A stretch of 64,000 nucleotides of DNA from an uncultured Planktomarina sp. (GTDB lineage Bacteria; Pseudomonadota; Alphaproteobacteria; Rhodobacterales; Rhodobacteraceae), in assembly GCA_943788425.1 (NCBI GenBank), contig CALSQF010000004.1:1-64000 (forward strand), written 5' to 3'. The notes under the pieces are model-generated. The model was not told the origin of the DNA. It ran no database searches and saw only the letters and a list, made by a program, of their open reading frames with translations. This document shows, in pieces, positions 1 to 64,000 of the stretch. Position 1 is the stretch's first letter, and each line of letters opens with the position of its first letter. Made by a program: the position numbers and the translations under genes.

Positions 1-530
1 AGGTGTGGAATCGCCATCAAAACAACGCCTGCCAGCGGCAGATAGCTGCGTCCAAAGGCAATCATGCCAAGTCCCGCAGCGCTCGCTAGAATTGTGCTGA
101 TCCACCACAACTGCCGTTGTCCCACCTCAGCTGCAATGGTGCCGGGCAGCTCAGGAGGCAGGCCGATCGCCGGCGCCAACTGCACTGCGATATAGCCGCA
201 TAGCCCCCAGATTAAACCCTGTCTGGCGGTGGTTGTGATGCCCTTGAGAGTCGCGAAGCTGATCATCGCAGCCAGTAAAAGCCCGTAGCCCGTGTAGGTC
301 ACAATGTTGAACGCCACTGTCATGGAGTGGCGCAGCCAATCCCCCGCCAAAGTTGGCGCACCGCGATCGCTCTGCGGGGATCCGTCCGTGCCAAAATGCA
401 CGCGCGCTCCGGTCTCATAAAGCTCGCCTTCCAAAAGCACCGGAATCACGAATGTGAACTGAAGTGCTGAGGCCAATAACCCAGCAGCGATGCCCGCAAA
501 GATCGCGCTGACAAACAGGTTTTTTGTCAT
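1..530 (-). CDS. cbtA: CbtA-type cobalt transporter subunit (partial)
   Basis: Predicted inner-membrane cobalt transport protein that works with CbtB to bring in cobalt for cobalamin synthesis. The start is the ATG at 530-528, and 176 codons are visible before the gene leaves the left edge, so the C-terminus is missing. The visible part starts MTKNLFVSAIFAGIAAGLLA and contains several hydrophobic segments separated by a short polar loop with an acidic/His patch (YETGARVHFG), as in the CbtA family. It lies 9 nt downstream of cbtB and behind a cobalamin riboswitch, which is the classical arrangement and strongly supports the call. The assignment rests on family resemblance and context; substrate is known for the family, not shown here. 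Confidence 0.88.
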   Translation of the reverse strand, partial: MTKNLFVSAIFAGIAAGLLASALQFTFVIPVLLEGELYETGARVHFGTDGSPQSDRGAPTLAGDWLRHSMTVAFNIVTYTGYGLLLAAMISFATLKGITTTARQGLIWGLCGYIAVQLAPAIGLPPELPGTIAAEVGQRQLWWISTILASAAGLGMIAFGRSYLPLAGVVLMAIPH

Positions 531-539
531 GAATTTAGC

Positions 540-710
540 TTAGTGGCAGGGAAATGCCATGGCATGACGCCCGTCATGGGCTGCATCATGCAGCGCATTG
601 GCCTGCGCATAGCCAGAAGCCATCAGCAGGGCGAGCCCTGTAATAAAGGCCAAAGTGATGCCCGCTGTGGCCGGCATGGAAGCTGCAATTGCTTTGCTTT
701 GTGTTGTCAT
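540..710 (-). CDS. cbtB: CbtB-type cobalt transporter accessory protein
   Basis: A 56-residue protein with one transmembrane helix (about residues 15-35) followed by a His-rich C-terminal tail that ends HDGRHAMAFPCH. This layout (one helix plus a metal-binding His/Cys tail) is diagnostic for CbtB, the small partner of CbtA in B12-regulated cobalt uptake. The start ATG (710-708) has a good ribosome binding site, AGGAG, at about 718-722. That site lies just beside a hairpin in the leader, so translation is probably under control of the upstream riboswitch. The stop codon is 9 nt before cbtA. Confidence 0.9.
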   Translation of the reverse strand: MTTQSKAIAASMPATAGITLAFITGLALLMASGYAQANALHDAAHDGRHAMAFPCH

Positions 711-717
711 TTTGTCT

Positions 718-747
718 CTCCTAATCCTGTCACACCCGACAGGAGGT
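718..747 (-). promoter_or_regulatory. hairpin and anti-SD element in the cbtB leader
   Basis: Read on the minus strand, CCTGTC and GACAGG (731-726 and 743-738) form a 6-bp stem with a 6-nt loop just before the cbtB ribosome binding site. The 5' arm is preceded by CTCCT (745-741), which is complementary to the AGGAG Shine-Dalgarno (722-718). The two pairings compete, so this is a candidate expression platform for the cobalamin riboswitch. The pairing is visible in the sequence; the switching role is inferred. Confidence 0.5.
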
Positions 748-759
748 TACTGATCATGT

Positions 760-915
760 AGGCCGGTCTCCTGGCTGGCGGCATGATGATCTGTCTCCTT
801 CCCGGTTTCCCAGTGGCATATGACAGACCCAAACCGCTTACAGTCGCGGGGGCGGCTTTGGTTTTGGGTCCCGATATGGGTCACCCGCACCAAATTCCCG
901 TTTCAGTTCCGAATG
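760..915 (-). promoter_or_regulatory. cobalamin riboswitch aptamer
   Basis: On the minus strand the conserved cobalamin-aptamer elements occur in the right order. First is a GGTG-containing 5' segment (about 880-910). Next is the B12-box core with GCGACTGTAAGCGG (within 834-855), then GCCACTGGGAA followed by GGGAAGG (797-817), and last GCCAGGAGACCGGCC (761-775). It stands immediately upstream of cbtB-cbtA. The family represses its target when adenosylcobalamin is bound, so cobalt import should fall when B12 is plentiful. Between 916 and the start of the next gene at 1099 I see only unassigned spacer that must hold promoters for both directions. Confidence 0.93.
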
Positions 916-1098
916 CTTTGCATCCAACGAACACCTTACACAGCCATCTGTGGCTTGCTTGATGGGAGTCGTCAAGATCGTTTGCGACGTCACAGCGTAG
1001 AGTATCGGCATTTGTGATCTTGGCCGAACTATGAACCGATGGGTTTTCATTTTGCTTGGACTGCTCCATTGTCCGCAATAAGAGCGGAAGAGGTTGGA

Positions 1099-2436
1099 AT
1101 GCGCGGATTGGTTTTCAGGTTTGCCATGAGTATGGCTATGGGCATTGTTGTGGTGTCTGGAGCTCGGGCTGCGGATTTACCGCCGCCCCTTACGGACGCG
1201 GATTTTCGCCCTGTGCGCTTTGAAGAGGCGCAGTTGGGACAGCTCCTGTTTTACGATCCTCTGCTGTCTGGCAATAAAGAGGTGGCTTGCGCAACCTGCC
1301 ACCATCCCGCCTTTGGAACGGGTGATGGCTTGTCTTTGTCTTTGGGAGATGGCGGCATGGGGCTTGGTCTAAACCGTGTGGTGGACCCGAAAAACCCGCC
1401 CGAGCAACGGGTGCCGCGCAATGCGCAGCCCTTATTCAACCTTGGCGCCGAGCAAATGACCGTATTGTTCCACGATGGGCGGGTGGAGGTTGACGCAACC
1501 CGGCCGTCGGGTCTGCGCACACCGCTCGAAGAGGAAATGGTGGGCGGCTTTGCGTCGATTATTTCAGCGCAAACCATGTTCCCCGTGCTTTCAGGTGACG
1601 AAATGGCGGGGCATTACTCGGAAAATGAAATCTCTCAAGCTGTGCGGCGCGGCACGCTTACGGGCGAGGGCGGAGCGTGGGACTTGATCGCCCAACGCGT
1701 GGCCGCCGTGCCGGACTATGCAGCGCGCTTTGTGGCGGTCTATCCCGATGTGACAGCGCCGGACGATATTGGTTTTACCGATATATCCAATGCCATTGCA
1801 GCCTTTATGGAATTTGAATGGCGCTCAGATACCGCGCCCTTTGATGGGCTGTTGGCGGGTGAAGGCAGCTTTTCGGGCGCGCAAGTGCGCGGGCTTGAGT
1901 TGTTTTATGGCGCAGCGGGATGCGCGGCCTGTCACAGTGGACCCCTTTTGACTGATTTTGATTTTCATGCCATGGGCCAACCGCAGCTTGGTCCGGGCAA
2001 GGCGGCGCGTTTTGAGCGTCACGCACGCGATGAGGGGCGGTTCCGCGTGACTGGGCAGGAAGCCGATCGGTTTGCCTTTCGCACGCCTTCGTTGCGCAAT
2101 GTCGCGCTGACGGGCCCTTGGGGGCATTCCGGAGCCTTTGGGGATCTTGCCCGCTTTGTGGCGGCCCATGCGGATCCGCGCGCGGCCCTGCGGAGCTATG
2201 ATCGCAGCGGCGTCGTGTTGCCAGAATTTGAAGCGGCCGATTGGCGGATCATGGATGATCCGTCCGAGGTAGCGGCGATCTCAGCCGCGGTTGAAGTGGA
2301 GCCTGTGACGCTTGAGGCGCAAGATGTGTCTGATATCATAGCCTTTTTGCACAGCTTAACCGACCCTGCGATGGCTGCGGGCCGGCTCGGAGTGCCCAAA
2401 GCGGTGCCAAGCGGCTTGCCAGTGCCAAGCCCTTAG
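1099..2436 (+). CDS. di-heme cytochrome c peroxidase / MauG-family protein
   Basis: Periplasmic c-type cytochrome of the bacterial di-heme peroxidase superfamily (CcpA/MauG). The start at 1099 gives a clean signal peptide ending GARA, at about residue 24; an upstream in-frame ATG at 1039 would bury it. Two heme-binding motifs are visible: CATCH at about residues 64-68 and CAACH at about 275-279, each opening one of the two cytochrome c domains. The size (445 residues) is longer than classical CcpA (about 320-350), as in the MauG-like branch. It converges on a gene for an FG-GAP/UnbV protein, a neighbour seen with this peroxidase branch. Peroxide reduction or oxidation of a partner protein is possible; the substrate cannot be read from the sequence. 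Confidence 0.8.
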   Translation: MRGLVFRFAMSMAMGIVVVSGARAADLPPPLTDADFRPVRFEEAQLGQLLFYDPLLSGNKEVACATCHHPAFGTGDGLSLSLGDGGMGLGLNRVVDPKNPPEQRVPRNAQPLFNLGAEQMTVLFHDGRVEVDATRPSGLRTPLEEEMVGGFASIISAQTMFPVLSGDEMAGHYSENEISQAVRRGTLTGEGGAWDLIAQRVAAVPDYAARFVAVYPDVTAPDDIGFTDISNAIAAFMEFEWRSDTAPFDGLLAGEGSFSGAQVRGLELFYGAAGCAACHSGPLLTDFDFHAMGQPQLGPGKAARFERHARDEGRFRVTGQEADRFAFRTPSLRNVALTGPWGHSGAFGDLARFVAAHADPRAALRSYDRSGVVLPEFEAADWRIMDDPSEVAAISAAVEVEPVTLEAQDVSDIIAFLHSLTDPAMAAGRLGVPKAVPSGLPVPSP

Positions 2437-2580
2437 GAAATATTGCAGTATAGAGCGATTGTTTGCGCCAAAGTTCTGTTGCGCAGAGATTTTTTATGGA
2501 GATATTGGACGCTTCGTTGACTCTTGTGCTGATCAAATCTTCGGCACTGCCGCTCACGCATCGCTTGCAGTCATAAGTTG

Positions 2581-4047
2581 TTATGGGCTTAGCGTGACAA
2601 TTTGATCGGCCGTGGCTGTGTGATGGGTGATTTGCCCGCTCGGCCATTCGACGGTGATCTCTGCCTGTGTCGCGTCGCCGAGGCCGAAATGCAGCGGACT
2701 GGCTTGACCGCCTACATGTCCCCCACCGATGATTGCGCGCTGCATGTCTCCGTTGACGGTGACACTGGCGCCGATCGCATGACGATTGCCCCCCGGTTGA
2801 ATCAGTGAGACCGCCAGCCAATGACCGGCATCTGGGGTTTCGTTGCGGTAAATTTGCAAGGGCGCGCGGCGGTTAAGCACCAGCACATCAAGCCGACCAT
2901 CACCGTCAAAATCCACCAGCGCAGCCCCGCGACCGCGTTCTGTACTGGCCAACCCGGCAGATTGGCCCATCTCTTGGAAGGTTCCATCCGCTTGCTGCAT
3001 CAAAAGATTATTGGGATCCATGATCGCATTGGACGGCATTTGATCGACATTGCCTTTGGAGATGAATAAATCGGCGCGCCCGTCATTGTTCAGATCGCCA
3101 AATTGCGCATGCCAGCCGGTTGAAGGGCGGCCGTCATCGCCAAAATAGGGGCGATGCGCATAGGTTCCGATGGAAAAGGGCGCGTTGGTATAGGTACCAT
3201 CGGGCTGGGCTATTTGCAGCAGCTGGTCGCCCATGGAGGTGAGCATGACCTCTTCGCGCTGATCGCCGGTGATGTCGCGGCTGGCAATGCCCATGCCCCA
3301 GATAGAGATTTTTTCCCACCCGTCTGACGCATCCAGAAACCGGCGCTCTGCGAGATCCCACATTTGCTCATATCCGCCACGCACATAGTATTGTCGGTCA
3401 TTTGAGATGCGCAGGCGCAGCGCGCCGGTGGCATCTTTGGTCGCCAGCATCGACAGGCTGCAAAACCCTGGCCCCAGCGGGGTAGAGTGATACCCATCGG
3501 CGTGCGGCGCCAGAAGTTCATGGGTGTCACATGCGAAAAACGGACCCTCGGGGTTTTTCAAATCCACATAATTGCCCACGGCCATATGCGGGCGGGCGTC
3601 ATCGGCCCACCAGGCGCTAAAGGCCGTCGACCATTGATCGGCAGGCGGGAGGGCGAATTCGGCTGTGGCCTGCGTGAAGCTGCAATCTGGTCCCCCCTTC
3701 AGGATCATATTTTGACCAATGCGCAGCACGAATAGATCCATAAAACCATCGGCATCGATGTCTATAGGATAGGCGCCTGTACTGGCGTGGATATCGGGTA
3801 AGGCTCCGGCAGCAAACGTAAAATTGGCTTGATTGATAAACAGGCCGGCTGGCCCCGTGCCGCCGGCCGCAAAGATATCGGGCAGCGCATCATCATTGCA
3901 GTCCATGACTGACAGGCCGCCGCCGACAAAATGGTTCCACCCCCCCAAATAGCGGTGCTCAGGCAAGCGGTGCGAGAGCTCGCGAAACAGCGGCTCGGCC
4001 TGTCCGACTCCGGCGAGTAGACATAGAATGATCCAAAGCGATTTCAT
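2581..4047 (-). CDS. CRTAC1-like FG-GAP/VCBS repeat protein with ASPIC/UnbV domain
   Basis: A secreted or periplasmic beta-propeller-like protein of 488 residues. The start chosen (ATG 4047-4045) follows a stop/start overlap with xylR and gives a signal peptide MKSLWIILCLLAGVGQA. Calcium-binding type repeats (D-x-D-x-D-G or similar) recur: DCNDDALPDIF, DIDADGFMDLF, DLNNDGRADLF and DFDGDGRLDVL. The C-terminal 70 residues, with GGGHVGGQASPLHFGLG and VEWPSG, match the ASPIC/UnbV domain. No enzymatic function is established for this family. It is coupled to the xylose repressor by an ATGA overlap and faces a di-heme peroxidase. Confidence 0.78.
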   Translation of the reverse strand: MKSLWIILCLLAGVGQAEPLFRELSHRLPEHRYLGGWNHFVGGGLSVMDCNDDALPDIFAAGGTGPAGLFINQANFTFAAGALPDIHASTGAYPIDIDADGFMDLFVLRIGQNMILKGGPDCSFTQATAEFALPPADQWSTAFSAWWADDARPHMAVGNYVDLKNPEGPFFACDTHELLAPHADGYHSTPLGPGFCSLSMLATKDATGALRLRISNDRQYYVRGGYEQMWDLAERRFLDASDGWEKISIWGMGIASRDITGDQREEVMLTSMGDQLLQIAQPDGTYTNAPFSIGTYAHRPYFGDDGRPSTGWHAQFGDLNNDGRADLFISKGNVDQMPSNAIMDPNNLLMQQADGTFQEMGQSAGLASTERGRGAALVDFDGDGRLDVLVLNRRAPLQIYRNETPDAGHWLAVSLIQPGGNRHAIGASVTVNGDMQRAIIGGGHVGGQASPLHFGLGDATQAEITVEWPSGQITHHTATADQIVTLSP

Positions 4048-5318
4048 GGCTTTTGGCGCCCTTCGACAATGACAGTTCGGGTCAATTCGGTCAAAGCAAG
4101 GGCTGTTGCGCCGCGGGCCCAAACCATATCGCCCCAAGTTTGCACCTCGACCCGTGTCTCGTGGCGGCTGTGATAGAGCGCCAGCGCGCGCATTTCCGCC
4201 TGCATCTCTTTGGCATTCAGAAAATCATAGCGCATCAATTGGCCCGACAAAATAATCAGTTCAGGGTCGAACAGATGGATAATATTGGACAAAGCGACTG
4301 CCAGATACCGGCCTGCGCGTTTGAAAATGGTGCGAATTTGCGGATCACTGCTGGCGGCCTTCTCGTAGAGCGATTTGAGCGCATCTGGCAGGTTATGTGG
4401 CGTTTCTGGCGACAATCCAAATACTGTAGAGGCTTCGCGGGCGAGCGCGTAGTCGGCCAAATAGGCCTCCAAACATCCGCGTTGACCGCATCGGCAGAGT
4501 GCGCCATCGAGCTGCACTTTCATATGGCCAAGTTCTAACCCCATTCCATGGGCGCCGCGAAACAATTGGTTGTCGCTGACAAAGCCCATTCCAACGCCAT
4601 TTTCAACCGTGACCACCACGAAGTTGCTCAACGCGCGTCCCGCGCCGAACCATAATTCGGCAAGGGTCAAAACATTGGCGTCATTATCGATGCGGACCGG
4701 GGTTTCAAAATGATCGGCAAGGATCTGACCCAGCGGCACATCGGCGTTTTGCAGCAGCGGTGACCAGGCGACCATGCCGGATTCGAAATCGACGATCCCA
4801 GAAATTCCAACGCCAATGGCAGAAATCGTATCCATGGGGATCTCTGCCGCGGTGCAAAGCTGGGCCATAAGGTTTTCGGTATCTTTCAGGAGGTCTGTTG
4901 CCGTTTTTTTGTCTGTTGTGCTGCCGAGGGCGGCGCTGGCCAATAGATTTCCCGCCAGATCGGTTAAGACCGCGGTGTGGGTTTCGTCAGAGAGTTTCAC
5001 TCCAACCACGCGCAGCGCTTCGGGCACCACTTCCAGCGCGACCGGGGGACGGCCCCGGCTGGTTTCGCGAGCGGCGCCTTCGACCTCTCTCAGGAAACCA
5101 TCAGCGATCAATTCAGCGGTGAGTGCAGTAACAGAACCCGGGCTGACATTGAGGCTTCGGGCGATGGTGGCACGGGCGATTCGGCCACTGGCACGGACCT
5201 GTTCAAAGATTTGTTGGCGCAGTGAGAACGCTTCGCGCCCCGAGTTGCGAAGAATCGGCCCATAGCCGGTTGCCAACGCAGCTGATTCGATTTCTGAGTG
5301 AAACCCATCTTCAAACAT
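4044..5318 (-). CDS. xylR: ROK-family transcriptional regulator of xylose genes (XylR type)
   Basis: A 424-residue regulator. It has an N-terminal winged helix-turn-helix (about residues 40-90, with RATIARSLNVSPGSVTALTA) and a C-terminal ROK sugar-kinase-like domain with the zinc motif CRCGQRGCLEAY. The ATG at 5318 is preferred over a TTG 30 nt upstream because AGGGTGA precedes it at the right distance. The gene is divergent from xylF and shares its 218-nt control region, which fits the ROK repressors of xylose operons: the sugar binds the ROK domain and releases the operator. That mechanism is family knowledge; specificity for xylose is inferred from the neighbours. Confidence 0.85.
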   Translation of the reverse strand: MFEDGFHSEIESAALATGYGPILRNSGREAFSLRQQIFEQVRASGRIARATIARSLNVSPGSVTALTAELIADGFLREVEGAARETSRGRPPVALEVVPEALRVVGVKLSDETHTAVLTDLAGNLLASAALGSTTDKKTATDLLKDTENLMAQLCTAAEIPMDTISAIGVGISGIVDFESGMVAWSPLLQNADVPLGQILADHFETPVRIDNDANVLTLAELWFGAGRALSNFVVVTVENGVGMGFVSDNQLFRGAHGMGLELGHMKVQLDGALCRCGQRGCLEAYLADYALAREASTVFGLSPETPHNLPDALKSLYEKAASSDPQIRTIFKRAGRYLAVALSNIIHLFDPELIILSGQLMRYDFLNAKEMQAEMRALALYHSRHETRVEVQTWGDMVWARGATALALTELTRTVIVEGRQKP

Positions 5319-5449
5319 AAATTCACCCTTTGAACTATAGGCTACCAAATTCTTTCAGCAATGCCGCAAAACCTGTATTTATTTGCGATTGACCTAGCTG
5401 ATATTTGCCATTTTACACATTTCCTCCGGTAAAAACAGTAAATTTTAAT

Positions 5450-5478
5450 TTGACAACTGAATTTAATCGCGCAGTATG
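5450..5478 (+). promoter_or_regulatory. candidate sigma-70 promoter of xylF
   Basis: TTGACA at 5450-5455 and AGTATG at 5473-5478 are spaced by 17 nt in the xylR-xylF spacer. The rest of the spacer (5319-5449) is AT-rich and must hold the xylR promoter and the operator; I could not identify a convincing palindromic operator. xylF translation starts about 60 nt downstream with GGGAGGA as ribosome binding site (about 5523-5529). Confidence 0.5.
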
Positions 5479-5536
5479 CCCAAGTGGCCCGCATCTGGCG
5501 ACCGCTCGGTCGGGCTAAATTTTTGGGAGGACGACA

Positions 5537-6565
5537 ATGAATAAGCTAATCATCGCAGCCGCAGTTGCGGCAGCTGGTTTTACAGGGTCCGCTGCTTTGG
5601 CAGACGGAATGGCCATCGGCGTGTCTTGGGCAAGTTTCCAAGAAGAGCGTTGGAAAATCGACGAGGCAGCCATGGTTGCAGCCATTGAAGCGGCTGGCAA
5701 CACATATGTCTCCGCAGATGCGGAATCATCATCTGCCAAACAGTTGACCGATATTGAAGCGCTGATCACACAGGGCGTCGACGCTTTGGTTATCAACGCT
5801 TGGGATAAAGACGCTATTGCACCTGCTATTGAAGCGGCTGCAAACGAAGGCATCCCTGTGATCGGTTATGACCGTTTGATCGAAGACGACCGCACTTTCT
5901 ACCTGACATTCGACAATATCGGCGTTGGCCGCATCATCGCGAAGTCTGTGCAAGCTGTTCAGCCAACTGGCAACTATGCGATCATCAAGGGTGATCCAGG
6001 CGATCCAAACGCGTTGTTCTTGCTGCAAGGTATGATGGAAGTCATCGGCGCAGATGTTGACGCGGGCAAGATCAAAATCGTTGGTGAATCTTTCTCCGAC
6101 GGGTGGAAGCCAGAAAATGCTCAGAAAAACATGGAGCAGATCCTGACAGCCAATGACAATAACGTCGACGCGGTTCTGTCAGAAAATGACGGTATGGCCG
6201 GCGGTGTTGTCGCAGCGCTTTCCGCGCAGGGTCTTGTGATCCCAGTGGGTGGTCAAGACGGTGACTTGGCAGCGATCAACCGCGTTGCACGCGGCACGCA
6301 AACTGTGTCCGTTTGGAAAGATGCCCGCGATCTGGGTAAAGCGGCCGGTGAGATTGCCTCTGCTTTGGCTGCTGGCGCATCCATGGATTCCATCGAAGGT
6401 GCAACCAAGTTTTCTGGTGGCGAAAAAGGTATTGCAATCAATGCAATCTTGCTCGACCCAACACCTTTGACACGCGATAACCTTAGCGTTGCGATCAATG
6501 GCGGTCACATCAGCAAAGAGCAGGCCTGTGCCGGTGCTTTGCCAGGTGTAGACGGCTGTAACTAA
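5537..6565 (+). CDS. xylF: D-xylose ABC transporter, periplasmic substrate-binding protein
   Basis: A 342-residue periplasmic sugar-binding protein of the xylose/ribose type (Peripla_BP_4). Signal peptide of about 22 residues ending AALA. Family landmarks include GVSWASFQEERWK near the N-terminus, the hinge region with GYDRLI and LTFDN, and PVGGQDGD, all typical of XylF. It leads the xylFHGBA operon with a strong ribosome binding site and is followed by a GC-rich hairpin, which probably raises its level over the membrane components. xylA and xylB downstream confirm the substrate class. Confidence 0.92.
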   Translation: MNKLIIAAAVAAAGFTGSAALADGMAIGVSWASFQEERWKIDEAAMVAAIEAAGNTYVSADAESSSAKQLTDIEALITQGVDALVINAWDKDAIAPAIEAAANEGIPVIGYDRLIEDDRTFYLTFDNIGVGRIIAKSVQAVQPTGNYAIIKGDPGDPNALFLLQGMMEVIGADVDAGKIKIVGESFSDGWKPENAQKNMEQILTANDNNVDAVLSENDGMAGGVVAALSAQGLVIPVGGQDGDLAAINRVARGTQTVSVWKDARDLGKAAGEIASALAAGASMDSIEGATKFSGGEKGIAINAILLDPTPLTRDNLSVAINGGHISKEQACAGALPGVDGCN

Positions 6566-6579
6566 GCTCTAAGATCTGT

Positions 6580-6607
6580 GGCGCCGATCCATATCTGGGT
6601 CGGCGCC
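6580..6607 (+). terminator. hairpin between xylF and xylH
   Basis: GGCGCCGA (6580-6587) and TCGGCGCC (6600-6607) form an 8-bp GC-rich stem with a 12-nt loop, followed by CCTCCTTTTATT. It sits 15 nt after the xylF stop. It is best read as a partial terminator or mRNA-stabilising hairpin that yields more binding protein than permease. Confidence 0.65.
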
Positions 6608-6724
6608 CCTCCTTTTATTCTTTGGCCAATTGATTTGGACATGTTCGAGTAGCCTTGTGAGACGTCGTCTGCGCGCTGGCTCCATGTTGATCAGACCTGC
6701 GCCTATAGCCATTTTGGATCCCCC

Positions 6725-8038
6725 ATGACTGATACTTCGACATCAAAGGCCGCAACCAAAAGCCCGCAGGGTTTGATTGCGCGCTTTTTGAGCGACACTG
6801 AGATAGATACCCGCCTACTGGGCATGCTGGGCGCACTGGCGCTGATTTGGGGAGGATTTCACCTTTATGGTGTGATCTTCAATAATTTTGGAGCGTTTTT
6901 GACGCCGCGCAACCTTTGGAATTTGTCGGTGCAAACCTCTTCCATTGGCATCATGGCCACCGGCATGGTGCTGGTGATTGTAACGCGCAACATTGACCTC
7001 TCGGTGGGATCGATGATTGGGGTGATCGCGATGTCTATGGGTCTGCTGCAGGTGGAGGTTTTGCCGCATCTTGTGGGGCTGGGTCATTGGTCGATCTGGA
7101 TTATCGCGGTGATCTGCGGCCTGATCGTTGGCACGTTAATCGGGGCGCTGCATGGGTGGTTGATCGCCTATCGCGAAATTCCTGCCTTTATCGTGACGCT
7201 GGGCGGCTTGATGGTCTGGCGTGGCATGGCGTTTTTATCGGCTGGTGGCCGGACGATCTCGCCGGTGGACAGCAAGTTTGCACTTCTGGGCGGTGGTCCC
7301 TACGGCGCTGTTGGCGCGACCGGCAGTTGGCTTGTTGGGATACTGGCCTGTATCGGCGTGGCCTATATTATCTATTCGGGCCGCAAGGCGCGGGTGCTTC
7401 ACAATTTCCGCCTACGCCCGCTTTGGGCTGAAGCCTTCTTAACGCTTGTCGGATGGGCTACGATCATCGGTGCTGTGATGCTGGTCAATTCTTATCCCTG
7501 GCCCAAGGGTATTGTGCGCCAATATGGCGCCAAGATCGGGCAAGACCTCGAAGGCACCTTTATCTCTCACGGCTTTGCCATTCCGGTTTTGATCCTGATT
7601 GCCGTTGGTGTTGCTATGACAATTTTGGTCACGCGCACCCGGTTTGGTCGCTATGTTTTTGCCATCGGCGGCAACCCGGAGGCAGCGGCCTTGGCAGGGA
7701 TTGATACCCGCTGGGTGACGCTCAAGGTTTTCGCCTTGATGGGCACATTGACCGCTATTGCAGCGATCATCGCTTCGGCGCGCCTCAATTCCGCAACCAA
7801 CGCATTGGGCACGCTTGACGAGCTTTACGTGATTGCCGCCGCGGTGATTGGCGGGACTTCGCTGGCCGGTGGGGTTGGTAAAATCTATGGTGCAATTTTG
7901 GGGGCTTTGGTCATGCAAAGCTTGCAATCAGGAATGGTGCTCATCGGATTTGACAGCGCTATTCAACGGATCGTGGTGGGGATGGTGCTCGTGTTCGCTG
8001 TCTATCTCGATATTCTCTACAATAAACGCGTGAAGTGA
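6725..8038 (+). CDS. xylH: D-xylose ABC transporter permease
   Basis: Inner-membrane permease of 437 residues with about ten hydrophobic helices and the BPD_transp_2 signature region GGNPEAAALAGI near residue 320. Long loops and the high length match XylH rather than the shorter RbsC. The start ATG at 6725 follows a 159-nt spacer that contains the xylF hairpin. The stop codon lies 11 nt before the xylG start, so the two genes are tightly coupled. Confidence 0.9.
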   Translation: MTDTSTSKAATKSPQGLIARFLSDTEIDTRLLGMLGALALIWGGFHLYGVIFNNFGAFLTPRNLWNLSVQTSSIGIMATGMVLVIVTRNIDLSVGSMIGVIAMSMGLLQVEVLPHLVGLGHWSIWIIAVICGLIVGTLIGALHGWLIAYREIPAFIVTLGGLMVWRGMAFLSAGGRTISPVDSKFALLGGGPYGAVGATGSWLVGILACIGVAYIIYSGRKARVLHNFRLRPLWAEAFLTLVGWATIIGAVMLVNSYPWPKGIVRQYGAKIGQDLEGTFISHGFAIPVLILIAVGVAMTILVTRTRFGRYVFAIGGNPEAAALAGIDTRWVTLKVFALMGTLTAIAAIIASARLNSATNALGTLDELYVIAAAVIGGTSLAGGVGKIYGAILGALVMQSLQSGMVLIGFDSAIQRIVVGMVLVFAVYLDILYNKRVK

Positions 8039-8049
8039 GGAGACAAATA

Positions 8050-8808
8050 ATGAGCAATTCAGGCACTCCTCTGGTCGAGTTGAAGGATATCTCGATCGCA
8101 TTCGGCGGCATCAAAGCGGTAGATCGGGTCAGCGTTGATCTCTATCCCGGTGAGGTGGTTGGGCTTTTGGGCCACAATGGCGCCGGCAAATCCACTTTGA
8201 TTAAATGCCTCTCCGGCGCCTATAAGGCCGACGCCGGCGATGTATATATCAATGGCAAGAAAGTGGTGATCAACAATCCCCGTGACGCGCGTGGGCACAA
8301 TATTGAAACTATCTACCAAACGCTGGCTTTGGCCGATAACCTTGATGCGGCGTCTAATCTGTTTTTGGGGCGTGAGATTATCGGTCCGGGTGGGTTTTTG
8401 GACGACAGCAAGATGGAAGCTGAGACACGCAAAATCATGAGCCGTCTCAATCCGAATTTCACCAAATTCGCCGAACCTGTGTCCGCCCTATCTGGTGGAC
8501 AGCGGCAATCGGTTGCGATTGCGCGCGCGGTATATTTTGACGCCAAAATCTTGATTATGGATGAGCCCACGGCGGCGCTTGGCCCGCAAGAGAGTGAAAT
8601 GGTGGCGGAGCTTATTCAAGAGTTGAAAAAGCAAGGTCTGGGCATCTTCTTAATTGAGCATGACATTCACAACGTCATGAAGCTCTGCGACCGGGCCAGC
8701 GTGATGAAGAATGGACAATTGGTCGGCACGAAGCGCGTTGCAGATGTGACTGAAGATGACATTTTATCGATGATCATTCTCGGCAAGAATCCGAGAGAGT
8801 CCCATTAA
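8050..8808 (+). CDS. xylG: D-xylose ABC transporter ATP-binding protein (single domain)
   Basis: ATPase of 252 residues. Walker A GHNGAGKST (about residues 42-50), ABC signature LSGGQRQ, Walker B ILIMDEPTAALG and the His-loop IEHD are all intact. ATG 8050 is chosen because GAGGAGA precedes it; a GTG at 8035 would overlap the end of xylH. It has one ABC domain, whereas the enterobacterial XylG has two in tandem. The complex therefore needs a homodimer, as in alphaproteobacterial single-domain sugar importers. Confidence 0.9.
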   Translation: MSNSGTPLVELKDISIAFGGIKAVDRVSVDLYPGEVVGLLGHNGAGKSTLIKCLSGAYKADAGDVYINGKKVVINNPRDARGHNIETIYQTLALADNLDAASNLFLGREIIGPGGFLDDSKMEAETRKIMSRLNPNFTKFAEPVSALSGGQRQSVAIARAVYFDAKILIMDEPTAALGPQESEMVAELIQELKKQGLGIFLIEHDIHNVMKLCDRASVMKNGQLVGTKRVADVTEDDILSMIILGKNPRESH

Positions 8809-8811
8809 CTG

Positions 8812-10266
8812 ATGTATATCGGGTTAGATCTTGGCACTTCAGGTTTAAAGGGCATCGTCATTGACGATGCCCAAACTATTTGTGCCGAAGCCACTTCGCC
8901 CTTGCGTGTTAACCGGCCCCAGGCGGGCTGGTCAGAGCAGGCGCCGCAAGACTGGCTTGCGGGCGCGGAGGCGGTTTTTTCGTCCTTGGCCGCGCAGACC
9001 GATCTGAGCGCCGTTCGTGCCATTGGCCTATCTGGGCAAATGCACGGCGCAACGCTTCTGGATGCGCAAGATAAAGTGTTACGCCCGTGCATCCTGTGGA
9101 ACGATACCCGGGCTGCGGCTGAGGCTGAAGAGATGGATCGCAATCCAATATTTCGTCGCCGGACTGGCAATATCGTCTTCCCTGGCTTTACCGCGCCCAA
9201 GTTGGCCTGGGTGCGGCGGTGGGAACCTGAGATTTTTGCAAAAGTGGCCAAGGTGCTTTTGCCCAAAGATTACCTGCGGCTTTGGTTGTCGTCTGAGCAT
9301 GTGGCGGAGATGTCCGATGCAGCTGGGACCTCTTGGCTAGACGTGGGCGCGCGGGCTTGGTCCGATGACCTGCTTGCGGCGACGGGATTGCAGCGCGCAC
9401 AGATGCCGCATCTTGTGGAGGGTTCTGAGGCTTCTGGAATGCTGCGCCGGGATCTTGCCGCGCGCTTTGGCATGCGGGGCGATGTGGTCATTGCCGGCGG
9501 CGGTGGGGACAATGCGGCCAGCGCAATCGGCGTAGGTGTGGTGCGCGGTGGTGAGGCTTTTGTCAGCTTGGGCACCTCTGGTGTCTTATTCGCTGCCAGT
9601 GATGCCTATCAGCCAGATCCGGCCAGCGCGGTCCATAGCTTTTGCCATGCGGTGCCGAAGACTTGGCACCAAATGGGGGTGATCTTGGCGGCCTCTGATG
9701 CTTTGAGTTGGTTTGGCCGCGTGCTGGGTGCGGCGCCTGCGGATATGACCTCGGGGCTTGGCCCGCTCCAAGCGCCATCCTCAACGCTGTTCCTGCCCTA
9801 TCTCGGGGGTGAGCGCACACCGCATAATGATGCGGTGATCCGTGCCAGTTTTCTAAACCTTGACCACAGCACGGATCACATCGCCATGACGCGGGCGGTG
9901 ATGGAGGGGGTCACCTATGCGGTGCGAGACAGTTTTGACGCGCTGACCTCAACGGGAACAAAGATTGAGCGTTTGCTCGCCGTAGGGGGTGGCTCAAAAT
10001 CTGACTATTGGGTGCAGGCGATTGCGACCATTCTGGGGTTGCCGATAGAGCTGCCAGTCGCGGGCGATTTTGGCGGCGCCTTTGGGGCGGCGCGGCTGGC
10101 GATGATGGCGACAGGCGCCAAAGTGAGCGATGTGGCCTATGCGCCCAAAATCGCACGGGTGATTGAACCCGTCCCAGGGCTAACCGATGAGTTTATGGCA
10201 GGTCTGAGCGCCTACCGCGCGGCCTATCAGGCTTTGAAGGGGCTTGGTGGATCTGCGGCTGGCTAA
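8812..10266 (+). CDS. xylB: xylulokinase
   Basis: FGGY-family carbohydrate kinase, 484 residues, which phosphorylates D-xylulose to xylulose 5-phosphate. It starts MYIGLDLGTSGLKGI, the phosphate-1 loop of the actin-like ATPase fold. It also shows GQMHGATLLD, LWNDTRAAAEAEE and GGGGDNAASAIGVG, the typical XylB blocks. The gene begins 3 nt after xylG and ends 81 nt before xylA, so the product of the isomerase feeds straight into this step and then into the pentose phosphate pathway. Confidence 0.93.
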   Translation: MYIGLDLGTSGLKGIVIDDAQTICAEATSPLRVNRPQAGWSEQAPQDWLAGAEAVFSSLAAQTDLSAVRAIGLSGQMHGATLLDAQDKVLRPCILWNDTRAAAEAEEMDRNPIFRRRTGNIVFPGFTAPKLAWVRRWEPEIFAKVAKVLLPKDYLRLWLSSEHVAEMSDAAGTSWLDVGARAWSDDLLAATGLQRAQMPHLVEGSEASGMLRRDLAARFGMRGDVVIAGGGGDNAASAIGVGVVRGGEAFVSLGTSGVLFAASDAYQPDPASAVHSFCHAVPKTWHQMGVILAASDALSWFGRVLGAAPADMTSGLGPLQAPSSTLFLPYLGGERTPHNDAVIRASFLNLDHSTDHIAMTRAVMEGVTYAVRDSFDALTSTGTKIERLLAVGGGSKSDYWVQAIATILGLPIELPVAGDFGGAFGAARLAMMATGAKVSDVAYAPKIARVIEPVPGLTDEFMAGLSAYRAAYQALKGLGGSAAG

Positions 10267-10347
10267 GGATTGGGGTCTTTGCGTCCACCTAAAGATATGC
10301 AACTGTTGCACAATCTTGGGTATTAACTTGTCTAAAAAAGGTGTTCG

Positions 10348-11649
10348 ATGACTGATTTCTTCCAAGGAGTTCCTCAAATTCAATATGAAGGCTTGCAGAC
10401 GGACAATGAGTTTGCCTTTCGCCATTACAACCCCGATGAAATGGTCATGGGCAAAAGCCTCAAAGAGCATTTGCGCTTCGCCGTGGCCTATTGGCATTCC
10501 TTCGCATGGGAGGGCGGTGATCCCTTTGGTGGACGCACCTTTGATCGGCCTTGGTTCGGATCGCAGATGGCGTTTGCCAAGCTCAAGGCAGATGTGGCCT
10601 TTGAGATGTTTGATATACTTGGTGTACCATATTTTTGCTTTCATGATGCTGATATGCGTCCTGAGGGCAGCAATTTTGCCGAAAACACTCGCAATCTAGA
10701 AGAGATGGTGGAGTATTTCGCCCTGAAAATAGAGACTTCGCAAACCCGTTTGCTATGGGGCACTGCGAATTTGTTTTCCCACAGGCGTTTTATGGCTGGG
10801 GCGGCGACGAACCCGGATCCTGATGTTTTTGCCTATAGCGCCGCAACGATTAAGAGCTGCATGGATGCCACTGCACGGCTTGGCGGTGAAAACTATGTGC
10901 TTTGGGGTGGCCGTGAGGGCTATGAGACTTTGCTGAACACGGATTTGGCGCGTGAGCGAGCACAGGCTGGGCGCATGCTACAGATGGCGGTCGAGTATAA
11001 ACATAAAATTGGCTTCAAAGGCGCTATTTTGATAGAGCCCAAGCCGCAAGAGCCAACGAAGCACCAATATGATTATGATGTTGCTACGGTCTATGGGTTT
11101 TTGAAGGACTTTGGTCTGGAACACGAGGTTAAGGTAAATATTGAGCAGGGACATGCGATCCTGGCGGGGCATTCCTTTGAGCATGAACTGGCTCTGGCGC
11201 GCGCTTTGGGGATTTTTGGCTCCATTGACATGAACCGCAATGATTACCAATCGGGTTGGGATACGGATCAATTTCCGAACAATGTGCCAGAAACCGCTTT
11301 GGCTTATTATGAGGTGTTAAAGGCCGGCGGATTCACCACAGGTGGCACCAATTTTGATGCTAAATTGCGACGCCAATCTATTGATCCCAAAGATTTAATT
11401 TTGTCTCATGTGGGTGCGATGGATATTTGCGCGGCGGGGCTAAAGGCAGCAGCGGCCATGCTCGAGGACGGCCGGCTTGAGGCCGCGCGCACAGAGCGCT
11501 ATGCCGGCTGGGACAGCACGGCAGGTCAGGCGCTTTTGCGCAGCGATTTGGAGCAAATTTCTGCACGGGTGGTGGCTGATGATATCAATCCAGAGCCAAA
11601 ATCGGGCCGGCAGGAGCGTTTGGAAAATCTGGTGAACCGCTTTTTGTAG
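10348..11649 (+). CDS. xylA: xylose isomerase
   Basis: Metal-dependent aldose-ketose isomerase, 433 residues, class II length. The catalytic His-Asp region [11 protein letters not shown] is near residue 100. The metal-binding [17 protein letters not shown] and the [18 protein letters not shown] block that carries further metal ligands follow. It converts D-xylose to D-xylulose in the cytoplasm. Last gene of the xyl operon; it converges on matB with only 7 nt between the two stop codons and no clear terminator in that gap. Confidence 0.94.
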
Positions 11650-11656
11650 ATGCCGA

Positions 11657-13176
11657 TCAAGATTTGGCGAACAAATCGCGAAACTGATCCCTTAGGGCAT
11701 TTTTTTGAACTTTTCCCATCGTGTTACGCGGCAGTTGCGGCAAGACGATCAGTTTCTTGGGAAGTTTAAAGCGGGCCAGTTGTTCTGAGCTATGGCTTTG
11801 GATAGCTTCCAGATCGGGCGTGCGTTCGGAACTCGGCACGAGGAGCGCCAGCACGGTTTCGCCAAAATCTGGATGAGGGACACCGATCACGGCGCTTTCC
11901 AGAACGCCCTCTTGCGCGTCCAGCACCGTCTCGATTTCTTTGGGGTAGATGTTAAATCCGCCTGAGATAATCAAATCTTTATTGCGTCCGACAATATGGA
12001 CATAACCATCGGCATCAACCATGCCCAGATCCCCGGTAATGAAAAATCCATCGCCGCGCAGCTCCTCCGCGGTTTTCTCGGGCATGTTCCAATAGCCTTT
12101 GAACACATTCGGTCCGCGGACTTCGATCTCACCGATGTCCCCTTGCGCCAGTGTCTTGCCTGTGGTGCTGTCGGTGATTTTCAGCTCAATGCCCGGCAGC
12201 GGAAATCCGACTGTGCCCGCGCGGCGCTCGCCCTTATAGGGGTTCGAGGTGCTCATATTGGTTTCTGTCATGCCGTAGCGCTCAAGGATGCGATGACCGC
12301 TGCGTTGTTCAAACAGCTCATGGGTCTCTGCCAAAAGCGGTGCGCTGCCAGAGATGAAGAGCCGCATGTGCTGAGAGAGCGCCCTGTCGAACCGTGGATC
12401 ATCAAGCAATCTGGTATAAAAAGTCGGCACCCCCATCATGCAGGTTGCTTGTGGCATTAAAGCGATCATCGCCTCTTGGTCAAATTTTGGCACAAAGAGG
12501 ATTTTGCAGCCCGACAATAGGGCAATATTGGTCGCCACAAACAGCCCATGCGTGTGAAAAATCGGCAAAGCATGCAAAAGCACATCGCTGGCGCTAAAGG
12601 CCCAGTGGCGGGTCAGGACCTCAGCATTGGACAAAAGGTTGTTTTGTGTCAGCATGGCGCCCTTGGATCGGCCCGTTGTGCCGGAGGTATAGAGGAAGGC
12701 AGCCAGATCTTCGGCGTCACGCGGAACGGTTGCAAACTGTAGAGGGGTGTGGCGCCGCCTTCTGCGCAAAACTGCCCTGTCCTGCGGCATCCATGGTTTC
12801 CAGCCGCGCCCCAGTTGGCCTGCGCGATCATGGCCAGAGACTCTTGGGATTTGGGATCACAAATGATCACTCGCGCGCCGCTGTCTTCAATAAAATAGGA
12901 CAGTTCGCTGGCGGTATAGGCGGTGTTCAGTGGCAAGAATATCAGGCCGGCTTGCACACAGGCGGCATAGATTGCCAAGGATTGTGGAGATTTTTTGATC
13001 TGCACCGCCACCCGGTCACCGGGGCGCAGTCCAAAATCAGTTAAAACATGGGCATATTGTGCCGCTTGCTGCAAAAATTGGCCATGGGTGAACGTCGTGC
13101 CATCTTGCATTTGTAAAAAGACAGTTTCCTGCCCCAAGTGGCGTCCGAATAAACCGTCATAAAGTGGATTGGCCAT
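11657..13176 (-). pseudogene. matB: malonyl-CoA synthetase with two frameshifts
   Basis: AMP-forming acyl-CoA ligase that makes malonyl-CoA from malonate. The N-terminal third is read from ATG 13176 (MANPLYDGLFGRHLGQ) and the rest in another frame, with the ATP-binding P-loop LYTSGTTGRSKGAM, YGMTETN, the GYWNMPEKT block and a C-terminal catalytic lysine in LPRNTMGKVQK. Two single-base insertions separate the frames: one T at 12815/12816 and one C near 12737 (plus-strand letters). Removing both restores an unbroken ligase of about 504 residues. As written the gene makes no full-length enzyme. Either it is a recent pseudogene or the sequence has errors here. It follows matA as a malonate-use pair. 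Confidence 0.75.
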
Positions 13177-14426
13177 GTTATTTCCCTAGTTATTTTGGTC
13201 CTCATCGCGGCGCAAAGCGTGCGCACGGGTGCAGAGGCCACCACAGTTTTATCTTTAACAAACTGTTCGTGATTGTGAGAAATTTTTGACAGATCGTAAA
13301 GATAATTGACCATTGTTCCGTTGGACTGTGCCAAGCCATTGGCCGAGGTGTCGGCACCTGTATGCACCGCATGAACGCGCGCGCCATTGCCCAGATGAAA
13401 CCGTGCTACAGGGTCATAGGGGCTGCCATCCGCGGTCTTAGCTTCCAGCAAAAAATAGGCTGCAAGCGAAGCGCTTTGATTTTCGATGTCCTCAGGCATG
13501 TCGGCCTGTTTCATCCAGCGGTTTAGGCTTGGGATCGGCGATAGGGTGACAAAAGTGGATAGCCCCGGCAAATCCTGTGCCAAGTCGGCGGCCACTTGTT
13601 TGATTAAGGAATTGCCAAAGGAAATGCCGGCCAACCCGGCCTGGCAATTGGAAATGGAATAAAAAACGGCCGTATCAGCGTCTCCGGCGCTGATGGCTTC
13701 GCGTTCATCTGCCAGCAGGTCTTGGATAGAATTGGGAATGCCTTTCGTCAACGCAACCTCCACAAAAATCAGTGGTTCATTCGGCATGGATGGGTGGAAA
13801 AATCCAAAGCAACGCCGATCTTCAGGTTTCAACCGGCGGCGCAGGTCATCCCAACTGTCGATGGCATGTACGGCCTCATAGGCAATGATTTTTTCCAAAA
13901 TATCTGCGGGGCTGCTCCAATTTATCGGACGCAAGACCAAGAAACCGCGGTTGAACCAGGAGGCGAACAGGTGTTTGAGATCCACATCTAAGGGCCCCAG
14001 ATCGGGCCGGTCCTTGATAACCTGTAGCAGGTCTTTGCGCAGTTGCACCAATTGCCCCGTCGCACCAGGCACTTGATTGAGCCGCCGGGCCAGTTCTTGG
14101 CGTTTTGGTTCGCTGGCGATAGCAAAGCTTCGATAGGTGTCTTTGTTCGAATTGGTCTTATAGGCTTTGAGGCTGGCAATGACCTCTTCCGGGTCAATTT
14201 CCAGCTCATGGGTCATGAACTCAAAAAAGGCCAATTTTTCATCTGCATTCATCGCCGCGTAACGATCGAGAACGGTGTGGGCCATGGCCATGCCAGAGAC
14301 CTCGCCAATACTGCCCAAAAGCGCACGGGCCAGATCCTTGGTGCTACGCCCCTCAGCCTCTTTCGACAGGAATTTTTGATAGCGGCGCTCAAAAAGCGTC
14401 GAGACCAGTTCGCTGAAGAAACTCAT
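13041..14426 (-). CDS. matA: malonyl-CoA decarboxylase, C-terminus probably altered
   Basis: Converts malonyl-CoA to acetyl-CoA and CO2. The 461-residue reading has the family helical N-terminal region and the catalytic GNAT-like C-terminal domain with the conserved His in LSKISHNHEQF. The last 50 or so residues, after VRTLCAA, do not look like the family and overlap matB by 136 nt. In the next frame a TGA occurs at once (13204-13202), 25 nt before the matB ATG and its AGGGA ribosome site. The native stop is therefore probably at 13202, with one extra base just before it. Together with matB it would convert malonate to acetyl-CoA. Confidence 0.8.
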   Translation of the reverse strand: MSFFSELVSTLFERRYQKFLSKEAEGRSTKDLARALLGSIGEVSGMAMAHTVLDRYAAMNADEKLAFFEFMTHELEIDPEEVIASLKAYKTNSNKDTYRSFAIASEPKRQELARRLNQVPGATGQLVQLRKDLLQVIKDRPDLGPLDVDLKHLFASWFNRGFLVLRPINWSSPADILEKIIAYEAVHAIDSWDDLRRRLKPEDRRCFGFFHPSMPNEPLIFVEVALTKGIPNSIQDLLADEREAISAGDADTAVFYSISNCQAGLAGISFGNSLIKQVAADLAQDLPGLSTFVTLSPIPSLNRWMKQADMPEDIENQSASLAAYFLLEAKTADGSPYDPVARFHLGNGARVHAVHTGADTSANGLAQSNGTMVNYLYDLSKISHNHEQFVKDKTVVASAPVRTLCAAMRTKITREITWPIHFMTVYSDATWGRKLSFYKCKMARRSPMANFCSKRHNMPMF

Positions 14427-14928
14427 TGTGCCGGCCCGTACAGATGGCGGCGGCGGTCGAGAACATCAATACGGCGCTTTGGTATTTGTCGAGCCGTGCG
14501 CACAGTGGTCATTGACAGAACATTTAAGATCACAGTTTTTCCCAGACGTAGCTCGCCACGCAGCACTCTCGCAGCATCAAAACTAGTCCCATGCTTTGCA
14601 GTCTTGGTCAATAAATTTATATTAGATTGGCTCTCGCGTTGGCTTGAAATTTTGACGGTTTCTATGTGGAAAAACGCCTGTCGGAGGCTGTGCTGACCCG
14701 TTTTCAGGTTGCCAATCCGCACGAGAGTGACGTTGCGTTGAAAAAAGCTGGGGTAGCTTATTGCGCCGCGCGCGCCTGTTTCATCAAAGGACATTCGCGC
14801 CGCCGGCTGCGCGGCCGGCGCCCAAACTGAAAGGGGCCCCAAACCCCAATCGACGGGCACCTGGCCGAGGTCTCATGCGCGCGTGAGACGATAATTGAGG
14901 GCCAGTGAAGCCGAGAGAGTGAGCCGCT
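14427..14928 (-). other. unassigned spacer, possible ORF or gene remnant
   Basis: A 502-nt stretch between matA and the methylsuccinyl-CoA dehydrogenase gene. On the minus strand a 145-codon open frame (14860-14423) ends with TGA overlapping the matA ATG, an operon-like junction, but its sequence resembles no family I know. A plus-strand frame of about 60 codons (about 14660-14827) has no start. A perfect GCCGGC stem lies at 14802-14819. In relatives a GntR-type regulator often sits by malonate genes; I cannot show that this is its remnant. Confidence 0.3.
14802..14819. terminator. GC-rich hairpin downstream of mcd
   Basis: GCCGGC (14802-14807) pairs with GCCGGC (14814-14819) around a 6-nt loop. 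There is no T-run in either direction. It may be a Rho-independent-like pause site for the minus-strand dehydrogenase gene, or only a stable RNA stem. Confidence 0.3.
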
Positions 14929-16587
14929 TTACCCTAAGAGCCGCCGCGCGATGACCTGCGCTTGAATTTCCCCTGCGCCTTCAAAGATGTTCAATATTCG
15001 CGCATCGCACAGAACACGGCTGATTTTATATTCCAAGGCAAACCCATTGCCGCCATGGATTTGCAGCGCGTTATCTGCGGCCGCCCAGGCGACACGTGCC
15101 CCCAGAAGTTTGGCCATGCCCGCCTCTATGTCACAGCGTCGACCTTCATCTTTTTCGAAGGCACTGAAATAGGTCAATTGCCGCGCCACAGTCAGCTCTA
15201 CTGCCATCATTGCTAATTTATTGGCCACGCGGGGAAAGGCGATGAGGGGTTTGCCAAACTGTTTGCGATCCATGGCGTAACGATAGGCCAGATCAAGCGC
15301 TGACTGCGCCACACCAACGGCGCGTGCAGCGGTTTGGATACGGGCGCTTTCGAACGTTTCCATCAACTGCTTAAACCCTTTACCAGTTTCCCCGCCCAAA
15401 AGGTTTTCCCCTTTCACCTGGAACCCATCAAAGGCCAGCTCATATTCCTTCATGCCGCGATAGCCCAGAACCTCAATCTCACCGCCGGTCATGCCTTCAC
15501 TTGGAAAAGGCACCTCATCGGTGCCGGGCGTTTTTTCGGCCAAAAACATCGAAAGGCCCTTATAATCCGTGGTCTCTGGGTCCGTGCGGGCCAATAAGGT
15601 CATGACATGGGTACGCGTGGCATGGGTGATCCAAGTTTTATTGCCCGTCACGCTCCAATCGCCACCTGATTTGACGGCGCGGGTGCGTAGGGCGCCAAGG
15701 TCGGATCCGGTATTGGGTTCGGTGAACACCGCTGTCGGCAGTTTTTCTCCACTGGCCAATGCGGGCAACCATTTTTCTTTCTGTGCTTGCGTGCCGCCGG
15801 CGATAATCAGCTCCGCCGCAATCTCGCTGCGGGTGCCGAGTGAGCCAACACCAATATAACCGCGGGACAATTCTTCGCTGACCACGCACATTGAGGCTTT
15901 TGAAAGGCCAAAACCGCCATATTCCTCAGGGATCGTCAGACCAAAGACGCCCATTTCAGCCAGTTCATCAATCACTTCCATTGGGATCAACTCATCTTTG
16001 AGGTGCCACTCATGGGCGTAGGGTTCGACTTTTTCGATCGCATAGCGCCGGAACTGTTCGCGGATCATTTCAAGTTCTTCGTCCAAGCCAGAGGCCTCGA
16101 GGATCGTATTGGCTTCCAATTCCTGCATGAGGGTCACCAGACGCAGACGTACCGCCTGGGTGTTACCCTCCTGGGCCAGCCGGGCTGCAGCGCCGATGGT
16201 GAGCGGGGCCGCGGCGTCAGAGGTGAGGCTCATATCTTGTAAGCGAATGACTTCTGTCTGGTTCATCAGAATACCGCCGGACAATTGACATAGATATTCT
16301 CCAAAGGCGATTTGGTGAATCAGCTGTTCGGTCTCACCGAATTTTTGCTGCGCGTGCAAAGCCTCGGCCCAGCGCTGCATTTGCTGGAGACTTTGCACAT
16401 AGGTGGCCAACCAAGCGAAGCCATGCGCCGCGGTCTGGTGATCTTCAATCAGCGAGTTTTGGATCCGGCCATCGGCACTGACCATATCTCGCAGGCGCAT
16501 GCGCGCCGCCTCGCAGACCGCTTCAGCCGCAGGCAGTGCCTCGGCGGTGAGAGAGAGCAAATTTGGGAGAAGTACCGAAGCCGTCAT
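14929..16587 (-). CDS. mcd: (2S)-methylsuccinyl-CoA dehydrogenase
   Basis: FAD-dependent acyl-CoA dehydrogenase, 552 residues. An extra N-terminal region of about 150 residues precedes the usual dehydrogenase fold; this long form is characteristic of the methylsuccinyl-CoA dehydrogenase of the ethylmalonyl-CoA pathway, where it makes mesaconyl-C1-CoA and reduces ETF. Family motifs include PEEYGGFGLSKASMCVVSEE, FTEPNTGSDLGALRTRAV and YAMDRKQFGKPLI. ATG 16587 is preferred to the GTG two codons upstream because AGGA lies 7 nt before it. It is divergent from a TauE-type exporter. etfBA in this window can supply the electron acceptor. Confidence 0.85.
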   Translation of the reverse strand: MTASVLLPNLLSLTAEALPAAEAVCEAARMRLRDMVSADGRIQNSLIEDHQTAAHGFAWLATYVQSLQQMQRWAEALHAQQKFGETEQLIHQIAFGEYLCQLSGGILMNQTEVIRLQDMSLTSDAAAPLTIGAAARLAQEGNTQAVRLRLVTLMQELEANTILEASGLDEELEMIREQFRRYAIEKVEPYAHEWHLKDELIPMEVIDELAEMGVFGLTIPEEYGGFGLSKASMCVVSEELSRGYIGVGSLGTRSEIAAELIIAGGTQAQKEKWLPALASGEKLPTAVFTEPNTGSDLGALRTRAVKSGGDWSVTGNKTWITHATRTHVMTLLARTDPETTDYKGLSMFLAEKTPGTDEVPFPSEGMTGGEIEVLGYRGMKEYELAFDGFQVKGENLLGGETGKGFKQLMETFESARIQTAARAVGVAQSALDLAYRYAMDRKQFGKPLIAFPRVANKLAMMAVELTVARQLTYFSAFEKDEGRRCDIEAGMAKLLGARVAWAAADNALQIHGGNGFALEYKISRVLCDARILNIFEGAGEIQAQVIARRLLG

Positions 16588-16749
16588 ATTCACATCCTAT
16601 TTCTGCAGTCACGCGTTAGCATTTGTGGAGTTATCTAGGTTGTTTGCAACCGCAGCACAACTTTCATTCAAAAGAAAATGTTATTTTGAAGTATTATGTC
16701 GCAGTCGAATTTTAGTGTAGTGGCAATTGCGTGCCGCTATGCTGCGCCT

Positions 16750-17511
16750 ATGACCCAGACTTTGAGCCTATATACTGCTGATTTACTTCTTTTGATTGCG
16801 GCGACAGCCGTGATTGCAGGGATGGTGAAGGGTATTGTTGGATTTGCCATGCCAATGATATTTATCACCGGCATGACCATTTTTGTCGGACCAGATTTGG
16901 CGCTGGGTATTTTGATTCTTCCCACGCTTGTCACCAATGGTTGGCAGGCGGGCCGACAGGGTTTTACGGCCGCGCTCCGCTCGCTTTATGACCATCGTTG
17001 GTTTTTGGGGCTGGGCTACGGGGTGCTTTTGGCAACCACCCAGCTTGTCCCGCTTCTATCACAGGAATTGTTCTTTCTCTGCCTTGGATTCTTGGTTGTG
17101 GGCTTCGCCAGTTTGATGCTGAGTGGCTGGAAACCTCAAGGGCGCAGCGGTGCGGGCTTGTCCTTTGTCTGTGCGGTTATTGCCGGTATTGGCGGCGGGA
17201 TTTCGGGTGTTTGGGGTCCCCCGACTGTGATGTATCTGTCGGCCTATCAATTGGAAAAGCAGGCCCAAATGCGGGCGCAGGGGGCGATTTATGGCCTTGG
17301 GGCCGTGTTGCTGTTATTTGGGCACCTGGGTTCGGGTATCGCCACGCCGCAGGCGTTGGGCCTTGGCGGCTTTGCGATTGTTCCTGCCTGTTTGGGCATA
17401 TGGATCGGGTTTCAAATACAAGATCGTATCAACCAAAATATGTTTCGCATCGCGACGTTGAGCGTTTTAATCTTGGCTGGCCTCAATTTGATCCGCCGCG
17501 GGGTGATGTGA
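16750..17511 (+). CDS. TauE/SafE-family membrane exporter
   Basis: A 253-residue integral membrane protein with about eight hydrophobic helices in two repeats. The repeat signatures GMVKGIVGFAMPM and GIGGGISGVWGPPTVMYL are typical of the TauE/SafE family (sulfite, sulfoacetate or other organic anion exporters). The start at 16750 (MTQTLSLYTADLL) is chosen over an upstream in-frame ATG at 16696 because it puts the first helix near the N-terminus; no strong ribosome site is visible for either. The substrate is unknown. Confidence 0.8.
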   Translation: MTQTLSLYTADLLLLIAATAVIAGMVKGIVGFAMPMIFITGMTIFVGPDLALGILILPTLVTNGWQAGRQGFTAALRSLYDHRWFLGLGYGVLLATTQLVPLLSQELFFLCLGFLVVGFASLMLSGWKPQGRSGAGLSFVCAVIAGIGGGISGVWGPPTVMYLSAYQLEKQAQMRAQGAIYGLGAVLLLFGHLGSGIATPQALGLGGFAIVPACLGIWIGFQIQDRINQNMFRIATLSVLILAGLNLIRRGVM

Positions 17512-17540
17512 TCCTTAGTTCCGCGGCGGAATGAGCCGAT

Positions 17541-19142
17541 TTATGCGCCCAATGCAATCGCGCGTACGTCATCATCAATATGCGGCAAATATTGCTTGAA
17601 ATTTTCGCTGAACATCGTGACGAGCTTTTCGGCTTGCGCGTCATAGGCCTCTTTGTCTTCCCATGTGCGTCTAGGTTCGAGCAAGAGATCTGCCACACCC
17701 GGCACAGAGGTTGGCACTTCAAAACCAAAATTTGGATCGCCTCGGAATGTGCCATTGGCCAGGGTGCCATCGAGCGCAGCGCTGAGCAACAGGCGGGTGG
17801 CACGTATCGGCATGCGGCTGCCTTTTCCATAGGCGCCGCCTGTCCAGCCGGTATTCACCAACCAGCAGGTTGCACCATGTTTGGCGATTTTTTCGCGCAG
17901 AAGGTTGCCATAAACTTCAGGACGGCGCGGCATGAAGGGGGCGCCGAAGCAGGTTGAGAAGGTCGGCTGCGGCTCTGTCACGCCGCGCTCTGTACCGGCC
18001 ACTTTGGCGGTGAAACCTGACAGAAAGTGATACATGGCCTGCGCTGGCGTCAAACGGGCAATTGGTGGCAGAACGCCAAAGCTGTCACAGGTCAACATGA
18101 TGATATTTTTGGGATGCCCGCCAAGCGCTGTTGGCGAGGCGTTTGAGATGTATTCCAGAGGATAGGCGCAGCGCATATTGGCTGTCAGGCTGTCATCATC
18201 GAAATCTAACTCTTTGGTTTCGGGATCATAGACCATATTTTCAATAACCGTGCCGAACTTCGCGGTTGTTGCGAAAATTTCTGGTTCGGCCTCTGCACTG
18301 AGGTTGATGGTTTTGGCGTAGCACCCACCTTCAAAATTGAAGGTGCCGCGATCAGACCAGCCATGCTCGTCATCGCCGATCAAGACGCGGGAGGGGTCCG
18401 CTGAAAGTGTGGTTTTACCCGTTCCCGAAAGCCCAAAGAAAACGGCGGTGTCCACTGGGTTGCCTGGGGCATGATTGGCCGAGCAATGCATTGGCATAAT
18501 GCCTTTTTCGGGCAGCAAATAGTTGAGCAATGAGAAGACAGATTTCTTATTTTCACCTGCATATTCAGTGCCGCCAATAAGGATGATCCGACGGTCAAAA
18601 TTCATCGCTATCACAGTCTCAGAGCGGCAATTGTGGCGCTCGGGGCTCGCTTGGAAGGAGGGGCAATTTATCACAGTCCAATCTGCAGTGAATTCTTCCA
18701 GCTCGTCAGCGTCAGGCCGGCGCAACATATGGCGAATGAATAGCCCATGCCAAGCCAGCTCTGTCACTATGCGCACATCGAGGCGGTTGGCGGGATCGGC
18801 GCCGCCAAAGAGGTCCTGTACAAAATAATCACGTCCCTGCATATGAGCGATCATATCTTCATAGAGCGCTTCAAAACCCGCTTCAGACATTGCGGCATTA
18901 TTTTCCCACCAAATGCTATCGGCCACAGAGGCGGTTTTGACCACATGTTTGTCTTTTGGAGATCGGCCAGTGAATTTTCCGGTAGAAACTAAGAATGCGC
19001 CGCCCTTTCCAAGTTGGCCCTCTTTTCGGGCCAAAGCCTGCTCGATGAGCGTGGGTTCCAGCAGGTTGTAATAGACAGTCCCCAGCCCAGTGATACCTTG
19101 ATCATAGAGGGTGAATTGGGGATTTACGCGTCCATTGGTCAT
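17541..19142 (-). CDS. pckA: phosphoenolpyruvate carboxykinase (ATP)
   Basis: Converts oxaloacetate and ATP to PEP, CO2 and ADP, the first committed step of gluconeogenesis. 533 residues, the usual length for the ATP-dependent type. The kinase-1a P-loop [11 protein letters not shown], the metal site and the oxaloacetate-binding [12 protein letters not shown] are intact. Start ATG 19142 has AGGAG 8 nt upstream. It is divergent from chvI, a neighbour pair conserved in alphaproteobacteria, where ChvI/ChvG is known in some species to influence pckA expression. Confidence 0.95.
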
Positions 19143-19419
19143 GCCATTGCTCCTAGGGCTTGCATCTTACAAACAGCCTTTAACATGGCACGGTAGACCA
19201 TCAACAGTATCGGGTCCTGTCGTTAGCGCAATCAGTGGCAGTTTGGCGCAATAATTTTTTTGACCTTGGCAAAATTAACGTCATCGAAGCGAATTGCAGA
19301 TCATAGTGCTGTGAATTGCAGGCTGATTCGTGGTTACGTATTGCACAGATCGGCAAAACTACAGAAAGTGGTGAGAGATATCACTGTTAAAACGTTCAGC
19401 CGATCAGAGGACGATACCC
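19143..19419. promoter_or_regulatory. divergent control region between pckA and chvI
   Basis: A 277-nt spacer that must contain the promoters of pckA and the chvI operon. It includes an AT-rich block at about 19247-19280. No clear repeat or palindrome that I could assign to a regulator is visible by eye. Confidence 0.4.
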
Positions 19420-20121
19420 ATGCCAAGAATAATTCTTGTCGATGATGATCGCAGTCACATGATGTCCCTCTCTTTGATGCTTAAAGCTGAAGGGTTTGAA
19501 GTTGAATGCTATGGCGATGGGTGCTCCGCATGGGAGGCTTTGTCAAAGTCTCTGCCTGATATTTTGGTACTGGAAACGAAGTTGCCGGGTCTGGATGGCA
19601 TGGATGTGTTGCAACGTCTGAGGCATGTGTCGACCATCCCTGTGATGTTTTGCACCACGAAAGACGATGAGATTGACGAAGTTTTAGGTCTGCGTATGGG
19701 GGCCGATGATTATGTTAAAAAACCATGTTCGCCACGGGTCTTGCTCGAACGTATCCGCGCGCTGGTGCGACGATGGGAGGTGTTGGGGGAAGATCAAGCG
19801 CCGGAGGGAGACGATACGACCATTATGGTGCGTGGCCATTTGTCGATGGACCCGATGCGCCACGGGGTGACTTGGCGTGGACTGGCCGTTGCCTTGACTG
19901 TTACGGAATTTGCTTTGCTGAAGACGCTGGCTGTCAGACCGGGCTTTGTCAAAAGCCGCGATCAACTGATGGATGTGGCCTATGACGATCAGGTCTATGT
20001 CGATGACCGGACAATAGACAGCCATCTCAAGCGACTGCGCAAAAAGATGCGACGGGTGGACGGGAACTTTGATGCAATTGAGACACTCTATGGGATCGGT
20101 TACCGATATAATGAAGCTTAA
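19420..20121 (+). CDS. chvI: ChvI-type response regulator with Glu at the phosphorylation site
   Basis: OmpR/PhoB-class regulator, 233 residues, with receiver domain (1-120) and winged-helix DNA-binding domain (about 140-230, ending TLYGIGYRY). The acidic pocket D8-D9-D10, the switch Thr (FCTTKDDEID, about 79-80) and Lys101-Pro102 are present. The phospho-accepting Asp is not: the strand-3 motif reads LVLETKLPGLDG, so residue 52 is Glu (GAA codon) where ChvI has Asp. Glu here often mimics the phosphorylated state, so the protein may be constitutively active or may respond to something else. The DNA-binding half looks normal. It heads the chvI-chvG-hprK-rapZ-manX-ptsH block. Confidence 0.88.
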   Translation: MPRIILVDDDRSHMMSLSLMLKAEGFEVECYGDGCSAWEALSKSLPDILVLETKLPGLDGMDVLQRLRHVSTIPVMFCTTKDDEIDEVLGLRMGADDYVKKPCSPRVLLERIRALVRRWEVLGEDQAPEGDDTTIMVRGHLSMDPMRHGVTWRGLAVALTVTEFALLKTLAVRPGFVKSRDQLMDVAYDDQVYVDDRTIDSHLKRLRKKMRRVDGNFDAIETLYGIGYRYNEA

Positions 20122-20144
20122 GTCTCGATCGTCGCGAGGATTGG

Positions 20145-21797
20145 ATGGTCGCAATGAATGACCTCATCGTATACCGCCGAAACCGATGGTTTATGGGGGT
20201 TCTGAGATCGCCGATGACCCGCCGGCTGACCTTGTCCCATCTGTTGGTGCTATTGCTGCCGGCTGCGGTTGCGTTTTGGTTGCTGCAGTTCCACCTCGAC
20301 AACCGCGATGTCAAGCGCGCGCAGTTGACGGCTGAGGCTCTTTTGTTGGCCCATGTGGTTGAGGGGCGGTTGCCATATCGCGCCCTGTTGGATTTTGTGC
20401 AAGCGGATGGTGTGGATTTCGAGGGAATTTTCAAAATCATCACTTTGCGTGATGGCATTGAGGTGATCGCCTTTGGCCCGCAGGGCGAACAGCGCACACT
20501 GACGCCGGGACACAGCCTTAAGGCGCAATCTGCCTTCACGTCCCTTGGCGCCTGGCCCGTCTGGCTCGGGCCGCAGTCGCCGGTCGAATTGGATCATTTG
20601 GCAGAGATTCACCGAAAAATCTTTTTGCAGAAGATGACTTCGCAGGATCAAACAGAAGGGGTAGAGTCTGTGATCGCAGCGGTGATCGACGCTCCTGCCT
20701 TACCGCGCGCGCCTCCGAATCAGAGTATTGGCGAACAGATTTGGGTCGCCATACCAATCCAACATCGTCAGGAGATGGTGGGTGGCCTGGCTGTTGGATA
20801 TCCAGTCAAGGCCCAAGATCTGCTGGCGGGGCGAATGATCTTGGAATTGGCCCTGCGCTTACTTTTTGCGGCTGCGGCTCTTGCGATCATACTGTTGGTG
20901 GTGAGCGCCCGTGTGATGTTTGGACCGATCAACCGCATGGCAGAGTCGCTTGAACGGTTTTCCAATCAACTGCGCCGCAGGGTCAGGGCCAAGGACCTCC
21001 CAGAGCTGAGTTTGCCGCAGCGCAGAGATAGTATTGGTCGTCTGGCTGCGGAGCTGCACAATACGATCAGCGGGCTTTTCTTAAGCATTCGAGAGGCGGA
21101 GGCAGCTGTCGCGGAGATGGCGGGTGAAATTATCAACCTGATGGCCTCGATGAAATCTGCGATCAAGGCTTTGCGACTTCAACAAGACCCTTCTGCTTCA
21201 GCAAAACTGCTGGATGTGATTGATAATGATTTGCTGCGTTTGGAGCGTGCGGCAGCGCCACTGACGCAAACAGTGGCGCCTTGGCCCTCCGCGATCAAAC
21301 AGATGCCCGAGCCCAAGATCGGCAAAAAGGAGAGGTTTGAATTAATTTCACTGATTACGGGCCGAGTGGCGGCGCTGCGCCCGGCAGCGGCGACGCGGGG
21401 TCTCGGTTTGACCCAGCTGACGCCAAAAGTGCCGGTGATCATTGAAGGCCTACCGGCGGGTGTGGGGGATATCTTGTCTGCGTTTTTGTCAAATGCTATT
21501 CAAAGATGCGCCTGGGGAGATGAAATTCGGATCTGCACGCGGATTCAAGATCGCATGGTTCTGGTCGTTGTCGAAGACACAGGCCCGCCGTTGCCGGAAG
21601 GTGTGAACCAATCCCTGTTTGGGGATGGAGATCCGGCCGCATTGCGCGAGCAAGAGGTCGAGGGTTTCACGACCGGTCTTGCTGAGGCTGCGAAGATTGT
21701 TGCGGCCCATTCAGGTGTCATTCGCGCAAAGCTGGTTCAGACCCCGGGCGCGGGCCCGGCTTTTGGCGCGCGCTTTTTGTTTGGTCTGCCGGTCTGA
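20145..21797 (+). CDS. chvG: ChvG-like sensor protein with a degenerate histidine-kinase core
   Basis: Inner-membrane sensor of 550 residues: one N-terminal helix (about 30-48), a periplasmic domain, a second helix (about 225-258), HAMP, dimerisation helix and a C-terminal ATPase-like domain. Position and length match ChvG. The dimerisation helix reads EMAGEIINLMASMKSAIKAL where ChvG has a HELKNPLTSL motif; the phospho-donor His is Gly (codon 21123-21125, about residue 327). In the ATPase domain the N-box Asn survives (FLSNAIQ). The G1 box is VEDTGPPLP, where DxGxG is expected, and the G2 box is FTTGLAEA. Autophosphorylation is therefore unlikely. The open frame and intact sensor half argue for a retained non-kinase role. 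Confidence 0.85.
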   Translation: MVAMNDLIVYRRNRWFMGVLRSPMTRRLTLSHLLVLLLPAAVAFWLLQFHLDNRDVKRAQLTAEALLLAHVVEGRLPYRALLDFVQADGVDFEGIFKIITLRDGIEVIAFGPQGEQRTLTPGHSLKAQSAFTSLGAWPVWLGPQSPVELDHLAEIHRKIFLQKMTSQDQTEGVESVIAAVIDAPALPRAPPNQSIGEQIWVAIPIQHRQEMVGGLAVGYPVKAQDLLAGRMILELALRLLFAAAALAIILLVVSARVMFGPINRMAESLERFSNQLRRRVRAKDLPELSLPQRRDSIGRLAAELHNTISGLFLSIREAEAAVAEMAGEIINLMASMKSAIKALRLQQDPSASAKLLDVIDNDLLRLERAAAPLTQTVAPWPSAIKQMPEPKIGKKERFELISLITGRVAALRPAAATRGLGLTQLTPKVPVIIEGLPAGVGDILSAFLSNAIQRCAWGDEIRICTRIQDRMVLVVVEDTGPPLPEGVNQSLFGDGDPAALREQEVEGFTTGLAEAAKIVAAHSGVIRAKLVQTPGAGPAFGARFLFGLPV

Positions 21798-21801
21798 CGT
21801 C

Positions 21802-22263
21802 ATGGGTTATGATGCTTGGAGAAATTACGGCGATGACGATGATGCGTTGTTGGTGCATGGCACAGCCGTAGCGGTCGATGTTTGCGGGCTGTTGATCCTT
21901 GGACCTTCAGGTGCCGGTAAATCCAGCCTTGCGATTGATATGCTGGCTCTCGGGGCGCAGTTGGTTTCAGATGATCGCGTCTGGCTTCGCGCTTCACCAA
22001 CGGGTTTGCGCCTGCAGGCGCCTCAGGCCGTTGCAGGGCGTATTGAGGCGCGCGGTCTTGGACTTTTATCTTGTGCACATACGCCCGAGGCGTCGCTAAA
22101 GTTTTGCCTAGATCTGTCACAAACCTGTGATCGCCGCTTGCCTTTTGTTCAGGAAGTCACGAGATTAGGCCAAAGCGTTTCGGTTATTCCCGGTGGGCCG
22201 CAGGTGCCGCGGGCTGCGGCGCTCCTGCTTTTGCTTCAAAATGGATTTGCAGCCGATGACTGA
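21802..22263 (+). CDS. hprK: HPr kinase/phosphorylase, short alphaproteobacterial form
   Basis: 153-residue catalytic domain only, as is usual in alphaproteobacteria. P-loop GPSGAGKSSLA at about residues 35-45, followed by the DDRVWL strand and the family signature IEARGLGLL. It phosphorylates a Ser of HPr, whose gene is the last of this block. The start at 21802 follows chvG by 4 nt, and its TGA overlaps the beginning of rapZ, so it is part of one transcript. Confidence 0.9.
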   Translation: MGYDAWRNYGDDDDALLVHGTAVAVDVCGLLILGPSGAGKSSLAIDMLALGAQLVSDDRVWLRASPTGLRLQAPQAVAGRIEARGLGLLSCAHTPEASLKFCLDLSQTCDRRLPFVQEVTRLGQSVSVIPGGPQVPRAAALLLLLQNGFAADD

Positions 22264-23167
22264 CACAATTCAACCGGTGCATGTTGTGCTTGTGACTGGC
22301 CCATCTGGCGCCGGGCGAACCACTGCGATCAATGCTTTGGAAGATGCTGGCTTTGAATCCATTGATAACATGCCTTTGAGCCTCGCACCGAGATTGTTCG
22401 AAACACCTGGCTTAAGTCGGCCGATTGCTCTGGGCCTTGATACGCGAAATCGAGATTTCTCTACCGCTCAAATCATGGACACAATTGCGATATTATCTGC
22501 TAACCCGTCCTTAATGCTTGAGGTTCTTTATTTGGATTGCTCGGTGGATGTGCTGATCCGCCGGTTCTCAGAAACTCGGCGTCGGCATCATTTATCGCCA
22601 GATGGTGCGGCGCTTGCCGGGATACAGCTCGATTTGGATTTGATGCAGCCGGCGCGCTTCAGAGCCCATGTTTTGATTGATACGACGCAACTGTCGCCTC
22701 ATGATCTGCGCGCGGAGGTCACCCGCTATTTTGCCCCGGACACCGGCAATCCAATGGCGATTTCTGTGCAGTCCTTTTCGTATAAGCGTGGCACGCCGCG
22801 TGGCATTGATATGATGTTTGACTGTCGCTTTTTGCGTAACCCCTATTGGGATGAAAACCTCAGAACAGAAGATGGCCGTAATCCGAAGGTGCAGGCCTAT
22901 GTGGCGGAAGATGAGAATTTCCCGGCGTTCAAACAAAAAGTGCTTGATTTGATAGGTCTTGTGATCCCAGCCCATGTGGCCGAGGGGCGCGCGCATTTGG
23001 CCATTGGCTTTGGCTGTACGGGCGGCAAACATCGATCCGTTACCATGGTTGAAATGTTACAGAAAGAATTGCAATTGCGCGGCTGGCATGTGAGCATACG
23101 CCACAGAGAGCTGTTGGAACAGGCGGCTCCGTCAGACACTTCAGACTCTAAGGTTTTGAGCAGTTGA
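22256..23167 (+). CDS. rapZ: RapZ/YvcJ-family RNase adaptor or nucleotide-binding protein
   Basis: 303 residues. N-terminal P-loop GPSGAGRTTAINALEDAG, with Arg at the usual Lys position of Walker A. Family blocks are SFSYKRGTPRGIDMMFDCRF, NPYW and the C-terminal GFGCTGGKHRSV that binds RNA or metabolite in RapZ. In enterobacteria RapZ controls glmS through small RNAs; the alphaproteobacterial role is not established. The start ATG at 22256 overlaps the end of hprK by 8 nt, which fixes the start and implies coupled translation. Confidence 0.88.
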   Translation: MTDTIQPVHVVLVTGPSGAGRTTAINALEDAGFESIDNMPLSLAPRLFETPGLSRPIALGLDTRNRDFSTAQIMDTIAILSANPSLMLEVLYLDCSVDVLIRRFSETRRRHHLSPDGAALAGIQLDLDLMQPARFRAHVLIDTTQLSPHDLRAEVTRYFAPDTGNPMAISVQSFSYKRGTPRGIDMMFDCRFLRNPYWDENLRTEDGRNPKVQAYVAEDENFPAFKQKVLDLIGLVIPAHVAEGRAHLAIGFGCTGGKHRSVTMVEMLQKELQLRGWHVSIRHRELLEQAAPSDTSDSKVLSS

Positions 23168-23553
23168 TAGGTATTGTTATCGTAGCGCATGGCGGGCTGG
23201 CCACCGAATATAAGGCGGCGGTGGAGCATGTTGTGGGCTCGCAATGGGGCATTGCGGCGGTTGCGATCAGTGCAGATTGCGACCGTGAAGCCAAACGGAT
23301 CGAAATTTGCCAAGCGGCTGATGGGGTGGATATTGGCGGTGGGGTGGTGATTGTGACCGATATGTTTGGCGGTTCGCCCTCCAACCTATCACTTTCTGCC
23401 TGCAATTGCGCCAATCGTCGAGTGCTTTACGGCGCCAATCTGCCGCTGCTGGTCAAACTCGCCAAGTCTCGCAGTCAATCCGTGCCAGAAGCGATTTCGC
23501 GGGCCATCGACGCGGGCCGGAAATACATGGATTGCCTCCCTGAGACTCAATAG
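23164..23553 (+). CDS. manX: PTS EIIA component, mannose family (regulatory PTS)
   Basis: 129 residues. The phosphorylated His of the family is present in MIGIVIVAHGG (His9), and TDMFGGSPSNLSL is the conserved active-site loop. The only plausible start that keeps the first strand is the TTG at 23164, which overlaps the rapZ stop as TTGA. No EIIB or EIIC follows, so this is a regulatory rather than sugar-transport EIIA that receives phosphate from HPr. Confidence 0.88.
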   Translation: MIGIVIVAHGGLATEYKAAVEHVVGSQWGIAAVAISADCDREAKRIEICQAADGVDIGGGVVIVTDMFGGSPSNLSLSACNCANRRVLYGANLPLLVKLAKSRSQSVPEAISRAIDAGRKYMDCLPETQ

Positions 23554-23562
23554 GACGAAAAC

Positions 23563-23829
23563 TTGCTGCAAATATTGGATATTATTAACGAAAAAGGCCT
23601 CCATGCGCGAGCCTCTGCGAAATTTGTGGAAACGGTTGAGCAGTTTGATGCGGGCGCTGTTGTGCGCAAAGATGGGCTGTCTGCCGAAGGAGACAGCATT
23701 ATGGGATTGTTGATGCTGGCCGCGGCCAATGGCACCTCTATAGAGGTTGAAACGCGCGGTGCACAGGCGGTGGCCTTGGCGGAGGCTTTGCGCGATTTGG
23801 TGGCCAGTCGTTTTGGCGAAGCCGCCTAG
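23563..23829 (+). CDS. ptsH: phosphocarrier protein HPr
   Basis: 88-residue HPr. GLHARAS carries the His phosphorylated by enzyme I. The conserved Ser in GDSIMGLLML is the target of HPr kinase, whose gene lies three positions upstream. The start codon is TTG at 23563. It closes the chvI-to-ptsH block and probably the transcript. Enzyme I is not encoded in this window. Confidence 0.92.
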   Translation: MLQILDIINEKGLHARASAKFVETVEQFDAGAVVRKDGLSAEGDSIMGLLMLAAANGTSIEVETRGAQAVALAEALRDLVASRFGEAA

Positions 23830-23858
23830 GCCAGATTTTCCCATCACCAAATCACAAA

Positions 23859-23879
23859 GGCCCGCCATTGAGACGGGCC
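23859..23879. terminator. hairpin between convergent ptsH and etfA
   Basis: GGCCCG (23859-23864) pairs with CGGGCC (23874-23879) around a 9-nt loop, in the gap between two converging operons. In the minus direction it is followed by TTTGTGATTTGG, so it probably ends the etfBA transcript and may also stop the ptsH transcript. Confidence 0.55.
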
Positions 23880-23910
23880 CGTGTTGCGGTGCTAAAAATT
23901 GCGTTTCGGC

Positions 23911-24840
23911 TTAGGCCAGCTTTGTTGTCAGCTGTGGCACAACATCAAACAAATCCCCCACGAGGCCGAAATCGGCCACTTGGAATATTGGTGCCTCTTC
24001 ATCCTTGTTGATCGCAACGATGACTTTGGAATCTTTCATGCCAGCCAAATGTTGGATAGCACCCGAAATGCCAACGGCAACATAGAGATCTGGTGCTACA
24101 ACCTTACCGGTTTGCCCCACTTGCCAGTCATTCGGCGCATAGCCAGAATCAACCGCTGCTCGAGAGGCGCCCACTGCGGCGCCCAATGTGTCGGCCAAAT
24201 CTTCGATGATTTTGAAATCATCTTGTGAGCCAACCCCGCGGCCGCCAGAGACCACAACTCCTGCAGATGTGAGTTCAGGGCGGTCGCTTTCGGCAACCTT
24301 ATCTTCCACCCAAGAGGACAAGCCGGGATCGCCGGCGGCATCAATGCTGGTGACCGAGGCTGCGCCGCCTTCACCTGTTGCATCGAAGGTTGAGGTGCGG
24401 ATCGTCGCGACTTTGGTCGCATCGGTGGATTTTACCGTTTGGATCGCATTGCCGGCATAGACGGGTCGCTCGAATGTGTCTGCATCAATGACCGCGGTCA
24501 CTTCGGAAATGACCATCACATCCAAAAGTGCCGCAACACGCGGCAGGATGTTCTTGGAGGCCGAGGTGGAAGGCGCGACGATGTGGCTGTAATCGCTGGC
24601 GAGCGATACAATCAAAGCAGCAACAGGTTCGGCAAGATCATGGCCATAGGCGTCATCTTGTGCGCAAAGCACTTTGGAGACACCTTCGAGCTTCGCGGCC
24701 GCTTCAGCTGCGGATGAGCAGCCAGAACCGACGCAGAGCACAGTCACTTCGCCCATTTGTTTTGCGGCGGTGAGCGCTTTTGCAGTTGAGTCAACGGATA
24801 ATTCGTCGCCGTTCACTTCAGCAATCAAGAGTACAGCCAT
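23911..24840 (-). CDS. etfA: electron transfer flavoprotein, alpha subunit
   Basis: 309-residue FAD-binding subunit. The C-terminal FAD domain shows [37 protein letters not shown] and the [13 protein letters not shown] block. With EtfB it accepts electrons from acyl-CoA dehydrogenases, including the methylsuccinyl-CoA dehydrogenase here, and passes them to ETF-ubiquinone oxidoreductase. The start overlaps the etfB stop (TAATG). Confidence 0.95.
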
Positions 24841-25598
24841 TATACAGCCCCCACTTCTTTAAGTTTCTCGACCAGCTCATCCACGGAGCCCACTTTTATA
24901 CCCGCTGCTCTTGCGTCAGGTTCTCCGGTAGAGACAATGGTTAGGCGCGGTGCGATATCGACGCCAAAATCCGTGGGTGTTTTCTCATCCATTGGCTTTT
25001 TCTTCGCCTTCATGATGTTCGGCAATGAGGCGTAACGCGGTTCATTGAGACGCAAATCCACGGTGACAATCGTCGGCATAGAGACTTTGATTGTTTGCAG
25101 GCCACCGTCCACTTCACGCGTTACCAAAGCATGGTCTCCTTGGATCTCAAGCTCGGACACGAAAGTAGCCTGTGACCACCCTGTCAGTGCCGCCAGCATT
25201 TGGCCTGTGGCGTTCATATCGTTGTCAATCGCCTGTTTTCCGGCCAACACAATGCCAGGCTGCTCTTCGTCAATCACAGCCTTGAGGATTTTTGCAACCG
25301 CCAGAGGCTCAATATCAGTGTGCACGTCTTCGGTGGCGACAACCAAGATTGCGCGATCCGCGCCCATGGCCAGCGCCGTGCGGAGGGTCTCTTGGTTTTG
25401 TTTGATACCAATAGATACCGCGACCACCTCATCGGCCTGGCCTGCCTCTTTTAGACGGATCGCTTGCTCGACAGCAATTTCGTCGAAAGGGTTCATCGAC
25501 ATTTTTACATTGGCCAAATCGACGCCGCTGCCGTCCGCTTTAACACGGACTTTCACGTTATAATCGATTACACGTTTGACCGGCACTAAGACCTTCAT
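24840..25598 (-). CDS. etfB: electron transfer flavoprotein, beta subunit
   Basis: 252 residues, normal length. It begins [20 protein letters not shown], and contains the AMP-binding region [20 protein letters not shown] and the family loop [17 protein letters not shown]. It is the first gene of etfBA. The 172 nt upstream to the next gene hold its promoter but show no other feature. Confidence 0.95.
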
Positions 25599-25770
25599 GG
25601 TGTATATCTCCGTACATGGGCGAGCCGTAGGCGACTCTCAGTTCACATTTGCTGAAGTGTTACCTGCGTTTTTCTTCGGGAAACAGGGGAAAATCGACAT
25701 TTCGGCGCATTGCCGCGGCCAAATTGGGATTAGGTGCCGTCAAAGTGTTATATGCGATCACCTACTGGGC

Positions 25771-26343
25771 CTAACGATTGGCGCCGGGGACCCAAAGAAT
25801 ATCGGCGCGCCCATCGTCATTTGCGATACGCCCAGCGACGAAAAACCAATCAGAGAGGCGGTTGAGGTACTGCAAGGCGGCGGCATTGATCGCCTCTTGC
25901 CCGGCCAATTCCACGGTCATTCTTTCTGCGCGGCGTGAGACGGTTCGGCACAGGTGAAGCTGTGCTGCAAGCGCTGATCCGCCTGGCAGAATGAACGAGC
26001 GCAGCGGCTCTAAAGCGTCATTCATCGCGTCGATTTCTGCTTCTAGGCGGGCCACTTGCGCCACGGTCATGCGCAGCGGTTGGTATTCTGCGTCCGCGTC
26101 CTTTGCCATATCTGGCCGGCAAAGATCAGCGCCAAGATCGAAGAGGTCGTTTTGTATCGCGGCTAATTGCCCATCCATGTCACCAGTCGCATGCTGCCGT
26201 GCCAGGCCAACTGTGGCGTTGGTTTCGTCTACTGTGCCGTAGGCGTTTACACGCAAGGCATGTTTCTCAATTCGCGCGCCATTGCCAAGCGCGGTGGTGC
26301 CGGCGTCTCCGGTTTTTGTGTAAATTTTATTGAGCACAACCAT
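25771..26343 (-). CDS. PduO-type cob(I)alamin adenosyltransferase
   Basis: 190 residues. It starts with the signature IYTKTGDAGTTALGNG and has RRAERMTVELAG plus LNRLSDWFFVAGR near the C-terminus, the ATP and cobalamin binding blocks of PduO-type enzymes. It transfers adenosyl from ATP to cob(I)alamin and so makes the cofactor for methylmalonyl-CoA and ethylmalonyl-CoA mutases. It starts 2 nt after the HIG1-type gene, so the two are co-transcribed. Confidence 0.92.
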   Translation of the reverse strand: MVVLNKIYTKTGDAGTTALGNGARIEKHALRVNAYGTVDETNATVGLARQHATGDMDGQLAAIQNDLFDLGADLCRPDMAKDADAEYQPLRMTVAQVARLEAEIDAMNDALEPLRSFILPGGSALAAQLHLCRTVSRRAERMTVELAGQEAINAAALQYLNRLSDWFFVAGRIANDDGRADILWVPGANR

Positions 26344-26345
26344 GG

Positions 26346-26546
26346 TTAGCCCTTTCCAAAGAAGACAGCGAGGAGAATCAAAATAACGGCCACGAATTGG
26401 GCTGCAATTCGGTAGCGCATGAGGCGGTTGGAATGTTTGCGCGCAAATTCGCCGCCCTTCGCGAAACTTCCGATACCCAACGCTAAAATGGCTAGAACCA
26501 CAACGCAGGCGAGCGTGGCTATGATAAAGAGTGGATCGTTGCCCAT
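26346..26546 (-). CDS. twin-transmembrane protein, HIG1 domain
   Basis: 66 residues with two hydrophobic helices (about 6-26 and 46-63) joined by a basic loop. The loop HSNRLMRYRIAAQF matches the HIG_1_N signature. Family members are small inner-membrane proteins; in mitochondria and some alphaproteobacteria they associate with respiratory complexes. GGAGG lies 6 nt before the ATG. It precedes the cobalamin adenosyltransferase gene in an operon. Confidence 0.82.
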   Translation of the reverse strand: MGNDPLFIIATLACVVVLAILALGIGSFAKGGEFARKHSNRLMRYRIAAQFVAVILILLAVFFGKG

Positions 26547-26613
26547 TGAGAACCTCCGAACTAATTAGGCTTCACTTAGGGGAATTTCAGACAAAGACCA
26601 ATCCCATGCGACA

Positions 26614-27444
26614 TTACATCCGCACCAAGAGCCAATCGAGTGCGCGGGTCGGTAAGATGCGGCGCAAGAATCCCATGACGTAGGTGGGTGTGGTGACGTA
26701 GTATCGCGGCTTTGGGTTGGCACTGTGCAAAGCCTTCATAACCTTTGCTGTGACAGCAGAGGCTGGCAGTTCAAAGGTATCAGGCCCGTTTGATGGGCTA
26801 TAAAGCCGCTTAATCAACCCCCGCTCATACTGCGCTTTACGTGGAGAATTTTCCCAATCAATCCATTTCTCAAAATGCGGAATAGAGTTTTCACGAATCT
26901 TTGTACCAATGGGGCCAGGTTCAATCAAAATCACCTTGATCCCCGTGCCTCGCATCTCAATGCGCAGAGTGTCACTCAATCCTTCGAGGGCGAATTTGGT
27001 TGAGTTATATGCGCCGCGAAAACGTAGAGTAATAAAGCCCAGGATCGATGAGCAATTGAGAATGCGCCCATGGCCTTGCGCGCGCATAATCGGCAGGACC
27101 TGCCGAATGACCTCGTGATAGCCGAAAACATTGGTTTCATAGATGGACCGCAAGGCGTCGGTTGGTAAATCCTCTACGGCGCCGGGCACCGCAAACGCCC
27201 CATTGTTAAACACCGCATCAAGCGTGCCGCCGGTTGCCTTTGTCACTTGGTCGATCGTATCACGAATAGAGGCGGCATCCGCGTGATCTAGGCGAGGCGA
27301 GGTCAGACCCATGGCTTCAAGCCGGTCACAATCAGCTTGCTTGCGGCAACTGGCAAAGACTTTCCAGCCCATCGCATGCAGCGTTTCGGCGCAGTCTAAG
27401 CCGATGCCCGAGGAACACCCTGTGATCAGAATTGATTTTCGCAT
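26614..27444 (-). CDS. short-chain dehydrogenase/reductase
   Basis: 276-residue classical SDR. The cofactor loop TGCSSGIG is at residues 8-15, [13 protein letters not shown] contains the NNxG-like motif, the catalytic Ser lies in NCSSILGF and YNSTK is the active-site Tyr-Lys. An Arg after the first strand (CRKQAD) suggests NADP(H). The substrate cannot be told. It is divergent from parC. Confidence 0.85.
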
Positions 27445-27617
27445 ATTTGCCCCCGTGTGTTTCTACCCCACTTGCCGGGATTCCAATAGGCGCGTCAACG
27501 GTTGTTTTGGCCTGTGAGGAGCCGGGCGGGATGGTTTTGATCGAGCATAGAGATTTTCGCGTAGATCCCCGCGGAGTAGGGCTGGACCTGCAAGTTTTCG
27601 GCGGATACACCCAAGCC

Positions 27618-29948
27618 ATGTCAGAACCGATAAACGATACCGCGCCAACTGCAATTGAAACCACAGAGCCGCTCCGCCGGGCCATTGGCGAGCGTTATCT
27701 CACCTATGCGCTTTCGACGATTATGCACCGTGCTTTGCCGGATGCGCGCGATGGGTTGAAACCGGTTCACCGCCGAATTCTCTACGCGATGCGCGAATTG
27801 AAGCTCAATGCCAGTGGAGGATTTCGGAAATCTGCCAAAATTTCTGGCGATGTTATGGGCAATTATCACCCGCATGGGGATGCGGCGATCTATGATGCCA
27901 TGGCCCGCTTGGCACAGGATTTTAATGTGCGCTATCCGCTGGTGGATGGTCAGGGCAATTTTGGCAATATTGATGGTGATAACCCCGCCGCAAGCCGCTA
28001 CACAGAGGCGCGAATGACCGTTGTGGCCGAGGCGCTTTTGGAGGGTCTTTCGGAAAATGCAGTGGATTTCCGGGAAAACTATGACGGTACGCTCACCGAG
28101 CCTGTGGTGCTGCCCGCAACTTTCCCCAATCTTTTGGCGAATGGCAGCAGCGGTATCGCCGTGGGCATGGCCACCAATATCCCGCCGCATAATATTTCGG
28201 AGCTGATCGATGCCTGTTTGCATTTGATCAAAAGCCCTGATGCCCGTGACGACACATTGTTGCAATATGTGCCCGGTCCCGATTTTCCGACCGGCGGTAT
28301 CCTGGTCGAGCCGCCAGAAAATATCGCGCATGCCTATCGCACTGGACGCGGTTCTTTTCGCTTGCGGTGTAAATGGGAGGTTGAGGATCTGGGCCGCGGA
28401 CTTTGGCAAATGGTGGTCACGGAAATTCCTTATCAGGTGCAAAAATCAAAGCTGATTGAGAAATTGGCAGAGGTCATCCAAACTAAAAAAGTACCAATCT
28501 TGGGCGATGTGCGCGATGAATCAGCGGAAGATTTGCGGATTGTGTTGGAGCCGCGCAGCAAGAACGTAGAACCGGAATTGCTGATGAATATGCTCTATCG
28601 TAACAGCGATCTTGAGCTGCGGTTCAGTTTGAATATGAACGTGCTTATTGATGGGCTCACCCCAAAGGTTTGTAGTATGAAAGAGGTGCTCCGCGCCTTT
28701 CTTGACCACAGGCAAGAGGTTCTGGTTCGGCGTTCTGAGCATCGTTTGGCGAAAATTGATCACCGTCTGGAGGTTCTGGAAGGCTTTATTTTGGCATTTC
28801 TTAATCTCGATCGGGTGATTGATATTATCCGCTATGATGAGGATCCAAAAACCGCATTGATGTTTGAAGATTGGAGCCGGGATCATCCGCGCGCCATGTC
28901 TGAAAGCGATTACATCGGCCCGTTGAGCTATCGCAAGGCGGTGGCGGGGCAAGAGGAGCTGTCAGAAGTTCAGGCTGAGGCTATCTTGAATATGCGCCTG
29001 CGCAGTTTGCGGCGTTTGGAAGAGATGGAGTTGCGCCGTGAGCGCGATGCTTTGCAACAAGAACGGGCCACTCTGGATGATTTGATTGCCGATGAAGGTC
29101 TGCAATGGGCGAAAATCAGTGAGCAATTGCGCGCCACGCGTAAAACCTTCGGAAAAGACTATGCTGGTGGCGCGCGCCGCACCGCTTTTGCCATTGCGGG
29201 TGAGGTGGAAGAGGTGCCGCTTGAGGCAATGATTGAGCGTGAACCAGTGACTATTGTTTGCTCGAAAATGGGATGGATTAGGGCCATGTCTGGTCATGTG
29301 GCCTTAGACAAGCCTCTGAAATACAAAGATGGCGACGAAGGCCGTTTTGTATTCCATGCGCAAACGACAGATAAATTGATCGTATTTGGCAGCAACGGTC
29401 GGTTCTACACGCTGTTGGTGGACAATCTGCCGGGCGGACGCGGTATGGGTGAGCCACTGCGGTTGATGGTGGATTTGCCAAATGATGTCGAAATTGTGGA
29501 TTTCTTCATCCATGATCCGTCGGTGAAGCGCCTGGTGGCCTCAACGGCCGGCGATGGGTTTGTGGTGCCTGAAACCGAGATTGTCGCACAAACGCGCAGC
29601 GGCCGGCAGGTGTTGAACGTCAAGGGTGATGTGAAGGCGCTTTTGTCTTGCCCTGTGTTGGGAGATCATGTGGCTTGCGTCGGTGAAAATCGGAAGGTTT
29701 TGGTCTTTGCGATTGATGAGCTGCCAGAAATGGGCCGAGGCAAAGGCGTGCGCTTGCAAAAATATAAAGACGGTGGCCTATCTGATGCCACGACATTCTA
29801 CCACGAAGCGGGGCTGTCGTGGAAAGATCCGGCCGGGCGCAATCGTGTGGTTGAGGCTGCGGAACTGGTCGAATGGATGGGCAAACGCGCCAGTGCTGGC
29901 CGCATGGCACCGCGCGGATTTCCCCGTGATAATTGCTTCACCAAGTGA
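27618..29948 (+). CDS. parC: DNA topoisomerase IV subunit A
   Basis: 776 residues. The breakage-reunion domain has the catalytic Tyr in [11 protein letters not shown] (about Tyr128) and [12 protein letters not shown]. It is ParC rather than GyrA by length and by the shortened C-terminal beta-pinwheel. The quinolone-determining loop reads [11 protein letters not shown], with Ala and Asp where E. coli ParC has Ser and Glu. The start at 27618 gives the usual alphaproteobacterial N-terminus but has no good ribosome site. An in-frame ATG at 27531 has GAGGAG 9-10 nt upstream and would add 29 residues, so the true start is uncertain. The enzyme decatenates daughter chromosomes. Confidence 0.92.
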
Positions 29949-29956
29949 TTAAGCTG

Positions 29957-29966
29957 TAGTATACTA
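29957..29966. promoter_or_regulatory. perfect 10-bp palindrome before the DUF898 gene
   Basis: TAGTATACTA lies 8 nt after the parC stop and 24 nt before the next start. It could be part of a promoter (TATACT-like) or a small operator; length alone does not make it significant. Confidence 0.25.
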
Positions 29967-29990
29967 ATACGTAATTGCAGGGTTAAACTC

Positions 29991-31262
29991 ATGACCGATA
30001 CTCTAGCTTCGCAGGGGGAGGGCGCAGCTTTGGCGCCGGTGCCTCTTGATGGCGCTTTTTTGACTGAAAAGTCCAAACTTTTTTGGCTTGCCTTTTGGAC
30101 AGGGCTTTTGACAGTCCTGACTTTGGGGATCTACCGATTTTGGGCCCGAACGCGCCTACGCCGATATATCTGGTCGGCTATTGATGCAGGGGGAGATTCC
30201 TTTGAATATACGGGCATGGGGCTGGAAAAATTCCTAGGCTTTCTGATCGCCTTGGTCGTTCTCGCGGTTTATTTGGGCCTGTTGCAAGTCGGGTTAAGTT
30301 TCATCGGATTTAATCTTTGGGGCGCGGTGACCTTGGAGCCGAGCGGCCCGAGGGATGTGCTGATACAGGTGGGCGCAACCTATGTCACCGGCTTGGCTGT
30401 GCTGCCCTTAATTTTTTACGCGCAATACCGTTCGCGGCGCTATATGCTATCGCGCACCCGGTGGCGTGGTCTGCGATTTGGTCTGGATGCCGCGGCTTGG
30501 GGGTATGTTTGGCGAGCGCTGCTTTATTTTGCGTTGTCGCTTGTGACCCTCGGGCTGCTCATACCCCTGTCGACATTCCGTCTGGAAAAATACATGACTG
30601 ATCGCATGTGGTATGGCGATGCGGTCTTTGAGCAGCAGGGGCAGTGGTGGGGGTTGTACCCGGCAATGAAGCATCTGCTTATTGCCTTAGGTGTACTGGT
30701 GCTGGGCGGCGCAGTCGGTTATTTTGGCTTGGCCAGGGGTTTGGGCGCTGTTATACTCATTGCTGGCTCTATTTGGTTCCTCTGTGGGCTTGTCTACTAC
30801 CAAGTGGAAAGTTTCAAATACCTAAGCGCACATAAAGTCCTCGACGGCACGGTGCGCTTCACCTCCAATGCCTCCAGCCACCGGGTGATCGGCATATTTG
30901 TATTGGGGATCATTCTCATTGCGATTTTGACCTTTGTTTTGAGTGTTGTTTTGGGGGTGTTGATTGGCATTGTTTTTGCGTCCGGCGGATCTGTCATGAA
31001 CGGCGACGGCGCTGGGATCGGCCTCTTCGCAGGTGCCGGCGTGGCTGTCGCTCTGGCTGCGGTCTTAGGCTATATAGCCTTCCTCGTGCTCATCGGCGCG
31101 CTTGTGACCGTGTTTATTTCCGCACCCATTCTTGGCCATTACATTGACACGCTACGGGTTGAGAATGCGCAGCCGCTGGAGCAAATAAACCAGCGCGCTG
31201 GGGATCGTATGGCTGATGCGGATGGTTTCGCCGATGCGCTGGATATCGGAGGAGCATTCTAA
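29991..31262 (+). CDS. YjgN/DUF898-family membrane protein
   Basis: 423 residues with multiple hydrophobic helices. The repeated family motif is clear: LTLGIYRFWARTRLRRYIW near residue 45 and a second weaker copy around LVTLGLLIPLSTFRLEKYM. The C-terminal half is a long set of Gly/Val/Ala-rich helices. Function of the family is unknown. The stop lies 1 nt before the GTG of the M48 peptidase gene, so the two act from one transcript. Confidence 0.82.
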   Translation: MTDTLASQGEGAALAPVPLDGAFLTEKSKLFWLAFWTGLLTVLTLGIYRFWARTRLRRYIWSAIDAGGDSFEYTGMGLEKFLGFLIALVVLAVYLGLLQVGLSFIGFNLWGAVTLEPSGPRDVLIQVGATYVTGLAVLPLIFYAQYRSRRYMLSRTRWRGLRFGLDAAAWGYVWRALLYFALSLVTLGLLIPLSTFRLEKYMTDRMWYGDAVFEQQGQWWGLYPAMKHLLIALGVLVLGGAVGYFGLARGLGAVILIAGSIWFLCGLVYYQVESFKYLSAHKVLDGTVRFTSNASSHRVIGIFVLGIILIAILTFVLSVVLGVLIGIVFASGGSVMNGDGAGIGLFAGAGVAVALAAVLGYIAFLVLIGALVTVFISAPILGHYIDTLRVENAQPLEQINQRAGDRMADADGFADALDIGGAF

Positions 31263-31263
31263 A

Positions 31264-32379
31264 GTGGGTTTCACTTGGGTGGATGCGCGATATTTTGATG
31301 GGCTCTCAGCACAGCGTCGGCAGGTTTTTGTCTCGCTTGATGTTGAGAGCCAGCGTTTGACCATCCATGACCACTTGGGCGCAGATCTGGATATTTGGCC
31401 TTTGGAGACGCTGCGACAGTTGCGCGATGATGCAGGGGCCGGGATGGTTCTGTGCTCAGGCGCGGTGGATCCGGGTGAGGCGCGTGTTATTTTGGCCAAT
31501 GCGCGTGCCATTGCGGCGATCAAAGCTGCTTGCCCGAACCTCACCAAAGCGACAGTCACACCTCGAACCTGGGGAAAAATTATGGCTTGGGTCGGGGCCA
31601 GCACAGCCGCTGTTGCGCTCATGGTTTTTGTAATTGTACCGGCCTTGGCTGGACAATTGGCCGTTTTTATCCCACCGGAGCGGGAAGCCAGAGTTGGCAG
31701 TGCCGTCTTGCGACAAATCGAGCGCCTTTTGTCAGACAAAGACGCTGGCGATTGGCGCTGCACCAACCCCAAGGGGCAAATGGCTTTGGAGCAGATGGCG
31801 CAGGCATTGCAGCAAGGGCAAGAATTTCCCTATGCCATTCAAGTGGGCGTGGTGGATCATAAGATGATCAATGCCTTTGCCCTCCCCGGTGGACATATCA
31901 TCGTGATGCGCGGTTTGATCGAAATGGCCGAGACACCCGAACAATTGGCTGCGGTTATGGCCCATGAGCTGGGCCATGTGGCGCAAAAGGATCCAATTGA
32001 GCAAGCATTACGGGCGGCGGGGACGGCGGGCTTGCTGTCTTTGGTCCTTGGCGATGCCACAGGCGGGACCGTGCTGGCCCTTGTTGGGGAGCGCTTGATA
32101 ACGGCTAAAAATTCACGCGATGTTGAGGCTCGGGCGGATGACTTTGCCCTGGCGCAATTGGCCAAGGCGGGCGTATCCCCCGAAGCATTGGCGGAATTTT
32201 TCGAACTGTTGCTTCAGGAAATGGGGGATCCTGCCTTTGACATGGGGTGGATCAGCTCGCATCCACCCAGTGTGGCAAGAGCGGTCCATGCCCGAGCCGC
32301 CGTTCAGACGGCGCAGAATTATAATAAAAGTGTGTCATCTGAAGAGTGGCAAGCCATTCAACAGATTTGTGCCAAATAG
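31264..32379 (+). CDS. M48-family metallopeptidase (membrane-anchored)
   Basis: 371 residues. A transmembrane helix at about 105-125 is followed by a zinc-protease domain with MAHELGHVAQKDP, the HExxH site, and a downstream ARADDFAL helix that supplies the third ligand region. It starts with GTG at 31264, preceded by GGAGGA; this start makes the gene directly adjacent to the DUF898 gene. DUF898-M48 pairing suggests envelope quality control, but that is inference. Confidence 0.83.
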   Translation: MGFTWVDARYFDGLSAQRRQVFVSLDVESQRLTIHDHLGADLDIWPLETLRQLRDDAGAGMVLCSGAVDPGEARVILANARAIAAIKAACPNLTKATVTPRTWGKIMAWVGASTAAVALMVFVIVPALAGQLAVFIPPEREARVGSAVLRQIERLLSDKDAGDWRCTNPKGQMALEQMAQALQQGQEFPYAIQVGVVDHKMINAFALPGGHIIVMRGLIEMAETPEQLAAVMAHELGHVAQKDPIEQALRAAGTAGLLSLVLGDATGGTVLALVGERLITAKNSRDVEARADDFALAQLAKAGVSPEALAEFFELLLQEMGDPAFDMGWISSHPPSVARAVHARAAVQTAQNYNKSVSSEEWQAIQQICAK

Positions 32380-32451
32380 GGTGGGCTGCCGTCTTTGTGT
32401 TGTCATGCGGGGGCAGGTTTGGTAGCAGATCCGGCGATATAAGGAGCTGAT

Positions 32452-33048
32452 ATGTTGATGCGTTTTGTTTCAGTTGTTGTGTTGCTCTTGTCTGCGGCCT
32501 GTGCGGCGCCGACGCGGGATTTGACCGAAGAAATTGTGCCCATTGGAAATTTTAGGCTGGGGCAGTTGGTGCCGCGTGCTGAGGTGCAATTGGCCAAAGG
32601 CCCGCTTTCACGCAGTGCCAGCCGTGAGGAATGGATGCAGGCCATAGATGAGGCCTTCACAGAGCGTTTCTCCAGATTTGAAGGCGGATCTTACTACCAC
32701 TTGGGTATCACGGTGGGCGGATATGTCCTGGCTAAGCCGGGCATCCCATTTTTTGCGGCACCAAAGTCTATCCTGATTTTCACGGTTATCGTGGTCGAGG
32801 ATCATACGGGCAAAGTCCTGACAGAAAAGCCCCATCAAATCACTGTGATTGAACGACTCACTGGTGGATCTATTTTGGGTTCGGGCTTAACCCGCAGCCG
32901 CGCGCAGCAAATGCGAGATCTCTCCGAACAAGCGGCAAGAAAAACCGAAGATTGGCTGTGCAAACAACCTTGGTTTGACGGTCCCGATACCATTGTTATT
33001 TTGCCCGATGATGCGGATGCAAATTCTGGCCGCGCGGGGTCACAGTGA
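32452..33048 (+). CDS. hypothetical lipoprotein
   Basis: 198 residues. The N-terminus MLMRFVSVVVLLLSAACAAP is a lipoprotein signal with a lipobox-like SAAC. The remainder has no family I recognise; it contains an amphipathic region and a conserved-looking stretch EEWMQAIDEAFTERFSRFEG. AAGGAG lies before the ATG. It follows the M48 gene by 72 nt in the same direction and may be part of the same envelope-associated set. Confidence 0.7.
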   Translation: MLMRFVSVVVLLLSAACAAPTRDLTEEIVPIGNFRLGQLVPRAEVQLAKGPLSRSASREEWMQAIDEAFTERFSRFEGGSYYHLGITVGGYVLAKPGIPFFAAPKSILIFTVIVVEDHTGKVLTEKPHQITVIERLTGGSILGSGLTRSRAQQMRDLSEQAARKTEDWLCKQPWFDGPDTIVILPDDADANSGRAGSQ

Positions 33049-33167
33049 ACGCGGGCTTGACGGCTTTTCAACAAGGGTCTTGATTTTCGCCGCACTCTCC
33101 AATATTTGCCCGGCCATATCACAATCGCGGGCCGCGTGCCCCCTTTAACATATAAGGCTGCCCACCC

Positions 33168-34343
33168 ATGGCTAAGGAAAAGTTTGAACGTTCGAAACCC
33201 CACGTTAACATCGGCACGATTGGTCACGTTGACCATGGCAAGACAACCTTGACAGCTGCGATCACCAAGCAATTTGGTGACTTTAAAGCCTATGACGAGA
33301 TTGACGGTGCGCCGGAAGAAAAAGCCCGTGGTATCACGATTTCAACAGCGCATGTTGAGTATGAAACAGAGACACGCCACTACGCGCATGTTGATTGCCC
33401 CGGCCACGCTGACTATGTGAAGAACATGATCACCGGTGCGGCGCAGATGGATGGCGCGATTTTGGTTGTGAACGCGGCCGATGGCCCGATGCCACAGACC
33501 CGTGAGCACATCTTGCTCGGCCGTCAGGTTGGCATTCCTTACATGGTTGTTTACATGAACAAAGTAGACCAAGTTGACGACGAAGAGTTGCTCGAATTGG
33601 TTGAAATGGAAATCCGTGAGCTGCTGTCCAGCTACGAATATCCTGGCGATGATATCCCTGTGATTGCCGGCTCTGCTTTGGCCGCTTTGGAAGATCGCGA
33701 CGCGGCGATTGGCTCTGAGTCCATCGCTAAATTGATGGCGGCTGTGGATGAGTATATCCCAACACCGGCCCGTGCGGTTGACCAGCCGTTCTTGTTGCCA
33801 ATCGAGGATGTGTTCTCAATTTCTGGCCGCGGTACAGTTGTGACTGGCCGTGTTGAGCGTGGTGTGATCAACGTGGGCGAAGAGATTGAAATCGTCGGCA
33901 TCCGTGACACATCTAAAACCGTCTGCACAGGCGTTGAAATGTTCCGCAAACTGCTTGATCGCGGTGAAGCTGGCGACAACGTAGGTGTTTTGCTGCGCGG
34001 TATCGACCGCAATGGCGTTGAGCGTGGTCAGATCCTGTGTAAGCCGGGTTCTGTGAAGCCTCACACGAAGTTTGAAGCCGAAGCCTATATTCTGACCAAA
34101 GAAGAAGGTGGCCGTCACACGCCATTCTTCGCCAACTACCGTCCACAGTTTTACTTCCGGACCACCGATGTGACCGGCACAGTTGTTCTGCCTTCGGGCA
34201 CTGAAATGGTGATGCCAGGTGATAACCTCAAATTCGACGTTGAGCTGATCGCCCCAATCGCCATGGAAACCGGCCTGCGCTTCGCGATCCGCGAAGGTGG
34301 CCGTACCGTTGGCGCCGGCGTTGTGTCCAAAATTAACGACTAA
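33168..34343 (+). CDS. tuf: translation elongation factor Tu
   Basis: 391 residues, full length. GTPase motifs [10 protein letters not shown] (G1), the switch-1 [13 protein letters not shown] (G3) and NKVD (G4) are intact, followed by domains 2 and 3. It delivers aminoacyl-tRNA to the ribosome. Codon use is more biased than in the neighbours, as expected for a highly expressed gene. A strong terminator follows and then tRNA-Trp. Confidence 0.97.
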
Positions 34344-34366
34344 TCCAGCTTTGGATTGATGGTATC

Positions 34367-34392
34367 AGGGCGGTCTTCGGGCCGCCTTTTTT
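34367..34392 (+). terminator. rho-independent terminator of tuf
   Basis: GGCGG (34369-34373) pairs with CCGCC (34382-34386) and is followed by TTTTTT. It lies 24 nt after the tuf stop. Confidence 0.85.
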
Positions 34393-34461
34393 CGTGGCAG
34401 CTTGCGCAGGCGATCCATTGGAGAAATCGACATTTCACAGTCAGATCACGCAATCGGCCCC

Positions 34462-34490
34462 TTGCAATGACCCGCATTTATGCGTAATCA
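34462..34490 (+). promoter_or_regulatory. candidate promoter of tRNA-Trp
   Basis: TTGCAA (34462-34467) and TAATCA (34485-34490) with a 17-nt spacer; the expected start point lies just ahead of the tRNA at 34504. This makes the tRNA gene a separate unit from tuf. Confidence 0.5.
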
Positions 34491-34503
34491 CCGGCTCAGT
34501 TGC

Positions 34504-34579
34504 AGGGGTTTAGCTCAGTTGGTAGAGCATCGGTCTCCAAAACCGAGGGTCGTGGGTTCGAGTCCCTCAGCCCCTGCCA
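34504..34579 (+). tRNA. trnW: tRNA-Trp (anticodon CCA)
   Basis: 76 nt including an encoded CCA end. Acceptor arms AGGGGTT and AGCCCCT pair, with discriminator G. The anticodon loop carries CCA, and the T-arm reads GTGGGTTCGAGTCCC. tuf-trnW order is normal for Rhodobacteraceae, but secE-nusG, which usually follows, is absent here. Confidence 0.97.
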
Positions 34580-34633
34580 GTTTTCCAACAGGTTTGTAAA
34601 TGCCGCCCCACCTGGGCATGGATGCGATATGCT

Positions 34634-35899
34634 CTAGAATGCATTGGTCAGCCCAATGAACATATTATGATTGCGGACACGAAACATTTTGATATTGGCG
34701 CCGCGATCGAGAAATGATTAGTGTGCCGAGGGGGTCAGGCCCAAATAACTCAAATTAGGGTTGCTTAAGTTCACTGAAATTTTGCCTTCACGCACGCGCC
34801 TCTTTTCTGGGAAAGTGATCTCCAGATCTTTCCATTTTGCCAGGGACAGTGAGAAATTGAAATTCAGGACATAAGGGGATGTTTGAAAAATTGGCCGCCA
34901 TCTAAGATCGATTTTAATTTCCTGATTGCCCACATCCGCAGCGTCAAAAAATCGATTTGTGTAGCTAAGTCCAAGATTAAACTGATTCGATGAGCTGGTG
35001 GGCCAATAGTGGCGCAAGCTGGTTTTCAGTACCCGGCTGTCTTTGCCATCTGGGCGCGTGATGATATCTTTGCCAAGGGACTATTCACGCAGGGCAATTT
35101 GTCGGGGGTTTTGGGGATCGCGAAGCGCATAGCGGCGCGACCAGCTCGAAGAAAATATCCGTGATTCGAGGGCGTTGAATTGGTGAACGGCAGTGAAGGT
35201 TTGCGTCAAAGTGGTTTGGTGTTGCGCGGCTGGAGTTAATACGAGCTTATGATTGATGCTCACGGAGCTGCGATTGAAACGCGGCTAATTATATACATCT
35301 GTGGATAGATTGAGGCTTGCAAGCTGCGTGCCCAATTGTGTCTTGGGCAGGGCATAGCTCAACCCACTTCAGAGCCGTAGGCCGGACTCGCTGCGTTGTG
35401 GTTCATTGGCTGTCCAAGGAATGGTTTGCAAAGTGCCGGTGAGCGGATTGATCGATGTATGAGTGGTCGAATAGGAAATCTTGTTGATATTTCTTGAGGG
35501 GGTGATGCTGAGGCCGCCAGATATTTTTACCGTCAAGCCCGCTTGTATCTGTTGCAATAGGCGGGTGGCCGTGATCGACTCATTTCGCTCTGTACTTAGA
35601 TCCAGGATGCGGCGCAGGTAAAACATGGCCCGCCGCGGTTTGCCCGGGCCTTGCTGCGCGAGGGCCTTTAGGATGCGAGGAGCCGCCAGCTTTGGCGCCA
35701 AGGCCTGCGCGTGCGTGGTGGATGTCTGGGCTTTTTCGAACTGCCCCAGCTCCACGTGAGCCCGCGCAGCGATCATGGCGCTGTCGAAGGGATGGGTCGC
35801 GGCAAGGTTTTCCGCCTGTGCCAAGGCCAGCTCAAATTGTCTGGATTGAAGGGCAATGCGCGCTGTGGTCAAATCCGCGCGCAAAGGGGATGACAGCAT
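34634..35899 (-). pseudogene. SLAM/DUF560-like outer-membrane protein with four in-frame stop codons
   Basis: One minus-strand frame of 422 codons with stops at 35371-35369 (TGA), about 35290-35288 (TAG), 35083-35081 (TAG) and 34718-34716 (TAA). There is no frameshift between them, and the frame ends TNAF-TAG at 34636-34634, with a terminal Phe typical of outer-membrane barrels. The first 110 residues are TPR-like (EKAQTSTTHAQALAP, KALAQQGPGKPRRAMFYLRR). After that come beta-strand-rich segments such as KISGGLSITPSRNINK and NPNLSYLGLTPSA, resembling surface lipoprotein assembly modifiers. Upstream of the ATG at 35899 a signal-peptide-like stretch (VLTSFATLFFMLSSPLRA) continues in frame without an ATG, so the native start is probably also lost. 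Confidence 0.7.
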
Positions 35900-36010
35900 G
35901 AAAAACAGCGTTGCAAAAGAGGTCAGGACGCAGACGCGCCGCGGAAAAAGAACAGCATTAAATGGCCTAAAATAAATAAATAATTTAAAGTGTTAGTTTA
36001 TATAAATGTC

Positions 36011-36033
36011 AAAAAACCGTAACGGCATTTTTT
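36011..36033 (-). terminator. possible bidirectional terminator after the M20 gene
   Basis: A short CCG/CGG stem flanked by A6 and T6 runs lies downstream of the hydrolase gene on the minus strand. The stem is short, so the call is weak. Confidence 0.4.
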
Positions 36034-36113
36034 AGAATTTGAAATAAATTTCCGTGCAAAGGCTGGAGTTTGCAGCCAATGCAAATTTTTTCGGACGGTA
36101 GGCTAATGCCACG

Positions 36114-37280
36114 CTATTGCGCCGAGCCAAGTCGGGTTTCAGCCATTTCCACCCACCATGAGCAGCCAGCAGGAATGGCCTCATCATTGAAGTTATATTC
36201 CGGATGATGCACACTGGCGCCGTCGCCGTTGCCCATAAGGATGTACGCGCCAGGACGTTCTTCAAGCATATAGGAAAAATCTTCACCGCCCATGACCAGC
36301 GGTGCAAAATCGCAATCCCCCGAGACAGTCGCGGCGGCCTCGGCGGCGAATTTGGTTTCCGCTTCATGATTGACTGTGGCAGGGTAGCCCTCCGTATAGG
36401 TGATATGCGCCACGCCGCCGAAGACAGCTGCCGTATGGGTACAAATATCATTTATCCGGTCGCGTCCGAGCGCTCGCATTTCGGGGATCAATGTGCGCAC
36501 GGTGCCGCGCAATGTGACGGACTGCGGGATGACATTAAAGGCTTTTGATGAGCTTTCAAATGAGGTCACTGAGACGACGATTTGTTCCACTGGATCAGCG
36601 TTTCGGGAGGCAATGGTTTGCAAGGCGGTGACGCATTGAGCGGCCATGACAATAGAATCGACTGTTTCATTGGGTTTGGCCGCATGGCCGCCCTTGCCCT
36701 CTATGACAATTTCAAACGTATCCGTTGCGGCAAAGAACGGACCGGGGCGAATGGCGAAAGTTCCGATGGGTCGGCCTGGCCAATTGTGCATGCCGTAGAC
36801 TTCGTCGATGCCAAACCGTTCGATCATGCCGTCTTTGCACATTTCGAGTCCGCCACCGCCGCCTTCTTCGGCTGGCTGAAAGATCACCGCCACGCTTCCA
36901 TCAAAATTGCGGGTTTCGGCGAGATATTTTGCAGCCCCCAGCAGCATTGCTGTGTGGCCATCATGGCCGCAGGCATGCATCACACCGGGGGTTTTGGAGG
37001 CATAGGGCAACCCGGTAGCCTCTTCTATTGGCAGCGCGTCCATATCGGCCCGCAGTCCCACGACTTTACCCTTGCTATCGGAGCGCCCTTTAATGAGCGC
37101 CACAACGCCCGTACGGCCGATGCCTGTTACGATCTCATCACAGCCAAATTCGGCAAGCCGATCGGCGACAAATTGTGATGTGCGGTGGGTCTCGAACAAA
37201 AGCTCAGGATTTTCGTGAATGTCACGCCGCCAAGCGGTAATCTCGGGCAGCAGTTCTGCAAAGCGATTGCGTATGGCCAT
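36114..37280 (-). CDS. M20-family amidohydrolase (hippurate hydrolase / aminoacylase type)
   Basis: 388 residues. Metal-binding blocks MHACGHDGHTAMLLGAA, PAEEGGGGG and a C-terminal MGGEDFSYMLEERPGAY identify an M20D peptidase that removes acyl groups from amino acids. It lies 15 nt downstream of the peptide-transporter ATPase gene on the same strand, so imported peptides or N-acyl amino acids are its likely substrate. Confidence 0.88.
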   Translation of the reverse strand: MAIRNRFAELLPEITAWRRDIHENPELLFETHRTSQFVADRLAEFGCDEIVTGIGRTGVVALIKGRSDSKGKVVGLRADMDALPIEEATGLPYASKTPGVMHACGHDGHTAMLLGAAKYLAETRNFDGSVAVIFQPAEEGGGGGLEMCKDGMIERFGIDEVYGMHNWPGRPIGTFAIRPGPFFAATDTFEIVIEGKGGHAAKPNETVDSIVMAAQCVTALQTIASRNADPVEQIVVSVTSFESSSKAFNVIPQSVTLRGTVRTLIPEMRALGRDRINDICTHTAAVFGGVAHITYTEGYPATVNHEAETKFAAEAAATVSGDCDFAPLVMGGEDFSYMLEERPGAYILMGNGDGASVHHPEYNFNDEAIPAGCSWWVEMAETRLGSAQ

Positions 37281-37294
37281 AGGGCACCTCTGGT

Positions 37295-39109
37295 TTATGA
37301 GTTAAGAATATAATGCTGGCCGCCTAAATGCGTGTATTCAGTTGGGCCGGGGTCATAATCGAGCGGATGAATAGGGGAAGGGATCGGTTTACTTTCAAAG
37401 TCTGCCTTCAAGGTTCTTTGGCGCGGGTCTGCTACGGGTACCGCTGACATAAGCGTTTTGGTGTAATGATGTCTGGGGTCCTCGAAAACTTCTTGGCGCG
37501 TGCCGATCTCGACGATCCGTCCCAAATACATGACTGCAACGTGATGGCTGACGCGTTCAACCACCGCCATATCGTGGCTGATGAACAGCATGGAGATACC
37601 AAGCTCGGCCTGCAGCTCTAACATAAGATTCAAGACCTGCGCTTGAACGGAGACATCCAGCGCGCTGACGGCCTCATCGGCAATCAGAAGTTTGGGGTTT
37701 AATGCCAAAGCGCGGGCGATGGCGATGCGTTGGCGTTGGCCGCCGGACAGCTCATGGGGAAAGCGGCGCATGAAGGCGCGGGGCAATTCGACCCTATCGA
37801 ACAACCCTGCCACGCGATCCATTAATTCGGAGCCCTGAGCCATATTGTAATTCTTCATAGGCTCAGCGACCTGGTCGGCGAGGGTCATTTGGGGGTTCAA
37901 GGATGCAAAAGGGTCCTGAAACACCATTTGCATATCACGCCTCGCTTCGCGCAGGCCGGCCGTATCTAGCGCCAAAACATCTGTTTCACCCAACTTAATG
38001 GAGCCTGATTGCGGCTTCTCCAAACGTAGAATTGAGCGGCCACAGGTCGATTTTCCGGACCCGGACTCGCCAACCAAGCTGAGGGTGGCACCTTTCTTGA
38101 TAGAAAACGAAACATTCTCTAAAGCATGCACCCGTGCAACGGTGCGGCGAAAAAAGCCCCCTTTTACGCTAAAGCGCGTGGTTAGATTGCGCACATCGAG
38201 CAGGACTTCCTCTGTGGGGGGAACCGAGCCTATGAGCGACTTTTCTGGCTGCCCAATTAAGCTGAGAGGCTTGGGGGTGGGTTGGCCACGCATTTCACCC
38301 AGCTTGGGCACAGCGGCGAGTAAGTTTTGTGTATATGGGTGCTGCGGGTTCTCAAAGATATCTTCTACGGGGCCTTCTTCGACTTTCTCACCGCGAAACA
38401 TCACCACAACGCGATCGGCCATCTGTGCCACCACGGCCATGTCATGGGTGATGAACATTACAGCTGTGCCAGTGTCCTTTTGGAGCTTATTCATCAGCCC
38501 GAGAATTTCAGCCTGAATAGTGACATCCAGAGCGGTGGTTGGCTCATCTGCAATCAAGAGCCGGGGCTTGCAGGCGAGCGCCATTGCGATGACCACCCTT
38601 TGGCGCATGCCGCCGGATAATTCATGTGGATATTGACCCAGCCGGCGCTCCGGTTCGGGAATTCGCACTTGTCGCAACAGTTCAATTGCGTGGCTGCGGG
38701 CGGCTGCCTTGCTCAGGCCCATATGCAGCCGCAGACCTTCCGTAAGCTGCCTCCCTATCGAAAAGACCGGGTTGAGGGAGGTCATAGGTTCTTGGAAAAT
38801 CATGCCAATCTCGCGGCCACGAATGGCGCGTATGTCTTTGGGGTCCACCGTGCGCAGATCAATCTGTCCGGCAGCGCCACGGTCGAACAATAACCGTCCA
38901 TCTGAAATTTTCCCACCGCCATATTCCACGAGGCGCATGAGGCTGAGAGATGATACAGATTTGCCTGAACCGCTTTCGCCAACGATGGCTACAGTCTCGC
39001 CGGCTGCGATGTCAAAGCTCACCCCTTTTACAGCTTCGACTGGCCCATCTTGGGTTTGAAACTCCACTTTCAAGTTTTCAAAGCGCGCGATCGGATGATC
39101 TAACATCAA
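37295..39109 (-). CDS. oligopeptide ABC transporter ATPase, fused DppD-DppF type
   Basis: 604 residues with two complete ABC modules. First: [30 protein letters not shown]. Second: [30 protein letters not shown]. Each ends with the oligopeptide-type C-terminal extension. One polypeptide thus supplies both ATPase subunits of a peptide importer. It is divergent from the binding protein and two permeases and is followed by an M20 hydrolase. Confidence 0.92.
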
Positions 39110-39396
39110 AACCTCATTGGGTAATCGTTTATATTTTCAGAGCATTAAACACAAATTTCCAAGCTGTGTATTTGCTCCCATAGGGGTTATTCTGCGTTTG
39201 GCACTGGTACTTGTCTAGTTAAATCTAGTTAAAAAATACTTGATTTTTTCGGTCAAGCCGGTTGTTGATGAGTTCATGACGGGAATGCGGACGGTATTTT
39301 TCATTTTTCTGAACAAATTCGAAAAGAAATTTGATCAAAATTGAAAATACTTTTTGAAATAAATTTCCATCAAGAATATTAATCAGGGAGAGAAAC
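39110..39396. promoter_or_regulatory. divergent control region of the peptide transporter
   Basis: 287-nt AT-rich spacer. It contains a perfect tandem repeat of a 10-bp unit, TCTAGTTAAA, at 39214-39223 and 39224-39233, flanked by TACTTG at 39209-39214 and 39236-39241. One-turn spacing suggests a regulator bound on one face of the helix. The binding-protein gene has GGGAGAG as ribosome site. Confidence 0.5.
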
Positions 39397-41106
39397 ATGA
39401 AACATATTGCACTCATGTTCGGATCAGCAGCGCTGGTCGGGATGAGCACAATGGCGGTGGCCGATGGCCATGAAGCCCGCGGAAGAGACGGCGAAGTCAA
39501 GATCATTTATTGGCAAGCGCCGTCGATTCTAAATCCATTTTTGTCTGGTGGCACAAAGGATGTGGAAGCAGCATCTTTGGTTATTGAGCCATTGGCGCGC
39601 TATAATGAAAAAGGTGAATTGGTGCCTTGGCTCGTGGACAATGTTCCGACCGTGGCCAATGGTGGCGTTAGCGCAGATCTAACCTCCATAACCTGGAACA
39701 TTACGCCTGGTATCACGTGGTCTGATGGCACGCCCTTCACCTCTGCAGATGTGAAGTTCACCTATGAATATTGCACCGATCCCGAAGGTGGCTGTGCGCA
39801 GGTGACAAAATTCAATGGTGTAAGCTCTGTGGAAACCCCGGATGCTCAGACCGTTGTGGTGAATTTTGAACAGCAAACACCCTTCCCGTATGGACCCTTT
39901 GTGGGTGGTGAAAGCCCGATTTTACAAGCGGCGCAATTTGCCAATTGTGTGGGGGCAAAGGCATCGGAATGCACCGAAGAAAACTTTAACCCCGTCGGCA
40001 CAGGTGCATATGTAGTCGATGAATTCCGTCCGAATGACGTGATTGTTCTGTCGGCGAATGACAACTACCGTGAGGCGGGCAAGCCTGCCTTTGCCAAAGT
40101 AACCTTCAAAGGTGGCGGTGATGCTGCTGCTGCCGGGCGCTCGGTGATGGAAACTGGTGAATATGACTACGCTTGGAACCTTCAGTTGGCACCGGACGTA
40201 ATTGCTCAAATGGAAGCTGCTGGCAAAGGTACGCCTGTAGCGGGCTTTGGTCCTTTGGTTGAACGCATCATGCTCAACCACACCAACCCAGATCCAGCGC
40301 TGGGCCCGGATGAGCGTGCGGTGATTCGTCCGCATCCTTACCTTCAAGATCCTGCGGTATACAAAGCCATGTCCTTGGCGATTGATCGGGAGCTTTTGGT
40401 GGAAATAGGCTATGGCAAGGCGGGCAAAGTGACTTGTAACTGGGTGCCTGCGCCAGCGGCGGTGAACTCAAACACATTCGATTGCTCGACCCAAGATATC
40501 GCTGGTGCTAATGCGATGCTTGATGCGGCTGGTATTGTGGACACCGATGGTGACGGGGTGCGTGAAAAAGACGGCGTGCCGCTGCGCATGACCTATCAAA
40601 CCTCGACAAACGCGGTTCGTCAGGACTTCCAAGCTCTGATCAAACAGTGGTGGAGTGAGATTGGTATTGATACAGAATTGCGCAACATCAGTGCCTCTGT
40701 TTTCTTTGGTGGCGATCCTGGATCACCTGATACATTCCAAAAATTCTATGCAGATTTGGAAATGTACGCCAATACTTTCAACGGCACAGATCCACAGTCC
40801 TATCTCGCTAACCTTCTGTGTGACAAAGCGCCGTCGCCTGCTTCACAATGGCAGGGTGAGAATATCTCGCGCTTCTGTTCAGCGGAATATGACGCTTTGC
40901 ATGAGCAATTGGCCACAACAGCCGATGCCGGTGAGCGCGCATCCATTGCCCGCCAGTTGAACGATATGGCCGTCTCCGAAGGCGCGATGATCCCACTTGT
41001 TCATCGGGGCAGATTGTCTGCCCATGCCAATACTCTGGGTGGTGTTGTCTTGAATGTTTGGGACAGCGAACTTTGGAATGCTGCCGATTGGCATCGTTTG
41101 AAATAA
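39397..41106 (+). CDS. oligopeptide ABC transporter, substrate-binding protein
   Basis: 569-residue periplasmic protein of the SBP_bac_5 class. Signal peptide ends MAVA at about residue 22. Core family features include LVPWLVDNVPTV, ITWSDGTPFTSADVKFTYEY and the C-terminal block around residues 520-560. It leads the operon with the two permeases and is followed by a hairpin, as is common for binding proteins. Confidence 0.92.
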   Translation: MKHIALMFGSAALVGMSTMAVADGHEARGRDGEVKIIYWQAPSILNPFLSGGTKDVEAASLVIEPLARYNEKGELVPWLVDNVPTVANGGVSADLTSITWNITPGITWSDGTPFTSADVKFTYEYCTDPEGGCAQVTKFNGVSSVETPDAQTVVVNFEQQTPFPYGPFVGGESPILQAAQFANCVGAKASECTEENFNPVGTGAYVVDEFRPNDVIVLSANDNYREAGKPAFAKVTFKGGGDAAAAGRSVMETGEYDYAWNLQLAPDVIAQMEAAGKGTPVAGFGPLVERIMLNHTNPDPALGPDERAVIRPHPYLQDPAVYKAMSLAIDRELLVEIGYGKAGKVTCNWVPAPAAVNSNTFDCSTQDIAGANAMLDAAGIVDTDGDGVREKDGVPLRMTYQTSTNAVRQDFQALIKQWWSEIGIDTELRNISASVFFGGDPGSPDTFQKFYADLEMYANTFNGTDPQSYLANLLCDKAPSPASQWQGENISRFCSAEYDALHEQLATTADAGERASIARQLNDMAVSEGAMIPLVHRGRLSAHANTLGGVVLNVWDSELWNAADWHRLK

Positions 41107-41114
41107 ATTTTGCA

Positions 41115-41138
41115 GCGCCCTGCCTTGGGGTGGGGCGC
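41115..41138 (+). terminator. hairpin between binding protein and permease genes
   Basis: GCGCCC and GGGCGC form an imperfect GC-rich stem 8 nt after the stop; a TTTTT run follows only some 16 nt later. Likely a partial terminator or mRNA stabiliser that sets higher expression of the binding protein. Confidence 0.5.
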
Positions 41139-41179
41139 CCATTTGCAAACTGTTTTTAAGAAAATGAGCTAAATCGCCG

Positions 41180-42187
41180 ATGCTAACATTTACCATCCGT
41201 CGTCTTGTCCTCGCGGTTCCGACGCTTTTGTTCATTTCTCTTGTGATATTTTTATTGCTGCAATTGGCCCCAGGCGATCCTATGGCACAGGTGCCTTTGA
41301 CCGTTCCGCCAGAGGTCAAGCAACAGATGCGCGAAGCGCTTGGCCTCGGCCAGCCGATCCATATTCAATATTTTAAATGGATCATTCAGTTTTTTTGGAT
41401 AGAGCCGCTGAATGGCATTGATGCACTTTTTGGCACGGGCTTGGCAGAAGGAAAGCTCAGAGTTATCTCTTGGCAAACTCGCTCGCCGGTGATTGACATT
41501 GTGATCCAGCGCTTGCCGCAAACGCTTTGGGTTGTGGGTGTGGCCTATGTGGTGGGTATTCTTATCGCGTTGCCGATTGGAATAATATCTGCGTACCGGC
41601 AATATTCCATCTTCGACCAAGCCGGGACATTCATCACGATGATCGGGTTTTCCGTGCCTCCATTTTTTTCTGGGGTTTTGGTGATTGTGATTTTCTCGGT
41701 GCAGCTGGGTTGGTTCCCGTCGATCTACGATACGATGCATGTGGTCGATGATTGGGCCAGTTTTAAAGTGCAGATTTGGCAGATGTTCCTGCCCGTCATG
41801 GTTCTTGCTTTGCAGATCACCAGCCAAATCAGCCGCTTCATGCGCGCTTCGATGCTCGACAACCTTAGCCACGACTATGTGCGCACCGCCCGCGCCAAGG
41901 GGTTGAGCGAAGCCAGCGTGGTGTTGGTTCATGTTCTGCGCAATTCCATGATCCCAGTGGTGACGGTGATCGCCCTTGGGGTGCCGTCAATTTTTGGCGG
42001 CGCGATCATTACTGAGCAAGTCTTCAAGGTGAATGGCATTGGTCAATTGCTCATCACCGCCATTCAGGCCAATGATTTGCCGATGGTGCAAACCTTGACC
42101 TTCATTTTCGCAATTTTAATCGTGCTGTTCAATTTGATTGCCGATATGCTTTATGGCCTTTTAGACCCAAGGATCCGCTATGACTGA
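41180..42187 (+). CDS. oligopeptide ABC transporter permease (DppB type)
   Basis: 335 residues with six hydrophobic helices. The N-terminus TFTIRRLVLAVPTLLFISLV and the EAA-like loop DYVRTARAKGLSEASVVLVH are typical of DppB/OppB proteins. It overlaps the next permease gene by 8 nt (42180-42187). Confidence 0.92.
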   Translation: MLTFTIRRLVLAVPTLLFISLVIFLLLQLAPGDPMAQVPLTVPPEVKQQMREALGLGQPIHIQYFKWIIQFFWIEPLNGIDALFGTGLAEGKLRVISWQTRSPVIDIVIQRLPQTLWVVGVAYVVGILIALPIGIISAYRQYSIFDQAGTFITMIGFSVPPFFSGVLVIVIFSVQLGWFPSIYDTMHVVDDWASFKVQIWQMFLPVMVLALQITSQISRFMRASMLDNLSHDYVRTARAKGLSEASVVLVHVLRNSMIPVVTVIALGVPSIFGGAIITEQVFKVNGIGQLLITAIQANDLPMVQTLTFIFAILIVLFNLIADMLYGLLDPRIRYD

Positions 42188-43145
42188 GCTATCCGATCCC
42201 CTCGATATCAACCGCCCGCCTTCCAATCGTTGGATGGAGGTTTGGCGGCAGTTTCGCGCTCACAAAGGTGCGATGGCCGGAGCTGTGGTCTTTGGGTTCA
42301 TCATTTTGGGTGTATTTTTGGGGCCTTTCGCCTATCCACATGACGCCCAATACCTGCCGTCTGGACGGGATTTTATCACCTTACGGGACACGCGGCCGAT
42401 CTATGTCGCGCTTTGGGATCCGAGCGCGAAGGTGAATTGGCACTATGTGCTGGGCACAGATAATTTGGGTCGGGATAATTTGGCGCGGTTTCTGTCCGGG
42501 GGGCGGGTGTCAATCTCTGTTGGTTTGACCGCGATGATCCTATCGATTGTTCTGGGCACCTTTGTCGGGCTGATCGCAGGTTTTTTCCGGCTCTGTGACG
42601 GCCCTCTTATGCGCCTGACAGATCTGTTTTTGGCCTTGCCTATTTTGCCTTTGATCTTGGTGGCCTCCGTATTGTTTCGCGAAAGCTTGGCCCTGTCGCT
42701 TGGGCCTGAGATGGGCACGTTTTTACTCATCGTGGGGCTGATTGGGTTGACCAGTTGGATGCAAACGGCGCGCATTGTGCGAGGGGATGTTTTGGCGCTT
42801 AAAGAGCGGGAGTTCATTCTTGCGGCCCGGTCAATTGGCACCACGCCGCGCAATCTGATTTTGAATCACATCCTGCCCAATGTCATGTCACCGATTTTAG
42901 TGTCAGCCACTTTGGGAATCGCCACGGCCATCATTACTGAGAGTGCCCTGTCGTTTCTAGGGTTTGGTTTCCCTCCAGATTTCCCGACCTGGGGTAAATT
43001 GCTCAATGACGCGGTAGACCGGATGACTCTCTATCCAGAGCGCGTTATCTGGCCGGGGACTTTAATTTCTTTGACGGTTCTTAGTGTGAACTATCTTGGA
43101 GACGGTCTCAGGGATGCACTGGATCCGCGCAGTCGCAGCCGCTAG
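42180..43145 (+). CDS. oligopeptide ABC transporter permease (DppC type)
   Basis: 321 residues. N-terminal cytoplasmic region with WRQFRAHKGAMAG, first helix, then the GTDNLGRDNLARFLSGGRVS segment and the EAA loop EREFILAARSIGTTPRNLI, as in DppC/OppC. Together with DppB-type partner and the fused ATPase this makes a complete importer. Confidence 0.92.
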   Translation: MTELSDPLDINRPPSNRWMEVWRQFRAHKGAMAGAVVFGFIILGVFLGPFAYPHDAQYLPSGRDFITLRDTRPIYVALWDPSAKVNWHYVLGTDNLGRDNLARFLSGGRVSISVGLTAMILSIVLGTFVGLIAGFFRLCDGPLMRLTDLFLALPILPLILVASVLFRESLALSLGPEMGTFLLIVGLIGLTSWMQTARIVRGDVLALKEREFILAARSIGTTPRNLILNHILPNVMSPILVSATLGIATAIITESALSFLGFGFPPDFPTWGKLLNDAVDRMTLYPERVIWPGTLISLTVLSVNYLGDGLRDALDPRSRSR

Positions 43146-43245
43146 AACAGAGAAGGCGACTGCCTGCGTGGCACGGTGAGGGGTTGTCATTCAGTGTCAT
43201 TGGGTAAATGGGGTGTAGACCTGCGGAAGTCATAAGGGATCAAAT

Positions 43246-44175
43246 ATGTCTGTCATCGTCTCCGTTCAAAATGTTCGCAAAACATATGATGGTGGGTTTG
43301 AAGCCTTGAAGGGTGCGAGCCTGGATATCCAGGAGGGGGAAATCATTGCATTATTGGGACCGAATGGTGCGGGAAAGACAACCCTAATTTCCACGATTTG
43401 CGGCATTTCTAGCCTGACATCGGGCGCAATCACGGTCGCTGGAATGGATATTGCCTGCGACTACCGCAAGGTGCGCGCGATGATTGGCTTGGTGCCGCAG
43501 GAAATCGCACTTGAGCCGTTTGAGACGGTGATCAACTCGGTCCGCTTTTCGAGAGGTTTGTTTGGCAAGGCGAAAAATGAAGCATATCTTGATGAAATTC
43601 TCAAAACTCTTTCTTTGTTCGACAAGAAGGAGTCCAAAGTGATGGCGCTGTCTGGCGGGATGAAGCGCCGGGTCCTGATCGCAAAGGCCTTGGCGCATGA
43701 GCCAAAGGTTTTATTCTTGGATGAGCCAACAGCGGGCGTGGATGTGGAGCTGCGAAAAGATATGTGGAACACGGTGGCCAAGCTGAAGGGACAGGGCGTC
43801 ACCATCATTTTGACCACCCATTACATCGAAGAGGCAGAGGCGATTGCTGACCGTATCGCAGTGATCAACGGCGGTGAAATTCTTTTGGTTGAAGACAAAG
43901 CCGCATTGATGGCGCGTATGGGCAAAAAACAAATTCGCATCGAATTGCTGGAGCCTGTGCCAGAGATCCCGACCAAGCTGGCCCCCTATGGGCTCGAGCT
44001 GGCACCCGATGGTGCAGGCCTCACCTATACCTACGATATCAATGCCGAGCGCACCGGCATAACTGGGCTGCTCAATGATTTGCAGGCCGCCGGTCTGCAA
44101 ATGCGTGATGTACAAACCCAGCAATCGAGCCTGGAAGATATTTTCGTCGATTTGCTCCAGGAGGATGGAGTATGA
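43246..44175 (+). CDS. ABC exporter ATP-binding protein (CcmA/YadG type)
   Basis: 309 residues. Walker [10 protein letters not shown], signature LSGGMKRRV, Walker [13 protein letters not shown] and H-loop [11 protein letters not shown]. The C-terminal extension of about 90 residues is typical of ABC-2 exporters for polyketides, drugs or lipids. GTATGA couples it to the permease gene. Substrate unknown. Confidence 0.9.
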
Positions 44176-44933
44176 ATTTTCAAGCAATTGCGGCAATTTA
44201 CACATTTGAGATGGCGCGTTTTTTCCGCACGCTTAAACAATCCTTCATCTCTCCCGTTCTGTCGACCAGTCTCTATTTCATCGTCTTCGGCACCGCCATT
44301 GGCAGCCGAATGGAGGCGGTGGATGGTGTGGCCTATGGCGCTTTTATTGTGCCGGGCTTGATCATGCTCTCGGTCATGACACAGTCTATCTCCAATGCCA
44401 GTTTCGGGATTTATTTTCCAAAATTCATTGGGACTATTTATGAACTGCTGTCAGCGCCGGTGAATTTCCTTGAGATTGTCATCGGTTATGTAGGCGCCGC
44501 GGCGACCAAGAGCCTGTTTATCGGGTTGGTCATTCTTGGCACAGCCTACCTATTTGTCGATTTGGATATTCAGCATCCGATCGCGATGATGAGCTTTTTG
44601 CTCCTGACTTGCCTGTCGTTCTCGCTCTTGGGCTTTATCATCGGGATTTGGGCGGGAAACTTTGAACAACTCAACCTCGTGCCCATGCTGGTGGTGACAC
44701 CTTTGGTATTTTTAGGCGGATCCTTTTATTCGATTTCGATGCTCCCGGAATTTTGGCAAACCGTCACACTCTTTAACCCCGTGGTCTATCTCATCTCAGG
44801 GTTTCGATGGGCGTTTTTTGGAACAGCGGATGTGGCAATTGGCATCAGCCTTGGCGCAATTGGCCTGTTTACGCTCGCGTGTATGGGCTTCATTTGGTGG
44901 ATTTTCAAAACAGGATGGCGCATTCGCAGCTAA
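44172..44933 (+). CDS. ABC-2 type permease (YadH type)
   Basis: 253 residues, six hydrophobic helices, with [20 protein letters not shown] and [17 protein letters not shown], the conserved ABC-2 block. It is translated from the ATG that overlaps the ATPase stop and forms one exporter with it. Confidence 0.9.
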
Positions 44934-44983
44934 ATTTTGTCGCCTGCCTTGTTCCAGGGCGCGTGGTGTCTTATTTAGCACAT

Positions 44984-45769
44984 ATGAAACTGAAAAATCC
45001 CTTTCGCCGTGACGTCAATACGGTTTGTGTTGTGCGTTTGAACGGTATGATCTCCACGGGCCGCGGTCTCAACGATGCCAGTCTGGCTCCAGTGTTACAA
45101 AAAGCCTTCGCCAAGAAACCTGCCGCCGTGGCCTTGGTGATCAATTCGCCGGGAGGCAGCCCGGTGCAATCATCGCTGATCGGCGCGCGCATTCGGCGAC
45201 TGGCCGAAGAGTTTGAAACGCCGGTCTATGCTTTTGTTGAAGATGTGGCAGCTTCTGGTGGCTATTGGCTGGCGTCCAGTGCGGATGAAATCTATATCGA
45301 TGCCTCCTCGGTTGTCGGATCCATCGGTGTGATTTCCTCTGGATTTGGTTTGAACCAATTTATCGAAAGACATGGAGTTGAACGCCGCGTCCATACGGCG
45401 GGCAGCTCGAAATCTATGCTCGACCCGTTTCAACCGCAGAAGAAAGTGGACGTCACCCGGTTGAAATCCTTACTTGATGGGATCCATCAGACCTTCAAGG
45501 ATCACATAAAAGATCGGCGCGGCGCAAAATTGGCGGAGCGTGATCTGTTCACCGGTGAGATATGGGTTGGACAAAAGGCAATCGATGATGGTCTGGCCGA
45601 TGCCATTGGCCATTTGGTTCCGACCATGAAGGAAAAATTTGGCGAAAAAACCCGCTTTCGGGTTTTGGACCAAAAGAAGCACATACTGTCAAGATTTGGC
45701 ATTTCTCTTTTGGGAGACATCACCCATAGCATTGAGGAACGCGCCGCCTTTGCCCGTTTTGGGATGTAG
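44984..45769 (+). CDS. sppA: S49-family serine protease (SppA/SohB type)
   Basis: 261 residues, the short form with one protease domain. Serine nucleophile in VEDVAASGGYWLAS, general-base Lys in AGSSKSMLDPF, and oxyanion region NSPGGSPVQSS. ATG 44984 is chosen because the in-frame upstream codons overlap the ABC permease. It likely degrades signal peptides or membrane protein fragments. Confidence 0.88.
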   Translation: MKLKNPFRRDVNTVCVVRLNGMISTGRGLNDASLAPVLQKAFAKKPAAVALVINSPGGSPVQSSLIGARIRRLAEEFETPVYAFVEDVAASGGYWLASSADEIYIDASSVVGSIGVISSGFGLNQFIERHGVERRVHTAGSSKSMLDPFQPQKKVDVTRLKSLLDGIHQTFKDHIKDRRGAKLAERDLFTGEIWVGQKAIDDGLADAIGHLVPTMKEKFGEKTRFRVLDQKKHILSRFGISLLGDITHSIEERAAFARFGM

Positions 45770-45772
45770 GGC

Positions 45773-45949
45773 ATGTTGGTAAAAATTGTCACCTTCTTTC
45801 TGATCGGGATCGCCGTTTTGGCGATGTTTGGGCGTTTGCGGTTTCCCGGCCAAACGCGTTTGAAGAATGCGAAATGTGTCAAATGTGGGCGCTATAGTAT
45901 CGGAAAAGGCCCCTGTTCTTGCGGCCATATTGGTCATCGCAAAGGATAA
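45773..45949 (+). CDS. small membrane protein with a cysteine knuckle
   Basis: 58 residues, 3 nt after the sppA stop and 3 nt before the antiporter start. One hydrophobic helix at about residues 4-20 is followed by a short basic linker and a cytoplasmic tail with CVKCGRY then CSCGHIGH, four cysteines and two His arranged like a zinc ribbon. The tight spacing and clean frame argue that it is expressed. I do not recognise a named family. Confidence 0.72.
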   Translation: MLVKIVTFFLIGIAVLAMFGRLRFPGQTRLKNAKCVKCGRYSIGKGPCSCGHIGHRKG

Positions 45950-45952
45950 AAA

Positions 45953-46912
45953 TTGGCTTGGATTTTTGTGGCTTTGGGTCTGGTCACCCTCTTGTTGGCT
46001 GGCGATTTTTTGGTGCGCGGTGCTGTCAATTTGGCGTTGCGGCTCGGTATTTCTGCGTTACTGGTGAGTTTGACGGTGGTGGCTTTTGGCACATCAGCGC
46101 CGGAGCTATTGATCGTTTTGTCCGCCATGGCCGATGGTGCATCTGGCTTGGCGATGGGCAATGTGATCGGCTCGAATACTGCAAATATTTTGCTGGTCTT
46201 GGGCCTACCGGCTCTGATTTTTGGACTGCACACGGCCGATTTTTTCCCTAAGAAATCATTTTCGCTTATGATTTTGGCCACGGTTTTGTTCATCGGACTT
46301 GCGTTTTTGGGGCCATTTACATGGTGGCACGGGAGCATTTTATTGGCGGTTTTACTGGGCATTTTATGGGACCAGGGGCGTAGCGCACAACGAGACAGAC
46401 AAACGGTGAAAACTGCCGCTCTGTTGGCCGTTGATGAGGATGGGCTTGAAGGCGTGGATCCCACGATGCCGGGATGGAAGATTGTGCTGTATTTGGTGTT
46501 CGGCCTTGTGGGGCTTCCCATTGGGGCGCGAATTTTGGTGGTCAATGCGGAAATTATCGCCAAAGATTACGGTGTGCCGGAGACAGCCATCGGTTTGACA
46601 TTGATTGCCGTTGGCACCTCTTTGCCCGAATTGGCGACCTCGACAATTGCGGCGCTTCGGCGGCAAGGTGATGTGACTTTGGGGAATGTCATCGGGTCAA
46701 ATATGTTTAACTTGTTGGCCATCATTGGGATCGCAGCCTTTGTTGGTCCCATCCCGGTCGATGCGGCCTTTTTACGGTTTGACCTTTGGATCATGCTTGC
46801 TGCCGCGCTTCTTTTGGTTCCCATGGTGTTTTTCAAATTAAATTTCACTCGGATTTGGGGCGCGGGCTTGACCCTGCTTTATATGGCATATCTTTTTGTG
46901 GTACTGCTCTGA
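45953..46912 (+). CDS. calcium/sodium (CaCA-family) antiporter
   Basis: 319 residues with about ten helices in two inverted repeats. The two alpha-repeat signatures, VVAFGTSAPELLIVLSA followed by GNVIGSNTANILLVLG, and AVGTSLPELATSTIAAL followed by GNVIGSNMFNLLAIIG, are those of YrbG-type exchangers. The start is a TTG at 45953, 3 nt after the preceding stop. Confidence 0.9.
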   Translation: MAWIFVALGLVTLLLAGDFLVRGAVNLALRLGISALLVSLTVVAFGTSAPELLIVLSAMADGASGLAMGNVIGSNTANILLVLGLPALIFGLHTADFFPKKSFSLMILATVLFIGLAFLGPFTWWHGSILLAVLLGILWDQGRSAQRDRQTVKTAALLAVDEDGLEGVDPTMPGWKIVLYLVFGLVGLPIGARILVVNAEIIAKDYGVPETAIGLTLIAVGTSLPELATSTIAALRRQGDVTLGNVIGSNMFNLLAIIGIAAFVGPIPVDAAFLRFDLWIMLAAALLLVPMVFFKLNFTRIWGAGLTLLYMAYLFVVLL

Positions 46913-46923
46913 GGAGGGATCAC

Positions 46924-47700
46924 ATGCGTGCATTGGTAACAGGTGGAGCCATTCGATTGGGCCGTGAAATGGCCTTGTATTTGGCGGAGCAAGGCTACGA
47001 CGTTGCGGTGCATTACGCCAAATCTGACGAAGCGGCCTTGCAGACCTGTGCGGAGATCACAGCCTTGGGACGTAAATCTGTTGCGCTACAGGCAGACTTA
47101 TTGAGTGATACCGGTTCACAGCCCTTGGTTGCGCGCGCAGCCGAGGCACTCGGCGGTCCGTTGACCGTCTTGGTCAACAATGCCTCAATCTTTGAACATG
47201 ACACGCTGGAGACAGCGAGCCGGTCCAGTTGGGACCGGCATATTGAGAGCAATCTGCGCGCGCCCTTTGTGCTGACGCAGGAATTTGCCAAGCAAGTGCC
47301 ACAGGCGCAGGAAGATGCGGCAGGCGAGCCGATGGCTGCGGGTTTGGTCATTAATATGCTCGATCAAAGAGTGCGCAAACTGACGCCAGATTTTGCCAGC
47401 TATACAGTGGCAAAAATGGGTCTTTGGGCCTTAACTCAAACCGCCGCAAGGGGGCTGGCACCCCATGTGCGTGTCAATGCAATTGGACCTGGCCCTACAA
47501 TGCAAGGGGTGCGGCAGTCGGCTGACCATTTTACGCGGCAACGCGCGGCCACCGTATTGGAGCGCGGCTCCAATCCGAGTGATATCACCGCGGCTTTAGG
47601 GTATTTTTTAAATGCGCCAGCGGTTTCTGGGCAACTGCTCTGCGTAGATGGTGGGCAGCATTTGGCCTGGCAAACGCCCGATGTTTTGGGCCTTGATTGA
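46924..47700 (+). CDS. SDR reductase, FolM/pteridine reductase type
   Basis: 258 residues. The cofactor loop is TGGAIRLGREMA, with Arg at the third Gly position as in pteridine reductases and FolM. It has NNASIFEHD, the active-site SYTVAKMGLW and the C-terminal VDGGQHLAW. A role in reducing dihydromonapterin or dihydrobiopterin is likely from these marks. ATG 46924 has GAGGAGG upstream, 12 nt after the antiporter. Confidence 0.75.
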   Translation: MRALVTGGAIRLGREMALYLAEQGYDVAVHYAKSDEAALQTCAEITALGRKSVALQADLLSDTGSQPLVARAAEALGGPLTVLVNNASIFEHDTLETASRSSWDRHIESNLRAPFVLTQEFAKQVPQAQEDAAGEPMAAGLVINMLDQRVRKLTPDFASYTVAKMGLWALTQTAARGLAPHVRVNAIGPGPTMQGVRQSADHFTRQRAATVLERGSNPSDITAALGYFLNAPAVSGQLLCVDGGQHLAWQTPDVLGLD

Positions 47701-47992
47701 GCTATTTCGCGTAAAGTTGTACACTTTTGATTGGTTAAATGACCGAAAATCAAAAAAACTAATTAAATTCAAAAACTTGTCGACCGCACTTATTTTTTTA
47801 CTTTATTACAGAGCTTTAGCAATCTGCATGGAAATTGCGCATTTTGAGGATTCACCATTGAAACATGGGTTTCACACATAAATTTCTAATTTACCCTCAG
47901 ACTTATCCACAGAAAATGTGGATGGGTTATTTCTTGCAGTCAGCGTTATTTCGATGCAGCTGCTTCGCGAATCGCATAGATCTAAGGCTGTA
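47701..47992. other. AT-rich spacer with DnaA-box-like sites
   Basis: A 292-nt spacer upstream of uvrC. It has an AT-rich tract (about 47740-47830) and then a perfect DnaA box TTATCCACA at 47903-47911, which forms with the following TGTGGAT a 7-bp inverted repeat with a GAAAA loop. A near match, TTTCACACA, is about 30 nt upstream. No open frame is convincing. The region could hold the uvrC promoter, a DnaA-titrating site, or nothing special. Confidence 0.45.
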
Positions 47993-49849
47993 ATGACAGA
48001 TAAAACACCGCCTTTGACAGGCCACGATCTGATTGCCGACTATCTGACCCGCCTAGATGGCTCGCCGGGGGTCTATCGCATGCTCGATCGGGAGAGCCGC
48101 GTGCTTTATGTCGGTAAGGCCAAAAACCTGAAAAATCGCGTTTCGAGTTATGCCAGACCCCAGGGACATTCGGTCCGCATCAGCCGCATGATCAGCGAAA
48201 CCACTAGTATGATGTTTTTGACCACCAAGACCGAAACAGAAGCGCTCTTGTTGGAACAAAATCTGATCAAACAGCTCAAGCCGAAGTACAATGTGCTTTT
48301 GCGCGACGATAAATCTTTTCCAAATATTTTGGTCAGCCGGGAACATGTGTTCCCACAAATCAAAAAACATCGTGGTGCGAAGACGGAAAAAGGCACATTT
48401 TACGGCCCTTTCGCGAGCGCTGGGGCGGTCAACCGGACGTTGAACCAGCTGCAACGTTTCTTTTTACTGCGCGATTGTTCAGACAGTCAGTTTGACACCC
48501 GCACACGTCCCTGTTTGCAATATCAAATCAAACGCTGTTGCGCGCCCTGCGTCGGCTATGTGACCGCGGAGGACTATGCGGTTTTGGTCAGAGATGCAGA
48601 GCGTTTTTTGGGTGGGAAATCTACGCGTATTCAAGCAGAGCTTGCCCAAGAGATGCAGAGGGCCTCGGAGACGATGGAATTTGAACGGGCCGCCGCCCTG
48701 CGCGACCGGATCAAAGCGATGACCCAAGTGCAAACAGCGCAAGGGATCAATCCGCAAAGCGTGCCAGAGGCGGATATTATTGCTGTGCATATGGAGGGTG
48801 GGCAGGCCTGCGTTCAAGTTTTCTTCATCCGTGGCAATCAAAACTGGGGCAATCGCGATTACTATCCAATAGTGCGGGGCGATGTCTCGGTCACTGAGGT
48901 GATGCAGGCTTTTGTCGGTCAGTTTTATTCTGATCGTGAGCCGCCACGCATGATCTTGCTGTCAGACGCAATTGAAGACCCTGATTTGATGGCAGAGGCG
49001 CTGGGCGGAAAACTGGGCCGCAGGGTCCAGATTTCTGTGCCGCAGCGGGGAGAAAAACTGGATCTGGTGGCAGGAGCGCAACGCAACGCCCGTGAGAGCT
49101 TGACCCGACGTATGTCTGAGAAAGCCTCGCAGATGAAATTGCTCAAAGGATTGGCTGAGGCGTTTGAGCTGCCCGATGTGCCACGCCGCATTGAGGTTTA
49201 TGACAACAGTCACATTCAAGGTGCCCACGCGGTTGGAGCGATGATTGTGGCAGGTGCGGAGGGTCTGCTCAAGTCACAGTACCGAAAATTCAACATCAAG
49301 GGCGATGACCTCACGCCTGGTGATGATTTTGGCATGATGAAGGAAGTTCTTGGCCGCCGCTTCAAACGGCTTTTGAAAGAAGATCCCGAGCGCAATTCTG
49401 AGGCTTGGCCGGATGTGCTGCTGATCGACGGTGGAGCCGGGCAGGTGAGCGCTGTGCGCGAGATTATGCGCGACTGGGGTCTAGAAGATATCGCCATGAT
49501 CGGCGTGGCAAAGGGCGTAGATCGCGATGCGGGCAAAGAAGAATTCTATCGCACCGGCAAACCTGTGATGGCACTGCGGCACAATGATCCGGTGCTGTAT
49601 TTTGTGCAACGTTTGCGCGATGAAGCCCATCGTTTTGCGATCGGCACGCATCGGGCCAAACGCGCGAAGGCCAATTTGAAAAATCCCTTGGATGATATCG
49701 ATGGCATTGGTCCCAAGCGTAAAAAAGCGCTGCTGGCGCATTTTGGCTCGGCAAAGGCCGTCATGCGGGCCAATTTAGTGGATCTCAAAGCTGTAGATGG
49801 CGTGTCTGATGCGATGGCAGAGCAGATCTTTAATCATTTTCAATCCTAG
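47993..49849 (+). CDS. uvrC: UvrABC system protein C (excinuclease subunit)
   Basis: 618 residues. GIY-YIG nuclease domain at the N-terminus ([20 protein letters not shown]), UvrB-interacting UVR motif around residues 205-240, RNase H-like second nuclease core ([20 protein letters not shown]) and C-terminal helix-hairpin-helix repeats ([19 protein letters not shown]). It makes the dual incisions in nucleotide excision repair. ATG 47993 gives the usual N-terminus; an in-frame ATG at 47918 would add 25 unlikely residues. Confidence 0.94.
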
Positions 49850-49976
49850 GTTTGGGCGCAAAATTCGAGATTACAACGTCTTGGAAAGCGCCCAGCGGGA
49901 AAAAACTATGATGGAATACGCAAAATCCTTTCGATACCACTGGCACGCGGATTCGAACCCGGTTAGGTTTCCAGAT

Positions 49977-50633
49977 ATGTGGAGTTTGCCAAATATATTG
50001 ACGGTGATCCGGTTGATCGCAGCGCCCATGGTCGCCGTGTTGTTTTTGTATTTCACGCGGCCCTATGCCGATTGGGCTGCGCTGATCTTATTTGTTGGTG
50101 CGGCGCTGACCGATTGGGTCGATGGCTATCTTGCGCGGGCTTGGAAACAAGAAAGCAAGATGGGCACCATGTTGGATCCGATTGCTGATAAAGCCATGGT
50201 TGTTATCGCTTTGGTGGTATTGGCCAGCGTCTTTGGCTTGGATTCTTTGTTCCTTCTGCCCGCTGCACTGATCGTGTTTCGGGAAGTTTTTGTCTCTGGT
50301 TTGCGTGAATTTTTGGGTGATGTCGCCGGTACCTTGCAGGTGACAAAACTCGCGAAATGGAAAACCACGGTGCAGATGGTGGCGATTGCCTTGCTTTTTG
50401 CCGTGGGGATTTTTGAGCATTATCTGGTTATGGGTACAGCTGGTATGGATCGCGATATTGTCTTGTCCGGTTTGGATGGAACAGTCGAAGATCCGTCTTA
50501 TTTGCGGCTGATCTACCAAGGTATGTATGCCACTTGGTACAGCGGTCTGGCCCTGCTTTGGATTGCGGCTGCGCTTACGATCATCACCGGGGTGGATTAT
50601 TTCCGCAAAGCCCTGCCGCATTTGCGAGATTGA
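49977..50633 (+). CDS. pgsA: CDP-diacylglycerol-glycerol-3-phosphate 3-phosphatidyltransferase
   Basis: 218 residues with four to five membrane helices. The CDP-alcohol phosphotransferase motif DG(x)2AR(x)8G(x)3D(x)3D is present as DGYLARAWKQESKMGTMLDP followed by IADK. The start at 49977 (MWSLPNILTVIRL) is preferred because family members begin so; ATGs at 49908 and 49911 in frame would add 22-23 polar residues. It makes phosphatidylglycerol phosphate. moaD follows after 5 nt. Confidence 0.9.
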   Translation: MWSLPNILTVIRLIAAPMVAVLFLYFTRPYADWAALILFVGAALTDWVDGYLARAWKQESKMGTMLDPIADKAMVVIALVVLASVFGLDSLFLLPAALIVFREVFVSGLREFLGDVAGTLQVTKLAKWKTTVQMVAIALLFAVGIFEHYLVMGTAGMDRDIVLSGLDGTVEDPSYLRLIYQGMYATWYSGLALLWIAAALTIITGVDYFRKALPHLRD

Positions 50634-50638
50634 GCGTC

Positions 50639-50890
50639 ATGACGGTGGATATTCTCTATTTTGCTTGGGTGCGCGAACGCGTTGGTCTGAGCCAAGAGTC
50701 CTATCAGACTTCAGCGGCAACGGTCGCTGATCTGATCGCTGAGCTGGTGGCGCGGGATGAGGGCTACTCCGCGGCCTTTGCTGATTTATCGGCGATTTGT
50801 GTTGCGGTGGATCAAGAGCTCAGTGATCTTACGGCCCCGCTTGCAGATTGCCGCGAAGTTGCATTCTTTCCGCCTATGACAGGTGGTTGA
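50639..50890 (+). CDS. moaD: molybdopterin synthase sulfur carrier subunit
   Basis: 83 residues with ubiquitin fold. It ends in Gly-Gly (FFPPMTGG), the thiocarboxylated terminus that donates sulfur to make molybdopterin. ATG 50639 is 5 nt after pgsA; moaE follows after 1 nt. Confidence 0.92.
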   Translation: MTVDILYFAWVRERVGLSQESYQTSAATVADLIAELVARDEGYSAAFADLSAICVAVDQELSDLTAPLADCREVAFFPPMTGG

Positions 50891-50891
50891 G

Positions 50892-51359
50892 ATGTCGGCA
50901 CGGGTGCAAGAGGCGGCCTTTGATGTTGCGGCGGAGGTGGCCGCGTTTCAATCTGCCTTGACCCAGTCTGGGGCGGTGGTCAGCTTTACCGGTGTGGTGC
51001 GTGACGACACAGGCAGTCTCGATTATATGTTCATTGAGCACTACCCTGGTATGACACTGGCTGCACTTGAAAAATTCGCCAACCAAGCAACAGTTAAGTT
51101 CGGATTGGAAAAAGTTTTGGTTATCCACCGCTATGGGCGGTTGCAGCCCGGTGAGGAGATCATGATGGTGGTCACCGCTGCACGCCATCGCAAAGATGCT
51201 TTTGCCGGTGCCGACTATCTCATGGATTATCTAAAATCCCGTGCGCCGTTTTGGAAAAAGGAAGTCTCCCAAGATTCGGCCACTTGGGTGGCGGCCAAAG
51301 ATCAAGATGAAGCGGCCCTTGCGGAATGGAGCCTTAAGAGCGCCGCAAAAGAGAGCTGA
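50892..51359 (+). CDS. moaE: molybdopterin synthase catalytic subunit
   Basis: 155 residues. Conserved blocks are GAVVSFTGVVRD, YPGMTLAALEKFA, VIHRYGRLQPGE and the active-site region CFPWKKE-like KSRAPFWKKE. It converts precursor Z to molybdopterin with MoaD. The ATG at 50892 is used; a GTG three codons upstream overlaps moaD. Confidence 0.92.
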   Translation: MSARVQEAAFDVAAEVAAFQSALTQSGAVVSFTGVVRDDTGSLDYMFIEHYPGMTLAALEKFANQATVKFGLEKVLVIHRYGRLQPGEEIMMVVTAARHRKDAFAGADYLMDYLKSRAPFWKKEVSQDSATWVAAKDQDEAALAEWSLKSAAKES

Positions 51360-51368
51360 CCGCGGAGC

Positions 51369-51698
51369 CTATCCGCCCGAATTTTGCCGTTCGATGTGAC
51401 TGCGCAGTTCTTCAGTTTCCGTCCTTGCAACACGCAGCCCTTCCATGGCTGCTCCAAGCTCTGCTTCGGTTTGTGACAGTTTGTTGTTCATGTCGTTTTC
51501 ACGCTGTTCCATGTAGGCAATGGCCTTGTCGCGCATTTCCTCGGCCTCATGCACCGCTTGGGCCAATTTATCCAATTCGCCAATATCAGATTGGCTGACG
51601 CGGCTAAAACGATGAACCAACCAATTTGCGAACCAGCCCAAGCAAAATGCTACAAAGAGGATCACGGCGATTGTGACGATAAACTCGGTTCTATTCAT
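51369..51698 (-). CDS. hypothetical membrane-anchored coiled-coil protein
   Basis: 109 residues. A transmembrane helix (about 8-26) is followed by a long helical, charged region with heptad-like spacing (about residues 42-105) that is likely a coiled coil in the cytoplasm. The ATG overlaps the stop of the OmpA-domain gene (ATGAATAG), so the two are translationally coupled and may act together at the envelope. Confidence 0.7.
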   Translation of the reverse strand: MNRTEFIVTIAVILFVAFCLGWFANWLVHRFSRVSQSDIGELDKLAQAVHEAEEMRDKAIAYMEQRENDMNNKLSQTEAELGAAMEGLRVARTETEELRSHIERQNSGG

Positions 51699-53577
51699 TG
51701 CTGGTCTCCTCAGCGGTGGCCGTATCGGGTGCATGGGGCTGCGTTTCTGGTGCTTCGAGAGTAGCTGGTGTCAGAAGGCGAAACTCGATGCGCCGGTTGG
51801 CTTCGCGGCCCTCTTCAGTGCTGTTATCGGCGATCGGTTGGGTTTCTCCATAGCCTTCCGCCGTCAAGGACTTGAGCTTAACACGAGCGCCGCGCAGGGC
51901 TGTCAGCACGGCTTCGGCGCGCGCCTTGCTGAGGTTGAGATTCATTTCTTCACGCCCTTGGCTATCCGTATGGCCACTGATCTTGATAGGAGCCTCGAGG
52001 CAGCGGTCAAACACCTCAGCTATGGCTTGCACAGTGTCGCGGCTGTTGGCGTCGAGCGTGGCAGAGCCAGGTTCGAATTGGATTTTATTTTTATTGGCCA
52101 GGTCAGTGATTTCTTCGATACATTCCTGACCGTCCAACATCCGGGCCAACGGGTCCAGCTCTTCTAGGTAAGTTACATCTAACTCAAATTCCGCACCATC
52201 GCCGAGCCGGTCAATTAAAATTTGTGCAACATCTGTTTTTGCTGCGCGGCGGCCCGTCAACCCAGTAATATTGATGGTATTGGGTGATACAGTGGCAAGG
52301 CCAGAGTTGAGTTGGCTTAGACCGGCCAAGCTCGCAAGGCTGCGGACCATCCAACCTTCGGGCAGGTTCTCTTGTAGCTTGGTAGACAGGTAAATATCGT
52401 CACTTCCAAACATCGCATAGGCAAAGGTCTGCAGAGTCCGCTGCGCGCGGGGGTTGATGACGGGGCCGCGAATTTGCACCTGGCCTTCTGGCGAAAGCGT
52501 GGCGAACATTTCTGGGATGGCCGTATTGTCCTCTGGGGTTTCAGGAGCGATCAACAGGATGGGGTTGAGCGCAAAGACTTCTGGCAAATCGCCATCCAGC
52601 CGGCTGGTGATTTTATCGAATAAGGTTGGGTCAGTTCCCGCGGGGGCGGTGAGTGTGACATCCGCATCGCTCAGGGTCACAGAGCCGCCGCCCAGTTGGG
52701 CTAGGGCAGCAATGGACTGTGTTGCCGCCTTGCTCCACAGAGGAGACGGAACGCCGAGACCCTCACGGCAGGTGGCCTCGCCGGTCAGCCCCGCCGCCTT
52801 GGCCGCGGCAAGAATTTGCGCGGCCGCCTGCGGGCTATCGACACTGCAGGCGTCAAAGGAGGCGCCATCGGCCGTTATACGAAACCGCAATGTGAAAGGG
52901 GTGATGACCGGACGCGGCGCGCTGATGTCAATTTGTGAGGTGATATTGGCAGGGGTGCGGCGGGTCAGCTCTCCCAAAATTTTGGATTTTTGCGCTTCGG
53001 ACTCGCCGATGGCTTCAATCTCAACCTGAGTCTCGCCAATTGAAATCTTTGAGTGCTCCAAGCGCTCCAAAGCCAAAAGACCATAGGACATGACCGAGGA
53101 CCAAGCATCTGGGACTGGATAATCTGCGGTCTCGAGGAAATCGGCCACAGGTGAATTTCCGGCGATGCGTGCGACGCGGTCTTTGAAATTAGCATTATCG
53201 GCACTGGCGGGAACCAATCCGATGAGAGAAATACTTTCGCCATTGCGCAATACTTCGATAGAAAATTTGGGTGCTACGGGGGGGCGGCTGTCTGTGATGG
53301 TAAAATTATCAATCACCCGTGCCGCCTCAACAATCTGCCCCGCTGCGGCCAGGGCTTTAAAACGCAGAGCCTCAGAGGCGGCCTCGCCTTCCAAAACAAC
53401 CGTCAACCCATCGGTTTGCACGCTGGCCCAATCAAAGCCTTCCAGGGCCAAGCGGTTTTCAACGGCCGTGGCAGAGGTATCTTCAATCCATGAGACAGTT
53501 AGGCCCGCGGCAAAATACGCCCCCACGCCGGCAGTGGTGAAGGCAATTGCCGATAAAATAACTGGAATAATGCGCAT
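51691..53577 (-). CDS. OmpA-family C-terminal domain protein with BON-like N-terminal region
   Basis: 628 residues. A membrane anchor or signal at residues 1-25, three or so repeats of a BON-like alpha/beta unit (about 30-440), and a C-terminal OmpA-like peptidoglycan-binding domain: IQFEPGSATLDANSRDT, ISGHTDSQGREEMNLNLSKA and GYGETQPIADNSTEEGREAN. It probably sits in the periplasm attached to peptidoglycan. ATG 53577, preceded by AGGAAG, is preferred to the TTG one codon upstream. Confidence 0.85.
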   Translation of the reverse strand: MRIIPVILSAIAFTTAGVGAYFAAGLTVSWIEDTSATAVENRLALEGFDWASVQTDGLTVVLEGEAASEALRFKALAAAGQIVEAARVIDNFTITDSRPPVAPKFSIEVLRNGESISLIGLVPASADNANFKDRVARIAGNSPVADFLETADYPVPDAWSSVMSYGLLALERLEHSKISIGETQVEIEAIGESEAQKSKILGELTRRTPANITSQIDISAPRPVITPFTLRFRITADGASFDACSVDSPQAAAQILAAAKAAGLTGEATCREGLGVPSPLWSKAATQSIAALAQLGGGSVTLSDADVTLTAPAGTDPTLFDKITSRLDGDLPEVFALNPILLIAPETPEDNTAIPEMFATLSPEGQVQIRGPVINPRAQRTLQTFAYAMFGSDDIYLSTKLQENLPEGWMVRSLASLAGLSQLNSGLATVSPNTINITGLTGRRAAKTDVAQILIDRLGDGAEFELDVTYLEELDPLARMLDGQECIEEITDLANKNKIQFEPGSATLDANSRDTVQAIAEVFDRCLEAPIKISGHTDSQGREEMNLNLSKARAEAVLTALRGARVKLKSLTAEGYGETQPIADNSTEEGREANRRIEFRLLTPATLEAPETQPHAPDTATAEETSNE

Positions 53578-53630
53578 CAAATCTTCCTAGTTTCCCGAAG
53601 TCTTCTAGAATGGGACTGCCGTGGGATCAA

Positions 53631-54590
53631 TCACAGCATAACGGTGACGGCGAAAAATAGCACAGGGATCAGGCCGGCCTCCCGATTTGCCCGAAAAAGA
53701 TGCAGCAACAATGGCACATTATCGATGTCGAGCTGACGCATTTGCCAGAGCATATGGGCGGCAAATCCCGCTGTGCCCAGTTGGGCAACCACCATCTGCG
53801 TCGGTGTGGCATTAGGCAAGGCACGATAGATTGCCACCGCCATCAAGCCAGTGGCCAGAACGGCAAAGGCGCGCAGCCATTGCGGGCTGCTTTGTCCAAA
53901 CAGGCGCGCAGTGGATTTCACGCCAATCAGCGCGTCGTCCTCTGTGTCTTGATGCGCATAGATGGTGTCATAAAACAGGGTCCAAGCAATGCCCGCAAGA
54001 TACAAGAGCACGGCGGGCCAATCTAAGCGACCACTATGGGCCACCCAACCCAGTAAAGCGCCCCAGTTAAATGCAAGGCCTAAAAACACCTGTGGCAACC
54101 ATGTGAACCGCTTGGCAAAGGGGTAAATCGCAACAAAGCCAAGACTGGCAATGCCAATCAAAACTGCGGGCGTGCCAAAGCTGATCAAAATGCAAAATGC
54201 AATGAGCGCCTGGGCCACCATCCAAAACAGCGCGCCGCGCACCGTGACCTGCCCCGATGGAATCGGGCGTGACCGGGTGCGTGCGACCTGCGCATCAAAT
54301 TTCCGGTCGGTGATATCATTCCATGTGCAACCCGCACCGCGCATCAACCAGGCGCCGGCGCCGCAGCCTAAAATAAGCCACAAATCCCAAGCTCGGAAAT
54401 CTCCTGTTTGGAGCGCCGCCAAAAGGATGCCCCAAATACAGGGGATATAAAGCAGCCAAGTGCCGATCGGACGGTCGGCACGCGACAGGCGCAAATAGGG
54501 GCGGGTGGCCGCTGGAGCGTCGTGATCGACCCAATTATCTTTTACCGCATCGGCGACTTGTCCCTCTGGTGATTTGTCCGATTGCGTCAT
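53631..54590 (-). CDS. ubiA: 4-hydroxybenzoate polyprenyltransferase
   Basis: 319 residues with about eight membrane helices. The two Asp-rich motifs, NDITDRKFD and AHQDTEDD, bind magnesium and the prenyl diphosphate. It attaches the polyprenyl tail in ubiquinone synthesis. Divergent from rsmE with a 12-nt gap between start codons. Confidence 0.92.
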   Translation of the reverse strand: MTQSDKSPEGQVADAVKDNWVDHDAPAATRPYLRLSRADRPIGTWLLYIPCIWGILLAALQTGDFRAWDLWLILGCGAGAWLMRGAGCTWNDITDRKFDAQVARTRSRPIPSGQVTVRGALFWMVAQALIAFCILISFGTPAVLIGIASLGFVAIYPFAKRFTWLPQVFLGLAFNWGALLGWVAHSGRLDWPAVLLYLAGIAWTLFYDTIYAHQDTEDDALIGVKSTARLFGQSSPQWLRAFAVLATGLMAVAIYRALPNATPTQMVVAQLGTAGFAAHMLWQMRQLDIDNVPLLLHLFRANREAGLIPVLFFAVTVML

Positions 54591-54602
54591 ATCCTATGCT
54601 CC

Positions 54603-55322
54603 ATGGTTTCAGTTATTCGACTACATGTAAATCACCCACTGGGGGCGGGGCAATCGGTTCCTTTGAACCGAGAGCAATCGCATTACCTCTTCGGGGTGAT
54701 GCGCAAAGGCGTGGGGGAAGTTCTTGAACTGTTTAACGGTCAAGATGGCGAGTGGCTGGGGCGTGTGGTGCAGGCTGGCAAACGCAATGGCCTCTTAGTA
54801 TGTGAACGCCAGTCCAAGCCGATGCAGCTGCCGCCCGATCTGTGGCTACTCTTCGCACCAATCAAGAAGGCGCGCACGGATTTCATTGTCGAAAAAGCCA
54901 CAGAGATGGGCGTGGCGCAGATCCTTCCGGTACAGAGCGACTTTACCAATTCTGAGCGAATTCGCCAAGACCGCTTGCAAAATCACGCCGTAGAGGCTGC
55001 CGAACAATGCGGTGGCACCTATGTGCCTGTGGTGCATAAGCTGCAAAAGCTTTCAAAGCTGTTGGATGGTTGGGATCCGCAGCGCCAGATTATGTTTTGT
55101 GATGAAACCCGTCTGGGATCTGGCGCGGGTCTGCCCTCTTTGGCCGGACCATGGGCCGTTTTGATCGGACCGGAGGGGGGATTTAGCCCAGCCGAGCGGG
55201 GGCGGCTCAATGAGATGCCCCAAGCGCATGGTGTATCGCTGGGTCCTAGAGTTTTGCGTGCCGATACGGCCGCAGTGGCGGCGTTGACCCTTTGGCAGAG
55301 TGCTTTGGGGGATTGGCAATGA
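54603..55322 (+). CDS. rsmE: 16S rRNA m3U1498 methyltransferase
   Basis: 239 residues. An N-terminal PUA-like domain is followed by a SPOUT methyltransferase domain with IGPEGGFSPAE and SLGPRVLRADTAAVAAL, the knot region. ATG 54603 is used. The stop overlaps the next start (ATGA). Confidence 0.93.
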   Translation: MVSVIRLHVNHPLGAGQSVPLNREQSHYLFGVMRKGVGEVLELFNGQDGEWLGRVVQAGKRNGLLVCERQSKPMQLPPDLWLLFAPIKKARTDFIVEKATEMGVAQILPVQSDFTNSERIRQDRLQNHAVEAAEQCGGTYVPVVHKLQKLSKLLDGWDPQRQIMFCDETRLGSGAGLPSLAGPWAVLIGPEGGFSPAERGRLNEMPQAHGVSLGPRVLRADTAAVAALTLWQSALGDWQ

Positions 55323-55831
55323 GCTTTATTCGTCCCGAGGCGCTCCGCAGTCTACGAAAACACCGGGGATTTATCTTTGCGGGTATGGTTGTGATCGCCG
55401 GGCTGCTGATTGTGCTTAGCAGCTTTGGCACGACCCGGCTTGCGGGCGGTGTGATCGCCGTGATGGGTGCGCTGATTGGCCATGACGCCTATCGCCGTTT
55501 CAAATTCCCTGTCGGCTATGGCGGCGCTGGGGTTGTGGAGGTCGATGAGCGGCAAGTGAGCTATTTTGCTGCGGGCAAGGGTCACTCCATTTCACTCGAC
55601 AATTTAGAGCGAATTGAGTTGCACCGCAATATGCACGGTCGCACCACTTGGGTATTTTTTGGGCCAGAAGGCATGCTGTCTGTACCGGGTGATGCCGAGG
55701 GCACGGGCAATCTCTTTGATGCTTTGGTGGCATTGCCGGGGGTGAATTATGCGCAAGCTGAGGCTGCCAGTCAGGGGCGTGGCCCAGATTTATTTCTCAT
55801 CTGGCAACGGAATCGCCGGAAACTTCATTAA
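55319..55831 (+). CDS. conserved hypothetical membrane protein
   Basis: 170 residues with two hydrophobic helices near the N-terminus (about 17-52) and a soluble C-terminal domain of beta character (DERQVSYFAAGKGHSISLDN). It is coupled to rsmE by ATGA. I do not recognise a family or function. Confidence 0.7.
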   Translation: MSFIRPEALRSLRKHRGFIFAGMVVIAGLLIVLSSFGTTRLAGGVIAVMGALIGHDAYRRFKFPVGYGGAGVVEVDERQVSYFAAGKGHSISLDNLERIELHRNMHGRTTWVFFGPEGMLSVPGDAEGTGNLFDALVALPGVNYAQAEAASQGRGPDLFLIWQRNRRKLH

Positions 55832-55903
55832 CCCTGTCTTGACTTGCCCTCATTGAGAGGCCACCTGTCAGAAGCAACGATTACGAAGAGCGGAGTCTCC
55901 TCT

Positions 55904-57274
55904 ATGTCTATTCCACAATCTAGCGGAGGCCCGATCGAAAGCTTCGACCAATTGGCTTCCTTGCTTGAAAAAGGCAATAAACCGAAAAGCGATTGGCGCA
56001 TTGGTACGGAACATGAAAAGTTCGGCTATTGCAAAGACACGCTGGCCCCCTTGCCCTATGACGGTGAGCGGTCTGTGCTCTCCATTTTGCAAGGGTTGCG
56101 CGATCAGTTTCATTGGGCGCCGGTCGAGGAAAATGGCTATCTTATCGGACTGACCAAAGACGGCGCGAATGTGAGCCTTGAGCCGGGCGGCGCTCTGGAA
56201 CTTTCGGGTGCACCGCTTGAAACCATCCATGAAACCTGTGACGAGGTGAACCAGCACTTGCGCGAGGTGAAAGAAATTGCCGACAAAATAGGCGTCGGAT
56301 TTATCGGTCTTGGGGCCGCACCCATCTGGAGGCACGAAGACGTGGAATTGATGCCCAAGGGGCGTTATAAGTTGATGGACGCCTATATGGGCAAGGTGGG
56401 CACAATGGGCCGCACGATGATGCGGCGCACTTGCACCGTACAGGTTAATCTCGATTTTTCTTCTGAAGCCGATATGGTGAAAAAATTTCGCGTGGCTCTG
56501 GCTTTGCAGCCGGTTGCAACCGCACTTTTCGCCAATTCGCCCTTCTTTGAAGGCCAAGTGAACGGCCATAAATCCTGGCGGTCGCGGGTCTGGCGGGATT
56601 TGGATGCGGACCGCACGGGGCTGCTGCCCTTTGTGTTTGAAGAGGGGATGGGGTTTCAGCGCTATGTGGACTATGCCTTAGATGTACCGATGTATTTTGT
56701 TTATCGTGATGACAAATATATCAATGCTTTGGGTCAATCTTTCCGCGATTTTCTCAAGGGCAAATTACCTGCATTACCTGGCGAAGTGCCGAAACTGAGC
56801 GATTGGGCCGATCACCTGACAACCATATTCCCGGAAGCGCGTATCAAGCAATTTATGGAAATGCGCGGCGCAGATGGCGGGCCGTGGCGCCGTCTTTGCG
56901 CTTTGCCAGCCTTTTGGGTTGGGCTTTTGTACGATCAAACGGCTCTGGATGCCGCTTGGGATTTGGTCAAAGGCATGGATGCGCAAACCCGTGATGAAAT
57001 GCGGATTGGTGCGTCCGTCGATGGGCTGCAAGCCGAGGCGGGCGGGATCAAAATGATGGATTTGGCCCGGCAAACGGTGGCGATTTCACAGGTGGGGCTC
57101 ACTGCGCGCAGGCGAAGCGGGGCAGGTGGGCTTGTGCCGGATGAAACCCACTTTCTAAACGCGCTGCAAGACAGCCTTGAGACTGGGCAAACCCCAGCGG
57201 ACGAACTTTTGGCGTGTTACCATGGCGACTGGCAGGGAGATCTGACGCGAATTTATGAAGAATATTCTTACTAA
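55904..57274 (+). CDS. gshA: glutamate-cysteine ligase, plant/alphaproteobacterial type
   Basis: 456 residues, GCS2 family. RIGTEHEKFGY at the N-terminus, MRRTCTVQVNLDFSSEADM and the MEMRGADGGPW block define the active site. Catalyses the first step of glutathione synthesis. ATG 55904 has GGAG 9 nt upstream; an in-frame ATG at 55844 would add 20 residues without support. Confidence 0.93.
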   Translation: MSIPQSSGGPIESFDQLASLLEKGNKPKSDWRIGTEHEKFGYCKDTLAPLPYDGERSVLSILQGLRDQFHWAPVEENGYLIGLTKDGANVSLEPGGALELSGAPLETIHETCDEVNQHLREVKEIADKIGVGFIGLGAAPIWRHEDVELMPKGRYKLMDAYMGKVGTMGRTMMRRTCTVQVNLDFSSEADMVKKFRVALALQPVATALFANSPFFEGQVNGHKSWRSRVWRDLDADRTGLLPFVFEEGMGFQRYVDYALDVPMYFVYRDDKYINALGQSFRDFLKGKLPALPGEVPKLSDWADHLTTIFPEARIKQFMEMRGADGGPWRRLCALPAFWVGLLYDQTALDAAWDLVKGMDAQTRDEMRIGASVDGLQAEAGGIKMMDLARQTVAISQVGLTARRRSGAGGLVPDETHFLNALQDSLETGQTPADELLACYHGDWQGDLTRIYEEYSY

Positions 57275-57285
57275 GGAAGGAAAAT

Positions 57286-57307
57286 GAGCGCCATATTGGC
57301 GGCGCTC
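57286..57307. terminator. hairpin between convergent gshA and DUF805 gene
   Basis: GAGCGCC (57286-57292) pairs with GGCGCTC (57301-57307), 8-nt loop. On the minus strand it is followed by ATTTTCC, so it probably ends the DUF805 transcript and may also stop gshA. Confidence 0.6.
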
Positions 57308-57318
57308 ACGGTTTCGGA

Positions 57319-57759
57319 TCAAGCGTCAGTGGCAAGAGGGTTTGAGCCAAAGCGGTTATCACCCTCGGTGCCTTTTGTAACCAACCAAACCAGTAGCAAA
57401 ACGAAGAAGGCAATCACGGCAATACCCCCAACAATCATAAAATTGCTCATTCCCGATCCATATCCGGCAACGAAAATAAATACAGGCGCCAGCCAGATCA
57501 ATTGCCACCAGCCCCTACGATTGCCATCATGCAGCCGGCGGGTGGTTGCAAATATTGAGGTTAAAAACGTCACTAAGCCGAACACTGAGCTAGCTGGCTG
57601 TATGGAGCTCATTCCAAGGACTAAACTATCGAACAGAGATAAGATGGTATTTCCAAGGTGGCAAAACAACATAAAGTATCAAAACTCGGAACGGGACGCG
57701 CGTCCGGCATAGGTGAAATATTTTGAAAAACAAGTTTTAATGGATTCGATAAAAGTCAT
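57319..57759 (-). pseudogene. DUF805 membrane protein with an in-frame TGA
   Basis: A 147-codon frame starting ATG 57759-57757 with GGAGCC before it. The DUF805 N-terminus FSKYFTYAGRASRSEF runs straight into TGA at 57681-57679, where the family has Trp (SEFW), and the frame then continues through RRLHDGNRRGWWQLIW and KGTEGDNRFG. A one-base change from TGG explains it. As written only a 26-residue peptide is made, unless translation restarts at ATG 57672, which would lack the first helix. Confidence 0.78.
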
Positions 57760-57781
57760 TATGAGGCTCCAACATATAAAG

Positions 57782-58390
57782 TTATTTTCGCCCGATTTTA
57801 CTCTCCTGTGAACGGATCAGGCGTTGTATATTGGCTTTGTGACGCCAGAAGATCATGGATGCAAGGCAAAGGCTGAGTGAAAATAATGCCGTGTGATCAA
57901 AGAGAAACGACCAAAGTGGTGTCAACGTGGCTGCCATGAGCGCCGCGAGGCTGGAATAGCGGAAAATGGCGGCGGTGGCGAGCCATGTGGCCCCCGCAGC
58001 GAGGCCAATTGGCCAGGCCAGAGCAAACAGCAGGCCAAAGAAGGTGGCCACGCCCTTCCCGCCTTTGAACTTCAGCCAAATGGGATAGCAATGACCAAAA
58101 AAGGCCGCGAAGCCGGCAATTTGCGCCGCATCTTCGGCGGCCAAGGCGCGGGCCAATAGCACCGCGGCACCCGCTTTGCCCGCATCACCGATCAAGGTAA
58201 AAGCTGCACCGAGTTTCGAGCCTGTGCGCAGCACATTCGTGGCTCCGATATTGCCCGACCCAATTTGTCGTAAATCTCCAAGACCTAAGACGCGTGCCGT
58301 GACGATGCCAAAGGGGATTGCGCCCAGGAGATAGCCGGTAATTGCCCAAAAGGCCAAGAGTTCCGCTGTGCTGGTCAGTTCAACAATCAT
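57782..58390 (-). CDS. plsY: glycerol-3-phosphate acyltransferase PlsY
   Basis: 202 residues, five helices. Conserved blocks are GSGNIGATNVLRTG, GDAGKAGAAV and HCYPIWLKFKGGKGVATFFG. It uses acyl phosphate to acylate glycerol 3-phosphate, the first step of phospholipid synthesis. Its start overlaps the pyrC end by 4 nt. Confidence 0.93.
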   Translation of the reverse strand: MIVELTSTAELLAFWAITGYLLGAIPFGIVTARVLGLGDLRQIGSGNIGATNVLRTGSKLGAAFTLIGDAGKAGAAVLLARALAAEDAAQIAGFAAFFGHCYPIWLKFKGGKGVATFFGLLFALAWPIGLAAGATWLATAAIFRYSSLAALMAATLTPLWSFLFDHTALFSLSLCLASMIFWRHKANIQRLIRSQESKIGRK

Positions 58391-59646
58391 CTCGCGTAGA
58401 CTTCCTGACCGCCGACGAATGTCGCCAAAACCCGGCCTTGCAGGCGTTGCCCGTCGAAAGGTGTGTTTTTGGATTTGGACTGGAGTGAAAAGCGATCCAG
58501 AACGAAGGGCACATCGGGGTCAAATAAGATAAGATCCGCCGGTGCCCCCAGGCTCAATCGACCGCTGTCCAGACCCAAGCGCCGCGATGGGTTGAGCGAC
58601 AGGGCCCGGAACAACTGAGGCAAATCCAAATGCTCGGCATGATAAAGGCGCAGGGCAGCCGGCAAAAGTGTTTCCAATGCCACAGCCCCAGAAGCGGCTT
58701 GCTCATAAGGCAAACGTTTGGACTCTTCATCCTGCGGTGTATGCATGGAGCTGATGATATCAATCAACCCGCTAGCCAGCGCCGAGATCATCGCCAGCCG
58801 ATCTTCTTCGGAGCGCAATGGGGGTTTGACTTTAAAAAAGCTGCGATAATCGGCGACATCCAATTCGTTGAGCGTGAGGTGATGAATGCTGACCCCGGCG
58901 GTCACATCTAGCCCTTGGCGTTTCGCCCGCTCTAAAGATGGAAGGGCCAGGGCGGTAGAGAGTTGGTCGGCATGGTATTTTGCGCCAGTCATCTCAACCA
59001 TGGCCAAATCCCGCTCAAGCCCCAAACGTTCAGCCATGGGAGAGACCGCTGGGATCGCGCGCAGAGTTGCAAATTTTCCAGAAGTGGCCGCGGCCCCTTC
59101 TGACAGGCCTGGGTCTTGCGGGTGACCAATAATCAAAGCGCCCAATTGCCGTGCATAAGTGAGCGCGCGCGATAGCACTTTGGTATTGGTGATGACCGCA
59201 TCGCAATCGCTAAAGGCAATTGCTCCGGCGTCTTGCAAAAACCCAATCTCAGTCATTTCTTTGCCCAAGCGCCCTTTTGTAAGCGCCGCCATTTGATAGC
59301 TGCGCACGGCGCAGGTGGCCTGGGCTCTGCGGCTCGCAAATTCAAGAGTTTCGGGGCTGTCAATCGCCGGGTCTGTGTCTGGCCGTGTGACCAAAGTGGT
59401 CACCCCGCCTGCGGCAGCGGACAGGCCCGCCGAGCGAAAGCTTTCCTTGTGCCGCTCACCGGGTTCGCAAACTTTGGCACCCATGTCGACAATGCCTGGC
59501 GCGAGATATTTTCTCTGGCCGTCAAAGCTCGGCAGCGCAGGATCATCGGCGGCAATCCGGCCATTTTTGATGCTCAAATTTCCAAACTCGACGGTCTGGT
59601 GCTCTGGATCAACAAGGTGAACATTTGTAATGCGCAAAGAGGTCAT
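58387..59646 (-). CDS. pyrC: dihydroorotase (PyrC, class I)
   Basis: 419 residues. The N-terminal composite domain is followed by the barrel. The family block LAPGIVDMGAKVCEPGERHKE has MGAK where dihydroorotase has a DxHxH metal site, so the metal-binding His residues appear replaced. That suggests the inactive PyrC-like form that pairs with aspartate carbamoyltransferase in some bacteria. ATG 59646 overlaps the small upstream ORF stop. Gene order pyrB-small ORF-pyrC-plsY is on one strand. Confidence 0.85.
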   Translation of the reverse strand: MTSLRITNVHLVDPEHQTVEFGNLSIKNGRIAADDPALPSFDGQRKYLAPGIVDMGAKVCEPGERHKESFRSAGLSAAAGGVTTLVTRPDTDPAIDSPETLEFASRRAQATCAVRSYQMAALTKGRLGKEMTEIGFLQDAGAIAFSDCDAVITNTKVLSRALTYARQLGALIIGHPQDPGLSEGAAATSGKFATLRAIPAVSPMAERLGLERDLAMVEMTGAKYHADQLSTALALPSLERAKRQGLDVTAGVSIHHLTLNELDVADYRSFFKVKPPLRSEEDRLAMISALASGLIDIISSMHTPQDEESKRLPYEQAASGAVALETLLPAALRLYHAEHLDLPQLFRALSLNPSRRLGLDSGRLSLGAPADLILFDPDVPFVLDRFSLQSKSKNTPFDGQRLQGRVLATFVGGQEVYAR

Positions 59647-59744
59647 CCGGCCAGCCACACCATCAAGGCCACGAGAGCGGCACTGAAAATTAGCACATAC
59701 ATCGCAATTTTTCCCGACATGCGGGGATCTTTAGGTTCGTTCAT
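59643..59744 (-). CDS. small one-helix membrane protein between pyrB and pyrC
   Basis: 33 residues: a short charged N-terminus (MNEPKDPRMSGK) and one hydrophobic helix to the end (AMYVLIFSAALVALMVWLAG). AGGAGA precedes the ATG at 59744, and the TGA overlaps the pyrC ATG. These features make it a likely real gene that is too short for most gene finders. No family known to me. Confidence 0.62.
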   Translation of the reverse strand: MNEPKDPRMSGKIAMYVLIFSAALVALMVWLAG

Positions 59745-59787
59745 TAGCACGGTCTCCTGCCAAGGGGGACGCATATGAAGCCTTGGG

Positions 59788-60732
59788 TCATAGCTTTGCC
59801 TCCGTTGCGGCTTGGCGCCTGTTGCGCATCAAGATATCCATGGCTGCCATACGCACTGATACACCCATCTCCACCTGTTCCTGTATGACGCTGCGGTTTA
59901 AATCGTCGGCGATCTCCCCGTCAATTTCAACGCCGCGGTTCATCGGGCCGGGGTGCATGACAATGGCATCTGGTTTGGCGTGGCTCAATTTTTCGGCGTT
60001 CAAACCATAGCGGTGATAATATTCGCGTTCGGAGGGGATAAACCCGCCATCCATGCGCTCGCGTTGCAGGCGCAGCATCATGACCACATCCACATCCTTC
60101 AGACCTTCTTCCATATCGTGAAAGACTTCCGCACCAAACGCACCAATTTCTGCCGGCATCAGCGTTTCTGGACCCACAAGGCGAATGCGATTTTCCATTT
60201 TTCCGAGTAAAATCAGATTAGATCGGGCCACGCGGCTGTGAGCAATATCGCCGCAGATGGCGATATTGAGGCGGTGTAAGCGGCCTTTTGAGCGTCGGAT
60301 TGTGAGCGCATCCAGCAGGGCTTGGGTTGGGTGTTCATGCCGCCCGTCACCAGCATTGAGCACCGCGCAATTGACTTTCTGCGCCAAGAGATCCACGGCA
60401 CCAGAATGCGGATGACGCACCACCAGAAGATCGGGATGCATGGCATTGAGTGTCAGTGCCGTGTCGATAAGGGTCTCCCCTTTTTTGATTGAACTGGCTT
60501 GCATGGCCATATTCATCACATCGGCTCCCAATCTCTTGCCTGCGATTTCAAAGCTGGCTTGAGTGCGGGTTGAGTTTTCGAAAAACATATTGATCTGCGT
60601 ACAGCCAGCCAGAGCGTCGCTTTTGCGCACGCCGGATCTATTTTGATCGGCATAATGATCTGCCAAATCTAGTATTGCGGTGATGTTGTGGGGATGCAGG
60701 GGTTCTATCCCCAATAGATGCTGAAGCTGCAT
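59788..60732 (-). CDS. pyrB: aspartate carbamoyltransferase
   Basis: 314 residues. Carbamoyl-phosphate site [41 protein letters not shown] and the C-terminal [12 protein letters not shown]. First committed step in pyrimidine synthesis. ATG 60732 has GGAGAGG upstream and is preferred to the in-frame upstream ATG at 60795. Confidence 0.95.
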
Positions 60733-60891
60733 GTAGACCTCTCCGGTTGGCGTTTTATAGAAAGAGTGTCTGCCCACGGCAAGGGCAGGGCGCAAGGAAA
60801 TGTCATTTGGACCTCAGACGGGTTATTTTTGCCGCGCTGCCTCTTTGATTGAGTGATTTACCTTCCTAGGAGAACAGCATAGTTTGAGTGT

Positions 60892-61704
60892 ATGGATCAT
60901 CTGGACTGGCATATGGCCCGCGCTGCTTTGCAGTGGCAGGCAGAGCTCGGAGTGAGAGATGCGGTGGGTGATGTGCCAATCGATCGCTATGACGCTCCGG
61001 CGCAAAGCCCAAAACCTGCCACTGCGGCTGCGACACAAGCAGGCGCGACACGGGACGCGGACCTGCCCGCGGCTGCGATGGCGGTTGCGCCGGCTGCCGA
61101 TCCTGTTGCCGTGGCCGAAGCTGCTGCCGCTGCGGCGGAGGATTTGCCGGCGTTGAAACGTGCATTGCAAAATTTTTCGCATTGCGACTTACGCCGCGGG
61201 GCGCGTAATTTGGTATTTGGCAGGGGCACGGCCGGCGTTCGGGTGATGATATTGGAAGATGCGCCAGGGCGGGCGGAGGATATGGAGGGTTTGCCTTTCG
61301 CAGGCCCGGCCGGTCAATTGCTCGATAAAATGTGCGCCGCTATTGGTTTGCACTGGCTCGAGGAGGTTTACACAGCCTCGGTGATTCCTTGGCGTCCGCC
61401 GCAAGACCGCGAGGCCAGCGCGGCGGAACTCGCAATGATGCAGCCATTCTTGCGTCGTCATATCACCTTAGCCGCGCCAGAGGTTGTCATCTGCATGGGC
61501 AATATAAGTTGTCAGGCGATTTTAGGCAAAGGCGGCCTGAGCAAGCTGCGCGGCGCGTGGCAAGAAGGATTCGCGCTGCCGGTATTGCCGATGGTGCATC
61601 CGCAGGGCCTGTTGCGCCAGCCTGCGCGGAAGAAACAGGCATGGCAAGATTTGTTGACGCTCAAAGCTTGGCTCCGCAAGCAATCCGAAGGAGGCACAAC
61701 ATGA
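60892..61704 (+). CDS. uracil-DNA glycosylase, family 4-like
   Basis: 270 residues. An N-terminal 85-residue Ala/Pro-rich segment precedes the glycosylase domain. Motif 1 reads LEDAPGRAEDMEGLPFAG where the family has GEAPG, and motif 2 is HPQGLLRQP. The Cys pairs that hold a 4Fe-4S cluster in classical family 4 are missing: a single Cys lies in FSHCDLRRGARN and the later position is Trp in IPWRPPQDR. It would excise uracil from DNA. Its TGA overlaps the moaB ATG. Confidence 0.85.
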   Translation: MDHLDWHMARAALQWQAELGVRDAVGDVPIDRYDAPAQSPKPATAAATQAGATRDADLPAAAMAVAPAADPVAVAEAAAAAAEDLPALKRALQNFSHCDLRRGARNLVFGRGTAGVRVMILEDAPGRAEDMEGLPFAGPAGQLLDKMCAAIGLHWLEEVYTASVIPWRPPQDREASAAELAMMQPFLRRHITLAAPEVVICMGNISCQAILGKGGLSKLRGAWQEGFALPVLPMVHPQGLLRQPARKKQAWQDLLTLKAWLRKQSEGGTT

Positions 61705-62243
61705 CCGATGCACCAACAAAAAATGACTTCGTCGTGGTGCGCATTGCGGTTTTAACCGTGTCCGACAGCCGCAGCCTAAGCGATGATAAATCCGGCGATA
61801 CTCTGGTGGCGCGCCTGCAAGCGGCCGGGCATATCTTGGCCGACCGCGATATTTTAACCGATGATCGCGCGGCGATTGCCGAGAAATTGCGCCAGTGGTC
61901 GCGCGACCCGTCAATTGATGTGGTTCTGAGCACCGGCGGCACGGGGCTTACGGGCCGTGATGTGAGCGTTGAAGCGCATCGGGATGTCTATGAAAAAGAA
62001 ATTGACGCATTTTCAATCGTCTTTACCCATGTTTCCATGGAAAAAATTGGTACATCGGCGATCCAGAGCCGAGCAACGGGCGGTGTGGCCAATGGCACCT
62101 ATATGTTTGCACTGCCGGGCAGTCCGGGCGCCTGCAGAGATGCTTGGGACGAAATACTCGTCAAGCAGTTGGATATAAGGCATAAACCCTGTAATTTTGT
62201 CGAAATTATGCCACGGCTGGATGAGCATCTGCGAAGAAAATAA
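61701..62243 (+). CDS. moaB: molybdenum cofactor biosynthesis protein B
   Basis: 180 residues. Molybdopterin-binding fold with TVSDSRSLSDDKSGDTL, STGGTGLTGRDVS and ALPGSPGACRDAWDEI. It likely adenylates molybdopterin. Starts at the ATG that overlaps the preceding stop. Together with moaD and moaE 10 kb upstream it shows molybdoenzyme use. Confidence 0.92.
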   Translation: MTDAPTKNDFVVVRIAVLTVSDSRSLSDDKSGDTLVARLQAAGHILADRDILTDDRAAIAEKLRQWSRDPSIDVVLSTGGTGLTGRDVSVEAHRDVYEKEIDAFSIVFTHVSMEKIGTSAIQSRATGGVANGTYMFALPGSPGACRDAWDEILVKQLDIRHKPCNFVEIMPRLDEHLRRK

Positions 62244-62320
62244 ACCGCACCGCTGAATCTTCGTGACGTGGCGACCTTTTGCACTAGAACATTCATAACG
62301 AAGAGCGAGAGGATTGTCGG

Positions 62321-63778
62321 ATGCGGTTTCTGCGCAAAAGTTTAATGGGTTTATTTCTACTGGCGGCGACTTTGGCGCTGTTCACCTATGCAATGATGAT
62401 GGTCCGGGGCGCGATTGAGAACAAAGGCGATGATCAGCGGCGCGGCGGCGGTGGTCGCGAGCGTATTTTTGCGGTGAACGCCGTGCCTTTTGATCCGGGC
62501 CAGCACGTTCCGGTCCTACAGGTTTTTGGCGAGGTTCAAAGCCAGCGCAGCCTTGATATTCGACCGGCAATCGGCGGAACCGTCACTGAGTTGCACCCCA
62601 ATTTTCAAAATGGTGGTTCTGTAGTTGAGGGTGATGTGCTGTTGCGGATTGATCCGTCAAATGCACAAACAGCCTTGGCTTTGGTACATGCTGACATGGC
62701 CGATGCCCAAGCGGATCTGCGCGAGGCCATGCGGGCGCTGGACTTGGCCAAAGATGAGATCAGCGCCGCGCAAGAGCAAGCTGCGCTGCGTCAAAAAGCA
62801 TTGGTCCGGCAACAAGATCTAGTGACCCGAGGGGTCGGCACCGCGGCCTCGGTGGAAGCTGCGGAACTGGCCGCGTCCACGGCGCGGCAATCAGTTCTGG
62901 CCCGGCGCCAAGCGTTGCAGGCCGCCGAGGCGCGCTTAGATCAAGCGCGTGCGCGGGTCATGCGGGTGGAGATTTCACTGGCGGAAGCGGAGCGCAATCT
63001 GCGCGACACAGTCGTCCGCGCGGCCTTTTCCGGGCTTTTGGCAAATGTCACTGTTTTGCAGGGTGGAACCGTAACCAACAATGAAAAAATTGGTCAATTG
63101 GTCGATCCTTTAGCGCTGGAAGTGGCCTTTCGGGTGAGCACTTCGCAGCATCGGCGTTTGCTCGATGATGTGGGCAAGTTGCGGGCCGCTGAGGTATCTG
63201 TGACGCTCGACTTGCTTGGCGCGGAGATGCGTTCAAGCGGTCAGATCACCCGCGAAGCCGCTGTCGTCGGCGAGGGTTTGACCGGGCGATTGCTCTTCGC
63301 CAGTCTTGCAACCTCCAAGGGTCTTCGGCCCGGCGACTTTGTGACGGTCAATATCACGGAACCGGCTTTGAACTGGGTTGCCCGCCTGCCAGCCACGGCA
63401 GTAAGCGGCAATAACCAGGTTCTAGTTATCGGCGAAGATGAGCGTCTGTCGGAGACTGATATTCTTTTAGTGCGCCGTCAGGGTGATGATGTTTTGGTCC
63501 GCTCTCGTGAGCTGAGTGGGACGCAGATTGTCGCGGAACGATCACCCTTGCTGGGTGCAGGCATCAAAGTGCGTGTGTTGCGGGCTGAGGGCGAGGCGCC
63601 ACCGGCTGGGCCAGAAACCATCGCGCTGGATCCGGAGCGGCGGGCCAAGCTAATTGCTTTTGTCGAGGCCAATAAACGCATGCCCAAACAGGTAAAGGCG
63701 CGGCTCTTGGCGCAGTTGCAAGAGCCGGCGGTACGCAAAGAAGTGGTTGAGCGGCTCGAAGGCCGTATGGGGGGATAA
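62321..63778 (+). CDS. RND efflux periplasmic adaptor (HlyD/MFP family)
   Basis: 485 residues. N-terminal membrane anchor (about 6-28), lipoyl/barrel-sandwich half (GGTVTELHPNFQNGGSVVEG), a long coiled coil with many Ala/Gln/Arg (about 115-225), second lipoyl half (AFSGLLANVTVLQGGTV) and a beta-barrel domain. It links the inner-membrane pump that follows to an outer-membrane channel. The following gene begins 3 nt later. Confidence 0.9.
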   Translation: MRFLRKSLMGLFLLAATLALFTYAMMMVRGAIENKGDDQRRGGGGRERIFAVNAVPFDPGQHVPVLQVFGEVQSQRSLDIRPAIGGTVTELHPNFQNGGSVVEGDVLLRIDPSNAQTALALVHADMADAQADLREAMRALDLAKDEISAAQEQAALRQKALVRQQDLVTRGVGTAASVEAAELAASTARQSVLARRQALQAAEARLDQARARVMRVEISLAEAERNLRDTVVRAAFSGLLANVTVLQGGTVTNNEKIGQLVDPLALEVAFRVSTSQHRRLLDDVGKLRAAEVSVTLDLLGAEMRSSGQITREAAVVGEGLTGRLLFASLATSKGLRPGDFVTVNITEPALNWVARLPATAVSGNNQVLVIGEDERLSETDILLVRRQGDDVLVRSRELSGTQIVAERSPLLGAGIKVRVLRAEGEAPPAGPETIALDPERRAKLIAFVEANKRMPKQVKARLLAQLQEPAVRKEVVERLEGRMGG

Positions 63779-63781
63779 AGG

Positions 63782-64000
63782 ATGTCCGTGATACGCACCG
63801 CCACAGGCGGAATTTTATCTTATATGACCCGACACCGCACTGCGGCGAACTTATTTTTGCTTATCATGCTGGTTGCGGGGGCTGTCTCCTTTCCGCAAAT
63901 GCGGGCGCAATTTTTCCCCGATGTGATTGTCGACAGGGTCACTGTTAGCGTGCGGTGGGATGGTGCTGGACCTGAGGATGTTGACCGGGCGATTGTACAG
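63782..64000 (+). CDS. RND efflux transporter (N-terminal part, runs off window)
   Basis: 73 codons visible. MSVIRTATGGILSYMTRHRT, then the first membrane helix and the start of the periplasmic porter domain: MRAQFFPDVIVDRVTVSVRW and GAGPEDVDRAI, typical for AcrB/HAE1 family pumps. ATG 63782 follows a GATAAAGG ribosome site. Confidence 0.9.
   Translation, partial: MSVIRTATGGILSYMTRHRTAANLFLLIMLVAGAVSFPQMRAQFFPDVIVDRVTVSVRWDGAGPEDVDRAIVQ

Follow-up and report, generated by a model that had tools for sequence, protein, structure and literature searches.

A degenerate ChvG-like kinase beside a ChvI regulator with Glu52 in the Planktomarina lineage

The chvI-chvG-hprK locus

The window, which is the whole stretch of 64,000 nucleotides analysed here, comes from the Planktomarina (RCA) lineage and contains pckA on the reverse strand followed on the forward strand by chvI, a chvG-like gene, hprK and rapZ (Table 1). 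The succession of chvI, chvG and hprK is the one expected for the locus of ChvG, an envelope-stress sensor, and its partner regulator ChvI. The chvG-like frame translates into 550 amino acids without any stop codon, in agreement with an earlier note on this DNA.

Table 1. Position of the genes and motifs of the locus in the window
Feature	Position	Strand	Remarks
pckA, divergent upstream neighbour	17541..19142	-	
ChvI, OmpR/PhoB-type, receiver and DNA-binding domain	19420..20121	+	Response_reg 84 bits, Trans_reg_C 71 bits
ChvI codon 52, GAA, Glu for the phospho-acceptor Asp (D52E)	19573..19575	+	
ChvG-like pseudo-histidine kinase, 550 aa	20145..21797	+	Open frame; HATPase_c above cut-off, no HisKA; histidine kinase fold in model
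Codon 327, GGT, Gly for the phospho-acceptor His	21123..21125	+	Gly also (GGC) in G011 and G003
N-box Asn450, retained (first N-box Asn, 446, is Ala)	21492..21494	+	
G1 box DTGPP, with Pro for the final Gly	21576..21590	+	
G2 region TTGLAEA	21669..21689	+	Preceding lid, residues 488-507, of low model confidence
hprK, HPr kinase gene, downstream neighbour marking the locus	21802..22263	+	

The genus group consisted of 20 genomes, four of them outgroup species and 16 core species. The species tree was based on pckA, rapZ, etfA, etfB and parC, some of which were partial or missing in given species, G005 being placed by pckA only and G006 by parC only. Core clade A comprises the window species (G000) together with G002, G005, G001, G003 and G011, clade C comprises G004, G018, G006 and G017, clade D comprises G007, G009, G014 and G016, and clade E comprises G008 and G015. 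Several inner branches of this tree are weak (support 36-69). The branch uniting G000, G002 and G005 has a support of 69 in the species tree and of 89 in the ChvI tree, which includes site 52 itself. Two Planktomarina MAGs, a Rhodobacteraceae MAG and the Rhodobacteraceae isolate IMCC1909 are the four named relatives, with a ChvI identity of 89-94%. The locus was compared over 116 rows, 14 of them core, rows not being equivalent to species as some records occur twice (L067/L074 for example), and the family sample contained 394 genomes, nearly all of different genera.

All four outgroup species carry a full ChvG with the HEIKNP motif. On the contrary, intact ChvG was seen in none of the 16 core species, the contig of G005 ending just after chvI. 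A degenerate full-length frame was found in G000, G003 and G011, whereas G002 contains a remnant in which residues 1-41 are fused in frame to residues 436-550 and G001 a 56-aa frame starting with the ChvG N-terminus. No ChvG was found in ten further core species, in five of which (G004, G014, G016, G017 and G018) chvI is directly followed by hprK; the sole match to ChvG in G018 is another kinase beside a ChvI paralogue. The retention of both genes, from which the earlier note had argued, is thus not general. As far as gene content can tell, the window-type ChvG remnant is dispensable rather than essential, since the sister species G001 and G002 have lost most of the gene. Outside the core, the 101 rows with a readable ChvG motif all show HE[IL][KR]NP, and one ChvG is cut by a contig end.

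Residues lost and kept in the ChvG-like protein

In the DHp region, the window protein reads GEIINLMASM where intact relatives read HEIKNPLASL, leaving Gly327 at the place of the phospho-acceptor His, as the earlier note had recognized. The same His-to-Gly change (codon GGC) was also found in G003 and in G011, which is assembled as one contig of 3.29 Mb, so that a one-off assembly error does not account for it. In the same way, the two boxes described as broken in that note differ from those of intact relatives, with DTGPP against DTGPG in G1 and TTGLAEA against GLGLAIS in G2. The ATP site of the window protein is further characterized by the changes N446A, G482P, F495G and G509T and by the disappearance of the F box, with Asn450, Asp478 and Gly480 retained.

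The comparison with Pfam models, which had been proposed as a check, gave a consistent picture. HisKA was not listed for the window protein even at E 10, versus 54.9 and 56.1 bits in two intact relatives; G011 and G003 reached 19.5 and 19.7 bits, both below the cut-off of 26.9. HATPase_c was found at 31.8 bits, above its cut-off of 26.4. Sensor_TM1 amounted to 15.8 bits (cut-off 26.6) as compared with 95 and 90 bits in intact relatives. The statement that HAMP is intact was too strong, as this domain scored 13.5 bits for a cut-off of 25, though the two intact relatives also fell below it (20.5 and 20.4 bits). Of the 46 near-invariant DHp columns, 25 differ in every one of the three full-length copies and 15 are kept in every one; the corresponding figures for the CA domain are 33 and 34 out of 69 columns.

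A phosphorylated His elsewhere in the helix had been named in the earlier note as an observation that would refute its reading. Such a candidate, His305, does lie in the same predicted helix, 22 residues before Gly327. It is the sole His within residues 290-400 of the window copy and is common to the three full-length copies, at a position that is nearly always Arg in intact ChvG; G011 and G003 have a further His at residue 306. Its phosphorylation is nevertheless unlikely because the ATP site is broken. His361, which is conserved in intact ChvG, was discarded as a substitute acceptor, being Asn in all three copies.

An AlphaFold2 model built on 42 sequences displays a DHp hairpin and a CA sandwich, with a mean pLDDT of 69.7, a pTM of 0.37 and an ATP lid of low confidence. 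A structure comparison with this model yielded 315 matches with an E of 0.001 or less, and the 50 listed were mostly histidine kinases, among which the Caulobacter protein DivL (4q20). Taken at the level of residues and predicted fold, these data show that the window ChvG is a pseudo-histidine kinase that lacks the residues of a working enzyme and has kept the kinase fold. They also show, by comparison of the copies, that the loss of kinase residues is older than the ancestor shared by G000, G003 and G011.

The full-length copies of these three species contain neither stops nor indels. Their dN/dS, estimated with three methods, was 0.23-0.25 for G000-G011, 0.25-0.27 for G000-G003 and 0.33-0.35 for G011-G003, with bootstrap ranges of 0.19-0.30, 0.21-0.33 and 0.19-0.49, respectively. 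These values are not near 1, and the decay that the earlier note had set as the refuting outcome was not what was found. The lowest values were observed in the CA domain (0.16-0.23) and in the first membrane segment (0-0.21 over 52 codons) and higher ones in the periplasmic part (0.20-0.53) and in the part from TM2 to HAMP (up to 0.68). In a simple neutral simulation of 500 pairs, a mean of 11.2 stops per lineage accumulated, never zero, and identity fell to 29%, as against zero stops and 73% identity in the real G000-G011 pair. With such dN/dS values and neither stops nor indels, a simple pseudogene is ruled out as a complete explanation. Since the His-to-Gly change is common to the three copies, constraint acted on a protein that was already devoid of its acceptor His. 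Overall, substitution patterns show the ChvG-like gene to encode an old pseudo-histidine kinase on which purifying selection, though weak, does act. For intact ChvG, dN/dS in outgroup pairs is about 0.02-0.05, a rough figure as dS is saturated, and dN of the degenerate gene exceeds that of all five neighbours compared.

The remnant of G002 compared with G000 gave a dN/dS of 0.28-0.34, which partly reflects the time before the deletion. The D52E lineage has 20 derived sites in ChvG and G011/G003 has 10, a difference that was not significant (p 0.10). Dating the loss by the ChvG stem (3.65 substitutions per site) was set aside, this branch being saturated.

Conservation of ChvI and occurrence of Glu52

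In the window ChvI, which contains receiver and winged-helix domains according to Pfam, the phospho-acceptor Asp52 is missing and replaced by Glu. ChvI orthologues were retained in 11 of the 16 core species. None was found in G006, G007, G008, G009 and G015 (best matches 29-35% identity): in G007, G008 and G009, the 398-593 bases between pckA and hprK contain no chvI, and an absence without flanking context, as in G015 and similar cases, is uncertain, several genomes being only 67-86% complete. In G006, which is 95% complete, no RapZ match was found besides the lack of a ChvI orthologue, and a larger part of the locus may have been lost.

D52E is present in six of these 11 species, encoded by GAA in G000, G002, G005 and G018 and by GAG in G004 and G017; Asp52 is found in G001, G003, G011, G014 and G016. 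Moreover, D9N occurs in G014, G016 and G017, so that G014 and G016 combine Asp52 with D9N. D52 and D9 are both kept in G001, G003 and G011, species without a working ChvG. D8, T79 and K101 are conserved in all 11 core ChvI, and the window protein also keeps D9. Outside the core, none of the 101 rows with ChvI displays D52E, all having Asp52, and one row is without ChvI. Glu52 was thus seen only in core species without a working ChvG, or in G005, where the contig ends.

A general rule by which an orphan ChvI would acquire Glu52 was not supported. At the chosen cut-offs, ChvI was detected in 355 and ChvG in 356 of the 394 genomes of the family sample. Comparison of the lists by hand left four genomes with ChvI without ChvG, all with Asp52, one of which (G202) carries a ChvG start on its contig. 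In G073, G167 and G268, outside the genus, hprK lies nearby, no ChvG was seen there and D52 is kept.

To situate this change, 72 near-invariant receiver columns defined on 99 non-core ChvI rows were used as a reference. Within clade A, D52 alone among these columns differs in G000, G002 and G005 while being kept in the remaining three species; in G004, G018 and G017, six of the columns are changed throughout, D52 among them. By parsimony, two gains of D52E imply 2 changes and a single gain 3 (species tree) or 4 (ChvI tree). D52E was thus probably gained twice independently, in the window lineage and in a sister clade, if the alignment and trees are followed. Parallel change is not peculiar to D52, as receiver columns 55, 58 and 107 and column 169 of the DNA-binding domain differ too in clades A (five of six species for 169), C and D. 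A chance figure for two hits at D52 was set aside on the same ground.

The DNA-binding domain appears well preserved: 54 of its 62 near-invariant columns are unchanged in all 11 core species, none is changed in all six clade A species, and dN/dS ranged from 0.015 to 0.11 in five pairs. The dN/dS of the whole ChvI was 0.07-0.29 in clade A versus 0.01-0.03 in species with intact ChvG. Going by domain conservation, ChvI is shown to have been kept as a DNA-binding regulator in these 11 species although none shows an intact ChvG. Residues 12-17, 103, 105 and 107, which we take to lie on the kinase-docking face as in other regulators, are changed in clade A. At six of these positions (12, 13, 15, 17, 105 and 107), the change is older than the clade A ancestor and the six species of the clade all share one residue; at 12-17, clade C is mostly ancestral.

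The earlier note had also put forward a loss of chemistry in both partners. This stands for ChvG, the motifs of which are gone. For ChvI, D52E is accompanied by the retention of D8, D9, T79 and K101, and the protein is more likely to have become constitutively active than to have lost its activity, given that D52E is an activating phosphomimetic in other bacteria in the cited portions of two reports (PMC3460628, PMC10659215). Nor does a loss in both partners hold for G003 and G011, which possess a dead ChvG beside a D52 ChvI.

A regulator without its sensor: possible meanings

The reading that we hold to be somewhat probable, from sequence comparison and analogy, is that the sensor was lost and the regulator then became hard-wired in the on state, the dead ChvG being a dispensable remnant or a binding partner. 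Phosphate input would have been lost, after which ChvI would have become independent of phosphorylation, through D52E in the window lineage and, most simply, once more in the sister clade. If it acts like the D52E forms made in the laboratory, Glu52 would keep the receiver active in concert with the conserved T79 and K101, and the ChvI regulon would be constitutively expressed. The conservation of the DNA-binding domain, T79 and K101 suggests that ChvI could be on without phosphate. With less assurance, what is left of ChvG might serve as a membrane-anchored partner of ChvI or be a slowly fading remnant. Against such a lock, Asp-to-Glu is a conservative one-step change that may have drifted once phosphorylation was gone. 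The Asp52 of five core species devoid of a working ChvG, that of G073, G167 and G268, the parallel changes at other near-invariant ChvI columns and the support of 69 for the G000/G002/G005 branch in the species tree also weigh against it. A more elaborate version, in which the lineage twice fixed D52E after loss of the ChvG kinase with its envelope-stress regulon on and in which the dead kinase is a phosphorylation-independent membrane partner with a re-shaped docking surface, seems rather improbable.

Laboratory data on phosphomimetic ChvI are not uniform, as far as the portions cited here of these reports go. Agrobacterium ChvI(D52E), unlike the wild type, bound its promoter and showed constitutive activity in cells (PMC3460628), and the S. 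meliloti mutant is named gain-of-function (PMC10659215). In Caulobacter, ChvI(D52E) led to no significant rise of PchvR-lacZ in rich medium (PMC12864828), and with overexpressed phosphomimetic ChvI growth was complemented but cells became filamentous in minimal medium (PMC9731502).

The pair might alternatively have been re-purposed, the dead ChvG still sensing and controlling ChvI by binding in the manner of DivL, without phosphotransfer. The constraint that persists after the loss of the His, which is most marked in the CA domain and in the first membrane segment, goes in this direction, as do several DHp residues near the motif that are invariant in 42 of 42 sequences, the presence of DivL (4q20) among the structure matches listed, and the ChvI residues fixed in clade A (12, 13, 15, 17, 105 and 107) while ChvG-less clade C remains mostly ancestral at 12-17. 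We consider it doubtful, as G001 and G002 keep ChvI with mere fragments of ChvG and, of the 46 near-invariant DHp columns, 31 have been altered in at least one of the three copies. Plain genome streamlining, with both sensor and regulator on their way out and D52E as drift, is also unlikely, in slightly higher degree. It would fit the observation that five of the 16 core species lack a ChvI orthologue (flanks being seen in G007, G008 and G009), the dN of ChvG above that of its five neighbours and the raised dN/dS of ChvI in clade A, and the parallel changes at other near-invariant ChvI columns speak for it at the expense of the hard-wired regulator. On the other side stand a ChvG dN/dS below 0.5, the strong conservation of the DNA-binding domain and the presence of D8, T79 and K101 in every one of the 11 species.

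Because other HisKA proteins remain, D52 forms of ChvI could be phosphorylated by other histidine kinases. HisKA matches amount to 9 in G000 (one with an in-frame stop), 8 in G001, 12 in G003 and 15 in G011, as compared with 15-20 in three outgroup species; the dead ChvG itself accounts for one match each in G003 and G011. Phosphorylation of ChvI by another kinase, with ChvG acting as no more than a scaffold, agrees with the D52 kept in G001, G003 and G011, but this is quite improbable as an overall account: it is inapplicable to the window ChvI with its Glu52, and G000 has fewer matches than the outgroup, though G011 also reaches 15. These readings are not mutually exclusive and the likelihoods given to them need not sum to one.

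DivL has Tyr at the position of the phospho-acceptor His. In the cited part of its description (PMC4211667; structure 4q20), it resembles the window protein as a histidine kinase fold without the acceptor His, which the window model matches. It differs in that DivL reads a phosphorylated regulator, whereas the window ChvI is not phosphorylatable at position 52, and in that the ChvG-like gene is dispensable in sister species. The locus shares with ChvG/ChvI (ExoS/ChvI, BvrS/BvrR) systems the domain architecture, the conserved DNA-binding domain of ChvI and the order pckA-chvI-chvG-hprK, as in the outgroup, and departs from them by the lack of the acceptor His in ChvG and by Glu for the acceptor Asp in ChvI. 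According to the cited portion of a review (PMC12632262), D-to-Glu and DD2-to-Asn are common changes in pseudo-receivers, and Glu is not always the source of activity, this having been disproved in some cases. The window ChvI, with D-to-Glu and the T and K kept, resembles these Glu pseudo-receivers, and D9N in three relatives corresponds to DD2-to-Asn; unlike the proteins described in that portion, orthologues of one lineage show here the step from true receiver to pseudo-receiver along with sensor loss. For PhoQ of Sodalis glossinidius, a host-adapted bacterium, the part of the report considered (PMC3207850) describes a sensor response that is much lost and predicts constitutive expression; sensing is diminished there, whereas here kinase motifs are gone and the change lies in the regulator.

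Studies of two-component pairs usually deal with pairs that either work or have been lost. The orthologues of this lineage form a series from an intact pair, through a dead kinase with a normal receiver and a dead or missing kinase with Glu52, to the absence of both genes, and offer a natural counterpart of a common laboratory trick, phosphomimetic D52E. How regulators survive the loss of their sensor and whether Asp-to-Glu is a route to pseudo-receivers thereby become testable questions. Orphan regulators are common in marine bacteria, as stated in the cited portion of PMC6365647. In the collection of papers searched, none contains both Planktomarina and ChvI, the main text of the RCA genome paper (PMC10675870) contains neither 'histidine kinase' nor 'two-component' nor 'regulat', and among the matches listed on pseudo-histidine kinases and Glu-type regulators no report of such a pair was found. 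Pseudo-histidine kinases and Glu pseudo-receivers are already known; their occurrence in one cognate pair and the apparent repetition of D52E after sensor loss are new.

Additional observations concern neighbouring genes and paralogues. The dN/dS of hprK is raised in the clade, with 0.28-0.40 in pairs including G000 and 0.75-1.03 for G003-G011 on few changes, so that constraint may be relaxed for the downstream HPr kinase, too, in the window, G003 and G011. A second ChvI-like regulator (about 42% identity) lies beside a histidine kinase in G003 (C1:219656-221862) and G011 (C1:2689498-2691704), and no match to it was reported for G000. In G226, outside the genus, chvI is interrupted by about 1 kb and followed by a chvG frame with HEIKNP (L200, L207), and in G265 it is split into two overlapping frames (L201, L205). 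Finally, in G017 and G018 the frame of pckA seems to be divided (L069 6040-7663, L070 4234-5435), through damage or assembly error.
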